Positions 1 to 64,000 of a stretch of 64,000 nt of DNA are shown piece after piece. Origin of the DNA: Pseudomonas sp. S30. Lineage in GTDB: Bacteria; Pseudomonadota; Gammaproteobacteria; Pseudomonadales; Pseudomonadaceae. The position numbers were made by a program, and so were the translations under genes. The notes under the pieces were generated by a model. It made no database searches, was not told the origin of the DNA, and saw nothing but the letters and a program-made list of their open reading frames with translations. The first letter of the stretch is position 1; every line of letters starts with the position of its first letter. The DNA is taken from the NCBI RefSeq assembly GCF_016518545.1, contig NZ_JACVTO010000006.1, positions 124,001-188,000 on the forward strand, written 5' to 3'.

Positions 1-1279
1 CGGTGGCTTCCTGCAGCGAACCGCCACCGTTGTTGCGCAGGTCGATGACCACGCCGTCGACCTTCTCCTTCTGCAGCTCGGTGAGCAGCTTCTTGACGTC
101 ACGCGTGGTGCTCTTGTAGTTCGGGTCGCCGGCACGGTAAGCCTTGAAGTCCAGGTAGAACGCCGGGATCTCGATGATGCCCAGCTTGTAGTCGCGGCCA
201 TCCTGCTTGAGCTTGAGCACCGATTTCTTCGCGGCCTGCTCTTCGAGCTTGACCGCCTCGCGGGTGATGGACACGATCTTGGTGCTCTGATCGTTTGGCG
301 CATTGCTCGCCGGAATGATCTCGAGGCGCACCACCGAACCTTTCGGCCCACGGATCAGCTTGACCACTTCGTCCAGCCGCCAGCCGACCACGTCGACCAT
401 TTCCTTGTTGCCCTGGGCCACGCCGATGATCTTGTCGGCAGGGGCGACCTGCTTGGTCTTGGCGGCAGGGCCGGCCGGCACCAGGCGCACGATCTTGACC
501 TGGTCGTTGTCACTTTGCAGCACGGCGCCGATGCCTTCGAGCGACAGGCTCATGTTGATGTCGAAGTTCTCGGCACTGTCCGGCGACAGGTAATTGGTGT
601 GCGGGTCGTAGGACTGGGCAAAGGTGTTGATGTAGGCCTGGAAGATGTCTTCGGCACGGGTCTGGTCCAGGCGCGCCAGCTGGTTCTTGTAGCGCTTGAT
701 CAGGGTTTCCTGGATCTGCTTCGGATCCTTGCCGGCCAGCTTCTGGCGCAGCACCTCATCCTTCACGCGCTTGCGCCACAGGTCGTCGAGTTCGGCCTCG
801 GACTTGGGCCATGGCGCGTCCTTGCGGTCGACCAGCAGGTCTCCCTTGACGGTGAAATCGATCTTGTCGACGCCCTTGTCGAGCATCGCCAGGGCGTAGT
901 CCAGGCGAGATTTGACCCGATCGAGGTAGCGCTTGTAGATGGTGAAGCCAGGATCGAGGTTGCCGTTCTTGAGGAAGTCGTCGAACTGCGTCTTCCATTT
1001 GTCGAACTCGGCGATGTCGCTGGCCATGAAATAGCTGCGCGACGGATCGAGCAGCTTGAGGTAGCTGTCGTAGATGATCACCGAACGGGCATCGTCCAGC
1101 GGTGGCTTGCTGTAATGATGGCGCTTGAGCAACTCGACCACATTGAGGCTGGCGACGACTTCGTCACGGTCCGGCTGCAAGCTGTCCCATTTGTTGGCGG
1201 CGGCCGCATTGCCACCGAGCGTGAGGCTGCCCAGACCGATGACGAGGGCGAGTGCGCTGCTGGGGAGGAAATGCTTCAT
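1..1279 (-). CDS. prc: Tail-specific (C-terminal processing) protease Prc, N-terminal 426 residues, partial
   Basis: S41-family periplasmic protease that degrades substrates with exposed hydrophobic C-termini; in Gram-negatives it trims envelope proteins, including peptidoglycan hydrolases. The gene starts at the ATG at 1279 and runs out of the window on the left, so no stop codon is seen. Visible parts: a signal peptide (residues 1 to about 27, ending in AAA), the helical N-terminal domain, a PDZ domain around 245-325, and the start of the protease core with DLRNNGGG near 413-420. The catalytic Ser-Lys dyad lies beyond the edge and cannot be checked. The N-terminal region YDPHTNYLSP is typical of Tsp/Prc. 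It is divergent from the quinone oxidoreductase gene. Confidence 0.95.
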   Translation of the reverse strand, partial: MKHFLPSSALALVIGLGSLTLGGNAAAANKWDSLQPDRDEVVASLNVVELLKRHHYSKPPLDDARSVIIYDSYLKLLDPSRSYFMASDIAEFDKWKTQFDDFLKNGNLDPGFTIYKRYLDRVKSRLDYALAMLDKGVDKIDFTVKGDLLVDRKDAPWPKSEAELDDLWRKRVKDEVLRQKLAGKDPKQIQETLIKRYKNQLARLDQTRAEDIFQAYINTFAQSYDPHTNYLSPDSAENFDINMSLSLEGIGAVLQSDNDQVKIVRLVPAGPAAKTKQVAPADKIIGVAQGNKEMVDVVGWRLDEVVKLIRGPKGSVVRLEIIPASNAPNDQSTKIVSITREAVKLEEQAAKKSVLKLKQDGRDYKLGIIEIPAFYLDFKAYRAGDPNYKSTTRDVKKLLTELQKEKVDGVVIDLRNNGGGSLQEAT

Positions 1280-1334
1280 GCTGATTCGACGTGGGGGCAA
1301 TTGATCACGCATAGTAGGCCGTCTTTTCCTTTCG

Positions 1335-1352
1335 CCGGTTCCATGAAACCGG
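1335..1352. promoter_or_regulatory. Near-palindrome in the prc/qor divergent region
   Basis: The 18 bp CCGGTTCCATGAAACCGG pair with each other except at one position. It lies between the divergent prc and qor starts, so it could be an operator. No regulator is identified. Confidence 0.2.
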
Positions 1353-1360
1353 TTCGATAC

Positions 1361-1394
1361 TGCAAAAAACCCGGGACGTGATGATCCCGGGTTC
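1361..1394 (-). terminator. Intrinsic-terminator-like hairpin facing prc
   Basis: An 8-bp perfect stem, AACCCGGG (1368-1375) with CCCGGGTT (1386-1393), has a 10-nt loop. On the minus strand it is followed by six T residues (complement of 1364-1369). It points toward prc and lies about 90 bp upstream of the prc start, where no minus-strand gene ends. It may attenuate prc or stop antisense transcripts crossing qor. Confidence 0.55.
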
Positions 1395-1420
1395 AGTCAT
1401 GACTCAACTATGGAGGCACT

Positions 1421-2389
1421 GTGAAGGCATTGCAAGGCGTTGACGGGCATGTAGCCTGGGTCCAGGCGCAGCGTCCCGTGTGTGATGCGGGGCAGGTTCG
1501 CATTCGTGTCGCGGCGGCGGGATTGAACCGCGCCGACGTACTGCAGAAGGCCGGCCACTACCCGCCGCCCCCTGGCGCCAGCCCGTACATGGGGCTGGAG
1601 TGCGCGGGCGTGATCGAGGAAGTGGGTGCCGGTGCGGGCGCCGACTGGCGGGTGGGCGATCGCGTCTGCGCATTGCTGGCCAGTGGTGCCATGGCCGAGC
1701 AGGTGGTGGTCGATGCCCGCCATGTGCTGCCCGTGCCCGAGGGGCTGAGTCTGCACGAGGCGGCCGCCACTCCCGAGGTGTACGCCACCGCGTGGCTGAA
1801 CATCTTCCAGCTCGGCGCGGTGAAGGCCGGGGAAAAGGTGCTGGTGCACGCCGGTGCCAGTGGCGTGGGTTCGGCGGCCATCCAGCTGTGCAAGGCCTTC
1901 GGCAATTCGGTGTGGGTCAGCGTCGGCTCCCAGGAGCGACTGGACTACTGCCTGGCGCTGGGCGCGGCGGGAGGTGTGGTGCGCAACCAGAACCTCGAGC
2001 AGCTCGAGGCGCTCGGGCCGTTCGACGTGGTGCTCGATCCGGTCGGCGCCAGCTATGGCGCGCTCAACCTCAAGGTGCTGGCCAGGGACGGACGCTGGGT
2101 GATCATCGGCCTGATGGGCGGCCGGCAGGTCGAACTGGACCTTGCACAAGTGCTGGGCAAGCGCCTGCAAATCACCGGCTCGACCCTGCGCAACCGCGAT
2201 GACGCCTTCAAGGGCGAACTGTTGCGCGACCTTCGCCAGCAGGTCTGGCCACTGTTCAGCGAAGGCCGTCTGTCGCCGCAACTGGTCGACACCTATCCGG
2301 TCGAGTTCGCCGAGGCGGCGTACCAGGCGCTGGAGGGCAATCAGGTGTCGGGCAAGCTGGTGATGGTCATCGACCCCACCCTTGTCTGA
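1421..2389 (+). CDS. NAD(P)H:quinone oxidoreductase, MDR (PIG3-like) family
   Basis: 322-residue medium-chain dehydrogenase/reductase without structural zinc, of the quinone oxidoreductase/TP53I3-like branch. It probably reduces quinones or enones with NAD(P)H in the cytoplasm. The Rossmann motif GASGVG is at residues 145-150, and the N-terminal GroES-like half carries GLNRADVLQKAG, typical of this branch. GTG at 1421 is chosen as start because GGAGG lies at 1412-1416. Length fits the family. It converges with the HAD phosphatase gene, and a GC-rich hairpin lies between the two stops. The exact substrate cannot be read from sequence. Confidence 0.85.
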   Translation: MKALQGVDGHVAWVQAQRPVCDAGQVRIRVAAAGLNRADVLQKAGHYPPPPGASPYMGLECAGVIEEVGAGAGADWRVGDRVCALLASGAMAEQVVVDARHVLPVPEGLSLHEAAATPEVYATAWLNIFQLGAVKAGEKVLVHAGASGVGSAAIQLCKAFGNSVWVSVGSQERLDYCLALGAAGGVVRNQNLEQLEALGPFDVVLDPVGASYGALNLKVLARDGRWVIIGLMGGRQVELDLAQVLGKRLQITGSTLRNRDDAFKGELLRDLRQQVWPLFSEGRLSPQLVDTYPVEFAEAAYQALEGNQVSGKLVMVIDPTLV

Positions 2390-2396
2390 ACGCTTC

Positions 2397-2414
2397 GGGG
2401 GCGCATGTGCCCCC
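2397..2414. terminator. GC-rich hairpin between convergent genes
   Basis: GGGGGC (2397-2402) pairs with GCCCCC (2409-2414) around a 6-nt loop in the 32-bp gap between the stops of the quinone oxidoreductase and HAD genes. There is no clear T tract, so this is a likely but not certain bidirectional terminator. Confidence 0.45.
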
Positions 2415-2421
2415 ACGGCTT

Positions 2422-3075
2422 TCACGACCAGTTCAGAATGGGCCAGCCATGGCGCTGGGCATGTTCGCGCAGCGCAGCGTCCGGATTCACCGCGCAGGGA
2501 TGGTCGACCTTGGAGAGTAAGGGCAGGTCGTTGCGCGAATCGGAGTAGAAGCTGGCGCCTTCGAGGTTTTCCTGCTCCTGGTCGAGCCACTCCAGCAGAC
2601 GGGTGATCTTGCCTTCGCGGTAAGTCAGCACGCCGTGTGTGCGCCCGGTGTACACGCCGTTGACCGCCTCCAGGTCGATGGCCAGGTACTCCTCCACGCC
2701 CAGTCGCGCGGCGATGGGGCCGACCAGATGAGTACCCGATGCGGAGATGATCAGCACTCGGTCGCCGCGCTTGCGGTGCTCGGCGATGCAGCGACAGGCG
2801 TCGCCATGGATGATCGGCTCGATCACGTCCTCGACCCAGGGTTCGACCAGATGCTCGACTTCCTCCAGCGTTCGCCCGGCGATGGGCTCCAGGCTGAAAG
2901 CCATGTAGTCCTCCATCTGCAGATCGCCCCTGCCGTAGGCTTGCATCAACTCATGGTCACGGCGCAGGAACTCCTGGCCGTCGACCCAGCCCAGCCGGGC
3001 CATCTGTTCGCTCCACAGCGACGCGCAGTCACCGTCGATCAGGGTGTCGTCCAGATCGAAAATCGCCAATGCCAT
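2422..3075 (-). CDS. HAD-IB (SerB-like) phosphatase, last gene of the organophosphorus cluster
   Basis: 217-residue cytoplasmic HAD hydrolase of subfamily IB, the group of phosphoserine and phosphoglycolate-like phosphatases. Motif I is FDLDDT at residues 6-11 (nucleophile Asp7, acid/base Asp9), motif II is the Ser in IISASGTH, and motif IV is DSRNDLPLL. The ATG at 3075 is preferred over an upstream in-frame one because AAGGAG sits just before it and because it starts 13 bp after the ATPase stop. Being last in an ABC transporter-phosphodiesterase operon suggests it dephosphorylates the imported compound or a product of it. The substrate is unknown. Confidence 0.85.
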   Translation of the reverse strand: MALAIFDLDDTLIDGDCASLWSEQMARLGWVDGQEFLRRDHELMQAYGRGDLQMEDYMAFSLEPIAGRTLEEVEHLVEPWVEDVIEPIIHGDACRCIAEHRKRGDRVLIISASGTHLVGPIAARLGVEEYLAIDLEAVNGVYTGRTHGVLTYREGKITRLLEWLDQEQENLEGASFYSDSRNDLPLLSKVDHPCAVNPDAALREHAQRHGWPILNWS

Positions 3076-3088
3076 TGCCTGAATCTCC

Positions 3089-4078
3089 TTAAGCCACTTC
3101 CCGCAGTGCGGCGGGGTCAATCGACAGCGATACCCGCTGTCCGTCGGCGTACAGGTCGGCGGATGAGCGATTGAGCACATCCACCACCACTTCCACGCCG
3201 CGCGCCTGCACACGATACCGTATGACGTTGCCCAGCAGACTGTGACTGCGAATGCAGCCGTCCAGTTCGCCTTCCAGGCTCAGGCCGATGGATTCCGGGC
3301 GAATGGCCAGGCGAGCGCCTATCGGCCGTTGCAGCAGACGGCTGGCGCTGTCGGCGTCGAGCAGGTTGTAGTTGCCGATGAAACCGGCGGCGAACAGGTC
3401 CACGGGGGCGGTATAGAGGGTCTCGGCGTCGCCGCTCTGGACGATGCGCCCCTGGTTCATCAGGACGATGCGGTCCGACAACGTCAGGGCTTCCTCCTGG
3501 TCGTGGGTGACGAACAGGGTGGTCAGGCCGAGCTCACGCTGGATCGCGCGAATCTGTTCGCGCAGATGCTTGCGGATGCGCGCATCGAGGGCCGACAGGG
3601 GTTCATCGAGCAGCAGCAGGCGCGGCCGGGTGACCAGCGAGCGGGCCAGCGCCACCCGTTGACACTGACCGCCGGACAACTGCTGCGGATAGCGCCCGGT
3701 GAACTGGCTGAGCTCCACGAGCTCCAGCACCTCGCGTACGCGCGCCTGGCGCTCGTCGGCCTGGACCTTCTGCATGCGCAGGCCGAACGCGACATTCTGT
3801 TCGACGGTCATGTTGGGGAACAGCGCGTAGCTTTGGAACACCATGCCGATGCCGCGCTTCTGCGGGCTGAGCGGCACGATGTCCTGGCCGTCGAGCAGGA
3901 TTCGACCGCCATCGACGGGCGTAAGGCCGGCGATGCACCGCAGCAGGGTGGACTTGCCGCACCCCGAAGGGCCGAGCAGGGTGACGAATTCGCCGCGCTC
4001 GACGTTGCAGTCGATGTTCTCGAATACCGTGCTGCCGGCGTAGCGCTTGTGCAGTTGCTGGACGCTGACGAAGCTCAT
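3089..4078 (-). CDS. ABC transporter ATP-binding protein, PotA/FbpC-like
   Basis: 329-residue importer ATPase. Walker A GPSGCGKST is at 37-45, the signature LSGGQ at 134-138, Walker B LLLLDEP at about 154-160, the H-loop His at 192, and a C-terminal TOBE-like region carries the consensus RPESIGLS. It resembles ATPases of the polyamine, iron and 2-aminoethylphosphonate (PhnT) type. Its ATG overlaps the stop of the upstream permease (ATGA at 4078-4075), so translation is coupled. It powers the two permeases encoded just upstream. The substrate cannot be deduced from this subunit. Confidence 0.9.
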   Translation of the reverse strand: MSFVSVQQLHKRYAGSTVFENIDCNVERGEFVTLLGPSGCGKSTLLRCIAGLTPVDGGRILLDGQDIVPLSPQKRGIGMVFQSYALFPNMTVEQNVAFGLRMQKVQADERQARVREVLELVELSQFTGRYPQQLSGGQCQRVALARSLVTRPRLLLLDEPLSALDARIRKHLREQIRAIQRELGLTTLFVTHDQEEALTLSDRIVLMNQGRIVQSGDAETLYTAPVDLFAAGFIGNYNLLDADSASRLLQRPIGARLAIRPESIGLSLEGELDGCIRSHSLLGNVIRYRVQARGVEVVVDVLNRSSADLYADGQRVSLSIDPAALREVA

Positions 4079-4872
4079 CGGGTTTTGTCCTTGTTCAGGC
4101 GGTTGGCGACCCAGGTCACGACCAGGATGAAGATGAAGTAGGAAATCACCAGGGCGCTGTTGAAATGACCGCTGCTGTTGCGCATGTTGTTCAGATAGAC
4201 CTGCAGGGTTTCGTAACGGGTGCCCACCAGCAGGTTGGCGAAGACGAACTCGCCGAACAGGAACGAGAACGACAGCAGCAAGGCCACCATCAGCCCCTTG
4301 CGCAGGTTGGGCAGTATCACCACCAGGGCCGCACGCAACGGGCTGGCGCCCAGCAGTTGGGCGGCGTCCATCAGGTCACGCAGGTTGATGGCCTGAAGGT
4401 TGTTGGTGATGGCCCGGTACATGAACGGCAGCGCGATGGTGAAGTAGCAGCCGATGAGTATCCAGGGCGTGCCGACCATGGCCATCGGCCCGCTGCCGTA
4501 CAGTTGCAGCAGCCCCACCGACGACACCACCGGTGGCACCGCGAAGGGCAGCAGGATGAGGATGTTCATCAGCCCGTCGAGGCGGGGGAAGTGGTAGTGC
4601 ACCACGAACAGCAGCGGCAGGATCAGCAGCACCGACAGCACCAGCGCGCCGACGCAGACCAGCAGCGACTGGCCGAAGGCGAGCAGGAAGCGCGGTTCGC
4701 TCCACAGCTGCGCATACCACTTGAGCGTCAGCCCGCTGGGCAGCAAGGTCGCCGACCAGCTGCTGGCCAGCGAATAGAGCAGGGTGCCGGCCAGCGGCAG
4801 CAGCAGGATCAGGAACAGCAGGTACACCACCGTGCGGTGATACCAGCCGCCGGAGGGAGATTCAGCGCGCAT
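4075..4872 (-). CDS. ABC transporter inner-membrane permease (second of two)
   Basis: 265-residue permease of the binding-protein-dependent superfamily with about six membrane segments, beginning with a strongly hydrophobic helix (VVYLLFLILLLPLAG). The cytoplasmic EAA-like loop is visible around LMDAAQLLGASPLRAALVVILP. Its start overlaps the stop of the preceding permease by 11 nt, and its stop overlaps the ATPase start by 4 nt, so all three are one translation-coupled unit. It is similar in kind to PotC/PhnV-type permeases. It forms the translocation pore together with the other permease. Confidence 0.88.
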   Translation of the reverse strand: MRAESPSGGWYHRTVVYLLFLILLLPLAGTLLYSLASSWSATLLPSGLTLKWYAQLWSEPRFLLAFGQSLLVCVGALVLSVLLILPLLFVVHYHFPRLDGLMNILILLPFAVPPVVSSVGLLQLYGSGPMAMVGTPWILIGCYFTIALPFMYRAITNNLQAINLRDLMDAAQLLGASPLRAALVVILPNLRKGLMVALLLSFSFLFGEFVFANLLVGTRYETLQVYLNNMRNSSGHFNSALVISYFIFILVVTWVANRLNKDKTR

Positions 4873-5701
4873 GGTAGCTCCTCTTCAGTAACCACTGATG
4901 GACCAGCGTGACCAGGGTCATGAGCCCCACCAGCACCATGGCCAGGGCGCTGCCCAGATGCGGATCGAGGGTGATGTCGCCGGCCACCAGGGCCGCGATG
5001 CGAATGGGCAGCACGTTGAAGTTGCCGGTGGTCAAGGCGTAGACCGTGGCGTAGGCGCCGAGCGCATTGGCCAGCAGGATGACGAAGGTGCCCAGCAGCG
5101 CCGGTGTCAGCACCGGCAGACCGATGTGGCGCCAGAACTGCCAGTGACTGGCGCCCAGCAGGGCCGCGGACTCGCGCCAGTCTTCACGCAGGGCGTCGAA
5201 GGCCGGATACAGCAGCAGCACCCCGAGCGGAATCTGGAAGTAGGTATAGACGATGATCAGGCCAGTACTGGAATAGATACTGAAATCGCCCAGTAGGCCG
5301 ACCTCCTTCAGGGCCAGGGTGAGCGCACCGTTGAATCCGAGCAGGATGATGAAGGCGAAGGCCAGGGGCACGCCGGCGAAGTTGCTGGTCATGTTGGCGA
5401 AGGCACTGACGAAGTCGCGCAGCCGCGAGTCGACCTGGCGCAAGGAGTAGGCGCCCAGGGTCGCGATGACGATACCGAACAGGCTCGACCAGAAACTGAT
5501 CTGCAGGCTGCGTTCGATGGCTTGCAGGTAGAATTTCGAGGCGAAGATCTTGCTGAAGTTGTCCAGGCCCCAGCCACTCTCGCCTTGCAGGCTGGCCGCG
5601 GCCACCCAGACCAGCGGCGCGATCTGGAAGATCACGAAGAACACGGCGAAGGGCAGCAGGCACAGCAGGGCCAGGTAGCGACCACGATGAGCAGTGTTCA
5701 C
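4862..5701 (-). CDS. ABC transporter inner-membrane permease (first of two)
   Basis: 279-residue permease of the PotB/PhnU type with about six transmembrane helices, the first being YLALLCLLPFAVFFVIFQIAPL. The EAA loop is visible as WRESAALLGASHWQFWRHIGLPVLTP. An open frame continues 22 codons upstream, but GTG at 5701 is the likely start: it overlaps the stop of the phosphodiesterase gene as GTGA, and GGGAG lies upstream. Tight overlaps on both sides show that the phosphodiesterase belongs to the transporter operon. Confidence 0.87.
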   Translation of the reverse strand: MNTAHRGRYLALLCLLPFAVFFVIFQIAPLVWVAAASLQGESGWGLDNFSKIFASKFYLQAIERSLQISFWSSLFGIVIATLGAYSLRQVDSRLRDFVSAFANMTSNFAGVPLAFAFIILLGFNGALTLALKEVGLLGDFSIYSSTGLIIVYTYFQIPLGVLLLYPAFDALREDWRESAALLGASHWQFWRHIGLPVLTPALLGTFVILLANALGAYATVYALTTGNFNVLPIRIAALVAGDITLDPHLGSALAMVLVGLMTLVTLVHQWLLKRSYHAR

Positions 5702-6504
5702 GAGAGCAGCTCCCTGCACAGCGGTTTGTCGTGGGGGGCGCCGAGCAGTTCGCACAGGGTGCCGCACAGCTCGGTCTGCAAGGGCGAGGCGCCAGGGTCG
5801 AGGCTGAAGGCCTCGCCGAAAACGAACAATGGAACCTCGCGCTCTTCTGGAAGCAGGCCATTGTGCGAGCGATCGTCGTTCATGCCATGGTCGGCAGTGA
5901 CGAGTACCTGGTGACCCTCGGCGAGCCAGCGGGGCAGGTAGTCCGCCAGCAGCACGTCGGCGCTGCGCGCCGCGTTGCGATACTGGCTGCTGTCCAGGCC
6001 ATGACGATGGCCGGCGTCATCGATGTTCATCGGATGCACCAGCAGGAAATCGGGCGCATGTCGGCGACGCAGGAACTCGGCGTCGGCCAGCAGGTGCGAG
6101 TCGGGATAGTGGTCGGCGTAGTAGAACAGCCCGTGCTGGATGGGCAGCTCGGGCGCCTCGGTATGGCGGTCGCGCAGCGGATCGAACGGCGAGCGGTTGT
6201 ACAGTTCGCTGACCCAGTGGTACGCCGCCGCCGCGCTGCTCAGCCCGGCGTCACGGGCGTAGTGGAACACGCTGCGCTGATTCGACAGGCGGGCGACCTG
6301 ATTGTGCACGATGCCGCTGTCGATGGGGGCGACACCGGTGAGGATGCATTCATACAGAGGCCGGGACAACGAAGGCAGCTCGCATCGCAGGCGATACAGC
6401 GCGGCCCGTTCGGCCTCGACGTAGGCCTGCAGATGACCCATGGCGTGTGCGGCGACCTGGTAACTGAGGCCGTCGAGCAGGACCAGGATGACATGGTGGT
6501 TCAT
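5698..6504 (-). CDS. Type I phosphodiesterase / alkaline phosphatase-superfamily enzyme
   Basis: 268-residue enzyme of the nucleotide pyrophosphatase/phosphodiesterase fold. The metal ligands of the family can all be placed: Asp11 in LLDG, Asp162 and His166 in DDAGH, Asp205 and His206 in TADHGM, and His214 in SHNG. The usual nucleophile Thr appears to be Ser47 in PSLSRP. No signal peptide is visible, so it should act in the cytoplasm on an imported substrate. The ATG at 6504 has GGAG upstream; the longer open frame upstream is not gene-like. Relatives hydrolyse phosphodiesters or phosphonoacetate; the substrate here is unknown. Confidence 0.82.
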   Translation of the reverse strand: MNHHVILVLLDGLSYQVAAHAMGHLQAYVEAERAALYRLRCELPSLSRPLYECILTGVAPIDSGIVHNQVARLSNQRSVFHYARDAGLSSAAAAYHWVSELYNRSPFDPLRDRHTEAPELPIQHGLFYYADHYPDSHLLADAEFLRRRHAPDFLLVHPMNIDDAGHRHGLDSSQYRNAARSADVLLADYLPRWLAEGHQVLVTADHGMNDDRSHNGLLPEEREVPLFVFGEAFSLDPGASPLQTELCGTLCELLGAPHDKPLCRELLS

Positions 6505-6703
6505 TCGCGACTCCGCAGGCGAAGGTGAAAGCTGCGCCCGGAGCCGGTCCGAGGCGCTGCGCGAGTGGGTTGTGGCGTGCGGGAGCGGATCCACTCGATG
6601 CCCGGCGCTGCGCCAGGCCGGTGTCGCTCGGCAGCTCGGCGCAACCGAGCGCGCTGGCATAGCACCGGCGGCTATAGGCCTGCCGTTCCCGGCACTTCGC
6701 GCC

Positions 6704-7768
6704 TCACTGCATTTCGATGATGACCTGCTCCTGCCATTTCTGCGGCAGGGCCTTGGACGTTCTTTCCCAGGCTTCGGCGTTTTCGATCGGCTTGGCCGCG
6801 CGGTACTGCTCATTGGGCAGCAACTTGGCCTGCACCTCATCGGGCAGCTTCAGATGGTCGGCACGAATCGGTCGCGCATGACCCTTCGCCAGGTTGATCT
6901 GCCCGGCGTCGCTGAAGATGTACTCGCGCGTCAGCTTGGCGGCGTTCGGGTGCTTGGCGTATTTGTTGATCACGGTGGTGTAGCCGGAAATCACCGAGCC
7001 GTCCTGCGGGATCAGGACCTCGAAGCGCTTGGGATCGATCTGCTCGCGATAGCTCAGGCCGTTGAAGTCCCACACCACGCCGACTTCGACTTCGCCTCTC
7101 TCCAGTGTCTGGATGGTCGGGTTGGCCAGCGACAGCCGCCCTTGCTGGGCCAGCTTGGTGAACAGCTGCAGGCCCGGTTCGATATTGGACTCGTCGCCCT
7201 TGTAGGCGATGGCAGCCGCCAGCACGCCATTGGCCGCCTGGGCCGCAGTGCCGACGTCGCCGATGGCCACCTTGTACGTGCCTTTTTCCAGGTCGTGCCA
7301 GGTCTTCGGTCGCTGGTCTTCCTTGACCAGGTCCTTGTTGATGATGAAGGCGATGGTGCCGGTATAGGCCAGGGCCCAGTGGCCGTCCTTGTCCCTTGCC
7401 CATTCCGGCACCTGGTCCCAGGTGCTGGGCTTGTAGGGCTGGGTCACGCCCTTGCTCGCGGCGATGGGGCCGAAGGCTGCACCCACGTCACCGATATCGG
7501 CGCTGGCGTTGTCTTTCTCGGCCTCGAACTTGGCGATTTCCTGGGCCGAACTCATGTCGGTATCGCTGTGCTTGAGGCCGTATTTGCTGGCCAGGTCGTC
7601 CCAGGTGCCTTTCCAGTTGGCCCAGGCATCGGGCATGCCCACGCTGTTGACCGTGCCCTCCTTGCGCGCCGCCTCTTCCAGGCTCTTGAGGTCGGTATCG
7701 GCGGCCATGGCCGTGGTGCACAGGGCGATGGCCGAGCCAAGCAATGACGCCATGAAGAACTTTTTCAT
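6704..7768 (-). CDS. ABC transporter periplasmic solute-binding protein
   Basis: 354-residue secreted binding protein of the AfuA/PotD-like class. The signal peptide is residues 1-22 (MKKFF... with cleavage after AMA), followed by two alpha/beta lobes. It is first in the operon, with a 199-bp gap before the phosphodiesterase gene, which fits the usual excess of binding protein over the other subunits. The RBS GGAGCTTC lies just upstream. The family includes binders of ferric iron, thiamine, polyamines and 2-aminoethylphosphonate. The partner phosphodiesterase and HAD phosphatase favour an organophosphorus ligand, but that is inference. Confidence 0.87.
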   Translation of the reverse strand: MKKFFMASLLGSAIALCTTAMAADTDLKSLEEAARKEGTVNSVGMPDAWANWKGTWDDLASKYGLKHSDTDMSSAQEIAKFEAEKDNASADIGDVGAAFGPIAASKGVTQPYKPSTWDQVPEWARDKDGHWALAYTGTIAFIINKDLVKEDQRPKTWHDLEKGTYKVAIGDVGTAAQAANGVLAAAIAYKGDESNIEPGLQLFTKLAQQGRLSLANPTIQTLERGEVEVGVVWDFNGLSYREQIDPKRFEVLIPQDGSVISGYTTVINKYAKHPNAAKLTREYIFSDAGQINLAKGHARPIRADHLKLPDEVQAKLLPNEQYRAAKPIENAEAWERTSKALPQKWQEQVIIEMQ

Positions 7769-7861
7769 CCGAAGCTCCTGGGTGGGTTGCCTTGAGGTCG
7801 TTGTGAGAACCGGGTGGTGAGTGAGCGGCCGAAGGCCGGGTTCGGGACTTGCCAGGCGATG

Positions 7862-7873
7862 TGGTCTAGGTCA
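7862..7873. promoter_or_regulatory. Candidate second operator, degenerate HutC-type site
   Basis: TGGTCTAGGTCA matches the TGGTCTAGACCA form of HutC/DasR-family operators at 10 of 12 positions. It lies about 90 bp upstream of the solute-binding-protein start, a suitable place to repress that operon. Confidence 0.35.
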
Positions 7874-8095
7874 GCAAACCTTGCGCCAAGGTAGGCCTTG
7901 CGCGTGACAATTTTATGTAGGGGGGAGCCCCTTCCTGGGTCAGCAATGCCTGAAAGCCAAGCGTAGACCACTGGTTGGCCCTTGCCTGGCACGCGTTGGG
8001 AGGGTCGGCCGGCGCCGGGCGCCAGCAGTGTCACGGGATGTTCATGGGCGCTGCCTAGGCTGGTCGGCAGTGTCCGAGCGCCCCCTGACAGGGCC

Positions 8096-8107
8096 TGGAC
8101 TAGTCCA
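8096..8107. promoter_or_regulatory. Candidate GntR/UTRA operator, perfect 12-bp palindrome
   Basis: TGGACTAGTCCA is a perfect palindrome ending 15 bp before the ATG of the GntR gene. GntR regulators of the HutC subfamily commonly bind TGGTnTAnACCA-like palindromes, so this is a good candidate for autoregulation. Confidence 0.5.
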
Positions 8108-8122
8108 CACAGGTAACTTTCG

Positions 8123-8836
8123 ATGCAGTCGACCCCGGCCCGCGCGGTCACGACCATTTGCCAGGCCTTGCAGGAGCAGATCGAGCACGGTTTGCTGGTG
8201 CCCGGTGGCAAGTTGCCGGCCGAACGCACGCTCAGCGAGGTCTTCGCCACCACGCGCATCACCTTGCGCGAAGCACTGGTGCAACTGGAGGCCCAGGGCC
8301 TGATCTACCGGGAAGAGCGCCGCGGCTGGTTCGTCGCCCCCGAGCGCCTGACCTACGACCTGATCGAGCGCAGTCATTTCCATGCCATGGTCCTGGATCA
8401 GGGGCGTGCGCCGGCCACCGAGCTACTGTCTGCCCGGTTGCAGCCGGCCTCGGCCGTCATCTGCGCGCGCTTGCGTCTGCCGGCGCTGTCCAGCGTGGTG
8501 CGCATCTGTCGGTTGCGGCGGATCGATGGGCGAGGGGTGCTGTACGCCGAACACTACCTCAATCCCCGCTATTTCCCAGGCATCCTGGAGCTTGACCTGG
8601 GCCAGTCGCTGACCGAAACGTATGCCCGCGACTATGGCATTCGCTACGGCCAGGTGGGTTTCGAGATCGTCCCGACCGCGTTACCCCAGGCGGCGGCCAA
8701 TGCGCTGCGGGTCTCGACCGGCAGCCCGGGACTGCACATCACCCGGGTCAATAGCGATCAGCATGGGCACCTGATCGACTGCGACCTGGAGTACTGGCGA
8801 CACGATGCGATTCGCATCCGTGCGTGCGCGGGATGA
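8123..8836 (+). CDS. GntR-family (HutC subfamily, UTRA domain) transcriptional regulator
   Basis: 237-residue repressor-like protein. The N-terminal winged helix (about 1-75) contains KLPAERTLSEVFATTRITLREAL, the classic GntR recognition helix region, and the C-terminal UTRA effector domain (about 90-235) is seen in VVRICRLRRIDG and YAEHYLN. UTRA regulators such as PhnF and PhnR control phosphonate genes, others control sugar or histidine genes. It is divergent from the ABC-phosphodiesterase operon and is almost certainly its local regulator, with the imported compound or a derivative as effector. A candidate operator overlaps its leader. Confidence 0.88.
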   Translation: MQSTPARAVTTICQALQEQIEHGLLVPGGKLPAERTLSEVFATTRITLREALVQLEAQGLIYREERRGWFVAPERLTYDLIERSHFHAMVLDQGRAPATELLSARLQPASAVICARLRLPALSSVVRICRLRRIDGRGVLYAEHYLNPRYFPGILELDLGQSLTETYARDYGIRYGQVGFEIVPTALPQAAANALRVSTGSPGLHITRVNSDQHGHLIDCDLEYWRHDAIRIRACAG

Positions 8837-8854
8837 GGCACACCGCCCGGCTGT

Positions 8855-11008
8855 TCAGCCGGAGGTCTGCGCCGGCGTGACCGCACCGCCACCGGCCGTC
8901 ACCACCTGCACCGACAACCGTGGCGTCGCCAGATCCAGGCCTGCTTCGTCGAGCTGGCGCTTGAGTGCCAGGTTGAACGCCCGGGACACCTCCCACTGCT
9001 TGATCGGCGCGGTCTTGAAGCGCGCCCGCAGGATCGCCGAGCCGGACTCGAAACTCTCGACGCCCTGCAGCTCCAGCGGCGACCAGATGTTGCGGCGCAT
9101 CAGCGGGTCGCTGCGCAGCTTCTGGCCCACTTCACGGATCAGGGTGATGGCCTGGTCGATGTTCATGTTGTGGGGGATCGCCACGCGGAAGATGGCGTAA
9201 CCGAACTCCCGCGAGTAGTTCTTGATGCTCTTGATCTCGCTGAAGGGAATGGTATGCACGATGCCATCGATGTCGCGCAGGCGCACGGTGCGGATGGTCA
9301 GGCCCTCGACCGTACCCAGGTGGCCACCCAGGTCCACATAGTCGTCGATGGCCAGGCTGTCCTCGATGATGATGAACAGACCAGTGATCAGGTCCGCCAC
9401 CAGCGATTGCGCACCGAAGCCGATCGCCAGGCCGATGACACCGGCACCGGCCAGCAGCGGCGTGACGTTCATGCCCATGTTGGCCAGGGCGACGATCACC
9501 GCGATGATGAAGATCGCCACGAACAGCACGTTGCGGATCAGCGGCATCATGGTCTGCGCACGGGCGTTGGCCATCCCGCGACGGGAGCGGATCAGGGCAT
9601 GATGCACCGCGGTATCGGCGAGGATCCACACCAGCCAGGCGGCGATGAGTGTCCCGCCCAGGCCCATCAGGCGCACGCTGACGTCATGGCCTTCGCCCTC
9701 GGCGAAGCTGATCATCGACAGCCCCCACACGCGCAGGCCCAGCTCGATGAACAGCAGCCAGATGAACAAGTGCACCAGCGCATAGCCGAAGTTCTGCAAG
9801 CGCTCGGCGTACACCGCATGCCGCTTGTTGGCGTGCGCCGGCTTGGCGGCGTGGCGCCGCACCAGGCCGTTGAGCACCATGCACACCACGACCAGCACGG
9901 TGCACATCAGCGACTGGCGCAGGGCGGTGCTGGTGTCCCCGGCGGACACGAAGGTGGCGAACAGCGAGATGCCGACCAGAATGAGCGCCGGCACGTACCA
10001 GAAGCTGCCGAGCAGTTCGATGGTGTCGCTCAGGGTGCGGCGGGTAAGGCGTCGCGACAGCGGCTGGTTGCGAATCAGATGGGCGATCGGGCGGCGGAAA
10101 CGCAGGATGAACAGGCCCGTGCACAGGGCTGCCAGCACGTTGGTGACCGTGGCGATGGCATGGGCCAGGTGGATGCCCAGGGCACTGGTCAGGCGTGGGT
10201 CGCTCATCGCCTCGCCGAACGCGGCGAAGCTGCCGATCAGCCACAGCGGGTTGAATGCCCGATGTCGCAGGATGTGCAAGGCACGGTGGCGGTGCGGGCC
10301 GTCGAGCAGTGAGAAGGCGATCACGCAGATCGCCGAGAAGCAGGTGCCGATGACCAGCGCATAGGCCAGTACCATGGCCAGGGACTTGCCCAGCGACGGC
10401 GGCAGGGCGAAGCTCAGGTACACGGTGAAGATCAGCGCCACCAGCCAGGGCCCGAGCTTGCGCAGGGCGAAGCGCACCAGGTCCCAGGTGCGCGGATGCT
10501 GGGGTAGCTCTTCGGTGAGGCCGAAACGAATCCGCACCCGGTGGCCGATCCAGTTGAAGGCATAGGCCAGCAGGCTCCACACCAGGATCACCGCGGCGAA
10601 GCCGAACAGGATCGCCGGCCACTGGTGCACCGGCACCACCAGCGCGGCCAGCTCGGCCTTGGCCTGCTCCAGCTCCTGGGACCAGCGCACGAACGGGCTG
10701 GCGTCGCCGCTGAACTGCTGTTCGAAGTCGTGCAAGGCGCCGCCGATCAGGCCAAGCACACCTTGCTCGACACTGGGCTGGGACTGCTTGCTGGCATCGC
10801 GCAGCTTCTTCAGGTCGGCCAGCAGCTTGGCCCGCTGCTGGTCGTTCTCAAGGTTCTTGATCACCTCGTCGAGCGATTTGCTCAAGGGTTCGCTGGCCTG
10901 GGGCTGCGCCGGCGCGCTGCTGCCCAGCAGACCGGGCAGGCCCGCCGCGTGGACTGGAGCGACGAAGATCAACAGCAGCAGGGCAAGGCAACGCAGGAAG
11001 GCTGGCAC
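8855..11008 (-). CDS. MscS-family mechanosensitive channel with large N-terminal membrane extension (YbiO-like)
   Basis: 717-residue protein resembling E. coli YbiO. It has a signal peptide (cleavage near VHA-AG at residues 20-22), a periplasmic coiled-coil-prone stretch (about 45-115), roughly ten membrane helices, and a C-terminal MscS core. The pore-lining helix shows the Gly/Ala pattern AGAGVIGLAIGFGAQSLVADL, followed by the beta domain with DYVDLGGHLGTVEGLTIRTVRLRD. It releases solutes on osmotic downshift. Its stop faces the GntR gene stop 19 bp away. It is a single gene, and no fusion or frameshift is seen. Confidence 0.9.
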   Translation of the reverse strand: MPAFLRCLALLLLIFVAPVHAAGLPGLLGSSAPAQPQASEPLSKSLDEVIKNLENDQQRAKLLADLKKLRDASKQSQPSVEQGVLGLIGGALHDFEQQFSGDASPFVRWSQELEQAKAELAALVVPVHQWPAILFGFAAVILVWSLLAYAFNWIGHRVRIRFGLTEELPQHPRTWDLVRFALRKLGPWLVALIFTVYLSFALPPSLGKSLAMVLAYALVIGTCFSAICVIAFSLLDGPHRHRALHILRHRAFNPLWLIGSFAAFGEAMSDPRLTSALGIHLAHAIATVTNVLAALCTGLFILRFRRPIAHLIRNQPLSRRLTRRTLSDTIELLGSFWYVPALILVGISLFATFVSAGDTSTALRQSLMCTVLVVVCMVLNGLVRRHAAKPAHANKRHAVYAERLQNFGYALVHLFIWLLFIELGLRVWGLSMISFAEGEGHDVSVRLMGLGGTLIAAWLVWILADTAVHHALIRSRRGMANARAQTMMPLIRNVLFVAIFIIAVIVALANMGMNVTPLLAGAGVIGLAIGFGAQSLVADLITGLFIIIEDSLAIDDYVDLGGHLGTVEGLTIRTVRLRDIDGIVHTIPFSEIKSIKNYSREFGYAIFRVAIPHNMNIDQAITLIREVGQKLRSDPLMRRNIWSPLELQGVESFESGSAILRARFKTAPIKQWEVSRAFNLALKRQLDEAGLDLATPRLSVQVVTAGGGAVTPAQTSG

Positions 11009-11052
11009 CGGGAAATCTACCTCAGGTCAATCGATCGACCGAGTGTAATGAG

Positions 11053-11220
11053 TTATGCGGGAAGTTTCTCCAGGATCGTCCAGCACGTGATGGCGAAGAT
11101 GCCCAACGTACCGATCCACATCATCACCACGCCGACGTTGCGTGCGCGCAGGGTGAAACCGACGGTGAGCAGGAACAGGAACAGCAGCACGGGCAGGAAC
11201 AGGGAGAAGAATGGCGACAT
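11053..11220 (-). CDS. Small two-helix membrane protein, function unknown
   Basis: 55-codon gene between apeB and the mechanosensitive channel. The protein has an N-terminal hydrophobic helix (PVLLFLFLLTVGF) and a second one (VVMMWIGTLGIFAITCWTIL), with a basic turn RAR between them. It starts at the ATG at 11220 behind a weak purine tract, and ends 44 bp before the channel gene on the same strand. It uses GC-rich third positions like its neighbours, which supports real coding. I do not recognise a named family. It could be an accessory subunit of the channel, but nothing in the sequence proves this. Confidence 0.6.
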   Translation of the reverse strand: MSPFFSLFLPVLLFLFLLTVGFTLRARNVGVVMMWIGTLGIFAITCWTILEKLPA

Positions 11221-11337
11221 GAACAGGATCCTTCTGTTGTCGTGGAAATGGCCCAGGATTCATCGCGGGCCAATCGCTCTGGCGAACCGCCGCTCCCTGG
11301 CGGGCGCGGCAGCTGGCCGAAGGCGTGGATCGCGTGG

Positions 11338-12627
11338 TCAGGGCAGTTCGCGGCTGCGATAGAACGCCGTCAGCACCTTCACCAGGTGCGCCAGGTCTTC
11401 GCTGCCGCACAGCTCGCGGATCGAGTGCATGGCGAACGTGGGCAGGCCGATGTCCACGGTGCGCACGCCCAGGTGGCTGGCGGTGATCGGACCGATGGTC
11501 GAGCCACAGCCCATGTCGCTGCGCACCACGAAACTCTGCACCGGCACTTCCTCGGCCATGCACAGGTGGCGGAAGAACCCGGCAGTCTCGCTGTTGGTGG
11601 CATAGCGCTGGTTGCTGTTGACCTTGATCACCGGACCGGCATTGAGCTTGGGGCCGTGGTTGCCATCGTGCTTGTCGGCGTAATTGGGGTGCACCCCATG
11701 GGCGTTGTCGGCCGAGACCAGCAGCGAGCGCTGGATGCTGCGCACGTACTCGTCGCCGTCGGGCAGCAGCCGCTGCAGGGTCTGCTCCAGCATCGGGCCG
11801 TCGGCGCCGCAGGCCGAACAGGAGCCGATTTCCTCGTGGTCGGTGCATACCAGCACGCAGGTCTCGTCGCTGTCGGCCTCGATCAGCGCCTGCAGGCCGG
11901 CATAGCACGACAGCAGGTTGTCCAGGCGCGCGCCGGCGATGAAGTCACCGTGCAGGCCGATCACCGCCGCGTCCTGGGTATCGTAGAAACTCAGCTCGTA
12001 GTCGAGCACCACGTCGGCGATCAGGCCATGCTCGCGTGCCAGTTGCTCGGTGAGCAGGGCGCGGAAGTCGACGCGCTCATCGCCGGCCACCTGGGCCAGA
12101 ATCGGCGGCAGTTCGTTCTGCGGGTTGATCGCCCAGCCGTCGTTGGCGCCGCGGTTGAGGTGGATGGCCAGGTTGGGAATGATGGCGATCGGCAGCTTGA
12201 AGTCCACCAGCTGACTCTCCACCTTGCCATCGCGGCGGAAGGTGACCCGGCCGGCCAGCGACAGGTCGCGGTCGAACCAGGGGGCGAGCAGGGCACCGCC
12301 GTACACCTCCACGCCCAGTTGCATGAAGCCGTGGCGCTGCAGCTCGGGCTGCGGCTTGACCCGCAGGCACGGGCTGTCGGTATGGGCACCGACCAGGCGC
12401 ATGCCGCCGATCAGTGGCGAGTGTCTGCCCAGGCGGATGGCGATGATCGAGGAGTCGTTGCGGGTGACAAAGTAGCGTCCGCCGGGAACCGTCGCCCAGC
12501 TGTCGCGCTCGTCCAGGCGCTGGTAGCCCGCTGCCTCCAGGCGCTTGGCCAGGCTAGCGGTGGCGTGGAAGGGCGTCGGGGAGGCCTTGAGGAATTCGAT
12601 CAGGCCGGTGTTCAGTGCTTCGCGCAT
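11338..12627 (-). CDS. apeB: M18-family aspartyl aminopeptidase
   Basis: 429-residue cytoplasmic metallo-aminopeptidase of family M18, which removes N-terminal acidic residues. Two-metal-site motifs are visible: [14 protein letters not shown] near the N-terminal third, [17 protein letters not shown] in the middle, and the C-terminal [10 protein letters not shown] and [15 protein letters not shown]. The length and the start ([22 protein letters not shown]) agree with bacterial ApeB proteins. It is transcribed alone or with the small membrane gene downstream; the 117-bp gap between them holds only GC-rich sequence. Confidence 0.93.
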
Positions 12628-12643
12628 AACTCACTCCAGGTTC

Positions 12644-12679
12644 GAGCTTCAAGCGGCAAGCTGCAAGCTTCAGGCAAAG
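12644..12679. repeat. Dispersed Pseudomonas repeat, copy 1
   Basis: The sequence AGCTTCAAGCGGCAAGCTGC and what follows it to 12679 is, on the opposite strand, nearly the same as 33156-33187 (CTTGCAGC-T/C-TGCCGCT-T/C-G...). Both copies lie just upstream of genes in intergenic DNA. Such GCTTGCAGC-rich repeats are common in P. putida-group genomes. Confidence 0.5.
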
Positions 12680-12730
12680 ACCGCGCCTGGGCAAGCGCTC
12701 TGGCGCGGTTCTTGGCGATTGCCTGCACGT

Positions 12731-13366
12731 TCAGAAGGGGGCAGGGCACTCGAACTTCAGGCGCTGCCCGCTGACCGGGTGGGTGAAACTGAGCATCGAG
12801 GCATGCAGGCACAGTCGATCATGGGCGGCCAAGGCCTCCGGGTTGGCATAGAGACGATCGCCCAGCAAGGGATGGCCGATGGACAGCATGTGCACGCGCA
12901 ACTGGTGCGAGCGCCCGGTGATCGGCGTGAGTTCCACCCGGCAATGATCGGTATGACGTGCCAGGACCCGCCAGAAGGTGAGGGCGTGCTTGCCTTGCTG
13001 GTGATCGACCACGTGGCGCGGCTTGGTCGGTGGGTCGTAGCGCAGGGGCAGGTCGATGCTGCCGCTGTCCAGTGCCGGCTGGCCCCAGCACAGGGCTGTG
13101 TAGGCCTTTTCGGTTTCCCGGTCGTGGAACTGGCGGGACAGCTCGCGGTGGCTGTCGGCATCGCGGGCCAGCAGGATGATGCCAGACGTTTCCCAATCCA
13201 GGCGGTGGACGATCAACGCCTCCGGGTAGCCATTTTCCTGCAAGCGGGTGATCAGGCAGTCCTTGTTGTCTTCGGCACGTCCTGGCACCGACAGCAGCAG
13301 CGTCGGTTTGTTGATCACCAGGACAGCAGCGTCCTGATGGAGGATCTGGATGTTCGACAGCGGCAT
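12731..13366 (-). CDS. RluA-family pseudouridine synthase
   Basis: 211-residue RNA-modifying enzyme that converts uridine to pseudouridine in rRNA or tRNA. The catalytic motif HRLDWETSG places the nucleophile at Asp57, and the C-terminal RSHQLRVHMLSIGHPLLGD is typical of RluA/RluC/RluD relatives. It has no S4 domain, so it resembles RluA and not RluC/D. The start at 13366 (MPLSNIQILHQD) fits homologs; the longer open frame runs back into the REP hairpin and is rejected. The exact target uridine is unknown; 23S rRNA U746 and tRNA U32 are the RluA targets in E. coli. Confidence 0.87.
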   Translation of the reverse strand: MPLSNIQILHQDAAVLVINKPTLLLSVPGRAEDNKDCLITRLQENGYPEALIVHRLDWETSGIILLARDADSHRELSRQFHDRETEKAYTALCWGQPALDSGSIDLPLRYDPPTKPRHVVDHQQGKHALTFWRVLARHTDHCRVELTPITGRSHQLRVHMLSIGHPLLGDRLYANPEALAAHDRLCLHASMLSFTHPVSGQRLKFECPAPF

Positions 13367-13384
13367 TACGGGGTCTCTGCATGA

Positions 13385-13468
13385 AACACCGGGGCTGCTG
13401 CACAACCCTTTCGCAGCGCCAGGCCCAGGCCTCGCTTCACGAAAGGGCTGCACAGCAGCCCCGGTGTT
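13385..13468. repeat. Paired inverted REP sequences (BIME-like) between minE and the pseudouridine synthase gene
   Basis: Two inverted copies of a P. putida-type REP meet here. AACACCGGGGCTGCTG (13385-13400) pairs perfectly with 13453-13468, and CCCTTTCG (13406-13413) with CGAAAGGG (13440-13447), leaving a 26-nt loop. The right copy can itself fold (GGGCTG...CAGCCC, 13445-13461). It lies 10 bp past the minE stop and probably protects or ends the min transcript. Confidence 0.75.
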
Positions 13469-13478
13469 CAACGCCGAA

Positions 13479-13733
13479 TCAACGATCCGGCAGGGTGATG
13501 TTCAGTTCGAGGATCGAGCAGCTGCCCTGGCTTTCCAGTTCGATATGCACGTCATCGTTGCCGATGTTCACATATTTGCGGATGACTTCGACCAGCTCCT
13601 GCTGCAAGGCCGGCAGGTAGTCAGGGGTGCTGCGCTGGCCACGCTCGTGCGCCACGATGATCTGTAGACGCTCTTTCGCTACCGACGCTGTCGTCTGTTT
13701 TTGTCTGCCACGAAAGAAGTCAAGAAGGTTCAT
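13479..13733 (-). CDS. minE: Cell division topological specificity factor MinE
   Basis: 84-residue partner of MinD. It stimulates the MinD ATPase at the membrane and drives the pole-to-pole oscillation that places the division site at mid-cell. The N-terminal membrane-targeting and anti-MinCD part ([31 protein letters not shown]) and the C-terminal topological domain ending in LPDR are both intact. It lies 3 bp after minD in the order minC-minD-minE. A REP pair follows directly. Confidence 0.97.
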
Positions 13734-13736
13734 GTT

Positions 13737-14549
13737 TTATTTGCCTCCAAACAAGCGCGCGAAGAATCCTTGCTTTGGCACTTCGATGAAGCGCAGCGGC
13801 TTGGGCTTGCCCAGCAGGCGCTCGACCGTGTCGCTGTAGGCCTGGCCGGCATCGCTTTCCTCGTCGAGAATGACCGGCACGCCCTGGTTGGAGGCCTTGA
13901 GTACGGCCTGAGACTCGGGGATCACGCCCAGCAGCTCGACCGAAAGGATCTCCTTGACGTCCTCGACGCCGAGCATCTCGCCTTTCTCGACGCGCTGGGG
14001 ATGGTAACGGGTGATCAGCAGGTGTTCCTTGATCGGGTCCTCGCCCAGTTCGGCGCGGCGGGACTTGCTCGACAGCAGGCCGATCATGCGGTCCGAGTCG
14101 CGTACCGACGACACTTCCGGGTTGGTCACCACGATCGCTTCATCGGCGAAGTACATCGCCAGGTGCGCGCCTTTCTCGATACCGGCGGGAGAGTCGCAAA
14201 CCACGAAGTCGAACTGCTCCTTGAGCTCCATCAGCACCCGTTCCACGCCTTCCTGGGTCAGCGCATCCTTGTCGCGGGTCTGGCTGGCGGCCAGCACGTA
14301 CAGGTTCTCGATCCGCTTGTCCTTGATCAACGCCTGCTGCAGGTTGGCCTCGCCATTGACCACGTTGACGAAGTCGTACACCACGCGGCGTTCGCAGCCC
14401 ATGATCAGGTCCAGGTTACGCAGGCCGACGTCGAAGTCGACGATCACCGTCTTGTGCCCACGCAGTGCGAGACCGGTACCGATGGCGGCGCTGGTGGTGG
14501 TCTTGCCCACACCCCCTTTGCCGGAAGTAACCACGAGAATCTTGGCCAA
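13737..14549 (-). CDS. minD: Septum site-determining ATPase MinD
   Basis: 270-residue ParA/MinD-family ATPase. The deviant Walker A GKGGVGKT begins at residue 10, with the signature Lys11. When ATP-bound it dimerises on the membrane, recruits MinC to block FtsZ ring assembly near the poles, and is released by MinE. The C-terminal amphipathic membrane-targeting helix is visible (QGFFARLFGGK). It sits between minC (95 bp upstream) and minE (3 bp downstream). Full family length. Confidence 0.98.
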   Translation of the reverse strand: MAKILVVTSGKGGVGKTTTSAAIGTGLALRGHKTVIVDFDVGLRNLDLIMGCERRVVYDFVNVVNGEANLQQALIKDKRIENLYVLAASQTRDKDALTQEGVERVLMELKEQFDFVVCDSPAGIEKGAHLAMYFADEAIVVTNPEVSSVRDSDRMIGLLSSKSRRAELGEDPIKEHLLITRYHPQRVEKGEMLGVEDVKEILSVELLGVIPESQAVLKASNQGVPVILDEESDAGQAYSDTVERLLGKPKPLRFIEVPKQGFFARLFGGK

Positions 14550-14644
14550 GGTGTTTCACCCCTAAATAAATGGGACCTGAGGTCCCAGCAAATGCAAAGA
14601 AGGCAACGTAGGAAATGTTGCACTTAAAATGTCGGCAGTATCCG

Positions 14645-15403
14645 TTAAAGGCGGGTGATGTTCAACACGTCGCCGACCAGGCTGACCTGCACGCCCGAGC
14701 CCCACAGCGGGTCGCGGCGCAGGTCTTCGCACACCTTGTACTGGCCGGCGATGGAGACCATTTCGGCGGTCATCTGCTGACAGAAGATCCTCGCCCGGGT
14801 GTTGCCCTTGATACCGGCCAACGCGCGGCCACGCATTGCGCCGTACACATGGATGTTGCCATCGGCGAGAAGTTCCGCACCTGGGCTGACCGACGCGGTC
14901 ACCACCAGGTCGCCGCCCTGGGCGTAGACCTGCTGACCGCCGCGCACGGGGCTGGTGATGATCCGGGTGGGACGTACCTCGGGTTCGGCCGGTGGCGGCG
15001 GGGGCGCGGGCGGCTCGGCCTTCTTCACCTCAGGCTCGGGCTCCAGCGGCCGCTCGCGAGCGCCGGAGGGCGGCAGCACGGGCAGGTCGATGGCAATGGC
15101 GGCAGCGATGTCCTCGATGCGGCTGGCGCGAATGGCCAGGGTGCGCAGGCCGTGGTGACGGCAGATGCGCATCAATCCAGGCAGGTCGATCGCGCCTTCG
15201 CCGGGCGGCAGCTTGTCCAGCGCCAGCACCAGCGGAGTGTTGCTGAAGAAATTCGGGGCCTGCGCGACCTTCGCCGCCAGTTGGCGGTCGAGGGCCTGGA
15301 GGTCGTTGTGCGCCAGTTCGAGCACCGTGATCGCGAGCATGCTGCCCTTGAGCTGGAACACGTTGGCGGAATCGGGGGTCTGATGGGGGCTCATGGTCTG
15401 CAT
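14645..15403 (-). CDS. minC: Septum site-determining protein MinC
   Basis: FtsZ assembly inhibitor of 252 residues. The N-terminal domain ([21 protein letters not shown]) is followed by a Pro/Ala/Glu-rich linker around residues 124-146 and the C-terminal beta-helix MinD/FtsZ-binding domain ([21 protein letters not shown]). The start may be the ATG at 15403 or the one at 15394; neither has a clear RBS. It is the first gene of minCDE and divergent from lpxL. The linker is longer than in E. coli MinC, as in other pseudomonads. Confidence 0.95.
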
Positions 15404-15514
15404 AGACGACTTGTAGGCGAAAAAGTGCCCTGACTTATAGCGATAAGACCGATTGCCCGCAACCTGTGGCCAAAGGTTGTAGAATGCCGGGCCCTCGTTC
15501 TGTCGGAAGCTTCA

Positions 15515-16447
15515 ATGGATCGCCCGCGTTTTCGTCCCTCTTTCCTCCATCCAAGATTCTGGGCCCTCTGGGTGGGCCTGGGCCTGCTGTGGCTGGTGGT
15601 GCAGTTGCCCTACCGGGTCCTGCTGCGCCTGGGCAGCGCCCTGGGCGCGCTGATGTACCGGGTGGCCGGGGAGCGCCGACGCATCGCGGCGCGCAACCTG
15701 GAACTGTGCTTTCCGGAACGTTCCTTCGACGAGCGACAACGCCTGTTGAAGGCGAACTTCGCCTCGACCGGGATCGCCTTCTTCGAAATGGCCATGAGCT
15801 GGTGGTGGCCGAAGGCTCGACTCGCCCGGCTCGCGCACATCGAAGGCCTGGAGCATTTGCAGACCGCGCAGCAGCAGGGTCAGGGCGCCATTCTCATGGC
15901 GGTGCATTTCACCACGCTGGAAATCGGCGCAGCGTTGCTGGGTCAGGCGCACACCATCGACGGCATGTACCGCGAGCACGGCAACCCGGTCTTCGATTTC
16001 ATCCAGCGCCGGGGTCGCGAGCGGCACAACCTCGACTCGCTGGCCGTGGAGCGTGACGACGTGCGCGGCATGCTCAAGCTGCTGCGCGGCGGGCGGGCGA
16101 TCTGGTATGCGCCGGATCAGGACTACGGCACCAAGCAAAGCCTGTTCGTGCCGCTGTTCGGCATTCCCGCGGCCACCGTCACGGCGACCACCAAGTTCGC
16201 CCGGCTGGGCAAGGCTCAGGTGATTCCGTTCACCCAGGAGCGGCTGGCGGATGGCAGCGGCTACCGACTGGTCGTTCACCCCGCGCTGGAGCACTTCCCC
16301 GGCGAAACCGAGGAGGCCGACTGCCTGCGCATCAATCAGTGGGTCGAAGGCGTGCTGCGTGCGTGTCCTGAGCAGTACCTGTGGGCGCATCGACGCTTCA
16401 AGTCCCGCCCTGAAGGGGCGCCACGGCTTTATGAGAAGAAGCGCTGA
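15515..16447 (+). CDS. lpxL: Lipid A biosynthesis late acyltransferase, LpxL/HtrB family
   Basis: 310-residue inner-membrane enzyme that adds a secondary acyl chain to the Kdo2-lipid A precursor. An N-terminal membrane anchor (LWVGLGLLWLVVQLPYRVLL, about 18-37) is followed by the acyltransferase fold with the HX4E motif His131-Glu136 (HFTTLE). YAPDQDYG and a C-terminal WAHRRFKSRP motif agree with LpxL/LpxM proteins. LpxL and LpxM cannot be firmly told apart here; the P. putida homolog beside minC is called HtrB/LpxL. It starts at the ATG at 15515, divergent from minC. Confidence 0.88.
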   Translation: MDRPRFRPSFLHPRFWALWVGLGLLWLVVQLPYRVLLRLGSALGALMYRVAGERRRIAARNLELCFPERSFDERQRLLKANFASTGIAFFEMAMSWWWPKARLARLAHIEGLEHLQTAQQQGQGAILMAVHFTTLEIGAALLGQAHTIDGMYREHGNPVFDFIQRRGRERHNLDSLAVERDDVRGMLKLLRGGRAIWYAPDQDYGTKQSLFVPLFGIPAATVTATTKFARLGKAQVIPFTQERLADGSGYRLVVHPALEHFPGETEEADCLRINQWVEGVLRACPEQYLWAHRRFKSRPEGAPRLYEKKR

Positions 16448-16632
16448 GCGCCGCGTGATCAGTGGGCGTCCAGCCCATTTCGGTCGATATCGGTGCTGTG
16501 ACAGGAGCGGGGCGCCCGGCGCGAGGCCGCCGCCAATGGCCTTGAGCCTGGTCACATCGACCAGGTCGTGGCGCCACGCTCATTCGACCCGATTATCGGC
16601 CTCATCGTCTCGAGCGAGCGTGGCCAGCTTGC

Positions 16633-17418
16633 CTACTCGGCGACCTGCAGCTTGCGCGCCTGGGTATACACGTAGCGGATCTTCTCGTACTCGAACGGCG
16701 AGTTGGTCTGGCCGTAGCGGAAGTTGGTGGTGTAGCGGCGGTCGATGGCTTTCAGCAGGGTGATCTCAGGGTGGTCGCTACTGGTTTGCGCGACGTCCAG
16801 GAAGTTGGCCTCCCGCTCGCCCACGTAGTCCACCACCAGGCCGGTGGTGTCGCGCAGGTTGGACGGGCCGAAGATCGGCAGCATCAGGTACGGACCTTCC
16901 GGCACGCCGTAATAGCCCAGGGTCTGGCCGAAGTCTTCGCTCTGGCGCGGCAGCCCCATCTTGGTGGCCGGATCCCACAGCCCGCCGACGCCGATCAGGG
17001 TGTTGAACATCAGCCGTGCCGTAATTTCCGCCGAACGCTTGCCCTTGAGCTGCAGCAGGCTGTTGAACAGGTTGGGTACGTCGCCGAGGTTGTTGAAGAA
17101 GTTGCTCACGCCGGTGCGCACGAACTGTGGCGTGACGTAGCGGTAGCCGTCCACCGCCGGGATGAACACCCATTGGTCGAAGCGATAGTTGAAATGGTAG
17201 ATGCGCCGGTTCAGCGACTCGAGCGGGTCGTAGACGTTCAGCGCGGCCAGGGTCGAGCGCTCGAACTCGCGTTGGTCTAGGCCGGGGTTGAATTTGAGCT
17301 CGCGCATCGGGTCGAGAAAACCGTCGGCCTCGACGACACTGGTCCGCGGCGCGGTTTCCGCCGCCAGGGCGCTGGTGCTGATGAGCAGGGCGAGGGCAAG
17401 TACGAGTCTGTCAGCCAC
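16633..17418 (-). CDS. mlaA: MlaA/VacJ family phospholipid-trafficking protein
   Basis: 261-residue protein of the MlaA (VacJ) family, the outer-membrane component of the Mla system that removes surface-exposed phospholipids and returns them to the inner membrane. The diagnostic core is present: YDPLESLNRRIYHFN, VSNFFNNLGDVPN, DFGQTLGYYGVPEGPYLMLPIFGPSNLRD. The GTG at 17418 is chosen because GGAG precedes it and it overlaps the upstream hydrolase stop by 8 nt. The signal peptide ends in SALA-AE and has no lipobox Cys, whereas E. coli MlaA is a lipoprotein, so it may be soluble or anchored otherwise. Confidence 0.9.
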   Translation of the reverse strand: MADRLVLALALLISTSALAAETAPRTSVVEADGFLDPMRELKFNPGLDQREFERSTLAALNVYDPLESLNRRIYHFNYRFDQWVFIPAVDGYRYVTPQFVRTGVSNFFNNLGDVPNLFNSLLQLKGKRSAEITARLMFNTLIGVGGLWDPATKMGLPRQSEDFGQTLGYYGVPEGPYLMLPIFGPSNLRDTTGLVVDYVGEREANFLDVAQTSSDHPEITLLKAIDRRYTTNFRYGQTNSPFEYEKIRYVYTQARKLQVAE

Positions 17419-18709
17419 GGAAGAACTCCAGCATGTCATTGGCGTTGACACGGTAGTTGAGGTTGCCGCAATGGCCGCCGTGTGGGTAAAGGGTCAGCCT
17501 GTCGCCGAACACCTTGCGCAGGAAACCGATGTCGCCCGGGCCGAGGATGACGTCGTCGGCGTTGTGCATCACGGCGATCTTCGGGCTGTTGCGCAGGTAG
17601 TCGGCGAGCGAGTACAGGCTGACCTGATCGATCAGTTGCAGCAGGTTGTTGCCATCGGTGCGCGCCCGCCACATGGGGATCACCTGCTCGGTCAAGTAGC
17701 AGTCGAAGTCGCACTGCAAGGCGCGCTTGAAGAAGGGCGTGAGGCTGGTGCTTTCGGTGATCGGGTACTTGGGCGGAATGATCAGCCCGCGGCGGTTGAT
17801 CAGGTCGGAGGTGAAGGCGATGTCGGCGGCCGAGAACCGGAACGAGGTGCCGATCAGCATGGCCATCTGCTCGTTGGAGAGGTGCTCGCGCGACTGCTGG
17901 AAGTCGTACAGCAGCGCGTCGTTGAGGTCGACGAAGCCCTTGTCCTGGAAGTAGCGGGTGAGCTTCTCCAGCATCAACTCATAGAAGGTGGTGCTGTGGT
18001 CGATGCCCTTGACCTGGGTCTGCACCATCTTGTCCAGGTTGTTGATCGAGGTGTACAGGTTCACCGGCGGGTTGAGCAGCAGTACGCGCTTGAAGTTGAA
18101 GCTGCGACGGGTCTCGTCCAGGTGGCTGACGAAGGCTGCGTCGAGCGCGCCCAGGCTGTAGCCGGTGAGGTAGAAGTCGCTGACCGGCAGGCGCGGATGT
18201 TGAGCACGGACCGATTGCATGACCCGGTACAGGTCCTCGGCGTCTTCGCGGCTGATGCCGGGGGTGGCGAAGCGCGAGGCGGCGCTCATGAAGTCCCAGC
18301 TGGTGGGCGAGGACAACTGCACCACGTGGTAGCCGGCCTGGTAGAACAGTTTCTTCAGGTATTCGTTGATGGTGCTGCTGTAGGGCGCGCCGGTGCCGGC
18401 GATGATGAACACCAGGGGTGCCTTGTGATCCTGGCGTGCCAGGCGGTAGCGCAGTTTCTTCACCGACCAGAAGTTGTCCGGCAGGGTGAACTCGCGCTCC
18501 GGACGCAGCCTGAGGCTGTAGTCGGACTGGTCGATGTCGTCATCGCTGGGCAGCGTGGGCCGCTGGTCGGGCGGCGTGGTGGCGATGGTCGCTTCGAACG
18601 GGTTGGTCAATGGGTAGCCATAGGTGGCTGGATCAACGTCCCGGGCGGAGGCGGCCGAAGCCAGAAGCAGGCCGCACAGCAGGGCGACGAAGCGCAACGG
18701 TCGAAGCAT
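17411..18709 (-). CDS. Secreted alpha/beta-hydrolase (serine hydrolase) coupled to mlaA
   Basis: 432-residue protein with a signal peptide (residues 1-22, cleavage near ASA-RD), so probably periplasmic. The nucleophile elbow GYSLG places Ser185; the oxyanion-hole region is AGTGAPYSS near 104-112; His in HGGHCGN and Asp in HNADDVIL are candidates for the rest of the triad. Start at 18709 with GGGGGA upstream; the longer open frame is rejected. Its 3' end overlaps mlaA by 8 nt, which suggests joint production and perhaps a lipid or lysophospholipid substrate, but this is inference. No closer family can be named. Confidence 0.78.
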   Translation of the reverse strand: MLRPLRFVALLCGLLLASAASARDVDPATYGYPLTNPFEATIATTPPDQRPTLPSDDDIDQSDYSLRLRPEREFTLPDNFWSVKKLRYRLARQDHKAPLVFIIAGTGAPYSSTINEYLKKLFYQAGYHVVQLSSPTSWDFMSAASRFATPGISREDAEDLYRVMQSVRAQHPRLPVSDFYLTGYSLGALDAAFVSHLDETRRSFNFKRVLLLNPPVNLYTSINNLDKMVQTQVKGIDHSTTFYELMLEKLTRYFQDKGFVDLNDALLYDFQQSREHLSNEQMAMLIGTSFRFSAADIAFTSDLINRRGLIIPPKYPITESTSLTPFFKRALQCDFDCYLTEQVIPMWRARTDGNNLLQLIDQVSLYSLADYLRNSPKIAVMHNADDVILGPGDIGFLRKVFGDRLTLYPHGGHCGNLNYRVNANDMLEFFRG

Positions 18710-18934
18710 GGAGAGTCCCCCAGGAGACGGCAAAGGCAGTGTGGAGCTAGGACCACTGCGATGATGGCAAAGTTGCCTGTCGCGCAGTCGTTTGTCGTGG
18801 CAGATGTTGCCGCGAAGTTGGCTGGCGCGGCAATGGTCGTTATCGCGATCCTGCCAGCGTCCTGTCAAGGGCACTTGCGCGGCCACCGGGGAGGATTATC
18901 CTGAACGCCGATGACATTTGTTCTGGAGCCTTGG

Positions 18935-19315
18935 ATGAACCGTTCGTTGCCCGTGATCGCCCTGTTGCTGCTGGTGGCGATGGGGCTTGCCGCCAGTTAT
19001 AGCGTGCGTTATGGCCTGATGGAGGACGGTCAGTGGGTGGGCCTGTGTGCGGTGCCGACCGAGCATTGGCAGTGTCAGGTGCGCGCCACTCTGGGTCTGT
19101 GGATCCATTTCCAGTGGATCGGTTGGTCGGCATTGACGCTGGCCGTGATCAGTCAATTCGTATCAGGCCGCGTCGGCAAGTGGCTGGCGGTGCTGGCACT
19201 GCTGGCCGGGCTACCGGCGCTGGTGCTCTACACCGCCAGCCTGGCGGTGTTCGCGGTGGTGCTGGCGGGGTTGCGCCTGGTCAGGTCCCACGGTGCAGCG
19301 CACTTGCCCGGCTGA
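18935..19315 (+). CDS. Hypothetical four-helix membrane protein
   Basis: 126-residue protein with an N-terminal hydrophobic helix (LPVIALLLLVAMGLAA), a Cys-containing loop (GLCAVPTEHWQC), and three further membrane segments ending in a basic tail. The start at 18935 has GGAG 8 bp upstream; the earlier ATG at 18911 lacks one. It is divergent from the serine hydrolase and converges with the GH17 gene 12 bp away. It looks like small conserved membrane proteins of pseudomonads, but I cannot give a function. Confidence 0.65.
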   Translation: MNRSLPVIALLLLVAMGLAASYSVRYGLMEDGQWVGLCAVPTEHWQCQVRATLGLWIHFQWIGWSALTLAVISQFVSGRVGKWLAVLALLAGLPALVLYTASLAVFAVVLAGLRLVRSHGAAHLPG

Positions 19316-19327
19316 AGGGCGCGTCGC

Positions 19328-20884
19328 TCAGACCCTGCGCAGGCTGCGCCACAGCGCGGCGACCATCAGCCCGCTGACGGCGGCCCAGATCCACGCCTGC
19401 GGGTTGTACAGGCCCTCCTGGTACAGTTGTGGCGCAATACCCAGCCCGACGATGCTGGCCAGCAGCGTCGCTTCGGCTCGACGCACGGGCACCGGGCGCA
19501 GCAGGTAGACCAGCGCCGGCATCAGCAGGGCCGCGCTGGGGAAACTGCGGTAGCGGGGGTCGAACACCATCGCCAGCATGCTCACCGCCGCGACGAAGCC
19601 TGCAGCCAGCAGCCAGGTGCCCGCGCGCGCCTGAAGCCAGGCGAACAGACGCTGGCGCCAGCCATCGCGGCGGGCCAGCGCCAGTGCGCCATGCAGCACG
19701 ATGATGCCATTGAGCAGGGCCAGCAGTAAGGCCCAGGCCCACTCCGCGGCAAAGCGCGCCGTGGTCCATGTCAGCTCGCCCCACAGGCCCAGGCTGGCGC
19801 TGCCGAGCGCCACCAGCAACGGCATCCCCAGAGCCGCGCGCCGGTTCGCCGCAGGGCCTGTCAGCAGCAGGATCAGCGCCCCCAATCCGGCGCTGGCCAT
19901 CCACCACCGCGGCCAGTCGGGCAGATTGCTGACCGGTCCTTCGAGCACGCTCTTGTCTTGCCGGTCGGCGTCGTAAAGCCCCCAGTAGCCGCCCACTGCA
20001 CCCTCGTTGGCACGCTTCCAGGGCTGGTCGAAGGCCTCGATCAGGTTGTAGTGCCAGCCGTAGGTCTCGGCGAGCGCGACGAAGCCTCGGATGAAGCGCG
20101 CCTCGTTGACTCGGCTCGGCTTGGCCGTTTCCCGCTGGCGTCCGTCGCTCGGCCAGCCGGTTTCGCCGATCAGAATGTCTTTGGGCGCAAAGCGCTCGCC
20201 GAACGTCCTGCGCACATCGGCCACGTGCGCAAGGGCCGCGTCGATGCCGCGCGGGTCGTCCTCCCAATACGGCAGCAAGTGAATGGTGAGAAAGTCCACG
20301 GCCGGTGCCACCTGCGGATGTTGCAGCCAGAACTCCCAGACATCGGCGTAAGTGACCGGCACCTTCACCTGAGCCTTCACGCGGGCGATCAGCTCGGCCA
20401 GACGCGAACCGGTGACTTCCTTGCGCAGCAGCGCCTCGTTGCCGACGATGACCGCGCTGACCACGTCCGGGTTGGCGTTGGCCGCCTCGATCAGCAAGGC
20501 CAGCTCGCGGTCGGTATCGGCCGGATTGGCGTTGACCCAGGCGCCGAGCATCACCTTCAATCCATGCTTGCGCGCCAGCGCCGGGATCGCCTCCAGCCCG
20601 CTCATGGAATAGGTGCGAATGCACTGGAAACGTTGCGCCAGCAGTGCCAGGTCGGCGTCCATGCGCGCCGGACGCAGGCGAAACGGCTGGTCGTAGGGTG
20701 ACTGGTCCTTGTCGAAGGGGGTGTAGGAAGCGCACTGCAATTTGTGCGTCGGGCTTGCCGCATCGGCAAGCGGCACCGGCCTGCCCAGCCCGTACCAGAG
20801 TGCACCCAGACCGAGCAGGGCGACCAGGCAGGCGATCGAGTAAACGAGGGTGGTGCGGCGTGTGCTGGGCATCGAGCGGTCCAT
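19328..20884 (-). CDS. Membrane-anchored glycoside hydrolase family 17-like protein
   Basis: 518-residue protein with an N-terminal membrane anchor (about 13-35), a GH17 TIM-barrel domain (about 48-310) and a C-terminal block of about seven membrane helices (330-515). GH17 catalytic residues are visible: acid/base Glu150 in IVGNEALL and nucleophile Glu241 in GETGWPS. GH17 enzymes act on beta-1,3-glucans, and bacterial versions can act as transglycosylases that branch or elongate glucans. The membrane domain suggests work on a nascent periplasmic glucan. There is no ndvB-like synthase beside it. Start could be residue 1 or Met5. Confidence 0.82.
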   Translation of the reverse strand: MDRSMPSTRRTTLVYSIACLVALLGLGALWYGLGRPVPLADAASPTHKLQCASYTPFDKDQSPYDQPFRLRPARMDADLALLAQRFQCIRTYSMSGLEAIPALARKHGLKVMLGAWVNANPADTDRELALLIEAANANPDVVSAVIVGNEALLRKEVTGSRLAELIARVKAQVKVPVTYADVWEFWLQHPQVAPAVDFLTIHLLPYWEDDPRGIDAALAHVADVRRTFGERFAPKDILIGETGWPSDGRQRETAKPSRVNEARFIRGFVALAETYGWHYNLIEAFDQPWKRANEGAVGGYWGLYDADRQDKSVLEGPVSNLPDWPRWWMASAGLGALILLLTGPAANRRAALGMPLLVALGSASLGLWGELTWTTARFAAEWAWALLLALLNGIIVLHGALALARRDGWRQRLFAWLQARAGTWLLAAGFVAAVSMLAMVFDPRYRSFPSAALLMPALVYLLRPVPVRRAEATLLASIVGLGIAPQLYQEGLYNPQAWIWAAVSGLMVAALWRSLRRV

Positions 20885-21093
20885 CGTCTGGGCGGGTCAT
20901 CGGAGGCGAGCCGCTGATAGTAGCCCGGCGCAGCGGCTTTTGGCATGCAAGGATCGCGCAGGGCGCCTGGCCGCCATGCCGTTAATGGCCAAGTGCTGTC
21001 GCTGATCGTTTCGTGGGGGTCGCTGGCGGAGCAGGTCGCGCTGGCCGGCAGGTCGATGATGCATTCTCCAAGACCTGACGAGGGGACGCTTTG

Positions 21094-21957
21094 ATGGCGA
21101 CTACTACTAAAAGAATGCGACGTTTCCTGGGCGCTGCCGGCGCCCTGGTCCTGGCCATGGGGGCGACACAGGCCATGGCCAAGGAAGTGAGCATCGGCTA
21201 CGTGGATGGTTGGTCGGACAGCGTGGCGACCAGCAACGTGGCGGCTGAAGTGATCAAGCAGAAACTCGGATACGACGTGAAGTTGCAGGCCGTGGCCACC
21301 GGAATCATGTGGCAGGGTGTGGCGACCGGCAAGCTCGACGCCATGCTGTCGGCCTGGCTGCCGGTGACCCATGGCGAGTACTGGGCCAAGAACAAGGACA
21401 ACGTGGTCGACTACGGTCCCAATTTCAAGGACGCCAAGATCGGTCTGATCGTGCCGGAGTACGTGACGGTCAGCAGCATCGCCGATCTCAAGGGTAGCAA
21501 GGACTTCAAGCAGAAGATCGTCGGCATCGATGCAGGTTCCGGCGTCATGCTCAAGACCGAACAGGCGATCAAGGATTACGATCTGACCGGTTACAAGCTC
21601 ACCGCAAGTTCCGGCGCCGCGATGACCTCCGAGCTGGGCCGCGCCGAAGCCAAGAAGCAGCCGATCGTGGTGACCGGCTGGGTACCGCACTGGATGTTCG
21701 CCAAATGGAAACTGAAGTTTCTCGAAGACCCCAAAGGCGTATTCGGGGCTTCTGAAACGGTCAATAGCATCGGTAGCAAGGAACTGGCGAGCAAGGCCCC
21801 GGAAGTGGCGGAGTTCCTCAAGAAGTTCCAGTGGCAGTCCAAGGACGAGATCGGCGAAGTCATGCTGGCGATCCAGGAGGGTGCCAAGCCCGAAGCGGCG
21901 GCCAGGGACTGGGTGGCGAAACATCCAGAGCGCGTGAAAGAGTGGACGGGTAAGTAA
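21094..21957 (+). CDS. Orphan glycine betaine/choline-type ABC solute-binding protein (BetX-like)
   Basis: 287-residue periplasmic binding protein of the OpuAC/ProX family for quaternary ammonium compounds. The signal peptide ends at AMA-KE (residue about 29). Trp/Tyr residues suitable for an aromatic cage are present (GYVDGWSDS, WQGVATGKLDAMLSAWLP, GWVPHWMFAKW). ATG at 21094 follows AGGGGA. No permease or ATPase is nearby. In P. aeruginosa the orphan binding proteins BetX and CaiX use the CbcWV core encoded elsewhere, and from memory betX also lies by the DUF485-symporter pair, as here. Ligand not proven. Confidence 0.85.
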   Translation: MATTTKRMRRFLGAAGALVLAMGATQAMAKEVSIGYVDGWSDSVATSNVAAEVIKQKLGYDVKLQAVATGIMWQGVATGKLDAMLSAWLPVTHGEYWAKNKDNVVDYGPNFKDAKIGLIVPEYVTVSSIADLKGSKDFKQKIVGIDAGSGVMLKTEQAIKDYDLTGYKLTASSGAAMTSELGRAEAKKQPIVVTGWVPHWMFAKWKLKFLEDPKGVFGASETVNSIGSKELASKAPEVAEFLKKFQWQSKDEIGEVMLAIQEGAKPEAAARDWVAKHPERVKEWTGK

Positions 21958-21980
21958 GTTCGACGCACCCCTCTGAATGC

Positions 21981-22033
21981 GTACCGACCCGCTCGCGCCT
22001 GCAATGGCCTTGCAGGGGCGAGTGGGTCGGCAC
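21981..22033. terminator. Long imperfect hairpin after the betaine-binding protein gene
   Basis: Nearly 24 nt on each side (GTACCGACCC... with ...GGGTCGGCAC) can pair around TGGCC, with a few mismatches. It begins 24 bp past the stop of the binding-protein gene. There is no T tract, so it is a processing or REP-like hairpin, or a weak terminator. Confidence 0.5.
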
Positions 22034-22097
22034 GTAATCATGACGTTTGTTGCGTGAACGGTAAAACACCGTTGCATCTAAGACTAAGGTCGTCTGG

Positions 22098-22127
22098 TTG
22101 ACGTCCACCGGCAGCATACAGTTAACA
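22098..22127 (+). promoter_or_regulatory. Possible promoter of the DUF485-actP operon
   Basis: TTGACG (22098-22103) is followed after 18 bp by TTAACA (22122-22127), about 38 bp before the DUF485 start. This is a weak sigma-70-like match. A hairpin AACGGT/ACCGTT at 22057-22073 lies upstream. Confidence 0.3.
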
Positions 22128-22164
22128 CGGGTACTCCCCTTACTGTGCTGCTAGGACAAAAACA

Positions 22165-22476
22165 ATGAACGACAGCATCTACCGATCGATACAAGACAGT
22201 CCGCGTTTCAAGGAACTGGTCAGCAAGCGCGAGCGCTTCGCCTGGATCCTCTCGGCGATCATGCTTGGCCTGTACTGCGCCTTCATCCTCCTCATCGCCT
22301 ATGGCCCGCATATCCTCGGCGCCAAGCTGAGCCCCGGCTCGTCGATCACCTGGGGCATTCCCATCGGTGTCGGCCTGATCCTCAGCGCCTTCGTGCTCAC
22401 GGCGATCTACGTGCGCCGCGCCAACGGCGAGTTCGACGAGCTGAACAAGGCGATCCTCAAGGAGGTGCAGCCATGA
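22165..22476 (+). CDS. DUF485 family membrane protein (YjcH-like)
   Basis: 103-residue inner-membrane protein with two helices ([22 protein letters not shown] and [24 protein letters not shown]). DUF485 proteins are almost always encoded directly before a sodium:solute symporter; in E. coli, yjcH lies between acs and actP. The stop overlaps the actP start (ATGA, 22473-22476), which couples translation. The role is presumed to be accessory to the symporter. Confidence 0.9.
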
Positions 22477-24137
22477 TCCGTCCTGCCAAAGCCCTGGGCG
22501 CCCTGGCCTGCGGTGTCTTCGCCCCCGCCCTGTGGGCGGCCGATGCGATCACCGGCGAGGTGCAGAAGCAGCCCTTGAACGTCTCGGCCATCGTCATGTT
22601 CCTGGCCTTCGTCTGCTTCACCCTCGGCATCACCTACTGGGCCTCCAAGCGCAACAAGTCGGCTTCGGACTACTACGCGGCCGGTGGGCGTATCACCGGC
22701 TTTCAGAACGGCCTGGCGATTGCTGGCGACTACATGTCGGCGGCCTCGTTCCTGGGGATTTCAGCCCTGGTGTTCACTTCCGGCTACGATGGCCTGATCT
22801 ACTCGATCGGCTTTCTGGTCGGCTGGCCGATCATCCTGTTCCTGATCGCCGAGCGCTTGCGCAACCTGGGCAAGTACACCTTCGCCGACGTGGCCTCCTA
22901 TCGCTTGGGTCAGAAGGAAATCCGCACCTTGTCCGCCTCCGGCTCGCTGGTGGTGGTGGCGTTCTACCTGATCGCGCAGATGGTCGGCGCGGGCAAGCTG
23001 ATCGAGCTGCTGTTCGGCCTGGACTACCACGTGGCCGTCGTTCTGGTGGGTATCCTGATGTGCCTGTACGTGCTGTTTGGCGGCATGCTGGCGACCACCT
23101 GGGTACAGATCATCAAGGCGGTGCTGCTGCTCTCCGGCGCCAGCTTCATGGCGCTGATGGTGATGAAGCACGTCGGCTTCGATTTCAACACGCTGTTCTC
23201 CGAAGCCATCAAGGTTCACGCCAAGGGCGAGGCGATCATGAGCCCGGGCGGCCTGGTCAAGGACCCCATCTCGGCCTTCTCCCTGGGCCTGGCGCTGATG
23301 TTCGGCACCGCCGGCCTGCCGCACATCCTGATGCGCTTCTTCACCGTCAGTGACGCCAAGGAAGCGCGCAAGAGCGTGCTCTACGCCACCGGTTTCATCG
23401 GCTATTTCTACATCCTCACGTTCATCATCGGCTTCGGCGCCATCCTGCTGGTCAGCACCAATCCAGACTTCAAGGATGCGGCTGGCGCACTGCTGGGCGG
23501 CAACAACATGGCTGCGGTGCATCTGGCCAACGCCGTGGGCGGCAGCGTGTTCCTGGGCTTCATCTCGGCAGTGGCGTTCGCCACCATCCTGGCGGTGGTC
23601 GCAGGTCTCACCCTGGCCGGTGCTTCTGCGGTGTCCCACGACCTCTACGCCAGCGTCTGGCGCAAGGGCAAGGCCAACGACCGCGACGAGATCCGCGTGT
23701 CGAAGATCACCACGGTCGCCCTGGGCGTGCTGGCCATCGGGCTGGGCATCCTGTTCGAGAAGCAGAACATCGCCTTCATGGTAGGCCTGGCGTTCTCCAT
23801 CGCCGCGAGCTGCAATTTCCCCGTACTGCTGCTCTCGATGTACTGGAAGAAGCTGACCACCCGTGGGGCGATGATCGGTGGCTGGCTGGGGCTGATCAGC
23901 GCCGTGGGCCTGATGATCCTCGGCCCGACCATCTGGGTGCAGATCCTGGGTCATGAGAAAGCCATCTACCCGTACGAGTATCCGGCGCTGTTCTCGATGA
24001 TCATCGCCTTCGTCGGCATCTGGTTCTTCTCGATCACCGACAAGTCCAAGGCGGCCGATGAGGAGCGCGCGCTGTTCTACCCGCAATTCGTTCGTTCGCA
24101 GACCGGTCTTGGGGCGTCCGGCGCGGTGTCTCACTGA
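22473..24137 (+). CDS. actP: Cation/acetate symporter ActP
   Basis: 554-residue sodium:solute symporter family protein that imports acetate and other short carboxylates. It has an N-terminal signal-like segment (cleavage near LWA-AD) and about 13 membrane helices. Typical SSS motifs are present: [31 protein letters not shown] near the N-terminus and [15 protein letters not shown] in the middle. It overlaps the DUF485 gene by 4 nt and is followed by a strong bidirectional terminator. Acetate as substrate is inferred from family and gene pairing. Confidence 0.92.
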
Positions 24138-24161
24138 CACGCTTCGTGCAGGACTTACCAT

Positions 24162-24192
24162 GAAAAACGCCCCGGGATGCGGGGCGTTTTTC
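24162..24192. terminator. Strong bidirectional intrinsic terminator
   Basis: CGCCCC (24168-24173) pairs with GGGGCG (24181-24186), extended by five A residues on the left and five T residues on the right. It lies between the convergent actP and DUF3309 genes and works in both directions. Confidence 0.85.
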
Positions 24193-24213
24193 ATGGGCAG
24201 GCGCAGGGACGCG

Positions 24214-24366
24214 TCAGATCCTGCCGAGCAGCAACAGGATCAGCAGCACCACCAGCACGACACCGACGATACCGGACGGGCCGTAGCCCCAGCTGCGCGA
24301 GTGCGGGAAGACCGGCAGGCCGCCGATCAGCAGCAGGATCAGGATGATGATGAGGATGGTGGTCAT
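24214..24366 (-). CDS. DUF3309 small hydrophobic protein
   Basis: 50-residue protein made of two hydrophobic helices (TTILIIILILLLIGGLPVF and IVGVVLVVLLILLLLGRI) joined by a short HSRSWGYGPSG loop. This pattern is that of the DUF3309 family of tiny membrane proteins, widespread in Proteobacteria and without known function. AAGGA lies before the ATG at 24366. The open frame extends 30 codons upstream, but that part is not hydrophobic and lacks an RBS. It converges with actP. Confidence 0.75.
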   Translation of the reverse strand: MTTILIIILILLLIGGLPVFPHSRSWGYGPSGIVGVVLVVLLILLLLGRI

Positions 24367-24590
24367 GGCGAAGTCCTTGCGTGGTTTGGGGGTAAAGGGC
24401 CATGAACCGCTGGCCTCTTGTAACGTCGGACTGGTGCCGCTTGCGAAAGATTCCATCGGCTGCGCGAGGCGCTGCCAACGCGACCGACTGCCCGGTCATG
24501 CCCCTGCATTCACTGCCCTGATGGATCCTGCCCCGCACGCGGCCCTTGATTAGACTCCAGTGCACTTCAATCAGCACAAGGCCTGCCACC

Positions 24591-25403
24591 ATGCAAGACC
24601 GCATCATGATCACCGGCGCCGGTTCCGGTCTGGGCCGCGAGATCGCCCTGCGTTGGGCGAGAGAGGGATGGCGCGTGGCGCTGGCCGACATCAACGAGAG
24701 CGGGTTGCGCGAGACCCTCGAACAGGTGCGTCAAGCCGGTGGCGAAGGCTTCGTGCAGCGTTGCGACGTGCGCGACTACAGTCAGCTCACCGCGCTGGCC
24801 CAGGCCTGCGAGGCGCAATTCGGCGGTATCGATGTGATCGTCAACAACGCCGGCGTGGCCTCGGGCGGTTTTTTCGCCGAGCTGTCGCTGGAAGACTGGG
24901 ACTGGCAGATCGCCGTGAATCTGATGGGCGTCGTCAAGGGCTGTAAGGCCTTCCTGCCATTGCTCGAGCGCAGCAAGGGGCGCATCGTCAACATCGCCTC
25001 CATGGCGGCGCTGATGCAGGGGCCTGGCATGAGCAACTACAACGTGGCCAAGGCCGGCGTGCTGGCGCTGTCCGAGAGCCTGCTGGTGGAATTGCGGCAA
25101 CTGGAGGTCGGCGTGCACGTGGTCTGCCCGTCGTTCTTCCAGACCAACCTGCTGGACTCGTTCCGCGGTCCGAACCCGGCCATGAAGGCGCAGGTCGGCA
25201 AGTTGCTCGAAGGCTCACCGATCAATGCCGCACAGATCGCCGATTACATCCATGCCCAGGTGATGGCGGGCGAATTCCTCATCTTGCCGCACGAGGCCGG
25301 GCGCGATGCCTGGCGCGTGAAATGCGAGACCCCGCAGAGGCTTTACGATGAAATGGCGGGCATGGCCGTGAAGATGCGGGCCAAGGCACGCCCTGCCCAA
25401 TAG
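24591..25403 (+). CDS. Short-chain dehydrogenase/reductase
   Basis: 270-residue SDR with the cofactor motif GAGSGLG near residues 9-15, NNAG at about 85-88, and the catalytic Ser...YNVAK. It reduces or oxidises a carbonyl or alcohol with NAD(P)H; the substrate is not predictable. The start is taken as the ATG at 24591 with AAGGC upstream; a second ATG five codons later is also possible. It stands alone between DUF3309 (divergent) and rsmI. Confidence 0.85.
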   Translation: MQDRIMITGAGSGLGREIALRWAREGWRVALADINESGLRETLEQVRQAGGEGFVQRCDVRDYSQLTALAQACEAQFGGIDVIVNNAGVASGGFFAELSLEDWDWQIAVNLMGVVKGCKAFLPLLERSKGRIVNIASMAALMQGPGMSNYNVAKAGVLALSESLLVELRQLEVGVHVVCPSFFQTNLLDSFRGPNPAMKAQVGKLLEGSPINAAQIADYIHAQVMAGEFLILPHEAGRDAWRVKCETPQRLYDEMAGMAVKMRAKARPAQ

Positions 25404-25422
25404 CTCCTATCGAGGACGTGTC

Positions 25423-25468
25423 TGTAGGCGTTTTTACCGAGATATGTAGGCTGGGTCTATTTTACCGA
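25423..25468 (+). repeat. Imperfect direct repeat upstream of rsmI
   Basis: TGTAGGC...TTTTACCGA occurs twice (25423-25440 with a 5-6 nt middle, 25445-25468 with a longer middle), 68-113 bp before the rsmI start. It may be a tandem protein-binding site in the rsmI promoter. Confidence 0.3.
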
Positions 25469-25535
25469 CGCATGATTGATAACCGTCCAAGCCCAGAGCA
25501 GGCTCGGATTTTCCGTCGTTCTGGAGGATCCGAGC

Positions 25536-25736
25536 ATGCTGGTTATGGGACGAGAGATCGGTGAGGTCATCACCATCGGCGATGATATCCGAATCAAGGT
25601 GATGGCCGTCGAGGGTGGGGTGGTGCGCTTTGGCATCAGTGCTCCGCGTCAGGTGACGGTTCACCGGGCGGAGATCCACAAGCGCATCAAGGAGCAAGAG
25701 AGCGAGCCGCTGCCGCCGCGCAGTCACTCGGCCTGA
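25536..25736 (+). CDS. rsmI: CsrA/RsmA-family translational regulator, RsmI type
   Basis: 66-residue RNA-binding protein of the CsrA family, which represses or stabilises mRNAs by binding GGA motifs at ribosome-binding sites. The N-terminus MLVMGREIGEVITIGDDIRI differs from canonical RsmA (MLILTRRVGE) but keeps Leu2, Arg6 and Gly9-Glu10. The C-terminal VHRAEIHKRIK keeps the conserved Arg that contacts RNA, and there is an extended tail. GGAGGA is its own RBS, itself a GGA-type site, so auto- or cross-regulation by Rsm proteins is likely. P. putida has RsmA, RsmE and RsmI; by position and sequence this is RsmI. The 3' end overlaps yheU. Confidence 0.85.
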   Translation: MLVMGREIGEVITIGDDIRIKVMAVEGGVVRFGISAPRQVTVHRAEIHKRIKEQESEPLPPRSHSA

Positions 25737-25960
25737 TCGAGCAGCTCCACCGGCACCTGGTGCCGCGCCAGCAACTGGCATTGCTGGCTTTCGAGATCGA
25801 ACAGGATGAAGGCCTGACCCTTGGCCAACGCCTGGCGCACGCGCAGCACGCGGGTTTCCAGGGGCGTGTCGTCGCCGTTGTCGGTGCCTTCGCGGGTCAC
25901 GAAGTCCTCGATCAGGCGGGTCAGGGTCTCGGCTTCGAGTTGGTCGTAGGGAATGAGCAT
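25724..25960 (-). CDS. YheU/UPF0270 family protein
   Basis: 78-residue small acidic protein starting MLIPYDQLEAETLTRLIEDFVTREGTD, the signature of the YheU (UPF0270) family of gamma-proteobacteria. Structures of the family show a small helical fold; no function is established. It converges with rsmI, and the two coding regions overlap by 13 bp at their 3' ends, so antisense pairing of the transcripts is possible. Confidence 0.9.
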   Translation of the reverse strand: MLIPYDQLEAETLTRLIEDFVTREGTDNGDDTPLETRVLRVRQALAKGQAFILFDLESQQCQLLARHQVPVELLDQAE

Positions 25961-26045
25961 AAGGCCGTCGATTGAGAAGGGGTTGGCGGCATGCTACTGC
26001 AAATTCGCCAGGCGCAGGGATCGAAAGGTCAGTCGGCGGTAGAAG

Positions 26046-26065
26046 GCCGCCCCCGCAGGGGCGGC
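26046..26065. terminator. Hairpin after the NAGGN peptidase gene
   Basis: GCCGCCCC (26046-26053) pairs with GGGGCGGC (26058-26065) around CGCA, 17 bp beyond the stop of the minus-strand peptidase gene. It is a strong stem but the T tract is poor. Confidence 0.5.
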
Positions 26066-26081
26066 TCCCGGTCGTGACGGA

Positions 26082-27266
26082 TCAGGGCTTGTTGCCAACC
26101 AGGCTGTCGACGGCAGGCACTCGGGTATCGCTTTCCATCTGCGCATCGTGTTCGAGCTGATGGCTGAAGCGCTCCAGCGACGGGTTGGCCGGCTGCGAGT
26201 CGCTGGCGAAGACCGGCGGGCTCAGCAGATAGGCCGACAGTAGCCGACTCAGGGCCACCAGGCTGTCGATGTGCGTGCGCTCGTAGCCATGGGTGGCATC
26301 GCAGCCGAAGGCGACCAGTGCCGTGCGGATGTCGTGTCCGGCGGTGACCGCCGAGTGGGCGTCGCTGAAGTAATAGCGGAACAGGTCGCGGCGCACGGGC
26401 AGTTCATGGTCGCCGGCCAGTTTGAGCAAGTGCCGAGACAAGTGGTAGTCGTACGGGCCGGAAGAATCCTGCATGGCCACGCTCACCGCATGCTCGCTGG
26501 ACGCCTGGCCCGGCGCCACCGGCGCGATGTCGATCCCGACGAACTCGCTGACATCCCAGGGCAGGGCGCCCGCAGCGCCCGAGCCGGTCTCCTCGGTGAT
26601 GGTGAACAACGGATGGCAGTCGATCAGCGGCTGCCGACCGCTCTCCACCACCGCCTTGAGCGCCGCGAGCAGTGCGGCGACCCCAGCCTTGTCGTCCAGG
26701 TGACGGGCGCTGATGTGCCCGCTGTCGGTGAACTCGGGGAGTGGGTCGAAGGCCACGAAGTCGCCGATGCCGACACCCAGCGCCTCGCAGTCGGCCCGTG
26801 TGGCGCAATAGGCGTCCAGGCGCACCTCGATGTGTTCCCAACTGATCGGCATCTGGTCGATGGCGGTGTTGAACGCGTGACCACTGGCCATCAGCGGTAG
26901 CACGCTGCCACGAAACACGCCGGTGTCGGTGAACACGCTGACCCGGCTGCCTTCGGCGAAGCGACTGGACCAGTGGCCTACCGCCGACAAGGCCAGGCGA
27001 CCGTTATCCTGAATCTGCCTCACGCTGGCACCGATGGTGTCCAGATGGGCCGACACGGCGCGGTCGGGTGAGGTCTGCCGGCCCTTGAGCGTGGCGCGGA
27101 TCGTCCCGCGACGGGTCAATTCGAAAGGAATGCCCAGCTCGTCCAGCCGTTCGGCCACGTAGCGTACGATGGTGTCGGTGAAGCCGGTCGGGCTGGGAAT
27201 GGCGAGCATCTCCAGCAAGACCCGCTTGAGATAGTCCAGATCAGGTTCGGGGAGTTTTTCGGACAT
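26082..27266 (-). CDS. M42-family peptidase of the NAGGN osmolyte cluster
   Basis: 394-residue metallopeptidase-like protein of family M42 that is regularly encoded with the N-acetylglutaminylglutamine amide (NAGGN) genes. Metal-site motifs can be seen: SAHLDTIG, ARHLDDKAG, TITEETGSGAAG, GIDIAP and a late Asp-Ala-His. ATG at 27266 has AAGGAG upstream and is preferred over the one ten codons earlier. It may turn over the dipeptide osmolyte, but the function is not established. It is the third gene after asnO and ngg, separated from ngg by 75 bp that form a hairpin. Confidence 0.9.
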   Translation of the reverse strand: MSEKLPEPDLDYLKRVLLEMLAIPSPTGFTDTIVRYVAERLDELGIPFELTRRGTIRATLKGRQTSPDRAVSAHLDTIGASVRQIQDNGRLALSAVGHWSSRFAEGSRVSVFTDTGVFRGSVLPLMASGHAFNTAIDQMPISWEHIEVRLDAYCATRADCEALGVGIGDFVAFDPLPEFTDSGHISARHLDDKAGVAALLAALKAVVESGRQPLIDCHPLFTITEETGSGAAGALPWDVSEFVGIDIAPVAPGQASSEHAVSVAMQDSSGPYDYHLSRHLLKLAGDHELPVRRDLFRYYFSDAHSAVTAGHDIRTALVAFGCDATHGYERTHIDSLVALSRLLSAYLLSPPVFASDSQPANPSLERFSHQLEHDAQMESDTRVPAVDSLVGNKP

Positions 27267-27289
27267 ACAGACTCCTTGAGGTGTGGATC

Positions 27290-27335
27290 GCTGCATCGGT
27301 CAATCGTCGGCAAGCCCACGACTGGCCGATGCAGC
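27290..27335. repeat. Inverted repeat between ngg and the peptidase gene
   Basis: GCTGCATCGG (27290-27299) is perfectly complementary to CCGATGCAGC (27326-27335) with a partly paired middle. It fills the short gap between two genes of one operon and may tune expression of the last gene. Confidence 0.5.
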
Positions 27336-27341
27336 CACCGC

Positions 27342-29084
27342 TCAAGCCAGGGGCCGGCTATGGGGAAACAGCAGGTCGACGAAACGTTCGGCGGTCGGCC
27401 GTGGCTCATGGTTGGCCAACCCCGCGCGCTCGTTCGCCTCGATGATGACGTACTGCGGCTGCTGCGGATCGTCGACCATGAAGTCCAGCCCCACCACCGG
27501 AATTTCCAGCGCTCGGGCGGCACGCACGGCCGCTTCGGCGAGCACCGGGTGCAGCCGGTCGGTCACATCCTCCAGCGTCCCGCCGGTGTGCAGGTTGGCC
27601 GTACGGCGCACGGCCAGGCGTTGGCCGGCTGGCAGCACGTCGCCCAGGCCCAGGCCGGCGCAGCGGACGGTGCGCTCGGTCTCGTCATCCATGGGAATGC
27701 GGCTTTCGCCGCCCGTGGCAGCCTGGCGACGACGGCTTTGCGCCTCGATCAGCGTCTGGATGTCGTGACGGCCATCGCCGACAATCTCGGCGGGGTGACG
27801 GATAGCGGCGGCGACCACCTCGAAGCCGATCACCACGATGCGCAGGTCGAGCCCTGGGTGACAGCTCTCCAGCAACACCCGGCTGTCGAACTGGCGGGCA
27901 TGCGACACGGCCTGGCTCACCTCGTCGAATTCGCGCAGGTCCACCGCCACTCCCTGGCCCTGTTCACCGTCCACGGGCTTGACCACGATCGAGCCGTGTT
28001 CTTCGAGAAACGCCAAGTTGTCGTCCGCATTGCCGGCCAGTTGCTGTGCCGGAACCTGCAAGCCAGCTTCGTGCAGCACCTTGCGGGTCAGGCGCTTGTC
28101 CTGGCAGAGGGTCATGGTCACGGCGCTGGTCAGGTCGCTCAGCGATTCTCGGCAGCGTACACGGCGTCCGCCCAGGCTCAAGGTGTACAGGCCGGCGGCC
28201 GCGTCATCCACCTGGACCTCGATACCGCGGCGCAGGGCTTCATTGACGATGATCCGGGCATAGGGATTGAGCGCCGCCTCCGGGCCCGGGCCCAGGAACA
28301 GCGATTGGTTGATGCCGTTGCGGCGCTTGACGGCGAAGGTCGGCAGGTTGCGAAAGCCGAGCTTTTCATAGAGCCGTATGGCCTGGCGATTGTCGTGCAT
28401 CACCGACAGGTCCAGGTACGCCAGGCCGCGACTCATGAAGTGCTCGACCAGGTGACGCACCAGCACTTCGCCCACGCCTGGGCGACTGCATTGCGGCGAG
28501 ACCGCCAGGCACCACAGGCTGCTGCCATGCTCCGGGTCGTCGAACGCCTTGCTGTGGTTCAGGCCCATGACGCTGCCGATGACCGCGCCGGAGTCCTCGT
28601 CCTCGGCCATCCAGTAGACTGGGCCGCCTTCGTGGCGTGGCGTCAGCAGTTCGGGAGTGACCGGCATCATGCCGCGCGACTGGTACAGCGCGTTGATCGC
28701 CTGCCAGTCGCCTTCGCTCTGCGCCCGGCGAATGCGGAAGCCGCGAAACACGCGCTGGGCCGGGCGATAGTCGGAGAACCACAGGCGCAGGGTATCGGAG
28801 GGGTCGAGGAACAACTGCTGCGGCGCTTGGGCGAGCAGTTGATGCGGGGCGGCTACATACAGCGCGATATCACGCTCGCCCGCCTGCTCTTGCAGCAGGG
28901 CGTCGGCCAACTGCGCGGGAGCGGGGTAGGTATGGCCGATCAGCAGCCTGCCCCAACCGCAGTGCACCGCGCGAGGCTGGTCGTGCGGCTCGCTAGCATC
29001 GGCGGCCAGGCGAGCCTGAAGGCGCTCGTAGGACGGCGCCTGACCGCGCAGCAGGCGCTGTTCATAGGCACTATGGGGTTTCAT
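27342..29084 (-). CDS. ngg: N-acetylglutaminylglutamine synthetase
   Basis: 580-residue two-domain enzyme. The N-terminal half (about 90-285) is a GNAT acetyltransferase with the acetyl-CoA signature region VSPQCSRPGVGEVLVRHL. The C-terminal half (about 290-580) is an ATP-grasp ligase of the cyanophycin-synthetase/glutathione-synthetase type (SIVVKPVDGEQGQGVAVDL; final YVIIEANERAGL). It makes N-acetylglutaminylglutamine, the precursor of the osmoprotectant NAGGN, described in P. aeruginosa and Sinorhizobium. It starts 4 bp after asnO. Full length. Confidence 0.94.
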   Translation of the reverse strand: MKPHSAYEQRLLRGQAPSYERLQARLAADASEPHDQPRAVHCGWGRLLIGHTYPAPAQLADALLQEQAGERDIALYVAAPHQLLAQAPQQLFLDPSDTLRLWFSDYRPAQRVFRGFRIRRAQSEGDWQAINALYQSRGMMPVTPELLTPRHEGGPVYWMAEDEDSGAVIGSVMGLNHSKAFDDPEHGSSLWCLAVSPQCSRPGVGEVLVRHLVEHFMSRGLAYLDLSVMHDNRQAIRLYEKLGFRNLPTFAVKRRNGINQSLFLGPGPEAALNPYARIIVNEALRRGIEVQVDDAAAGLYTLSLGGRRVRCRESLSDLTSAVTMTLCQDKRLTRKVLHEAGLQVPAQQLAGNADDNLAFLEEHGSIVVKPVDGEQGQGVAVDLREFDEVSQAVSHARQFDSRVLLESCHPGLDLRIVVIGFEVVAAAIRHPAEIVGDGRHDIQTLIEAQSRRRQAATGGESRIPMDDETERTVRCAGLGLGDVLPAGQRLAVRRTANLHTGGTLEDVTDRLHPVLAEAAVRAARALEIPVVGLDFMVDDPQQPQYVIIEANERAGLANHEPRPTAERFVDLLFPHSRPLA

Positions 29085-29088
29085 CGAA

Positions 29089-30876
29089 TCAGATTCCTTG
29101 TTCGCTGAGCCACAGGTTCAGGGCGGCCAGCTGCCAGAGCTTGGAGCCACGCAGCGGCGTGAGCTGACCCTGCGGATTGCTCAGCAGCCGATCGAGCATC
29201 GCCGGGTTGAACAGGCCGCGATCCTGGCTGGGATCGGTCAGCAGTTCACGCACCCAATCCAGGGTCGCGCCTTCCAGGTGCTTGAGACCCGGCACCGGGA
29301 AATAGCCTTTCTTGCGGTCGATCACCTCGTGGGGAATCACGCGTCGAGCGGCCTGCTTGAGCACCTGTTTGCCGCCGTCGGGCAGCTTGAAGCGGGCGGG
29401 GATGCGCGCCGACAATTCCACCAGGCGATAGTCGAGAAACGGTGTGCGCGCCTCCAGGCCCCAGGCCATGGTCATGTTGTCGACGCGCTTGACCGGGTCG
29501 TCGACCAGCATCACCGTGCTGTCCAGGCGCAGGGCCTTGTCGACCGCATCCGCTGCGCCCGGTCGGGCGAAATGCTCGCGGACGAAATCGCCGGCTGCGT
29601 CGTGGTCCAGCAGCCAGGGTGCCTGAACCGTGTCCCGGTACTCGGCGTGGCTGCGGTCGAAGAACGCGTCGCGATAGGCGGCGTAGGCGTCGTTGGCGCC
29701 GTCGACCTGCGGGTACCAGTGATAGCCGGCGAACAACTCGTCGGCACCCTGGCCGCTTTGCACCACCTTGCAGTGCTTGGCCACTTCCCGCGAAAGCAGG
29801 TAGAAGGCGATGCAGTCGTGGCTGACCATCGGCTCGCTCATGGCGCGGAAGGCCGCTGGCAACTGGTCGATGATCTCGTGCTCGGCAATGCGTAGTTGGT
29901 GGTGACGCGTGCCGTAGTGACGCGCGATCAGATCCGAGTACTGGAACTCGTCGCCACGTTCCCCGCCGGCATCCTCGAAACCGATGGAGAACGTCGACAG
30001 ATCGTCCACGCCCACCTCGCGCAGCAGACCGACCAGCAGACTGGAATCGACGCCGCCGGAAAGCAGCACGCCAACATCAACTGCCGCACGTTGACGGATG
30101 GCCACGGCCTCGCGGGTCGCGTCCAGCACCCGAGTAGTCCAGCCTTCGAGGTCCAGTTCACGTTCGTCGGGGTTCGGCCCGTAGGTGAGCTGCCACCAGG
30201 TCTGACGCTCGACTTCGCCGTGGCGATCCACCCGCATCCAGGTGCCGGGCTCCAGTTTCTGGACATTGGCCAGCAGGGTCCGGGGGGCTGGGACCACCGC
30301 GTGGAAATTCAGGTAGTGATTGAGTGCCACCGGGTCGATCATCGGATCGATGTCGCCGCCCTTGAGCAACGCTGGCAAGGTGGAAGCGAAGCGCAGGCGC
30401 TCGCCGTTGCGCGACAGATACAGCGGCTTCACGCCCAGGCGGTCGCGGGCCAGGAACAGGCGCTGTTTGTCGCGCTCCCAGATGGCCAGCGCGAACATGC
30501 CGTTGAGCTTGGGCAGCAGCGCAGCGCCCCAGGCGTGGTAGCCCTTGAGCAGCACCTCGGTATCGCCGTCGGACCAGAAGCTGTAGCCCAGGTCCTGAAG
30601 TTCCTGGCGCAATTCGGGGAAGTTATAGATGGCGCCGTTGAAGGCCAGCGACAGACCCAGGGTGTTGTCGGCCATCGGCTGGGCCGAGCCGTCGGACAGG
30701 TCCATGATTTTCAGTCGGCGGTGACCTAGGGCGATCGGGCCGTGGCTGTGGAAGCCCCAGGCATCCGGGCCGCGCGGCGCCAGATGATGGGTGATTCGCT
30801 CTACCGCAGCGAGGTCCGCTGGGCGAGGGGCTTGGCCGAGGGGGGTGAAACGCAACTCTCCTGCTAATCCGCACAT
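29089..30876 (-). CDS. asnO: N-acetylglutaminylglutamine amidotransferase (asparagine synthetase-like)
   Basis: 595-residue class II glutamine amidotransferase. Cys2 is the N-terminal nucleophile (MCGLAGELRF) of the glutaminase domain (1 to about 220), and the synthetase domain has the PP-loop SGGVDSSLL. It amidates the dipeptide made by Ngg to give NAGGN, a compatible solute accumulated at high osmolarity. It is the first gene of asnO-ngg-peptidase. The leader between 30877 and 31100 contains a stem GTGCCC/GGGCAC near 30908-30926; I found no clear AlgU consensus. AAGGA precedes the ATG. Confidence 0.94.
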   Translation of the reverse strand: MCGLAGELRFTPLGQAPRPADLAAVERITHHLAPRGPDAWGFHSHGPIALGHRRLKIMDLSDGSAQPMADNTLGLSLAFNGAIYNFPELRQELQDLGYSFWSDGDTEVLLKGYHAWGAALLPKLNGMFALAIWERDKQRLFLARDRLGVKPLYLSRNGERLRFASTLPALLKGGDIDPMIDPVALNHYLNFHAVVPAPRTLLANVQKLEPGTWMRVDRHGEVERQTWWQLTYGPNPDERELDLEGWTTRVLDATREAVAIRQRAAVDVGVLLSGGVDSSLLVGLLREVGVDDLSTFSIGFEDAGGERGDEFQYSDLIARHYGTRHHQLRIAEHEIIDQLPAAFRAMSEPMVSHDCIAFYLLSREVAKHCKVVQSGQGADELFAGYHWYPQVDGANDAYAAYRDAFFDRSHAEYRDTVQAPWLLDHDAAGDFVREHFARPGAADAVDKALRLDSTVMLVDDPVKRVDNMTMAWGLEARTPFLDYRLVELSARIPARFKLPDGGKQVLKQAARRVIPHEVIDRKKGYFPVPGLKHLEGATLDWVRELLTDPSQDRGLFNPAMLDRLLSNPQGQLTPLRGSKLWQLAALNLWLSEQGI

Positions 30877-30907
30877 AAGTCCTTACCGGTTTTGCCGTTG
30901 GGGAAAA

Positions 30908-30926
30908 GTGCCCTCCCATGGGGCAC
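30908..30926 (-). promoter_or_regulatory. Leader hairpin of asnO
   Basis: GTGCCC and GGGCAC form a 6-bp stem with a 7-nt loop about 32-50 bp upstream of the asnO start. It could affect translation or mRNA stability. No terminator T tract is seen. Confidence 0.3.
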
Positions 30927-31100
30927 CTTAAGGAACTGACCCAAGTGATTTGTGAGAGTTTTAGATCGATCGGTTATAAGTGACCGACGGTGAATCGTGA
31001 GCCATCAGCGATGGCTCATGATCGTGGCGCGCCAGCGCCCCTGGCCTGGAAAGCGAGTCGCTGGAATGTGCGCCTGGCAGCGAGCAGGCATAGACGAGGC

Positions 31101-33086
31101 TCAGTGCCCGCGGATCAACCGACGCAAGGCGAAACGGTTGGGATGGCAGGCCTCGGCCACCGCCCGAGGCAGCGGCAGAGGCTCGCCATTGACCCAGGCT
31201 GCAATCAGCTCGCCACTCAATGGCGCCGTAATCAATCCGCGCGATCCATGCCCGGTATTGACGTACAAGCCTGGCAGCCAGGGGCACGCCACCTCCGGTA
31301 CCTGCCGCGCATCCTTGCCCAAGGATGCGTACACCTGGGCGAAAGCGCCGTGCTCGGCGATCGGGCCGACGATCGGCAGGTAGTCGGGGCTGGTACAGCG
31401 CAGCGCAGCACGTCCTTGCAAGTGTTGCGGGTCCAGCTCAGATGCACCCAGGCGCTCGCTGAGGTCCGCAGAGATGGCCTGCAGCAAGTCGAGGTTGCTG
31501 GCATGCTCGGCCGCCGTGGGGGTCAGGTCCTGGTTGTGGAAGTCGAAGCTGGCGCCGAGCGTGTGCTCGCCTTCTCTACCTGGAGCGATGTAGCCTTCGG
31601 CGCACACCACCGTGTTCAGCGACTGGCTGCGGGCGGTGCAGGGCAACCGGGTGATCTGCCCGCGAATGCCCTTGAGCGGGAGTTCGGCGCAGGGTGGGAA
31701 GTGGCGAACCTCGGCGGCGCCGGCCAGCACCACCACGGGTGCGCTGGCCAGCAGGCGATCGCCCTCCCAGGCCTGCCAGCCATCGTCCACTCGCCGCAGT
31801 TGCAACACCTGGTGATGGGGCAGCAGTTGGATGCGCGGGTGCTGCAATTGCGCCTGGCATAGTGCAGGGGGATGCACCCAGCCACCTTCGGGATAGAACA
31901 GTCCGCCGCAGGGCAGGCCGACGCCTGCGATGGCCTCGGCCTGCTCGCGCTCGACGCAGTGCAGCAGGTCGGGCGAAAAAGCATTGGCCAGCTTGGCCTG
32001 GCGCGCGCGCTCCTTGTCATCGAACGCCAGTTGCAGCACGCCGCAGCCGTCCCAATCACGTCCGCGCTGCAAGCCTTGCAGCCAGCGACGGGTGTAGCCG
32101 AAGCCCGAGAGGATCATCTGAGACAGGGCCGTGCCGTGGGCCGAGAGTTTCAGGTACAGCACCCCTTGGGGGTTGCCGGAGGCCTCGCGGGCCGGCGCGT
32201 CGTGCCGTTCCAGCACCTGCACCTGCCAGCCTCGCGCGGCCAGGGCCCAAGCGCTGGCGCAGCCAGCCAGCCCCGCGCCGATCACCAGAGCCTGGCGTGG
32301 CCCTGGGGGCACGGGCGGGCGCGCATACCAGGGCGCCGGGCATGGCGGCGCGGGCCGGTCTTCATTCCAGCCGACGAATTCGCCGCCCATCACCTCCCAC
32401 TTCTTGCCCAGCCCGGGCACCTTGCGCATGGCGAACCCGGCCTCCGCCAGCGCCCGACGTACCCAACCCGTGGTGGTGAAGGTGCCGAGGGTGGTGCCCG
32501 GTCGCGACAGGCGCGCCAGCTGCACGAACAGCTCGGGAGTCCACATGTCCGGGTTCTTCGCCGGGGCGAAGCCATCGAGAAACCAGGCGTCGACGCTCGC
32601 ATCCAGTAGCGGCAGCTGGGTCAGGGCGTCGCCGATCAGCAGGGTCAGGGTCACTCGCCCACCTTCGAAAGCGATCTGCTGGAACCCCGGGTGAATGGCC
32701 ACGTATCGATCCAGCAGCGCCTGGCTGAACGCTGCCAGCTCCGGCCAGAGCGCCGCCGCGCGCGCCAGATCCGCCTGGCTCAGCGGATACTTCTCCACAC
32801 TGATGAAATGCAGGCGCGCTTCGGGGTGCGCCGTTCGCTGGAACAGTTGCCAGGCGCAGAAGAAATTCATCCCGGTGCCGAAGCCGGTCTCGCCGATCAC
32901 CAGGCAGGCATTGGCTTCGAGTTCGGCAAAGCGCTGGGCCAGGTGATTGCGTTCCAGGAACACGTACACCGTTTCATGTACGCCTTCGTTCTTGGAAAAG
33001 TAGACGTCGTCGTACTGCCGCGAATGGGGGCGGCCTTGGTCGTCCCAGTCGATCTGGGCATGCTGGAGGGGAGAGCTATCGGACAT
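31101..33086 (-). CDS. mnmC: Bifunctional tRNA 5-methylaminomethyl-2-thiouridine biosynthesis protein MnmC
   Basis: 661-residue enzyme that finishes mnm5s2U at the tRNA wobble position. The N-terminal SAM-dependent methyltransferase domain (about 1-240) has the SAM motif GETGFGTGMNFF and LDGFAPAKNPDMW. The C-terminal FAD-dependent oxidase domain starts with the dinucleotide motif VIGAGLAGCASAWALAARG and ends near GLYVNTGHGSRGL. The oxidase removes carboxymethyl from cmnm5U, then the methylase acts. The ATG at 33086 matches the usual N-terminus; the open frame runs far upstream antisense to pap and is not coding there. Full length. Confidence 0.95.
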   Translation of the reverse strand: MSDSSPLQHAQIDWDDQGRPHSRQYDDVYFSKNEGVHETVYVFLERNHLAQRFAELEANACLVIGETGFGTGMNFFCAWQLFQRTAHPEARLHFISVEKYPLSQADLARAAALWPELAAFSQALLDRYVAIHPGFQQIAFEGGRVTLTLLIGDALTQLPLLDASVDAWFLDGFAPAKNPDMWTPELFVQLARLSRPGTTLGTFTTTGWVRRALAEAGFAMRKVPGLGKKWEVMGGEFVGWNEDRPAPPCPAPWYARPPVPPGPRQALVIGAGLAGCASAWALAARGWQVQVLERHDAPAREASGNPQGVLYLKLSAHGTALSQMILSGFGYTRRWLQGLQRGRDWDGCGVLQLAFDDKERARQAKLANAFSPDLLHCVEREQAEAIAGVGLPCGGLFYPEGGWVHPPALCQAQLQHPRIQLLPHHQVLQLRRVDDGWQAWEGDRLLASAPVVVLAGAAEVRHFPPCAELPLKGIRGQITRLPCTARSQSLNTVVCAEGYIAPGREGEHTLGASFDFHNQDLTPTAAEHASNLDLLQAISADLSERLGASELDPQHLQGRAALRCTSPDYLPIVGPIAEHGAFAQVYASLGKDARQVPEVACPWLPGLYVNTGHGSRGLITAPLSGELIAAWVNGEPLPLPRAVAEACHPNRFALRRLIRGH

Positions 33087-33155
33087 GAGGGTCGGCGCCG
33101 CGAGTGGCCGGCAGGAAGCCGTGCAAAACGCCAATAGTGGCACGCTGCGCTTTTT

Positions 33156-33187
33156 CTTGCAGCCTGCCGCTCGCAGCTTGTAGCTTA
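33156..33187. repeat. Dispersed Pseudomonas repeat, copy 2
   Basis: CTTGCAGCCTGCCGCTCGCA and its continuation match the reverse complement of 12644-12679 at about 21 of 24 positions. It lies in the mnmC/pap divergent region, just before the pap RBS. Confidence 0.45.
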
Positions 33188-33212
33188 GGCCGATCCATTG
33201 AAGGAGCCCTCC

Positions 33213-34703
33213 ATGTTCGAATCCGCGCAGATCGGCCACAGCATCGACAAGCACACCTACGACGCCGAGGTGCCAGCTTTGCGCCAGGCCCTGCTGGAGG
33301 CGCAGTTCGAACTCAAGCAGCAGGCACGGCTGTCGGTCATCGTGCTGATCAACGGCATCGAGGGCGCCGGCAAGGGCGAAACCGTCAAGCTGCTCAACGA
33401 GTGGATGGATCCGCGCATGATCGAGGTTCGCACCTTCGACCAGCAGACCGACGAGGAACTGGCGCGCCCGCCGGCCTGGCGCTACTGGCGTGCCCTGCCG
33501 CCCAAAGGGCGCATGGGCGTGTTCTTCGGCAACTGGTACAGCCAGATGATCCAGGGCCGGGTGCATGGCCAGTTCAAGGATGCGGTACTGGACCAGGCCA
33601 TCAACGGCGCCGAGCGGCTGGAGCAGATGCTGTGCGACGAGGGCACGGTGATCATCAAGTTCTGGTTCCACCTGTCCAAGAAGCAGATGAAGGCGCGGCT
33701 CAAGACCCTGCGCGACGACCCGTTGCACAGCTGGCGCATCAGCCCCCTGGACTGGCAACAGTCGCACACCTACGACCGCTTCGTGCGCTTCGGCGAACGC
33801 GTGCTGCGCCGTACCAGCCGCGACTACGCGCCCTGGCACGTGATCGAAGGGGTCGATCCCAACTACCGTGCCCTGGCGGTCGGGCGCATCCTGCTGGAAA
33901 GCCTGCAGGCAGCGCTGGCCAATGCCAAGGACAAGCGCCAGGCCAACGTCGCGCCGCTGGGCCGCAGTATCGATGGCCTGAGCCTGCTCGGTGCGCTGGA
34001 CCTGACCCGGCGCCTGGACAAGCACGATTACCAGGAGCAACTGGTGGCCGAGCAGGCTCGCCTGGCCGGTCTGCTGCGCCACAAGCGCATGCGCGAACAC
34101 GCCCTGGTCGCGGTGTTCGAGGGTAATGACGCTGCGGGCAAGGGCGGCGCCATCCGCCGCGTGGCCGCCGCCCTGGACCCGCGCCAGTACCGCATCGTGC
34201 CGATTGCCGCGCCGACCGAGGAAGAACGTGCCCAGCCGTACCTCTGGCGTTTCTGGCGACATGTGCCGGCGCGCGGCAAGTTCACAGTCTTCGACCGTTC
34301 CTGGTATGGCCGTGTGCTGGTGGAGCGGGTCGAGGGGTTCTGTACCCCGGTCGACTGGATGCGCGCCTACGGCGAGATCAACGATTTCGAGGAGCAGTTG
34401 AGCAACGCCGGCGTGGTGGTGGTCAAGTTCTGGCTGGCGATCGATCAGCAGACCCAGCTGGAGCGCTTCGAGGAACGCGAGCAGATCCCGTTCAAGCGCT
34501 ACAAGATCACCGAAGAAGACTGGCGCAATCGCGACAAGTGGGATGTCTACGCCGAGGCGGTCGGCGACATGGTGGATCGCACCAGCACCGAGATCGCGCC
34601 CTGGACCCTGGTCGAATCCAATGACAAGCGCTGGGCCAGGGTGAAGGTGCTGCGTACGCTCAACGAGGCATTGGAAGCGGCCTTCGCCAAGCATAAGAAG
34701 TAG
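33213..34703 (+). CDS. pap: Polyphosphate:AMP phosphotransferase (two-domain PPK2)
   Basis: 496-residue protein with two tandem PPK2 domains. Walker A-like loops are at GIEGAGKGE near residue 49 and EGNDAAGKGG near 307, each followed by a xxDPR motif and a lid-like segment. Two-domain (class II) PPK2 proteins transfer phosphate from polyphosphate to AMP to give ADP. ATG at 33213 follows AAGGAG; the TTG 15 bp earlier is not used. It is divergent from mnmC. With adenylate kinase such an enzyme can regenerate ATP from polyphosphate. Confidence 0.92.
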   Translation: MFESAQIGHSIDKHTYDAEVPALRQALLEAQFELKQQARLSVIVLINGIEGAGKGETVKLLNEWMDPRMIEVRTFDQQTDEELARPPAWRYWRALPPKGRMGVFFGNWYSQMIQGRVHGQFKDAVLDQAINGAERLEQMLCDEGTVIIKFWFHLSKKQMKARLKTLRDDPLHSWRISPLDWQQSHTYDRFVRFGERVLRRTSRDYAPWHVIEGVDPNYRALAVGRILLESLQAALANAKDKRQANVAPLGRSIDGLSLLGALDLTRRLDKHDYQEQLVAEQARLAGLLRHKRMREHALVAVFEGNDAAGKGGAIRRVAAALDPRQYRIVPIAAPTEEERAQPYLWRFWRHVPARGKFTVFDRSWYGRVLVERVEGFCTPVDWMRAYGEINDFEEQLSNAGVVVVKFWLAIDQQTQLERFEEREQIPFKRYKITEEDWRNRDKWDVYAEAVGDMVDRTSTEIAPWTLVESNDKRWARVKVLRTLNEALEAAFAKHKK

Positions 34704-34761
34704 GCACAACTCATCCGCCTGAGGTGAGCGGCTACCTGCCGCCACCGATTCGAGGACTTCA

Positions 34762-35745
34762 ATGCACATCTCATCCGGACGCTGGGTGCGAGGCCTGGGC
34801 CTGGCCCTGCTGACCGCGTTCCTCTGGGGCATCCTGCCGATCAAACTCAAGCAGGTGCTGCAGGTCGTGGATCCCATCACAGTCACCTGGTATCGACTGC
34901 TGGTGTCCGGAGGGCTGCTGTTCGCCTGGCTGGCCGCCAACGCCCGGTTACCGTCGTTCCGCGGGCTGGGACGCAAGCGCCTAGGGCTGGTCGCGGTGGC
35001 CGTGTGCGGGCTGATGGGCAACTACGTGCTGTATCTGGTGGGGCTCAACCTGCTGAGCCCCGGCACCGCGCAACTGGTGGTGCAATTGGGTCCGGTGTTG
35101 CTGCTGGTGGCCAGCGTGTTCGTGTTCAAGGAGCGCTTCAGTCTCGGCCAGGGGCTGGGGCTGCTGGTGCTGCTGGCAGGGTTCGGGCTGTTCTTCAACG
35201 AGCGGCTCGCAGAGCTGCTGACCTCGCTCGGCGCCTACACCACCGGCGTACTGACGATTCTGCTGGCCACCAGCATCTGGGTGTTCTATGCCCTGAGCCA
35301 GAAGCAGTTGCTCACGGTGTGGCATTCACAGCAGGTGATGATGGTCATCTACCTGTGTTGCGCGGTCCTGCTCACACCCTGGGTGCACCCGCTGCAGGTC
35401 TTGCGGTTGACGCCGCTGCAAGGTTGGCTGCTGCTGGCCTGCTGCCTGAACACATTGGTCGCCTACGGGGCCTTCGCCGAGGCCCTGGCCCACTGGGAGG
35501 CGTCACGGGTGAGCGCCACCCTGGCACTCACGCCTCTGGTGACCTTCGTCGCGGTAGCCGCCGCCGCCTGGCTCTGGCCGGATTATGTGCATACCGAAGA
35601 CATCAACGCCCTGGGGTACGCCGGTGCGGTGACGGTAGTGCTCGGTTCCGCCCTGGTCGCGCTGGGACCGTCGTTGATGGCCAGTTGGAGAAAGCGGCGC
35701 GGCGCAGCAAGCCGCCCCACCCATGGACCCCGGCATTCGCCGTGA
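34762..35745 (+). CDS. EamA-family (DMT superfamily) transporter
   Basis: 327-residue inner-membrane protein with about ten helices arranged as two EamA repeats, for example LALLTAFLWGILPIKLKQV in the first and LLATSIWVFYALSQKQLLTVW starting the second. Family members export amino acids, purines or drugs. The cargo is not predictable. It lies 58 bp after pap and converges with fumC 18 bp away. Confidence 0.87.
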   Translation: MHISSGRWVRGLGLALLTAFLWGILPIKLKQVLQVVDPITVTWYRLLVSGGLLFAWLAANARLPSFRGLGRKRLGLVAVAVCGLMGNYVLYLVGLNLLSPGTAQLVVQLGPVLLLVASVFVFKERFSLGQGLGLLVLLAGFGLFFNERLAELLTSLGAYTTGVLTILLATSIWVFYALSQKQLLTVWHSQQVMMVIYLCCAVLLTPWVHPLQVLRLTPLQGWLLLACCLNTLVAYGAFAEALAHWEASRVSATLALTPLVTFVAVAAAAWLWPDYVHTEDINALGYAGAVTVVLGSALVALGPSLMASWRKRRGAASRPTHGPRHSP

Positions 35746-35763
35746 TCCACAGGGGGCGGCCGA

Positions 35764-37158
<1,395 letters not shown>

Positions 37159-37313
37159 GCTGCGATCACTCCTTTGTAGAACGACATCGCAGTTTAGGTC
37201 CTGATTCGTCCGAGCGGTTCAATCGCTCGTCCTGCCACTTGAGCGCAGCGCCCCTGCGGCGCAGAATGCTCGACTCCGAGGTGTTCGCCTCACCCTCTCA
37301 TGAAGGAATTGCA

Positions 37314-37838
37314 ATGACCCGTCTTCGTGTCCTCTTTGCCGCCGTCGCCCTGGCCTGTGCCAGCGGCCAGGTCCTCGCCGCCACCCCAAGCCACAACGCC
37401 GCCGCCGAGAAGTTCCTGACCCTGGCCAATGCCGACAAGCTGGGCACCCCGGTGTACATGCAAGTGCAGCAGATGTTCGCCCAGCGCTTCGCTCAGACCA
37501 AGGCGCCAGAGTCCAAGAAGCAGGTACTGGCCAGCTACCAGGCCAAGGCCAACGCCGCGCTGGACAGCGCCATTGGCTGGAAGAAGCTCAAGCCGCAGAT
37601 GGTCAACCTGTACACCACCACCTTCTCCGAGCAGGAGCTCAAGGACCTGGTCAAGTTCTACGAGTCGCCGTTGGGCAAGAAAGTCCTGCAGGAAATGCCC
37701 AAGGTCACCCAGCAGTCGGCCCAGCTGACTCAGCAGAGCCTCGAGCCTGCGGTGCCTGTGGTCAACAAGCTGCTCGAAGACATGACCAAGGAACTGGACC
37801 CGAACGCCGGCAAGGCCGCCGCGCCGGCCAAGAAGTGA
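37314..37838 (+). CDS. DUF2059 secreted protein
   Basis: 174-residue protein with a signal peptide (residues 1-22, cleavage after VLA) followed by a helical DUF2059 domain marked by YTTTFSEQELKDLVKFYESPLGKKVLQEMP. It ends in a Lys/Ala/Pro-rich tail. The domain is common in Gram-negative periplasmic proteins of unknown function. ATG at 37314 follows GGAA. The bolA-family gene starts 10 bp after it, so they are likely cotranscribed. Confidence 0.85.
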   Translation: MTRLRVLFAAVALACASGQVLAATPSHNAAAEKFLTLANADKLGTPVYMQVQQMFAQRFAQTKAPESKKQVLASYQAKANAALDSAIGWKKLKPQMVNLYTTTFSEQELKDLVKFYESPLGKKVLQEMPKVTQQSAQLTQQSLEPAVPVVNKLLEDMTKELDPNAGKAAAPAKK

Positions 37839-37848
37839 GCCAGGCACG

Positions 37849-38145
37849 ATGAGCATGCAGCAGCGCATCGAGCGGCAGCTGGCAGGGCTGGGCGACCAGC
37901 ACCTGCAGGTGCTCGACGAGAGCCACATGCACAGCCGTGGCCAGCAGACGCACTACAAGGCGGTGCTGGTCAGCGAGCAGTTCTCTGGCCTGAACAGCGT
38001 CAAGCGTCACCAGAAGGTCTACGCTACCATGGGTGAACTGATGGGCGAGATTCACGCCCTGGCCATCCACACCTACACGCCCGAGGAATGGGCGCAGGTG
38101 GGCGCCGCGCCGGCCTCGCCGGTGTGTGCCGGCGGCGGGCACTGA
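37849..38145 (+). CDS. BolA family protein
   Basis: 98-residue BolA-fold protein. The core SMQQRIERQL...HYKAVLVSEQFSGLNSVKRHQKVYATMGELM...IHALAIHTYTPEEW is that of BolA proper, with the conserved His in the H(Q)KVY region. BolA proteins pair with monothiol glutaredoxins in iron-sulfur handling and can act on transcription. The C-terminal tail ends in VCAGGGH. It is followed by an intrinsic terminator. Confidence 0.9.
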   Translation: MSMQQRIERQLAGLGDQHLQVLDESHMHSRGQQTHYKAVLVSEQFSGLNSVKRHQKVYATMGELMGEIHALAIHTYTPEEWAQVGAAPASPVCAGGGH

Positions 38146-38170
38146 AACTCGCCTGCCATTCTGGTAGAAT
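38142..38170 (+). promoter_or_regulatory. Sigma-70-like promoter upstream of trhO
   Basis: CTGAAA (38142-38147) and TAGAAT (38165-38170) are 17 bp apart. The predicted start at about 38177 would place the intrinsic terminator at 38181-38212 immediately downstream, so leader termination or attenuation is possible. Confidence 0.4.
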
Positions 38171-38180
38171 CCGCGTCATC

Positions 38181-38212
38181 CGGGGGCCGCTTTTGCGGCC
38201 CCCAGCTTTTTG
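38181..38212 (+). terminator. Intrinsic terminator between bolA and trhO
   Basis: GGGGGCCGC (38182-38190) pairs with GCGGCCCCC (38195-38203) around TTTT, followed by AGCTTTTT. It ends the DUF2059-bolA transcript about 50 bp before trhO. Confidence 0.85.
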
Positions 38213-38262
38213 TCAAACCCGGTCCGCCCCTTACGAGGGCGACCACCAGGAGAAATCGATCC

Positions 38263-39195
38263 ATGTCTGAACCCATCGTCGTGGCGGCGCTGTACAAGTT
38301 CGTCTCCCTGCCGGACTACCTCGAACTGCGTGAGCCGCTGTTGCAGACCATGCTCGACAACGGCGTCAAAGGCACCTTGCTGCTGGCCCAGGAGGGTATC
38401 AACGGCACCGTCTCGGCCACCCGCGAAGGTATCGATGGCTTGCTGGCCTGGCTGCGCAACGATGCACGCCTGGCCGACGTCGATCACAAGGAGTCGTACT
38501 GCGACGAGCAGCCGTTCTACCGCACCAAGGTCAAGCTCAAGAAAGAGATCGTCACCCTCGGCGTGCCGGGTGTCGATCCCAACCAGCGGGTGGGCACCTA
38601 CGTCGAAGCCAAGGACTGGAACGCGCTGATCAGCGACCCTGAAGTACTGTTGATCGACACGCGCAACGATTACGAAGTGGCCATCGGCACCTTCAAGGGC
38701 GCCGTCGACCCGAAGACCGAGGCCTTCCGCGAGTTTCCCGCGTACGTGAAAGCCAACTTCGATCCCGGCAAGCACAAGAAAGTGGCGATGTTCTGCACGG
38801 GTGGCATCCGCTGCGAGAAGGCGTCCAGCTACATGCTCGGCGAGGGTTTCGAGGAGGTCTATCATCTCAAAGGCGGCATCCTCAAGTATTTCGAGGAAGT
38901 GCCACAGGAGCAGAGCCTCTGGGATGGCGACTGTTTCGTGTTCGACAATCGGGTCACCGTGCGCCACGACCTGTCCGAGGGCGAGTATGACCAATGCCAT
39001 GCCTGCCGCCATCCCATCGATGCCAAGGACCGCGAGTCCGAGCACTATTCGCCCGGTGTCAGCTGCCCGCATTGCTGGAACACCCTGAGCGAGAAGACCC
39101 GGCGCAGTGCCATGGATCGCCAGAAGCAGATCGAGCTGGCCAAGGCACGCAACCTGCCGCACCCGATCGGTCACAACTACAAAGCCGAGGCCTGA
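38263..39195 (+). CDS. trhO: tRNA uridine(34) hydroxylase TrhO (rhodanese family, YceA)
   Basis: 310-residue enzyme that makes 5-hydroxyuridine at position 34 of tRNAs. N-terminal acylphosphatase-like region ([14 protein letters not shown]), central rhodanese domain (about 125-220) with catalytic Cys in [13 protein letters not shown], and a C-terminal region with four Cys in CHACRHP and CPHCWN, as usual for YceA. ATG at 38263 after AGGAG. It is followed 3 bp later by a DsbA-like gene and then an ABC exporter in the same direction. Confidence 0.93.
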
Positions 39196-39198
39196 GGC

Positions 39199-39831
39199 AT
39201 GAGTGCTCGCCTGCTCTACGTGATGGACCCGATGTGTTCCTGGTGCTGGGGGTTCGCACCCGTGGCTGCGGCGCTGATCGCCCAGGCTGGCGAGGCCGGA
39301 GTCGCCACGCAATTGGTACTCGGCGGGCTGCGCAGCGGTAGCAGCGCGCTGGACGCCTCGACGCGCAAGTACATACTCGAGCATTGGCAGGCGGTGGCTC
39401 AAAGCACCGGCCAGGCCTTTCGCTTCGAGGGTGCGCTGCCCGACGGCTTCGTCTACGACACCGAGCCCGCCTGCCGCGCATTGGTCGCTGCGCGCAACCT
39501 CGACGAGCCACGAAGCTGGGCACTGCTCGCATCGATCCAGAGCGCGTTCTACGAGCAGGGCGTGGACATCACCCGGGCGCCCCGACTGGTGGAGCTGGCC
39601 GGTCAGGTCGGCTTCCAGCGCGAGGCCTTCGCGGCGGCCTTCTCCAGCGCCGATACCCATACGCGCACGGCGGCGGATTTCACCTGGGTACAGGATCTGG
39701 GTATCGCCGGTTTCCCGACCCTGCTGGCCGAACGCAACGGCCAGCTGGCGCTGCTGACCAACGGCTATCAGCCCCTCGAAACGCTGCAGCCGTTGCTCGC
39801 CCGCTGGCTGCAGCAGGCCGCCTGTGCTTGA
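39199..39831 (+). CDS. DsbA-family thioredoxin-fold protein
   Basis: 210-residue protein with a CSWC active site at residues 13-16 (MDPMCSWCWGF) and no signal peptide, so it is cytoplasmic. The fold has the DsbA helical insertion, and the cis-Pro loop is seen in IAGFPTLLAERNG. It belongs with FrnE-like or Com1-like DsbA proteins. It lies 3 bp after trhO and overlaps the start of the ABC exporter by 8 nt, so all three are probably one operon. Substrates unknown. Confidence 0.85.
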   Translation: MSARLLYVMDPMCSWCWGFAPVAAALIAQAGEAGVATQLVLGGLRSGSSALDASTRKYILEHWQAVAQSTGQAFRFEGALPDGFVYDTEPACRALVAARNLDEPRSWALLASIQSAFYEQGVDITRAPRLVELAGQVGFQREAFAAAFSSADTHTRTAADFTWVQDLGIAGFPTLLAERNGQLALLTNGYQPLETLQPLLARWLQQAACA

Positions 39832-41656
39832 TCTGCCAGGCTCGTGCGACCCTGCGTCCAGTACGCCGGTGCCAACGCCCGAACGCCTGAGCTGGGCCCA
39901 TGTCCGCCGCCTGGCCCTGCAGCATCGCAAGGCGCTGTGGACGGCCAATCTGGTGGCGGTGCTCGCCGCGTGCTGCAGTGTGCCGATCCCCTTGCTGCTG
40001 CCGCTGCTGGTCGATGAGGTCTTGCTCGGCCATGGCGATGCGGCCCTCAGGTGGATGAACCAGCTGCTGCCCAGCCAGTGGCAGTCCGCGCCCGGCTACA
40101 TCGGCCTGATGTTGCTGGCGACCTTCAGCCTGCGCCTCGCGTCGCTGGCGCTCGGAGTGATCCAGGCTCGTCAGTTCGCCACCCTGGCCAAAGACATCGT
40201 CTATCGCCTGCGCATTCGCTTGATCGAGCGGCTCAAGCGTATTTCCCTCAAGGAATACGAAAGCCTGGGCAGTGGCACGGTGACCACGCACCTGGTCACG
40301 GACCTGGACACCCTGGACAAGTTCGTCGGCGAGACCCTCAGCCGTTTTCTGGTCGCCATGCTCACCCTCGCGGGCACTTCGGCGATCCTGTTGTGGATGC
40401 ACTGGAAGCTGGCGCTGCTGATCCTGCTGTTCAATCCGCTGGTGATCTACTTCACCGTGCAATTGGGCAAGCGGGTCAAGCACTTGAAGAAGCTGGAGAA
40501 CGACAGCACCGGGCGTTTCACTCAGGCGTTGAGCGAGACCCTGGACGCCATTCAGGAAATCCGCGCCAGCAACCGCCAGGGCTATTTCCTCGGCCGCCTC
40601 GGTCTGCGCGCTCGCGAAGTGCGGGACTATGCCGTGGCCTCGCAGTGGAAGAGCGACGCCAGCGGCCGGGCCAGTGGCCTGCTGTTCCAGTTCGGCATCG
40701 ATATCTTCCGTGCCGCCGCGATGCTCACCGTGCTGTTTTCCGACCTGTCGATCGGCCAGATGCTGGCGGTGTTCAGCTACCTGTGGTTCATGATCGGGCC
40801 GGTCGAGCAGCTGCTCAACCTGCAATACGCCTATTACGCCGCAGGGGGTGCCCTGAGTCGCCTCAATGAGCTGCTGTCGCGCGAGGACGAACCTTTCTAC
40901 CCCAGTACCTGCAATCCGTTCGACGGCCAGCGAACGGTCGGCATCGAGGTGCGCAACCTGCGCTTCGCCTATGCCGATGAGCCGGTGCTCGAACACCTGA
41001 ACCTGAGTATCGCACCGGGAGAAAAGGTCGCCATAGTCGGGGCCAGTGGCGGCGGCAAGAGTACCTTGGTGCAGTTGTTGCTGGGACTCTACAGCGCCCA
41101 GGCCGGTACCGTCCGCTACGGTGGGGCGAGCCTGCAGGACATCGGCCTCGAGACGGTGCGCGAGCACGTCGCCGTGGTGTTGCAGCACCCGGCGCTGTTC
41201 AACGACAGCATTCGCGCCAACCTGAGCATGGGACGCGAATGCAGCGACCAGGCCTGTTGGCAGGCGCTGCGCATCGCCCAGCTCGATGCCACCATCCAGG
41301 CCCTGCCCCAGGGGCTGGACGCGGTAGTCGGTCGCTCGGGCGTGCGCCTGTCCGGCGGCCAGCGCCAGCGTCTGGCGATCGCGCGAATGGTATTGGCCGA
41401 GCCTAAGGTGGTCATCCTCGACGAAGCCACCTCGGCGCTGGACGCTGCCACCGAATACAACCTGCACCAGGCCCTGGCGCGCTTCCTCAGCGGTCGCACG
41501 ACAGTGATCATTGCCCACCGCCTTTCAGCGGTGAAACAGGCCGATCGTGTGCTGGTGTTCGATGGCGGTCACGTGGCAGAGGAGGGCGATCACCAGCAAT
41601 TGATTGCCGAGGGCGGGCTGTACGCCAAGCTCTACGGTCACCTGCAGCAGACCTGA
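39824..41656 (+). CDS. ABC exporter, fused permease/ATPase (MsbA/LapB-like class)
   Basis: 610-residue half-transporter. Six membrane helices (about 35-330) are followed by a nucleotide-binding domain with Walker A GASGGGKST, signature LSGGQRQRLAIARMV, Walker B VVILDEATSALD and the H-loop in IIAHRLS. GTG at 39824 overlaps the DsbA-like gene by 8 nt; the first clear membrane helix follows KALWTANLVAVLAACC. It probably homodimerises to export a lipid, peptide or drug. No cargo gene is beside it. Not MsbA itself, judging from context. Confidence 0.87.
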   Translation: MLDLPGSCDPASSTPVPTPERLSWAHVRRLALQHRKALWTANLVAVLAACCSVPIPLLLPLLVDEVLLGHGDAALRWMNQLLPSQWQSAPGYIGLMLLATFSLRLASLALGVIQARQFATLAKDIVYRLRIRLIERLKRISLKEYESLGSGTVTTHLVTDLDTLDKFVGETLSRFLVAMLTLAGTSAILLWMHWKLALLILLFNPLVIYFTVQLGKRVKHLKKLENDSTGRFTQALSETLDAIQEIRASNRQGYFLGRLGLRAREVRDYAVASQWKSDASGRASGLLFQFGIDIFRAAAMLTVLFSDLSIGQMLAVFSYLWFMIGPVEQLLNLQYAYYAAGGALSRLNELLSREDEPFYPSTCNPFDGQRTVGIEVRNLRFAYADEPVLEHLNLSIAPGEKVAIVGASGGGKSTLVQLLLGLYSAQAGTVRYGGASLQDIGLETVREHVAVVLQHPALFNDSIRANLSMGRECSDQACWQALRIAQLDATIQALPQGLDAVVGRSGVRLSGGQRQRLAIARMVLAEPKVVILDEATSALDAATEYNLHQALARFLSGRTTVIIAHRLSAVKQADRVLVFDGGHVAEEGDHQQLIAEGGLYAKLYGHLQQT

Positions 41657-41785
41657 AGCCAGCGCCGATCGAACGAGCCTCGCAACCGGGTTGTCCTACG
41701 TCTTGTGTGGCTGTTAGCTGGCCAATGGCCTACGCTGTGCTGGTCTGGGGCTATTAGCGCCATCTTCGCGGTGGACAGGGACGAC

Positions 41786-44242
41786 ATGAAGGGAAATCGG
41801 ACGCTCCAAGCGCCAAGGTTGCTGGGAATCATCTGGCCCTTCGTCGCAGTAGTGGTTTTCCAGGTACTGCTGGGCAGCCTCAGCTTGTATTCGCTTTCGG
41901 CCATGCGCGCCTATGTGGCCGGCGAAAGTCTCTGGTCCAAAGCGCAGAAGGACGCCATCTACTTTCTCAGCCTGTACGCCCAGACCCAAGACGAGCAGGT
42001 CTTTCAGCGTTATCACCAAGCCATTGCCATTCCACTGGGCGACCGTCAGTTGCGGGTGGCGCTCGACCAGCGCACTCCCGATCTCGAAGCGGCGCGGGCC
42101 GGCATTCTGCAGGGTGGCAATCACCCGGACGACGTCAACCGGATCATCTGGTTCTACCGCAATTTCCGCCACATCAGCTACATGGAACGCGCCATCGACT
42201 ACTGGAACACCGGCGACGATTACCTGCGCCAGCTGGATGTGGTCGCGCGGGAAATGCATGCCGGCTTCACCCGCGGCACGGCCAGTGATCGTGATGTGAA
42301 CAGGTGGAAGAGTCGTATCGTGGCCATCAACGAGAGCGTGACCCCGGCGGCCAAGGCGTTCAGCAACGCCCTGGGCGAAGGGTCGCGGATGCTGTTGCGA
42401 GTGCTGATGTTCACCAACCTGCTGACTGCCCTGTTTCTCATCACCCTGGCGTGGCGTCGCTCGGCTCGCCTGCTGTCCCAGCGCCAAGCCTTCGCCAGTG
42501 CCCTGCAGATCGAGCGAGAGCGGGCGCAGACCACCCTGGAGTCGATCGGCGATGCCGTGATCACCACCGATGTGGAGGGCTGCATTCAGTACATGAACCC
42601 CGCCGCCGAACAGCTGACCCACTGGCAGGCCAGTCAAGCCCAGGGGTTGCCGTTGGCGTCGCTGTTCAGCCTGCTCGACGAGCGTTCCGAGCAGGACAGC
42701 ATGACCCTGGTCGAGCAAGTGCTCAGCGGCAGCCTCAAAGGCGGTGCCGAGCACGCCCGGCTGATCCAGCGCCTGGACGGCAGTACGGTCTCGGTGAACT
42801 TGGTGGGTTCGCCGATTCACACCGATGGCCAGGTCAGCGGCATCGTGCTCGCCTTGCACGACATGACCCAGGAGCGTCAGTACATCGCCAACCTGTCCTG
42901 GCAGGCGACCCATGACGCGCTGACCGGGCTGGCCAACCGTCGCGAGTTCGAGTATCGCCTGGAGCAGGCCTTGAATGCCCTGGCCCGGCAGCCGGGACGG
43001 CACTCGCTGATGTTCCTCGACCTGGATCAGTTCAAGCTGGTCAACGATACCTGCGGACACGCGGCCGGCGACGAGTTGCTGCGGCACATCTGCGCAGTGC
43101 TCCAGGGTGGGTTGCGCGAAGGCGACACCCTCGCGCGGCTGGGAGGGGACGAATTCGGTGTGTTGCTGCAAAACTGCCGCCCCGAGCAAGCCGAGCGCAT
43201 TGCCGAGCAGCTGCGCCAGACCGTCCAGAGCCTGCACTTCGTGTGGAAGGAGCGGCCATTCGTCACCACCGTCAGCATCGGCCTGGTGCACTTGGGGCAG
43301 TTACCCGGCACGCTCGAGGCGTCGTTGCGGGCTGCTGACATGGCCTGCTACATGGCCAAGGAAAAGGGCCGCAACCGCGTGCAGGTCTATCATGCCGACG
43401 ACAGCGAGCTGTCCTTGCGCTTCGGCGAGATGGCCTGGATTCAGCGTCTGCACGTGGCATTGGAGGAAAATCGCTTCTGCCTGTACGCGCAGCAGATCGT
43501 TCCACTCAAGAGCGAGGGCGGCGAGGGCCACCTGGAGATCCTGTTGCGCCTGCACGACGAGAGCGGTCGCACCATCCTCCCGGACAGCTTCATCCCGGCG
43601 GCCGAGCGGTATGGGCTGATGCCTGCGCTTGATCGCTGGGTGGTGCGCAATGTCTTCCAGGTGATTCGCCAGGCACTGGACGCCAATGGCGAGCGGCCTG
43701 TGGCAATGTGCGCCATCAACCTGTCGGGCATCAGCCTGGGCGACGACAAGTTTCTAGAGTGCCTGCAACGGCTGTTCGACGAGTTTCGCATCCCGCCGCG
43801 GATGATTTGTTTCGAAATAACGGAGACTAGCGCTATAGCCAATCTGGGGAGCGCTATTCGCTTCATCAATGAATTGAAAGGCTTGGGTTGCAAGTTCTCC
43901 CTGGACGATTTCTGCGCCGGGATGTCGTCATTCGCCTATTTGAAACATTTGCCGGTAGACTTCCTCAAGATCGACGGAAGTTTCGTCAAAGACATGCTGG
44001 ACGACCCGATAAACCGGGCGATGGTCGAGGTCATCAATCACATCGGCCACGTGATGGGCAAACGGACCATCGCCGAATTCGTCGAGACGCCCCAGATCGA
44101 ACAGGCGCTGCAGGAGATCGGTGTGGACTATGCACAGGGCTACCTGATCGAGCGGCCCCAGGTGTTCACCGGCAGTTGCCTGCAGCGGCAAAGGATTGCA
44201 GCCAGGCCAACCTTGCAGCGCGCGCCAGGCGCTTTGCGTTGA
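41786..44242 (+). CDS. Membrane GGDEF-EAL protein with PAS domain
   Basis: 818-residue cyclic-di-GMP enzyme. Start ATG at 41786 behind AGGGA. Helix 1 (about 12-38) and helix 2 (about 212-235) bracket a periplasmic sensor, followed by a PAS domain (about 255-375, with GDAVITTDVEGCIQYMNPAAEQLT), GGDEF domain and EAL domain. GGDEF is intact at 453-457 with an RxxD I-site five residues before. The EAL motif reads EIL (584-586), but other PDE residues (NLSG, FEITET, LDDF, KIDG, QGYL) remain. It may be bifunctional. Upstream 129 bp carry no clear promoter. Confidence 0.92.
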   Translation: MKGNRTLQAPRLLGIIWPFVAVVVFQVLLGSLSLYSLSAMRAYVAGESLWSKAQKDAIYFLSLYAQTQDEQVFQRYHQAIAIPLGDRQLRVALDQRTPDLEAARAGILQGGNHPDDVNRIIWFYRNFRHISYMERAIDYWNTGDDYLRQLDVVAREMHAGFTRGTASDRDVNRWKSRIVAINESVTPAAKAFSNALGEGSRMLLRVLMFTNLLTALFLITLAWRRSARLLSQRQAFASALQIERERAQTTLESIGDAVITTDVEGCIQYMNPAAEQLTHWQASQAQGLPLASLFSLLDERSEQDSMTLVEQVLSGSLKGGAEHARLIQRLDGSTVSVNLVGSPIHTDGQVSGIVLALHDMTQERQYIANLSWQATHDALTGLANRREFEYRLEQALNALARQPGRHSLMFLDLDQFKLVNDTCGHAAGDELLRHICAVLQGGLREGDTLARLGGDEFGVLLQNCRPEQAERIAEQLRQTVQSLHFVWKERPFVTTVSIGLVHLGQLPGTLEASLRAADMACYMAKEKGRNRVQVYHADDSELSLRFGEMAWIQRLHVALEENRFCLYAQQIVPLKSEGGEGHLEILLRLHDESGRTILPDSFIPAAERYGLMPALDRWVVRNVFQVIRQALDANGERPVAMCAINLSGISLGDDKFLECLQRLFDEFRIPPRMICFEITETSAIANLGSAIRFINELKGLGCKFSLDDFCAGMSSFAYLKHLPVDFLKIDGSFVKDMLDDPINRAMVEVINHIGHVMGKRTIAEFVETPQIEQALQEIGVDYAQGYLIERPQVFTGSCLQRQRIAARPTLQRAPGALR

Positions 44243-44286
44243 GCGGGCGGCCAGCCGCATCATCACCAGCAAACAAGGAGTTGAGC

Positions 44287-45078
44287 GTGATAGACGCATT
44301 CGTACGGATCGGTCCGCTGATGGATCCCAGGAGTTATCCGACCTGGGCGCAACGGATGATCGAGGACTGTTCCCAGAGCAAGCGCCGGGTGGTGGAGCAC
44401 GAGATCTACCAGCGCCTGAGTGACGGCACGCTGAGCCATCAAACGGTTCGGCAGTACCTGATCGGCGGTTGGCCGGTGGTCGAGCAGTTCTCGTTGTACA
44501 TGGCCCACAATCTCACCAAGACCCGCTATGGTCGCCACCCTGGCGAGGACATGGCGCGTCGCTGGCTGATGCGCAACATCCGCGTCGAGCTCAATCATGC
44601 CGATCACTGGGTCAAGTGGTGCAGGGCTCATGACGTCAGCCTGCTTGACCTGCAGGCGCAGGACGTGCCCCCGGAGCTCGAGGGCCTGAACGACTGGTGC
44701 TGGCGAGTGTGCGCCACCGAGTCGCTGGCGATCGCCATGGCTGCTACCAACTACGCCATCGAAGGTGCCACGGGCGAATGGTCGGCCAGGGTCTACCCCG
44801 ATACGCCCTACGCCCAGGGTTTTCTCGAACGCGGCGACAAAGCGGCGATGAGATGGCTGAAGCTGCACGCCCAGTACGATGACGAGCACCCTTGGGAGGC
44901 GCTGGAAATCATCTGCACCCTGGTGGGCGAGCGTCCCAGCGAAGCCTTGCAGCACGAGCTGCGCAAGGCGATCTGCAAGAGCTACGACTGCATGTACCAG
45001 TTCCTGGAGCGTTGCCTGGCCATGGAGCCCTCCCGGCAACGTACGGCCGCCAGGCCGGCGCTGGCCGCGGGCGGCTAG
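44287..45078 (+). CDS. TenA/THI-4/PqqC-like protein
   Basis: 263-residue all-helical protein of the TENA/THI-4/PQQC superfamily (heme-oxygenase-like fold), seen in MIEDCSQSKRRVVEHEIYQRLSDGTLSHQTVRQYLIGGWPVVEQF. It is not PqqC itself, since no pqq genes are near. The start is GTG at 44287, with AAGGAG at 44275-44280; the open frame extends far upstream antisense-free but overlaps the GGDEF-EAL gene in another frame. It follows that gene by 44 bp, so may share its transcript. Members include iron-dependent oxidases; the reaction is unknown. Confidence 0.8.
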   Translation: MIDAFVRIGPLMDPRSYPTWAQRMIEDCSQSKRRVVEHEIYQRLSDGTLSHQTVRQYLIGGWPVVEQFSLYMAHNLTKTRYGRHPGEDMARRWLMRNIRVELNHADHWVKWCRAHDVSLLDLQAQDVPPELEGLNDWCWRVCATESLAIAMAATNYAIEGATGEWSARVYPDTPYAQGFLERGDKAAMRWLKLHAQYDDEHPWEALEIICTLVGERPSEALQHELRKAICKSYDCMYQFLERCLAMEPSRQRTAARPALAAGG

Positions 45079-45088
45079 GCGGGGTGCC

Positions 45089-45110
45089 GCCGCCAGCGCT
45101 GGCTGGCGGC
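45089..45110. terminator. Hairpin between convergent genes
   Basis: GCCGCCAGC (45089-45097) pairs perfectly with GCTGGCGGC (45102-45110) around GCTG. It fills the 37-bp gap between the stops of the TenA-like gene and yciK and can act for both. Confidence 0.6.
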
Positions 45111-45115
45111 CTGCA

Positions 45116-45856
45116 TCACTGCGCGTTGAACGCCTGGCCGTTGACGCCCTGGCTGTCCGGGCCCATGAGGTACAGGTACACCGGCATGATGGCCTCGGGC
45201 AGCGGGTTGTCCTGGGGGTTCTCGCTGGGATAGGCCATCGCCCGCATCGCCGTGCGGGTGGCGCCGGGATTGATGCTGTTGGCGCGCACCGGCGCCACAC
45301 CTTCCAGTTCGTCGGCCAGGGTCTGCATCAGGCCCTCGGTGGCGAACTTCGAGACGCCATAGGCGCCCCAGTAGGCTCTGCCCTTGCGTCCGACGCTCGA
45401 TGAGGTGAACACCACCGAGGCGTCCTCGGACAGCTTGAGCAGTGGCAGCAAGGTGCTGGTGAGCATGAACGTGGCATTGACGTTGATGTGCATCACGCGC
45501 ATGAAGTTGTCGCCGCTCAATTGCTCCAGCGGCGTGCGCGGACCGATGATCGAGGCGTTGTTCAACAATCCGTCGAGGCGGCCGAACTGCTCCTCGATCA
45601 TCGCCGCTAGCTCGTCGTACTGGTGGGGCAGGGCGGTTTCCAGGTTGAACGGGATGACCGCTGGTCTGGCCAGGCCCGCCGCTTCGATCTGGTCGTAGAC
45701 TTCGTTGAGGTTGGCTTCGGTCTTGCCCAGCAGCAGCACGGTGGCACCCACGGCAGCGTACGCCTTGGCGGCAGCCGCACCGATTCCACGGCCGGCGCCG
45801 GTGACGAGGATGATGCGACCCTTGAGCAGGTCGGCGCGTGGGGTGTAGTCGAACAT
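45116..45856 (-). CDS. yciK: YciK-type short-chain dehydrogenase
   Basis: 246-residue SDR with the cofactor motif TGAGRGIG near residues 19-26, NNASIIGPRTPLEQ, and the catalytic Ser-Tyr-Lys (SSSVGRKGRAYWGAYGVSK). The N-terminus FDYTPRADLLKGRIILVTGAGRGIG matches E. coli YciK. Substrate unknown. The ATG at 45856 follows AGGAT. In pseudomonads it is placed after mupP and ubiG; here a hairpin at 45875-45891 separates it from mupP. Confidence 0.87.
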   Translation of the reverse strand: MFDYTPRADLLKGRIILVTGAGRGIGAAAAKAYAAVGATVLLLGKTEANLNEVYDQIEAAGLARPAVIPFNLETALPHQYDELAAMIEEQFGRLDGLLNNASIIGPRTPLEQLSGDNFMRVMHINVNATFMLTSTLLPLLKLSEDASVVFTSSSVGRKGRAYWGAYGVSKFATEGLMQTLADELEGVAPVRANSINPGATRTAMRAMAYPSENPQDNPLPEAIMPVYLYLMGPDSQGVNGQAFNAQ

Positions 45857-45874
45857 CGTAGGATCCTTGTCTCT

Positions 45875-45891
45875 GCCCGCCGCAGGCGGGC
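45875..45891 (-). terminator. Hairpin between mupP and yciK
   Basis: GCCCGCC (45875-45881) pairs with GGCGGGC (45885-45891) around GCA in the 48-bp gap. It lacks a T tract and probably only reduces read-through. Confidence 0.4.
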
Positions 45892-45904
45892 ATTGTCCGT
45901 TAGG

Positions 45905-46576
45905 TCAGCAGCCGCACAGGGCGTTGTCGATCACTTTGCGCAGGTCCAGCGGGTGATCGACCACCACGTCCGCGCCCCAGTGGTTGGGGTTGTCGTCTGG
46001 GTGGATATAGCCGTAGCGCACGGCCGCGGTCCGGGTGCCAGCGTCGCGGCCGGACTCGATGTCGCGCAGGTCGTCGCCGACGAACAGTACGCTGGCCGGG
46101 TCCAGGCCGAGTGTCTTGCAAGCCAGGATCAGCGGTTCGGGGTCTGGCTTGCTGCGAGTCACGTGATCCGGGCAGATCAACAGTGACGAGCGCTCGGCAA
46201 GGCCCAGTTGCTGCATGATCGGCTCGGCGAAGCGCACCGGCTTGTTGGTCACCACGCCCCACAGCAAGCGGCCTTTCTCGATATCGGCCAATAGCTGCTC
46301 CATGCCGTCGAACAGGCGACTGTGGACCGCGCAATCGCGCTGGTAGCGCTCGAGAAACTCCAGGCGCAGGGCCTCGAAGCCATCGGCATCGGGGTCCATG
46401 GCGAAGGTGGTGGCGACCATCGCCCGCGCCCCGCCTGAGATCACCCCACGGATCAGCGCGTCATCCACCGCCGGCAGGCCGCGCTCGGCGAGCATCGCCT
46501 GGCAGATGGCGATGAAGTCCGGCGCGGTGTCCAGCAAGGTGCCATCCATGTCGAACAGTACGGCTCGCAGGCGCAT
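45905..46576 (-). CDS. mupP: N-acetylmuramic acid 6-phosphate phosphatase MupP
   Basis: 223-residue HAD phosphatase (Gph-like, subfamily IA) that dephosphorylates MurNAc-6-phosphate in the AnmK-MupP-AmgK-MurU peptidoglycan recycling route of Pseudomonas, a route that bypasses MurA and gives intrinsic fosfomycin resistance. Motif [10 protein letters not shown], motif III Lys in RSKPDPEPL and motif [11 protein letters not shown] are all present. The ATG at 46576 has GAGGA 6 nt upstream; an earlier ATG at 46582 overlaps the ubiG stop as ATGA. The mupP assignment relies on its position beside ubiG, as in P. putida. Confidence 0.88.
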
Positions 46577-46578
46577 GC

Positions 46579-47277
46579 TCATTCCTCGCGCAGGGTCTGG
46601 ATCATGTAGTTGACGTCGACGTCGCTGGCCAGCTTGTAGTGCTTGGTCAGCGGGTTGTAGGTCAGGCCGATGATGTCCTTGACCTCCAGTCCGGTGGTCC
46701 GGCACCAGGCGCCCAGTTCGGAGGGACGAATGAATTTCTTGAAGTCGTGGGTGCCTCGCGGCAGCATCTTGAGAATGTACTCGGCGCCGACGATGGCCAG
46801 CAGATAGGCCTTCGGATTGCGGTTGATGGTCGAGAAGAACACCTGGCCGCCGGGCTTGACCAAGCGCTGGCAGGCGCGGATCACCGAAGAAGGGTCCGGA
46901 ACGTGCTCGAGCATCTCCAGGCAGGTGACCACATCGAACTGGCCCGGCATCTCCTCGGCCAGCGCCTCGGCAGTGATCTGCCGGTAATCTACCTCCACGC
47001 CCGATTCCAACTGGTGCAGACGCGCCACCGATAGCGGCGCCTCGCCCATGTCGATGCCGGTCACCGTGGCGCCGCGCTGGGCCATGGCCTCGCTGAGGAT
47101 GCCGCCGCCGCAGCCGACGTCCAGCACCTTCTTGCCTGCCAGGCTGGCGCGCTCGTCGATCCAGTTGACGCGCAGCGGGTTGATTTCGTGCAGCGGCTTG
47201 AACTCGCTCTCGCGGTCCCACCAGCGGTGGGCCAGGGCTTCGAACTTGGCGATTTCGGCGCGATCGACGTTGCTCAT
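46579..47277 (-). CDS. ubiG: Ubiquinone biosynthesis O-methyltransferase UbiG
   Basis: 232-residue SAM-dependent methyltransferase catalysing both O-methylations of ubiquinone synthesis. Motif [27 protein letters not shown] and post-I VDYRQ...ITAEALAEE are intact, and the N-terminus has the usual [30 protein letters not shown]. It is followed by mupP in a translationally coupled arrangement (stop and start overlap). The neighbouring mtaD gene is 64 bp upstream on the same strand. Confidence 0.96.
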
Positions 47278-47341
47278 TCAACAGTTCCTCGGAAAACTTC
47301 GAAAAATAGGGTCACGGGTACCAGCCTTGGCGGCACGCCGA

Positions 47342-48667
47342 TCATGGATTGCCTGCGCGGATTCGCTCGCCCCACTGGCGGGCGCTGTCGATCAGCGCGG
47401 CCTCGTTCATTTGCGTCAGCCGACCTTCTTCGACCAGGCGCTTTCCAGCGACCCAGACGTCGCGCACACGGTCGCGACCGGTGGCGTAGATCAGCTGCGA
47501 AACCGGGTCGTAGATCGGCTGCTGGGCCAGGCCGGAAAGGTCGAACACGGTGAGGTCGGCGGCCTTGCCCAGCTCCAGCGAGCCGATGCACCCCTCCAGC
47601 CCCAGTGCCCTGGCGCCGTTGAGGGTGGCCATGCGCAGAGCGCGGTGGGCATCCAGGGCCGTGGCCGAGCCGGCGACGGCCTTGGCCAGCAGCGCCGCGG
47701 TGCGCGCCTCGCCGAGCAGGTCCAGGTCATTGTTGCTGGCTGCGCCATCGGTGCCCAGCGCGACGTTGACCCCTGCCTGCCACAGGCGCTCCACCGGGCA
47801 AAAGCCGCTGGCCAGCTTGAGATTGGATTCCGGGCAGTGCACCACGCTGGTGTTGCTTTCTACCAGCAACGCCAGGTCGTCCTCGCTGACCTGGGTCATG
47901 TGCACCGCCTGCAGCCGCGGGCCCAGCAGGCCCAGGCGGGCCAGGCGCGCCAACGGCCGCTCACCGTGCTCGGCCTCGGCGCGCTGTACTTCCTCGGCAG
48001 TCTCGTGGATGTGCATGTGCAGCGGCGCATCGAGCTGGTCGGCGATCACCCGGATCTTCTCCAGGTTTTCGTCGCTGACCGTATAGGGCGCGTGCGGGCC
48101 GAGTGCGATGCTCAATCGAGGGTGATGGCGCAGGTCGCCGAACAGTTCGATGGCCAGGTGCAGCGCCTCGTCGAGGCTGCGCGCGCCGGGCATGGCGAAG
48201 TCCATCAGGGCCACGGCCACCTGGGCGCGGATGCCACTGCGGTGCACGCGCTCGCAGGTCTCGCGTGCGAAGAAGTACATGTCGGAAAAGCAGGTGATGC
48301 CGCCCTTGAGCTGTTCGGCGATGGCCAGGTCGGTGCCGTCGCGCACGAAGGCCTCGTCCACCCAACGCGTCTCGGCGGGCCAGATGTGCTCGTGCAGCCA
48401 GGTCATCAACGGCAGGTCGTCCGCCAGGCCGCGGAACAGGCTCATGGCGGCGTGGCCATGGGCGTTGACCAGCCCCGGGGTGAGCAGGCAGTCGGGCAGT
48501 TCCAGCACTTCGTGCGCCTGTGGCGCCCGCTCCCTGGGGCCGAGCCAGGCGATCAGCCCATCACGAATACCCAGGGCGTGACCTTCGAGCACCACGCCGG
48601 CCGGTTCGACCGGCACCAGCCAGGCCGGCACGAGCAGCAGGTCGAGGGGCGAGGAGGCTGGGGGCAT
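47342..48667 (-). CDS. mtaD: TRZ/ATZ-family amidohydrolase, methylthioadenosine/S-adenosylhomocysteine deaminase type
   Basis: 441-residue metal-dependent deaminase. The metal-binding HxH is in [13 protein letters not shown], later His in [10 protein letters not shown], and Asp in [15 protein letters not shown]. In P. aeruginosa the orthologous gene converts methylthioadenosine to methylthioinosine and lies divergent from mtnA, as here. The start ATG at 48667 ([12 protein letters not shown]) is in the 108-bp divergent promoter region with mtnA. Assignment to mtaD rests on that context. Confidence 0.85.
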
Positions 48668-48733
48668 GCTCAGGGTCCCGGATTCTGACGAGTGAGTGTG
48701 CAGTATACCCGAGCGCCTGGAGCCTGGGTTCGC

Positions 48734-48739
48734 TATAAT
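48734..48739 (+). promoter_or_regulatory. -10 element upstream of mtnA
   Basis: A perfect TATAAT lies 37 bp before the mtnA start. No good -35 is found at 17 bp spacing. It is probably part of the mtnA promoter. Confidence 0.4.
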
Positions 48740-48775
48740 CGCCGGCTTTTGATCAGTAAATGGCAGGGAGAGGCG

Positions 48776-49849
48776 ATGCGCGAGCGACTTTTGGCGGCGG
48801 AGAAGGTGACCGGCATCCAGTGGCGTGATGGCACCCTGCATCTGCTCGACCAGCGTCTGCTGCCTGCCACTGAACAATGGCTGGTCTGCGACGATGTCGC
48901 CGCCGTGGTCCGGGCGATCCGCAGCATGGCCGTGCGTGGTGCGGCCGCCATCGGCATCAGTGCCGCCTATGGTCTGGTCCTGGCATTGCGCCAGCGCCTG
49001 GCCGAGGGCGACTGGGAGCAGAGCCTGGAAGAAGACTTTCTCGATCTCGCCGAGGCGCGTCCGACCGCCGCCAACCTGTTCTGGGCGCTCAACCGCATGC
49101 GTGAGCGCCTGCAGCGCCTGCGCCCGGACGAAAACGTGCTGGCGGTGATGGAGGCCGAGGCCGTGGCCATTCACCAGAGCGACCGCGAGGCCAACCTGAC
49201 CATGGCCCAGTACGGTATCGAGCAGATCCGCCGTCACCAGGGCAGCGAGCAGACCCTGCTCACCTGCGGCAATGCCGGCGCGCTGGCCAGCGGCGGTTTC
49301 GGTACCGCGCTGGGGGTCATCCATGCGGCCTACCTGGAGGGCATGGTCGAGCGCGTGTATGCCGGCGAGACGCGCCCCTGGTTGCAGGGCTCGCGCCTGA
49401 CCGCCTGGGAGCTGGCCCGTGAAGGCGTACCGGTCACTCTGTGCGCCGACTCGGCGCTGGCCCACCTGATGAAGACCAAGGGCATCACCTGGGTGATCGT
49501 CGGCGCCGACTGCATCGCGGCCAACGGCGACGTCGCCAGCAAGATCGGCACCTACCAGACGGCGGTGTCGGCCATGCACCATGGCGTGCGCTTCATGGTG
49601 GTGGCTTCCAGTACCAGCATCGACCTCAACCTGGCCAGTGGCGACGACATTCACCTGGAGGAGCATGAGGCCGATGAACTGCTGGAGGTTGCCGGCAAGC
49701 GGGTCGCGGCGGACGTGGAAGTCATCAACACCGTATTCGATGTGACGCCGGCGGACCTCATCGACGTGATCGTGACCGAAAAGGGCATCGTCGAGCGACC
49801 TGACACCGCCAAGATCGCCCAGCTCATGTGCCGCAAGCGCCTGCACTGA
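48776..49849 (+). CDS. mtnA: S-methyl-5-thioribose-1-phosphate isomerase
   Basis: 357-residue enzyme of the methionine salvage pathway that isomerises methylthioribose-1-phosphate to methylthioribulose-1-phosphate. The eIF-2B-like fold is clear from [52 protein letters not shown] and [18 protein letters not shown] (catalytic Cys and Asp region). ATG at 48776 follows GGGAGA. It is divergent from mtaD. Length is as expected for MtnA. Confidence 0.95.
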
Positions 49850-50107
49850 CCGAGCCGCGCCGCCCTCCGAGTGGTGCGAAGTTCAGCGCCAGCGGCGCCC
49901 CGCGCCATCTCCCACCGTGCATCCCTTTGTGATACCATTCGACAGTTTCCAAGGTCGCTCTTTTCGGCGCCCTTCATTGCGCAGATCCTGGGCTCAACTC
50001 ATTGATTTGTCGTGTGCCGCCCCACCGTCCAACGTTGTGGCGGCGAGCTTCGTCGGTCCCCCTATGGACATCGCGAAGTTTCACCAGAAAAAGGAATCAG
50101 GCTTCTC
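49850..50107 (+). promoter_or_regulatory. gyrA upstream region
   Basis: A 258-bp stretch between mtnA and gyrA. It probably holds the gyrA promoter; a TACCAT resembling a -10 lies near 49934, with no convincing -35. There is no clear T-tract terminator for mtnA. Confidence 0.3.
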
Positions 50108-52873
<2,766 letters not shown>

Positions 52874-52887
52874 ATGAGCGCAAGACC

Positions 52888-52917
52888 CGAACGGGGCGAC
52901 CAAGGTCGCCCCGTTCG
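52888..52917. terminator. Long hairpin after gyrA
   Basis: A 14-bp perfect stem (52888-52901 with 52904-52917, arm CGAACGGGGCGACC) encloses only AA. It lacks a T tract. It begins 15 bp after the gyrA stop and may end or stabilise the gyrA mRNA. Confidence 0.6.
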
Positions 52918-53005
52918 ACTGATTGCAGCAGACGATTCCGGCCGCGCACAGGCCGGGGTGCCTGCATGAAACGACTGTGTTCTATTTGTCAGAGCGAGAG
53001 TGGAT

Positions 53006-54091
53006 GTGAGCAAACGAGCCTTCAACTTCTGCGCAGGCCCTGCCGCGCTTCCCGATGCCGTGCTGCAGCGTGCCCAGGCCGAGATGCTGGACTGGCATGG
53101 CAAGGGCTTGTCGGTGATGGAGATGAGTCACCGCAGCGACGACTACGTCGCGATCGCCGAGAAGGCCGAGCAGGACCTGCGCGACCTGCTGTCCATCCCC
53201 TCCAACTACAAGGTGCTGTTCCTGCAGGGTGGCGCGAGTCAGCAGTTCGCTGAAATCCCGCTGAACCTGCTGCCCGAGAGCGGCACTGCCGACTACATCG
53301 AGACCGGCATCTGGTCGAAGAAAGCCATCGACGAGGCGCGCCGCTTCGGTCACGTCAACGTGGCCGCCAGCGCCAAGGCCTATGACTACATGGCCATTCC
53401 TGGGCAGAACGAGTGGCAACTGACCGCCAATGCCGCCTATGTCCACTACGCGTCCAACGAAACCATCGGTGGCCTGCAGTTCGACTGGGTGCCCGAGACT
53501 GGCGACGTGCCATTGGTCGTCGACATGTCTTCCGATATCCTCTCGCGTCCCATCGACGTTTCGCAGTACGGCCTGATCTACGCTGGCGCGCAGAAGAACA
53601 TCGGCCCGAGCGGCCTGGTGGTGGTGATCGTGCGTGAGGACCTGCTGGGTCATGCCCGCAGCAGTTGCCCGACGATGCTCGACTACAAGGTTTCGGCCGA
53701 CAACGGTTCGATGTACAACACCCCGGCCACCTATTCCTGGTACCTCTCGGGGCTGGTCTTCGAGTGGCTCAAGGAGCAGGGTGGCGTGGCTGCCATGGAA
53801 CAGCGCAACCGCGCCAAGAAAGACCGTCTGTACGGGTTCATCGACGCCAGCGCGTTCTACACCAATCCGATCAGCGTCAATGCCCGCTCCTGGATGAACG
53901 TGCCTTTCCGCCTGGCCGACGAGCGGCTGGACAAGGCTTTCCTGGCCGGCGCCGACGCCCGTGGCCTGCTCAACCTCAAGGGGCATCGTTCGGTGGGTGG
54001 CATGCGCGCTTCCATCTACAACGCCCTGGGGCTGGAGGCCGTCGAGGCGCTGGTGCAGTACATGGCCGAATTCGAGAAGGAGCACGCCTGA
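53006..54091 (+). CDS. serC: Phosphoserine aminotransferase
   Basis: 361-residue PLP enzyme that makes phosphoserine and, in pyridoxal synthesis, 4-phosphohydroxythreonine. The PLP-Lys region YAGAQKNIGPSG is intact, as are FLQGGASQQFAEIP and KGHRSVGGMRASIYNA. Start is taken as GTG at 53006 (MSKRAFNFCAGPAALP), which matches homologs; GTG at 53000 is an alternative. The stop overlaps the pheA ATG by one base. First gene of the serC-pheA-tyrA/aroA-cmk-rpsA supraoperon. Confidence 0.95.
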   Translation: MSKRAFNFCAGPAALPDAVLQRAQAEMLDWHGKGLSVMEMSHRSDDYVAIAEKAEQDLRDLLSIPSNYKVLFLQGGASQQFAEIPLNLLPESGTADYIETGIWSKKAIDEARRFGHVNVAASAKAYDYMAIPGQNEWQLTANAAYVHYASNETIGGLQFDWVPETGDVPLVVDMSSDILSRPIDVSQYGLIYAGAQKNIGPSGLVVVIVREDLLGHARSSCPTMLDYKVSADNGSMYNTPATYSWYLSGLVFEWLKEQGGVAAMEQRNRAKKDRLYGFIDASAFYTNPISVNARSWMNVPFRLADERLDKAFLAGADARGLLNLKGHRSVGGMRASIYNALGLEAVEALVQYMAEFEKEHA

Positions 54092-55185
54092 TGGCCGAGC
54101 AGGAACTCAAGGCGTTGCGCGTGCGCATCGACAGCCTCGACGAGAAGATCCTCGAACTGATCAGCGAACGCGCCCGCTGCGCCCAGGAAGTGGCGAAGGT
54201 CAAGACGGCATCGCTCGCCCAGGGCGAGTCGCCGGTCTTCTATCGCCCGGAGCGCGAGGCGGCCGTGCTCAAGCGTGTCATGGAGCGCAACCAGGGGCCG
54301 TTGAGCAACGAGGAAATGGCCCGCTTGTTCCGCGAGATCATGTCCTCCTGCCTGGCCCTCGAGGAACCGCTGAAAGTGGCCTACCTGGGTCCTGAAGGTA
54401 CGTTCACCCAGGCGGCGGCGATGAAGCACTTCGGTCATGCGGTGGTCAGTCGGCCCATGGCCGCCATCGACGAGGTGTTCCGCGAGGTGGCGGCCGGTGC
54501 GGTCAACTTCGGCGTGGTTCCGGTCGAGAACTCCACCGAGGGTGCCGTCAGCCACACGCTGGACAGCTTCCTAGAGCACGACATGGTGATCTGCGGCGAA
54601 GTCGAGCTGCGCATCCATCACCACCTGCTGGTGGGTGAGAACACCAAGACCGGCAGCATCACGCGCATCTATTCCCACGCCCAGTCACTGGCCCAGTGCC
54701 GCAAATGGCTGGACGCGCACTATCCCAACGTCGAGCGCGTCGCCGTGTCCAGCAACGCCGAGGCGGCCAAGCGGGTCAAGGGCGAGTGGAACTCGGCCGC
54801 CATCGCCGGTGACATGGCGGCCAACCTCTACGGCCTGACCCGCCTGGCGGAAAAGATCGAGGATCGCCCGGACAATTCCACGCGTTTTCTGATGATCGGA
54901 AGCCAGGAAGTGCCACCCACTGGCGACGACAAGACCTCGATCATCGTGTCGATGAGCAACAAGCCCGGTGCGTTGCACGAACTGCTGGTGCCGTTCCACG
55001 ACAACGGCATCGACCTGACCCGCATCGAGACAAGGCCTTCGCGCAGTGGCAAGTGGACGTACGTATTCTTCATCGACTTCGTCGGTCATCACCGTGACCC
55101 TCTGATCAAGGCGGTGCTCGAGCAGATCAGCCAGGAGGCCGTGGCGCTGAAGGTGCTGGGCTCCTATCCGAAGGCGGTGCTTTGA
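54091..55185 (+). CDS. pheA: Bifunctional chorismate mutase/prephenate dehydratase (P-protein)
   Basis: 364-residue enzyme of phenylalanine synthesis. AroQ-type chorismate mutase domain (about 1-90: LRVRIDSLDEKILELISERARCAQEVAKVK), prephenate dehydratase domain (about 95-275: GPEGTFTQAAAMKHFG, STEGAVSHTLDSF, NSTRF with the key TRF), and ACT regulatory domain (about 285-364: SNKPGALHELLVPFHDNGIDLTRIETRPSR) are all present, so feedback inhibition by phenylalanine is expected. The ATG at 54091 shares a base with the serC stop. Confidence 0.96.
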   Translation: MAEQELKALRVRIDSLDEKILELISERARCAQEVAKVKTASLAQGESPVFYRPEREAAVLKRVMERNQGPLSNEEMARLFREIMSSCLALEEPLKVAYLGPEGTFTQAAAMKHFGHAVVSRPMAAIDEVFREVAAGAVNFGVVPVENSTEGAVSHTLDSFLEHDMVICGEVELRIHHHLLVGENTKTGSITRIYSHAQSLAQCRKWLDAHYPNVERVAVSSNAEAAKRVKGEWNSAAIAGDMAANLYGLTRLAEKIEDRPDNSTRFLMIGSQEVPPTGDDKTSIIVSMSNKPGALHELLVPFHDNGIDLTRIETRPSRSGKWTYVFFIDFVGHHRDPLIKAVLEQISQEAVALKVLGSYPKAVL

Positions 55186-55360
55186 GCGTCGACCTTCGAC
55201 AATGCCGGGTGGTGCGTGGCGATACGGCGCTCCGGGCGCAGACAATGTGCAGGCCCTGCAAGCGCATCGGCCTGCGTAGCAACGGCCAGGTGCCGCGCAG
55301 TGCTGCCGAGCAGCCCTGTGGCGCGCCGGCCGTCTGGATTTCTGAACAGGGCTCGTAGCA

Positions 55361-57601
55361 GTGGTCAATGCAGCAACAAACCAACCCTCGCCTGTCATCG
55401 ACCGTCTGGTCGTCGTGGGCCTGGGCCTGATCGGCGGCTCGTTCGCCAAGGGCCTGCGTGAAAGCGGCCTGTGTCGCGAAGTGGTCGGTGTCGATCTGGA
55501 TCCTGCCTCGCGCAAGCAGGCCGTGGCCCTGGGCGTAGTCGATCGCTGCGAGCAAGACCTCGCCCGCGCGTGCATCGGGGCCGACGTCATCCAGTTGGCC
55601 GTGCCCATCCTGGCCATGGAGAAACTGCTGGCCTACCTGGCCGAGCTGGATCTCGAGGGTGCAGTCATCACCGATGTCGGCAGTGCCAAAGGCAACGTGG
55701 TGCGCGCGGCGCGTGCGGTGCTGGGCACCCAGCTGTCGCGCTTCGTTCCCGGCCACCCGATCGCCGGCTCCGAGCAGAGCGGCGTCGAGGCCTCCAACGC
55801 CACGCTGTTCCGTCGGCACAAAGTCATTCTCACGCCGCTGGCAGAGACCGAGGCGAGCGCGCTGGCGCTGGTCGATCGCCTGTGGCGCGCGCTGGACGCC
55901 GACGTCGAGCACATGCCGGTCGAGCGTCACGATGAAGTCCTGGCCGCCACCAGCCACCTGCCTCACCTGCTGGCATTCGGTTTGGTCGATTCGCTGGCCA
56001 AACGCAATGAAAACCTCGATATCTTCCGGTACGCTGCCGGGGGCTTTCGCGACTTCACCCGTATCGCCGGCAGCGATCCGATCATGTGGCACGATATCTT
56101 CCTCGCCAATCGCGACGCTGTGCTGCGCACGCTGGATACATTTCGCAGCGACCTCGACGCCTTGCGCGATGCGGTCGATGCTGGGGACGGGCACCAGCTG
56201 CTGGGTGTGTTCACCCGCGCTCGGGTTGCCCGCGAGCATTTCAGTAAAATCCTGGCCCGCCGGGCCTATGTGGACGCTATGAACGCCAACGACCTGATTT
56301 TCCTGGCCCAACCTGGTGGCCGCCTGTCCGGACGGATTCGCGTACCGGGCGACAAATCCATCTCCCATCGCTCGATCATGCTGGGCTCCCTGGCCGAGGG
56401 CACCACTGAAGTGGAAGGCTTCCTCGAAGGCGAGGATGCCCTGGCGACCTTGCAGGCCTTCCGTGACATGGGCGTCGTGATCGAAGGCCCGCACCACGGC
56501 AGGGTCACCATCCATGGCGTCGGCCTGCATGGCCTCAAACCGCCGCCCGGCCCCATCTACCTGGGTAACTCGGGTACGTCCATGCGCCTGCTGTCCGGGT
56601 TGCTGGCCGGGCAGCCATTCGATGTGACCATGACTGGCGATGCGTCCTTGTCCAAGCGCCCGATGAACCGCGTCGCCAACCCGCTGCGCGAAATGGGTGC
56701 AGTGGTCGAGACCGGCCCTGAAGGGCGTCCGCCGCTGACCATCCGCGGCGGCCAGTCGCTCAAGGCGCTGGACTACACGCTGCCGATGGCCAGTGCCCAG
56801 GTCAAATCCTGCCTGCTGCTGGCCGGCTTGTACGCCGAGGGCACCACCACGGTGACCGAGCCGGCACCGACCCGCGATCATACCGAGCGCATGCTGCGCG
56901 GCTTCGGCTATGCCGTGCGCAGCGAGGGGCCCAAGGCGTCGCTGCAGGCCGGTGGCACGCTCACCGCCACGCATATCGAGGTGCCGGGCGACATCTCGTC
57001 GTCGGCGTTCTTCCTGGTCGCCGCCTCCATTGCCGAAGGCTCGGAGCTGGTGCTCGAACATGTCGGCATCAACCCGACCCGCACGGGTGTCATCGATATC
57101 CTGCGCCTGATGGGCGGTGACATCACCCTGGAAAACCAGCGCGAGGTCGGCGGCGAGCCGGTGGCCGACCTGCGCGTGCGCGGGGCGAAGCTCAAGGGCA
57201 TCGAGATTCCCGAAGCGTTGGTGCCGCTGGCCATCGACGAGTTTCCGGTGCTGTTCGTCGCGGCCGCCTGTGCAGAGGGTCGGACCGTGCTGCGAGGCGC
57301 CGAAGAGTTGCGCGTCAAGGAATCCGACCGGATTCAGGTCATGGCCGATGGCCTGCTCAGCCTGGGTGTGCGCTGCGAGCCGACGGCCGATGGCATCATC
57401 ATCGACGGCGGTCCGATCGGCGGCGGTGAGGTCCATGGCCACGGCGACCACCGCATAGCCATGGCCTTCAGCGTCGCGTCGCTGCGTGCCAGTGCGCCGA
57501 TCCGCATCCACGATTGCGCCAACGTCGCCACCTCCTTCCCGAACTTCCTCGCCTTGTGTGCCGAAGTGGGGATTCGTGTGGCGCAAGAGGACAAGTCGTG
57601 A
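55361..57601 (+). CDS. aroA: Fused prephenate/cyclohexadienyl dehydrogenase and EPSP synthase (TyrA-AroA)
   Basis: 746-residue fusion. The N-terminal TyrA domain (about 1-290) has the NAD motif GLGLIGGS and [20 protein letters not shown]. The C-terminal AroA domain (about 305-745) has [30 protein letters not shown], and [15 protein letters not shown]. It catalyses the tyrosine-branch dehydrogenation and 5-enolpyruvylshikimate-3-phosphate formation. The fusion is a known Pseudomonas feature. GTG at 55361 is the likely start. It is separated from pheA by 175 bp, where many pseudomonads have hisC2. Its stop overlaps the cmk GTG. Confidence 0.95.
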
Positions 57602-58284
57602 ATTCGCTGGCGCCGGTCATCACCATCGACGGGCCTAGCGGTTCGGGCAAAGGCACGGTGGCGGGGCTCATGGCCCGCGAGCTGGGCTGGCGCCTGCTGG
57701 ACTCCGGCGCGCTTTATCGTCTGCTGGCGTTCAATGCCACCAACCACGGTGTCGACCTGACCAACGAGGAGTTGCTCAAGGCCCTGGCGGCTCACCTGGA
57801 TGTGCAGTTCATCGCTGCCGAGCCTGGCAAGCTTCAGCAGATCATTCTCGAGGGCGAGGACGTCAGTCATGTCATTCGCACTGAAACCGTGGGGGCGGGT
57901 GCGTCGATGGTCGCGTCCTTGCCGGCCGTGCGCGAGGCACTGCTGCAGCGCCAGCGGGCATTTCGCGAAGCGCCGGGGCTGATCGCCGACGGGCGCGACA
58001 TGGGCACCGTGGTGTTTCCGGACGCGCCATTGAAGGTTTTCCTGACTGCCAGCGCCGAAGAGCGTGCTCGACGCCGTTACCTGCAGTTGAAGGGCAAGGG
58101 TGAAGATGTTAGTCTGTCAAGTCTGCTAGATGAGATTCGTGCGCGCGATGAGCGCGACACCCAGCGCGCAGTGGCCCCGCTCAAGCCGGCGGCCGATGCG
58201 ATCCAGCTGGATTCCACCGAATTGTCCATCGAGCAGGTGCTGCAACGGATCAGAAGCGAGCTCGCCCTGCGCGATCTGCTCTGA
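57598..58284 (+). CDS. cmk: Cytidylate kinase
   Basis: 228-residue nucleoside monophosphate kinase that phosphorylates CMP and dCMP. The P-loop GPSGSGKGT is near residues 13-21, [11 protein letters not shown] and the [18 protein letters not shown] lid/LID region are typical. The GTG at 57598 overlaps the stop of tyrA-aroA as GTGA, so it is translationally coupled. It precedes rpsA, as in many gamma-proteobacteria. Confidence 0.96.
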
Positions 58285-58290
58285 TCGTCA

Positions 58291-58337
58291 GGAAAGCGGG
58301 CAGGGGCACCAGTCATCGTCCTGCCTGCTTTCCTTTA
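58291..58337 (+). terminator. Hairpin between cmk and rpsA
   Basis: GGAAAGCGGGCAGG (58291-58304) pairs with CCTGCCTGCTTTCC (58320-58333) over 14 bp with one G-U wobble, followed by the weak T-rich TTTACTT. It may partly terminate the upstream supraoperon, letting rpsA have its own promoter. Confidence 0.6.
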
Positions 58338-58408
58338 CTTAAACGAAACCCACATTGTCTGGAGTGTGGCGATGGGCGTCTGTTTCGCCCGAATCTACAG
58401 GAATTAAA

Positions 58409-60088
58409 ATGAGCGAAAGCTTTGCAGAACTCTTTGAAGAAAGCCTGAAAACCCTCAATCTTCAGCCGGGTGCCATCATCACCGGTATCGTCGTCGACAT
58501 CGACGGCGACTGGGTTACCGTACACGCCGGTCTGAAATCCGAGGGCGTCATCCCGCTCGAGCAGTTCTACAACGAAGCTGGCGAGCTGACCATCAAGGTC
58601 GGTGACGAAGTGCACGTTGCGCTGGACGCGGTCGAAGACGGCTTTGGCGAAACCAAGCTGTCCCGTGAAAAAGCCAAGCGCGCCGAGTGCTGGATTGTTC
58701 TGGAAGCCGCTTTCGCTGCCGAAGAAGTGGTCAAGGGCGTTATCAACGGTAAGGTTAAGGGCGGCTTCACGGTCGACGTTAACGGCATCCGTGCGTTCCT
58801 GCCGGGCTCCCTGGTCGATGTCCGCCCTGTGCGCGACACCACCCACCTGGAAGGCAAAGAGCTGGAATTCAAGGTCATCAAGCTGGACCAGAAGCGCAAC
58901 AACGTTGTCGTTTCCCGTCGCAGCGTGCTGGAAGCCGAGAACAGCGCCGAGCGCGAAGCCCTGCTGGAAACCCTGCAGGAAGGTCAGCAGGTCAAGGGTA
59001 TCGTCAAGAACCTCACCGACTACGGCGCCTTCGTGGACCTGGGCGGTATCGACGGCCTGCTGCACATCACCGACATGGCCTGGAAGCGCATCAAGCATCC
59101 GTCGGAAATCGTCAACGTGGGTGACGAAGTCGACGTCCGCGTTCTGAAGTTCGACCGTGAGCGCAACCGCGTTTCGCTGGGTCTGAAGCAGATGGGCGAA
59201 GATCCGTGGGTTGCCATCACCTCGCGCTACCCTGAGGGCACTCGTGTCACCGCTCGCGTCACCAACCTGACCGACTACGGCTGCTTCGCCGAGCTGGAAG
59301 AGGGTGTCGAAGGCCTGGTACACGTTTCCGAAATGGACTGGACCAACAAGAACATCCACCCGTCGAAAGTCGTTCAGGTTGGCGACGAAGTGGAAGTCAT
59401 GGTTCTGGACATCGACGAAGAGCGTCGTCGTATTTCCCTGGGTATCAAGCAGTGCAAGTCCAACCCATGGGAAGACTTCTCCGGCCAGTTCAACAAGGGT
59501 GACAAGATCACCGGTACCATCAAGTCGATCACCGACTTCGGTATCTTCATCGGTCTGGACGGCGGCATCGACGGTCTGGTTCACTTGTCCGACATCTCCT
59601 GGAACGAAACCGGCGAAGAAGCCGTACGTCGTTTCAAGAAGGGCGACGAGCTGGAAACCGTCATCCTGTCGGTCGATCCAGAGCGCGAGCGCATCTCGCT
59701 GGGCATCAAGCAGCTGGAAGACGATCCGTTCTCCAACTTCGTTGCTGTCAACGACAAAGGTGCAATCGTCAAGGGTACCGTGAAGGAAGTTGACGCCAAG
59801 GGCGCTATCATCACCCTGGCCGATGACATCGAAGCGACTCTGAAAGCTTCCGAAATCAGCCGTGACCGCGTTGAAGACGCGCGCAACGTCCTGAAGGAAG
59901 GCGAAGAGATCGAAGCGAAGATCATCAGCGTCGACCGCAAGTCCCGCGTCATCAGCCTGTCCATCAAGTCGAAGGACGATGCTGACGAGCGCGAAGCGAT
60001 CCAGAGCCTGAAAAACACCGCTCCGGAAGCTGCTGCCGACACCACCATGGCTGCGCTGCTGCGCGAAGCGATGGCCAAGCAGAACTGA
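58409..60088 (+). CDS. rpsA: 30S ribosomal protein S1
   Basis: 559-residue protein with six S1 RNA-binding repeats (for example [94 protein letters not shown]). It binds mRNA on the 30S subunit and is needed for translation of most messages. ATG at 58409 behind GGA. Codon use is highly biased, consistent with strong expression. A strong terminator follows at about 60113. Confidence 0.98.
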
Positions 60089-60107
60089 GTTCTGTTTGAG
60101 TGGCAAG

Positions 60108-60139
60108 AAAAAGGGCGACCCTCGGGTCGCCCTTTTTTT
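60108..60139 (+). terminator. rpsA intrinsic terminator
   Basis: GGGCGACC (60113-60120) pairs with GGTCGCCC (60125-60132) around CTCG, followed by seven T residues and preceded by A residues, so it could work in both directions between convergent rpsA and the next gene. Confidence 0.9.
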
Positions 60140-60240
60140 GTTCGTCTCACTTGGCGCTTAAGGCTACTATCCGTGAATCGGTAGAGTTCTAGCTTACCCC
60201 GACTATTTTTCCCTACTGCCTGCAGAGCCAATATTACCCC

Positions 60241-60792
60241 TTATCCTGGGGTCTTCGGGTTCGGAGTCGGAGTCGGGGTGAAGATGACTGCATATCGGCT
60301 CAAATCTTTTTCATTGCGTTGGAAATGTACAGTTATCTTTTTTCCTTCCCACGAACTGGCTCTGATTTCATAAGAAGCGCCAGACGTCAATTGGATCCTT
60401 CGGCTCACGCTTGAATTCGGTTGGCCTAAGGTGTCGGTGAGGAAATCGTCAACTAACTCGAGGCTGCTGGCATTGCCGGTAAGCATCATCTGAGTGATCG
60501 CATCGCCCTGGGTAGTGGCGAACAGTTGGTATCCGGAACTAATGGGAATATAGGGAAGGCCTCGGATTTCATACTTGGTGGGGTCGGAAGTTGCGGAACG
60601 GCAAATTGTGGTAGGCCGCTCGGGTTTCTCCGGGCATTCGGGGACATTTTTCAGGAAATTTCCATGAAAAGGTACGCCTAGGAAAGCCGTGGGCTCGTTT
60701 TCCCATGAGTGGGATTCATTGGCCGGGTCGGCGACTGCTAGGGGGGCGGCCAGTCCGACCGCGAGCATGATCGAAACAGACAGTTTTTGCAT
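60241..60792 (-). CDS. Orphan secreted protein of unknown function
   Basis: 183-residue protein with a signal peptide (residues 1-21, cleavage near AVA-DP) and mature chain with two Cys in ECPEKPERPTTIC, Ser/Thr-rich middle, and a C-terminal TPTPTPNPKTPG tail. The GC content of the coding sequence is clearly lower than that of rpsA or cmk, and it lies alone and antiparallel between rpsA and ihfB, genes that are adjacent in most gamma-proteobacteria. It therefore looks acquired or lineage-specific. I recognise no domain. RBS: a purine-rich AAGGATCG before the ATG. Confidence 0.75.
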   Translation of the reverse strand: MQKLSVSIMLAVGLAAPLAVADPANESHSWENEPTAFLGVPFHGNFLKNVPECPEKPERPTTICRSATSDPTKYEIRGLPYIPISSGYQLFATTQGDAITQMMLTGNASSLELVDDFLTDTLGQPNSSVSRRIQLTSGASYEIRASSWEGKKITVHFQRNEKDLSRYAVIFTPTPTPNPKTPG

Positions 60793-61110
60793 AAACGATC
60801 CTTGTGGTCACTACAAAAGAGCAAGGGGTCAGGCATCAAGCGGTTGTTGGTGTTCTGGTGTCAGAGTCATCTGAGGTGCGATTATGACAAATCCTACAAG
60901 TCTTTGGTGCAAATCTGTGGCTAGATTAGGGTGTCATAGGGATAGGTTGGTGGTGTGGGGCCATGTGTGTGGGTGGCGCCAGAGGCGGATCCACCAGGAT
61001 CCTTTGTCGAGAATTCGCTGATCACTCGCGCAGGCTCTGTTCAAATGGCCTCGACCATGTTAAAACCTGATCAAGCATTGATCTAGCTGCTTGATAACGA
61101 AGGGAAAATC
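60793..61110. promoter_or_regulatory. ihfB upstream region
   Basis: A 318-bp stretch without a gene. It includes a GGATCC-ACCA-GGATCC hairpin (60987-61002), and immediately before the ihfB RBS an inverted repeat ATCAAGCA/TGCTTGAT (61070-61095) with IHF-like half-sites. A TAAAAC-like -10 lies near 61061 without a clear -35 (TTCAAA at 61040 is at only 15 bp). Confidence 0.4.
61070..61095 (+). promoter_or_regulatory. Inverted repeat with IHF-like cores before ihfB
   Basis: ATCAAGCA (61070-61077) and TGCTTGAT (61088-61095) form an 8-bp inverted repeat. GATCAAGCATTGA and its mirror resemble the IHF consensus WATCAANNNNTTR with one or two mismatches. It overlaps the region just before the GAAGGGA RBS, so autoregulation is plausible. 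Confidence 0.35.
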
Positions 61111-61407
61111 ATGACGAAGTCGGAGCTGATCGAACGGATTGTCACACACCAGGGGCTGCTTTCTTCGAAGGATGTGGAGCTGGCCATCAAGACCATGCTT
61201 GAACAGATGTCCCAGTGCCTGGCAACCGGCGACCGGATCGAGATCCGTGGCTTCGGAAGCTTTTCTCTTCATTATCGCGCCCCTCGGGTAGGTCGTAACC
61301 CGAAAACCGGCCAGTCTGTGGAGCTTGAGGGCAAATTCGTGCCACATTTCAAGCCTGGAAAGGAGCTAAGGGATCGAGTTAACGAGGACGAGCATTCTGA
61401 TCTTTGA
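61111..61407 (+). CDS. ihfB: Integration host factor subunit beta
   Basis: 98-residue HU/IHF-family DNA-bending protein. The typical [70 protein letters not shown] contains the beta arm with the intercalating Pro of the RNPKTG loop. It pairs with IhfA to bend DNA at sigma-54 promoters and recombination sites. ATG at 61111 follows GAAGGGA. It sits downstream of the rpsA region, as usual, although an orphan gene has been inserted. LapA-family gene follows 15 bp later. Confidence 0.97.
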
Positions 61408-61422
61408 TGCGAGGAATGGCTA

Positions 61423-61665
61423 ATGCGAGCTTTCCAGAAAATTGTCACTATCATGATGGTGCTTCTCATAATGCTTGTGGCTCTCCTCTTTGTGCTGGAG
61501 AATCAGCAGTCCGTGGTTGTTGGGCTTGTGGGTTGGTCCTTACCCCCAATGCCGATAGCGGTGATAGTGCTAGGAGCATTGATTGCAGGCCTCCTGCTTG
61601 GGACTTTTTTTCACTTGGTCCGCGCGTTTGGGGCTGGGCGCAATTCTCGAGCTTCAGGAAGGTGA
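61423..61665 (+). CDS. lapA: LapA-family (DUF1049) small membrane protein
   Basis: 80-residue inner-membrane protein with two helices (IVTIMMVLLIMLVALLFVLENQQSV and MPIAVIVLGALIAGLLLGTFFHL). DUF1049/LapA proteins in E. coli act with LapB to control LPS synthesis through LpxC turnover. Here lapA is directly after ihfB and no lapB follows in the window; wzz comes next after 371 bp. The symbol is family-level; it is unrelated to the large adhesin LapA of P. putida. Confidence 0.85.
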   Translation: MRAFQKIVTIMMVLLIMLVALLFVLENQQSVVVGLVGWSLPPMPIAVIVLGALIAGLLLGTFFHLVRAFGAGRNSRASGR

Positions 61666-62036
61666 GCTACCTGTGACGGCTAGGCCTGAGTTGTATAGTT
61701 TTTTTGCGCGTGATCGCGACTGTCATTTTGTTTCTCCGGTCTCGGATGGGTGCTTGTCGGCTTCGGAGCCAGCCAAAGCGCCTGTAGGGCTCCGTCGCAA
61801 GGTTCCAGTGCTTTACTGGTCGATGGTTGCATGAGGACTGATGATTTACGTGCCTATCGAGGTAATCGAGGGATCTGGTGAGGAACTTATGGGGTGTGAC
61901 TGGATCTACTCCCGATTAATGCGGTGCGGGGCTGTCTGCTAACTGTGGTTGGTGCTGATGGGGCTGATGCCCCGCTTCTATGTCTGGCGTGTCTCTGTTG
62001 TGAGTCAGTCAGGCGCCTCTAAGGAAAAAATGCTAA
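61666..62036. other. 371-bp intergenic region upstream of wzz
   Basis: No gene I trust. It has a small GGGGC-TGAT-GCCCC hairpin (61960-61973) and the wzz RBS TAAGGA. A GGCGGTAG (ops/JUMPstart core) typical of O-antigen operons was not found. GC content is lower than in the core genome to the left. Confidence 0.4.
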
Positions 62037-63095
62037 ATGCGCAATGAACGCGAGCACCTGAACGGTGGTGGTGAAATCGATTTGATAGAGCTTCTTCAAG
62101 GCATCTGGCAGCAGAAGCTTTGGGTTGTCCTGGTAGCAGTACCGATCATCGGTGTTGCCATGCTTTACGTTCTGCTGGCGACTCCTGTCTACCAGTCTAA
62201 GGTATACATCCGGCCGCCTACTCAAGATGAAATTTCACAGCTCAATTTCGGTCGGGGCGAAGGTACGGGTCTGGCACCGCTTACCGCGAATGACGTCTAT
62301 GGCATCTATGTCAAGGCTTTGCAGTCTGAGTCGGTCCGCGATAAATTTTTTCGCACTACTTTTTTGCCGTGGTTGAAAGAAGATGAGCGAAAAGATTCGC
62401 GCGATGTTCTCTACGCCAAATTCAACGGTATGTTGTCTGTTGAGCAAGTTGTTAAGGATGGTGCCGACCGTTATCTGATCACTTCGAACGTCGAAGATCC
62501 AAGGGTTGCGGCACTTTGGGTGTCGAGTTACGCAGAAATGGCCGCGAAGCAAGCGAAAGGCGAGCTTCTGGGTGGTACACGCAGCGATATTTCCATCATG
62601 GCGGATAATTTGGAGCAACAGATTAGAGCGTCGCGTGCTACTGCAGATACTCAGCGCACTGACCAGATTGCTCAACTTGAAGAGGCGCTGGTGATCGCCA
62701 AGTCAATCGGTTTGGAAAAGCCACCTATCATATCCAATACACTGTCAGGTGAAGTTTCTGCGGGTATGGGTGGGGCGCTTACGTACATGCGTGGTAGTAA
62801 AGCGCTCGAAGCGGAAATTTCCAATTTGAATTCTCGATCTTCCAACGACCCCTATATCGCTGGTCTGCGCGAGCGTCAAGAGCGGCTGACTTTTCTTCGT
62901 AATTTGAAGATTGATCCTTCATTGGTGGCTATGTATCAGCAAGATGGTGCTGTTTTCCAGCCCGACAAGCCGGTAAAGCCACGGAAAGCTCTAATCGTGG
63001 GTATTGCGGTGTTTGGCGGGCTTGCATTGGGATTGGTGGTGGCATTTGTGCGACAGTTCTGGGTGGGTGCGCGGCGCACTCGCAAAGTTAGTTGA
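62037..63095 (+). CDS. wzz: Wzz-type polysaccharide chain-length determinant
   Basis: 352-residue inner-membrane protein that sets the modal length of O-antigen or capsular chains in the Wzx/Wzy pathway. Two helices flank the periplasmic part: about 28-50 (LWVVLVAVPIIGVAMLYVLLAT) and about 322-345 (ALIVGIAVFGGLALGLVVAFV). The Pro-rich motif PDKPVKPRKA before the second helix is characteristic, as is the N-terminal EIDLIELLQGIW. Codon use is less GC-biased than in the housekeeping genes. It probably opens an O-antigen locus that continues to the right of the window. Confidence 0.88.
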   Translation: MRNEREHLNGGGEIDLIELLQGIWQQKLWVVLVAVPIIGVAMLYVLLATPVYQSKVYIRPPTQDEISQLNFGRGEGTGLAPLTANDVYGIYVKALQSESVRDKFFRTTFLPWLKEDERKDSRDVLYAKFNGMLSVEQVVKDGADRYLITSNVEDPRVAALWVSSYAEMAAKQAKGELLGGTRSDISIMADNLEQQIRASRATADTQRTDQIAQLEEALVIAKSIGLEKPPIISNTLSGEVSAGMGGALTYMRGSKALEAEISNLNSRSSNDPYIAGLRERQERLTFLRNLKIDPSLVAMYQQDGAVFQPDKPVKPRKALIVGIAVFGGLALGLVVAFVRQFWVGARRTRKVS

Positions 63096-64000
63096 ATTCC
63101 TGCCCACTTTCTATAGGTCTTGGAAGGTTGGGTTCCCAGCCCAGCTTCTGAGGCCTTCTTCCGTCTTCGGGCCTCATCCCTCAAGTGCTCGGGATTTAGA
63201 TCAGGGAAATTGCGAGTATTATCCGGCCGGGTGGAGGATTGCTTCGTGGTAAGTGATTATTGTTAGGTGCTTCCGAACGCTGCGTTGCACTATATGAATT
63301 CTGATCAGCGCTTGGCGCGGTTTCTTTCCTGATCAAGCTTCCCTATGCCCCCTTACTAGACTCGTAATGATACATTGGGCATGTTTTGTTGGCGAAGGCA
63401 GATGTCCTGCGCTACTGCCCTATGCCTGGACGCGTCTGAGGTTTTGACTGGGATCTGTCTGAAAACCCTTGATACTTGGTGATGCTGCGTTGAAACCAGC
63501 CTGGAGCTCCAGCCCGGTCGGAATGCTCATTTACAACCCGTAAACTCCGCTTCCTCGGCTGTTTTCGCCTTGCCTGACCTTCGTCTCAAGACTTTTCAGA
63601 CAACGCCTGGATTGAGCGGGGTCAAGCGCTTTATGCGGTTCATGGCGTTGCGCTGTCAAAAGAAATAGATGTCCACTTTCGTCAAGATTTGGGGTTGCGG
63701 CTGAAAAAGGGTGCCGACAAGCCATACAGGGACGACCACCATCTTTTGTTGTGTTTACGAATGCGTTTCAGTGTCTCTCGGGTGGGCCTATCGTCGTAGC
63801 TTATGTCGATTTTTTTGAGCAGACATCGCCTGGTGCGCAGCTTACAGGGTCCAGTGCTCCGGACAGGAGGGCGCGATCGCTGAGATCGTTCGAGCCCGTG
63901 GACCCGACGCATCACTGCGCCCAGGTAGAAGGCATGTGTGCTGCTCGTATGATGGCGGGGCAGTGGCAAATTGGTATTCAAAACCTCTATGGTGCGAGAC
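63096..64000. other. 905-bp region without a convincing gene
   Basis: The last 0.9 kb has no ORF that I can support. Open frames on the minus strand at 63531-63725 and 63682-63981 have no good RBS and no recognisable domain, although the second ends in a Lys/Arg-rich segment. It contains the 147-bp inverted-repeat element (63456-63602). It may hold decayed mobile DNA between wzz and further polysaccharide genes. Confidence 0.5.
63456..63602. mobile_element. 147-bp MITE-like element with terminal inverted repeats
   Basis: The ends TGTCTGAAAACCCTTGA (63456-63472) and the complement of 63586-63602 (TGTCTGAAAAGTCTTGA) match at 15 of 17 bases. Inside is TTTAC-AACCC-GTAAA (63531-63545). It encodes nothing, is flanked by no clear target duplication, and looks like a miniature non-autonomous element or an IS remnant. 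Confidence 0.5.

Follow-up and report, generated by a model that had tools for sequence, protein, structure and literature searches.

A core Pseudomonas operon may couple a probable AepS-type importer to two hydrolases for small 2-aminoalkyl phosphodiesters

The window analysed here is a stretch of 64,000 nucleotides from Pseudomonas sp. S30. Its open reading frames and profile searches confirmed seven genes at positions 2422-8836, six on the minus strand and a divergent GntR/UTRA regulator (Table 1). The start of the phosphodiesterase (PDE) was placed at ATG 6504 and that of permease 1 at GTG 5701, overlapping the PDE stop, instead of at the longer mechanical ORF starts. The original prediction had described one minus-strand operon with overlapping ends. 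The operon and its facing regulator stand, but end overlaps, of 4-11 bases, run only from the PDE through the ATPase; the solute-binding protein (SBP) and PDE genes are separated by 199 bases, and the ATPase and HAD phosphatase genes by 13. RNA structure in the SBP-PDE gap was ordinary (z -0.79), and a scan of positions 7700-8200 for sigma-70 promoters and terminators found none.

Table 1. Genes and operator-like sites of the locus (positions in the window)
Feature	Position	Strand	Evidence
HAD-IB phosphatase (HAD), 217 aa	2422..3075	-	PF12710; TIGR01490 179.5 bits, cut-off 98.3
ABC importer ATPase	3089..4078	-	PF00005 + TOBE_2; best NCBIfam TIGR03265 PhnT2 376.6, below 457.7
ABC permease 2	4075..4872	-	PF00528; best NCBIfam PhnV 88.8, below 358.7
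ABC permease 1	4862..5701	-	PF00528; best NCBIfam 2AEP permease NF011624 68.6, below 247
Compact NPP-like alkaline-phosphatase-superfamily phosphodiesterase (PDE), 268 aa	5698..6504	-	PF01663
Solute-binding protein (SBP), 354 aa, probable AepS ortholog	6704..7768	-	PF13343 108.2 bits over 24.6
Operator-like site TGACCTAGACCA	7862..7873	sequence given on minus strand	93 bases upstream of SBP start
Operator-like palindrome TGGACTAGTCCA	8096..8107	.	15 bases ahead of GntR start
GntR/UTRA regulator, divergent	8123..8836	+	PF00392 + PF07702

This is a core Pseudomonas operon: the SBP occurs in 147 and the PDE in 143 of 149 Pseudomonas genomes, none of which has the PDE without the SBP. Among the named Pseudomonas loci compared (the best 80 of 571 fetched with the SBP), 73 contain both PDE and HAD, which argues against a chance gene set, and 71 of these 73 have the GntR gene too. 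Of the seven remaining loci, two run into a contig end and the other five have neither PDE nor GntR. The HAD accompanies the PDE in all 73 PDE-bearing loci. Eight distinct Pseudomonas loci (L226 and L102 being one locus, counted once) keep the transporter without the PDE, and six of them still have the HAD.

Beyond Pseudomonas, the same arrangement is seen in Vibrio-like, Psychromonas, presumed Enterobacterales, Halomonas and Aeromonas loci. Seventeen ortholog genomes were found outside the genus and 14 loci were read (all but G210, G293 and G329); the PDE lies between SBP and permease in 13, the HAD follows the ATPase in 12, and the GntR gene is divergent in all 14. The PDE is kept and the HAD absent in L186, L187 and Halomonas L240, and PDE orthologs without this SBP are found in G325, G449, G408 and, at a contig end, G489; in G449 a PDE-HAD pair stands ahead of a PF00496 oligopeptide-type importer. 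Identity in L187-L195 is 55-62% for the PDE, 61-66% for the SBP and 35-52% for the HAD, and 81 columns of the PDE alignment are invariant in 77 sequences. No importer gene was recognised alongside the PDE homologs L243, L246 (Phyllobacterium), L222 and L217. Na/Pi transporters adjoin the operon in L186 and the PDE in L213. A 'distant' blastn of the PDE gene against E. coli complete genomes gave no DNA match. Recurrence of the gene order, which had been proposed as a check, is found both in Pseudomonas and in several distant lineages; the novelty first claimed for the set is not supported, this being a core Pseudomonas operon whose transporter is probably the published AepSTU.

AepSTU serves P. 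putida BIRD-1 as an auxiliary transporter of 2-aminoethylphosphonate (2AEP); once it was deleted in addition to two other transporters, 2AEP no longer supported growth as the only P source, according to the available part of the source (PMC8316502). In BIRD-1, AepS is PPUBIRD1_3891, a PF13343 protein 224 tags from gcd, as given in excerpts (PMC5082522, PMC8316502). The distance from the SBP to a gcd-like gene is 252, 233, 232 and 224 kb in four of six relatives and does not fit in G149 and G091. In G065, G104 and G110 the next PF13343 SBP is found in the opposite direction, at a distance of 258-330 kb; by eye, the one in G065 is of polyamine type, amid agmatine genes and without permease or ATPase. 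To settle on which side of gcd AepS lies, PhoH motifs were sought in G110 and G065, and none turned up within 200 kb. By this synteny, a criterion of distance and not of sequence, the SBP is probably the AepS ortholog, and therefore the importer is probably not new. An argument from the SBP-phnX distance was dropped, because tag 3492 appears in the accessible text as a PhnX-like HAD rather than PhnX (PMC5082522) and because the distance varies, from 0.48 Mb in G149 to about 1.9-2.5 Mb in the remaining four genomes with phnX. A phnX over its cut-off is present in five of the six genomes tested, G091 being the exception.

We take PA3249-PA3255 to be the PAO1 tags for this operon, and PA3250 to be the PAO1 ortholog. 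In the portions of the papers at hand, PA3250 is in the Pi-starvation exoproteome (PMC4899797), PA3249 is treated as a transcription factor (PMC8041468) and PA3252 is listed as a PotB-like permease (PMC9397018); the last two descriptions agree with these tags. Excerpts on BIRD-1 give PhnD3/AepS as 2.69 under Pi depletion and 2.31 in the phoBR mutant, with AepS lower in the low-Pi exoproteome of that mutant than in the wild type (PMC5082522), and describe AepS as constitutive (PMC8316502).

None of the operon's genes reaches the cut-offs of PhnS, PhnT, PhnU and PhnV (40.3/395.3, 302.1/499.15, 58.1/283.45 and 88.8/358.7 bits) or of the AepXVW (PhnS2T2U2) models TIGR03261, TIGR03265 and TIGR03262 (42.9/392.75, 376.6/457.7 and 65.6/593.25), and phnWX is absent from the operon, whose genes match neither. 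The SBP matches PDB 5t1p with 489 bits over residues 2-353, an entry that we take to be the SBP of the Campylobacter jejuni cj0727-cj0732 operon. AfuA is a sugar-phosphate binder in the sections available (PMC4546632, PMC8427247). In a weak 38-bit alignment, its phosphate-side Ser37 and Tyr103 are kept in the SBP as S74 and Y135 (99 of 100 rows, one gap), and the AfuA residues H205/D206/E229 are replaced by F235/N236/S261. The structure model of the SBP (mean pLDDT 57.9) was set aside.

The PDE starts with MNHHVILVLLDG and by eye has no signal peptide, so that its earlier description as cytoplasmic is reasonable. Comparison of its predicted structure gave an NPP fold with the two-metal set and nucleophile complete, and the phosphocholine-bound entries of ENPP7 and ENPP6 are among the fold neighbours listed. 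Residues Y95, W97, E100 and Y102 are invariant. The NPP Asn three residues after the nucleophile is Leu50 here (PSLSRPLY versus PSLTFPNH), and diesterase activity is therefore not assured. The PDE matched no NCBIfam family at E 0.001, PhnA (TIGR02335) included; the 50 structural matches listed for it do not contain PhnA either, which excludes nothing. PHROGs gave no family for the PDE and one unnamed family for the HAD. In Labrenzia, a PDE homolog (34.5%) overlaps TmpB behind TmpA (577 over 400; 352 over 300 bits). TmpAB is the trimethylaminoethylphosphonate pathway, whose substrate is the phosphonate twin of phosphocholine. The PDE stands beside TmpAB in three of seven TmpB plasmid records, all Labrenzia and one lineage, and the other four have none within 4.5 kb.

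Residues D7, D9, K156, D179 and D183 of the HAD are invariant in all 12 aligned sequences. It scores 240 bits against the HolPase model NF052360 (curated cut-off 280), the genome carrying a HolPase over this cut-off elsewhere (350.9 bits, paralog L232), and 36.1 bits against SerB TIGR00338 (cut-off 144.15). From its sequence, the HAD is predicted to be a second-step phosphomonoesterase, HolPase-like yet below the HolPase cut-off. E. faecium plasmids keep the SBP (56%), PDE (46%), permeases and ATPase and have a PHP-domain phosphatase gene in the place of the HAD; this operon looks like one plasmid lineage. The only PDB match of the PHP gene is a histidinol phosphate phosphatase, 4gc3, and the one model whose cut-off it exceeds is that of a 'hypothetical protein' (303.8 against 303), its scores for the histidinol-phosphatase models being too low. 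HAD and PHP are unrelated families, each with members that act on histidinol phosphate, a 2-aminoalkyl phosphate.

The GntR regulator scores 283.8 bits against TIGR03337 phnR, slightly below the cut-off of 296.75. It combines a wHTH and a UTRA domain with a palindromic CTAG-centred putative operator, presumably the operator type of GntR/UTRA (HutC) regulators. At least two operator-like sites occur in all 74 of the GntR-bearing intergenic regions compared, a conservation that suggests a local regulator. The 8096..8107 palindrome is lost in the six loci without GntR and PDE that were scanned (the scan left out L070 and L084, with PDE and no GntR, and L204, with neither). The exact pattern occurs in only one other place in its own genome. 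Pho box matches in the window numbered 4 against 12 expected by chance, none above chance.

We give an even chance to the reading that this core operon imports a small 2-aminoalkyl phosphodiester from which the PDE, and then the HAD, free phosphate. The PF13343-type ABC importer would take up the diester, for instance glycerophosphoethanolamine; the NPP-like PDE would split it into an alcohol and an aminoalkyl monophosphate (phosphoethanolamine), and the HAD-IB phosphatase would then release phosphate from the latter. The divergent regulator would repress the operon and its own gene from two TGGNCTAGNCCA operators, a repression lifted by binding of an aminoalkyl-phosphorus ligand. The importer probably takes up 2AEP too, in line with the published finding on AepSTU. 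This reading is supported by the ENPP6/7 fold neighbours, the TmpAB-PDE linkage, the PHP gene in the HAD's place in E. faecium, the AepS link, the near-PhnR regulator, the SBP pocket, gene linkage and the low-Pi reports, as well as by the HAD accompanying the PDE in 73 of 73 loci and the PDE-HAD pair beside the G449 importer. Counting against it are the two relatives whose gcd distance does not fit, the description of AepS as constitutive and its lower level in the phoBR mutant, Leu50 of the PDE, the single lineages behind the Labrenzia and E. faecium cases, the PHP gene's low histidinol-phosphatase scores, the loci that lack either PDE or HAD, the PDE orthologs without this SBP, and the Pho box result. 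An organophosphorus importer feeding two hydrolases, as originally predicted, gains inferential support, its gene order recurring across genomes, and the sequence of the two cuts then proposed is plausible; the substrate, then left fully open, is narrowed by several lines that indicate 2-aminoalkyl phosphate or phosphonate compounds. Whereas the importer has probably been described before, the role of the two enzymes seems to be new to the literature: the papers searched, mostly without subscription titles and in excerpts, gave no description of the operon's PDE or HAD.

The low-Pi reports for AepS/PhnD3 (PMC5082522) and PA3250 (PMC4899797), from partial sources, would suit a general scavenger that takes in mixed small phosphoesters and phosphonates for two broad phosphatases as a supply under limitation, with no aminoalkyl preference. 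The separate loss of HAD and PDE in some loci and the Na/Pi transporters in L186 and L213 point the same way. However, in L187-L195 the conservation of the PDE comes close to that of the SBP, 81 columns of the PDE alignment are invariant in 77 sequences, and the exact operator pattern has a single further occurrence in the genome; we regard such a scavenger as improbable, if worth keeping in mind. It is unlikely that the substrate is instead an ester of 2AEP or methylated 2AEP (from phosphonolipids), the PDE being a phosphonate monoester hydrolase whose product 2AEP goes to a PhnWX encoded elsewhere, with only phosphate by-products left to the HAD. The AepSTU-2AEP link, the PhnR-like regulator, TmpAB-PDE in Labrenzia and the phnX genes in five of six genomes are consistent with this, but G091 retains SBP and PDE without phnX over the cut-off, and the HAD or PHP phosphatase is left unexplained.

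Both phosphatases being histidinol-phosphatase-like (NF052360 for the HAD, 4gc3 for the PHP gene), the imported compound might be histidinol phosphate or a relative. This is very doubtful, since the HAD stays below the HolPase cut-off, the genome's own HolPase lies elsewhere, and a monoester needs no PDE. Some annotations imply that the importer carries iron, polyamines or thiamine and that the enzymes are bystanders: source names include putative spermidine/putrescine SBP, and excerpts list PA3252 as PotB-like (PMC9397018) and cj0730 among iron-related biofilm genes (PMC7176700). Against this, the enzyme linkage spans Pseudomonas to Enterococcus, and no such model is listed over its cut-off (for the ATPase, among the 25 of 189 families listed), which makes it highly improbable.

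Beyond the 2-aminoalkyl phosphodiester reading, we tentatively put forward that bacteria possess a dedicated cytoplasmic route for intact phospholipid and phosphonolipid head-group diesters. An AepS- or oligopeptide-type importer would be joined by a minimal bacterial counterpart of mammalian ENPP6/7 cutting to aminoalkyl monophosphate or phosphonate. The enzyme of the last step would be interchangeable: the HAD in Pseudomonas and Vibrio, a PHP enzyme in Enterococcus and, for the trimethyl phosphonate, TmpAB in Labrenzia. If true, this would assign a role to an operon that is core in Pseudomonas but whose genes are labelled hypothetical or spermidine transport, explain the purpose of an 'auxiliary' 2AEP transporter, and make lipid head-group diesters a P source possibly common to many bacteria of soil, sea and hosts. 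With one importer-PDE set accompanied by either of two unrelated phosphatases, a small panel of ligands would be a direct test of the substrate class.

Among known systems, the Salmonella-type PhnRSTUVWX resembles this operon in its divergent UTRA regulator, the one here scoring near the PhnR cut-off, and in an importer built of an ATPase and two separate permeases; it differs in that the SBP, ATPase and permeases here are far below the Phn cut-offs and PDE and HAD occupy the PhnWX place. The two separate permeases also contrast with AepXVW (PhnS2T2U2). The cj0727-cj0732 operon of C. jejuni, in which we assume a phosphodiesterase, a HAD gene and membership of the PhosR regulon, resembles this operon in that 5t1p, taken to be its SBP, matches the SBP here, the comparison at sequence level being through 5t1p only. 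The available text describes it as having no assigned function (PMC7176700). With Xac NPP and ENPP6/ENPP7 the PDE has in common the fold and all seven metal and nucleophile positions, whereas it is about 115-125 residues shorter, has no signal peptide by eye, and has a Ser nucleophile followed by Arg and Leu in place of the NPP Asn. The TmpAB pathway, known from excerpts on Leisingera (PMC10574752), is linked by the PDE homolog overlapping the TmpB gene in Labrenzia; it is absent from the Pseudomonas operon, and the four other TmpAB loci have no adjoining PDE. AepSTU, in the accessible part of its description, is published as a transporter only, with no phosphodiesterase or HAD partner named (PMC8316502); it shares with the present operon the PF13343 SBP and a gcd distance that fits in four of six relatives.

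Gene reading bore out the original prediction of a minus-strand operon facing a GntR/UTRA regulator gene (GntR), with minor corrections of start codons and gaps. The host is a Pseudomonas with a genome of 5.47 Mb, and the closest named solute-binding proteins (SBPs) are those of P. parafulva and other putida-group strains.

Genes of the operon and its flanks (window positions)
Feature	Position	Strand	Remark
Quinone oxidoreductase	1421-2389	+	Operon flank
HAD-IB phosphatase (HAD)	2422-3075	-	
ATPase	3089-4078	-	
Permease	4075-4872	-	
Permease	4862-5701	-	
NPP-like phosphodiesterase (PDE)	5698-6504	-	
SBP (PF13343)	6704-7768	-	
GntR/UTRA regulator	8123-8836	+	Divergent to operon
Large channel-like gene	8855-11008	-	Other operon flank; named by eye

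The SBP occurs in 147 and the PDE in 143 of 149 Pseudomonas genomes; the six genomes without PDE comprise two lacking the SBP and four retaining it. A search of 398 genomes from the phylum found SBP orthologs (at least 61% identity, with a clean gap down to 40%) in 26 and PDE orthologs (at least 58% identity) in 29, 25 of them with the SBP. The other four are G325, G449 and G408, which lack the SBP, and the Pseudomonas G489, whose PDE lies at a contig end. The gene order recurs outside the genus, where 14 of 17 ortholog genomes were read (all but G210, G293 and G329): the PDE is in place at 13 of 14 loci, the HAD at 12 and GntR at all 14. Close PDE relatives carry names including Erwinia, Pantoea, Dickeya, Serratia, Psychromonas and Vibrio; SBP adjoins PDE in a named Vibrio record, and the operon is also present in Aeromonas and, without HAD, Halomonas records. 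The P. aeruginosa plasmid pPALO11 (L239) bears an operon copy with the GntR gene start and the quinone oxidoreductase, and two further P. aeruginosa plasmid records match PDE and SBP. A Streptomyces avidinii plasmid record (NZ_CP108617.1), possibly mislabelled or contaminated, holds an SBP 76.5% identical to that of the window. In genome G495, one locus (L198) combines a 38% SBP with an importer and a HAD and has no PDE; a 45% PDE is found at a separate place (L216).

Every one of 74 Pseudomonas intergenic regions having both GntR and SBP contains at least two TGGNCTAGNCCA-like sites (149 observed versus 0.9 in mononucleotide shuffles). GntR is absent from seven of eight distinct Pseudomonas loci without PDE, and six scanned loci lacking both genes contain no operator-like site with fewer than two mismatches; the PDE-less locus L227, which retains GntR, retains both sites. 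This joint loss identifies the sites as candidate operators. The own genome has a single further match to TGRNCTAGWCCA (G000:C66:151883-151894) and 17 to its backward control; together with the co-loss, this rarity suggests that the regulator is nearly operon-specific here. By eye, the neighbours of the extra site (L236) are a membrane-sensor fragment and a gene resembling HPPD. We take PA3249 of P. aeruginosa to be this regulator. In vitro, PA3249 is also reported to bind the promoter of amrZ (PMC8041468), suggesting broader roles in P. aeruginosa.

In two studies of P. putida BIRD-1, PPUBIRD1_3891 is a PF13343 SBP named AepS, belonging to the constitutively produced AepSTU with an auxiliary role in 2-aminoethylphosphonate (2AEP) uptake (Murphy et al., PMC8316502), and is listed as PhnD3, raised under Pi depletion even without PhoBR (Lidbury et al., PMC5082522). 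The latter study places gcd at tag 4115, 224 tags away. Among six relatives checked (five single-contig genomes and P. wayambapalatensis), the operon SBP lies 252 kb (G110), 233 kb (G104), 232 kb (G015) and 224 kb (G065) from a gcd-like gene; no such proximity is seen in G149 or G091. A second PF13343 match lies on the opposite side, at 258 kb (G065), 327 kb (G104) and 330 kb (G110); by eye, that of G065 is a polyamine-type SBP amid agmatine genes, with no adjoining permease or ATPase. The operon SBP is thus probably AepS, equated by undirected gcd distance and not by sequence.

This link, and a regulator scoring just below the PhnR phosphonate model, point to aminoalkyl phosphorus compounds. 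Aligned weakly (38 bits) with the sugar-phosphate-binding AfuA, the SBP keeps the phosphate-side Ser and Tyr and changes the sugar-side residues (pocket residues from PMC4546632 and PMC8427247). In Labrenzia, a PDE homolog overlaps tmpB, which follows tmpA, genes for 2-trimethylaminoethylphosphonate as described in PMC10574752; this arrangement represents one lineage, the other four TmpAB plasmid loci having no PDE within 4.5 kb. On a Labrenzia plasmid (L242, 5298-8837), TmpA-TmpB-PDE are accompanied by a LysR gene, with an oligopeptide-type ABC importer 3 kb further along. G449 has a PDE-HAD pair ahead of an oligopeptide-type importer (PF00496), and such importer genes stand beside a PDE homolog (31-36%) in nine of ten f51/f55 genomes read (presumed alphaproteobacteria). 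In two genomes, G522 and G325, a Na/Pi transporter gene is a neighbour of the operon or of the PDE, which would fit a phosphate surplus. These genes, with a PhoU domain, directly follow the ATPase gene at L186 and, near psiE, an importer-less PDE at L213.

We consider organophosphorus import followed by stepwise hydrolysis likely, and give its 2-aminoalkyl diester version about an even chance; within this scheme we infer the ligand, the bond cut and the order of cuts. The transporter is retained without PDE at eight loci, sometimes without HAD, perhaps because it also imports a monoester or 2AEP itself.

The finishing enzyme of the import-and-hydrolysis scheme may be interchangeable. E. faecium plasmids preserve the gene order from SBP through PDE and permeases to ATPase, without HAD and with a divergent PHP-domain gene; SBP, PDE and the PHP gene match 179 Enterococcus records each (the PHP gene at 99% identity or higher), three of which were read, apparently a single lineage. 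A radical-SAM (glycyl-radical-enzyme activase-like) gene lies near the set at L237, L238 and L247. The sole PDB match of the PHP gene is a histidinol phosphate phosphatase, and the gene falls below the cut-offs of histidinol-phosphatase models. The Pseudomonas HAD is itself a paralog resembling histidinol phosphatase (HolPase; 240 bits versus a cut-off of 280), and a HolPase above the cut-off (350.9 bits) is encoded elsewhere in the own genome. Because a 2-aminoethyl phosphate core is part of histidinol phosphate, two unrelated finishers, both resembling enzymes acting on this compound, would fit a phosphoethanolamine-like intermediate.
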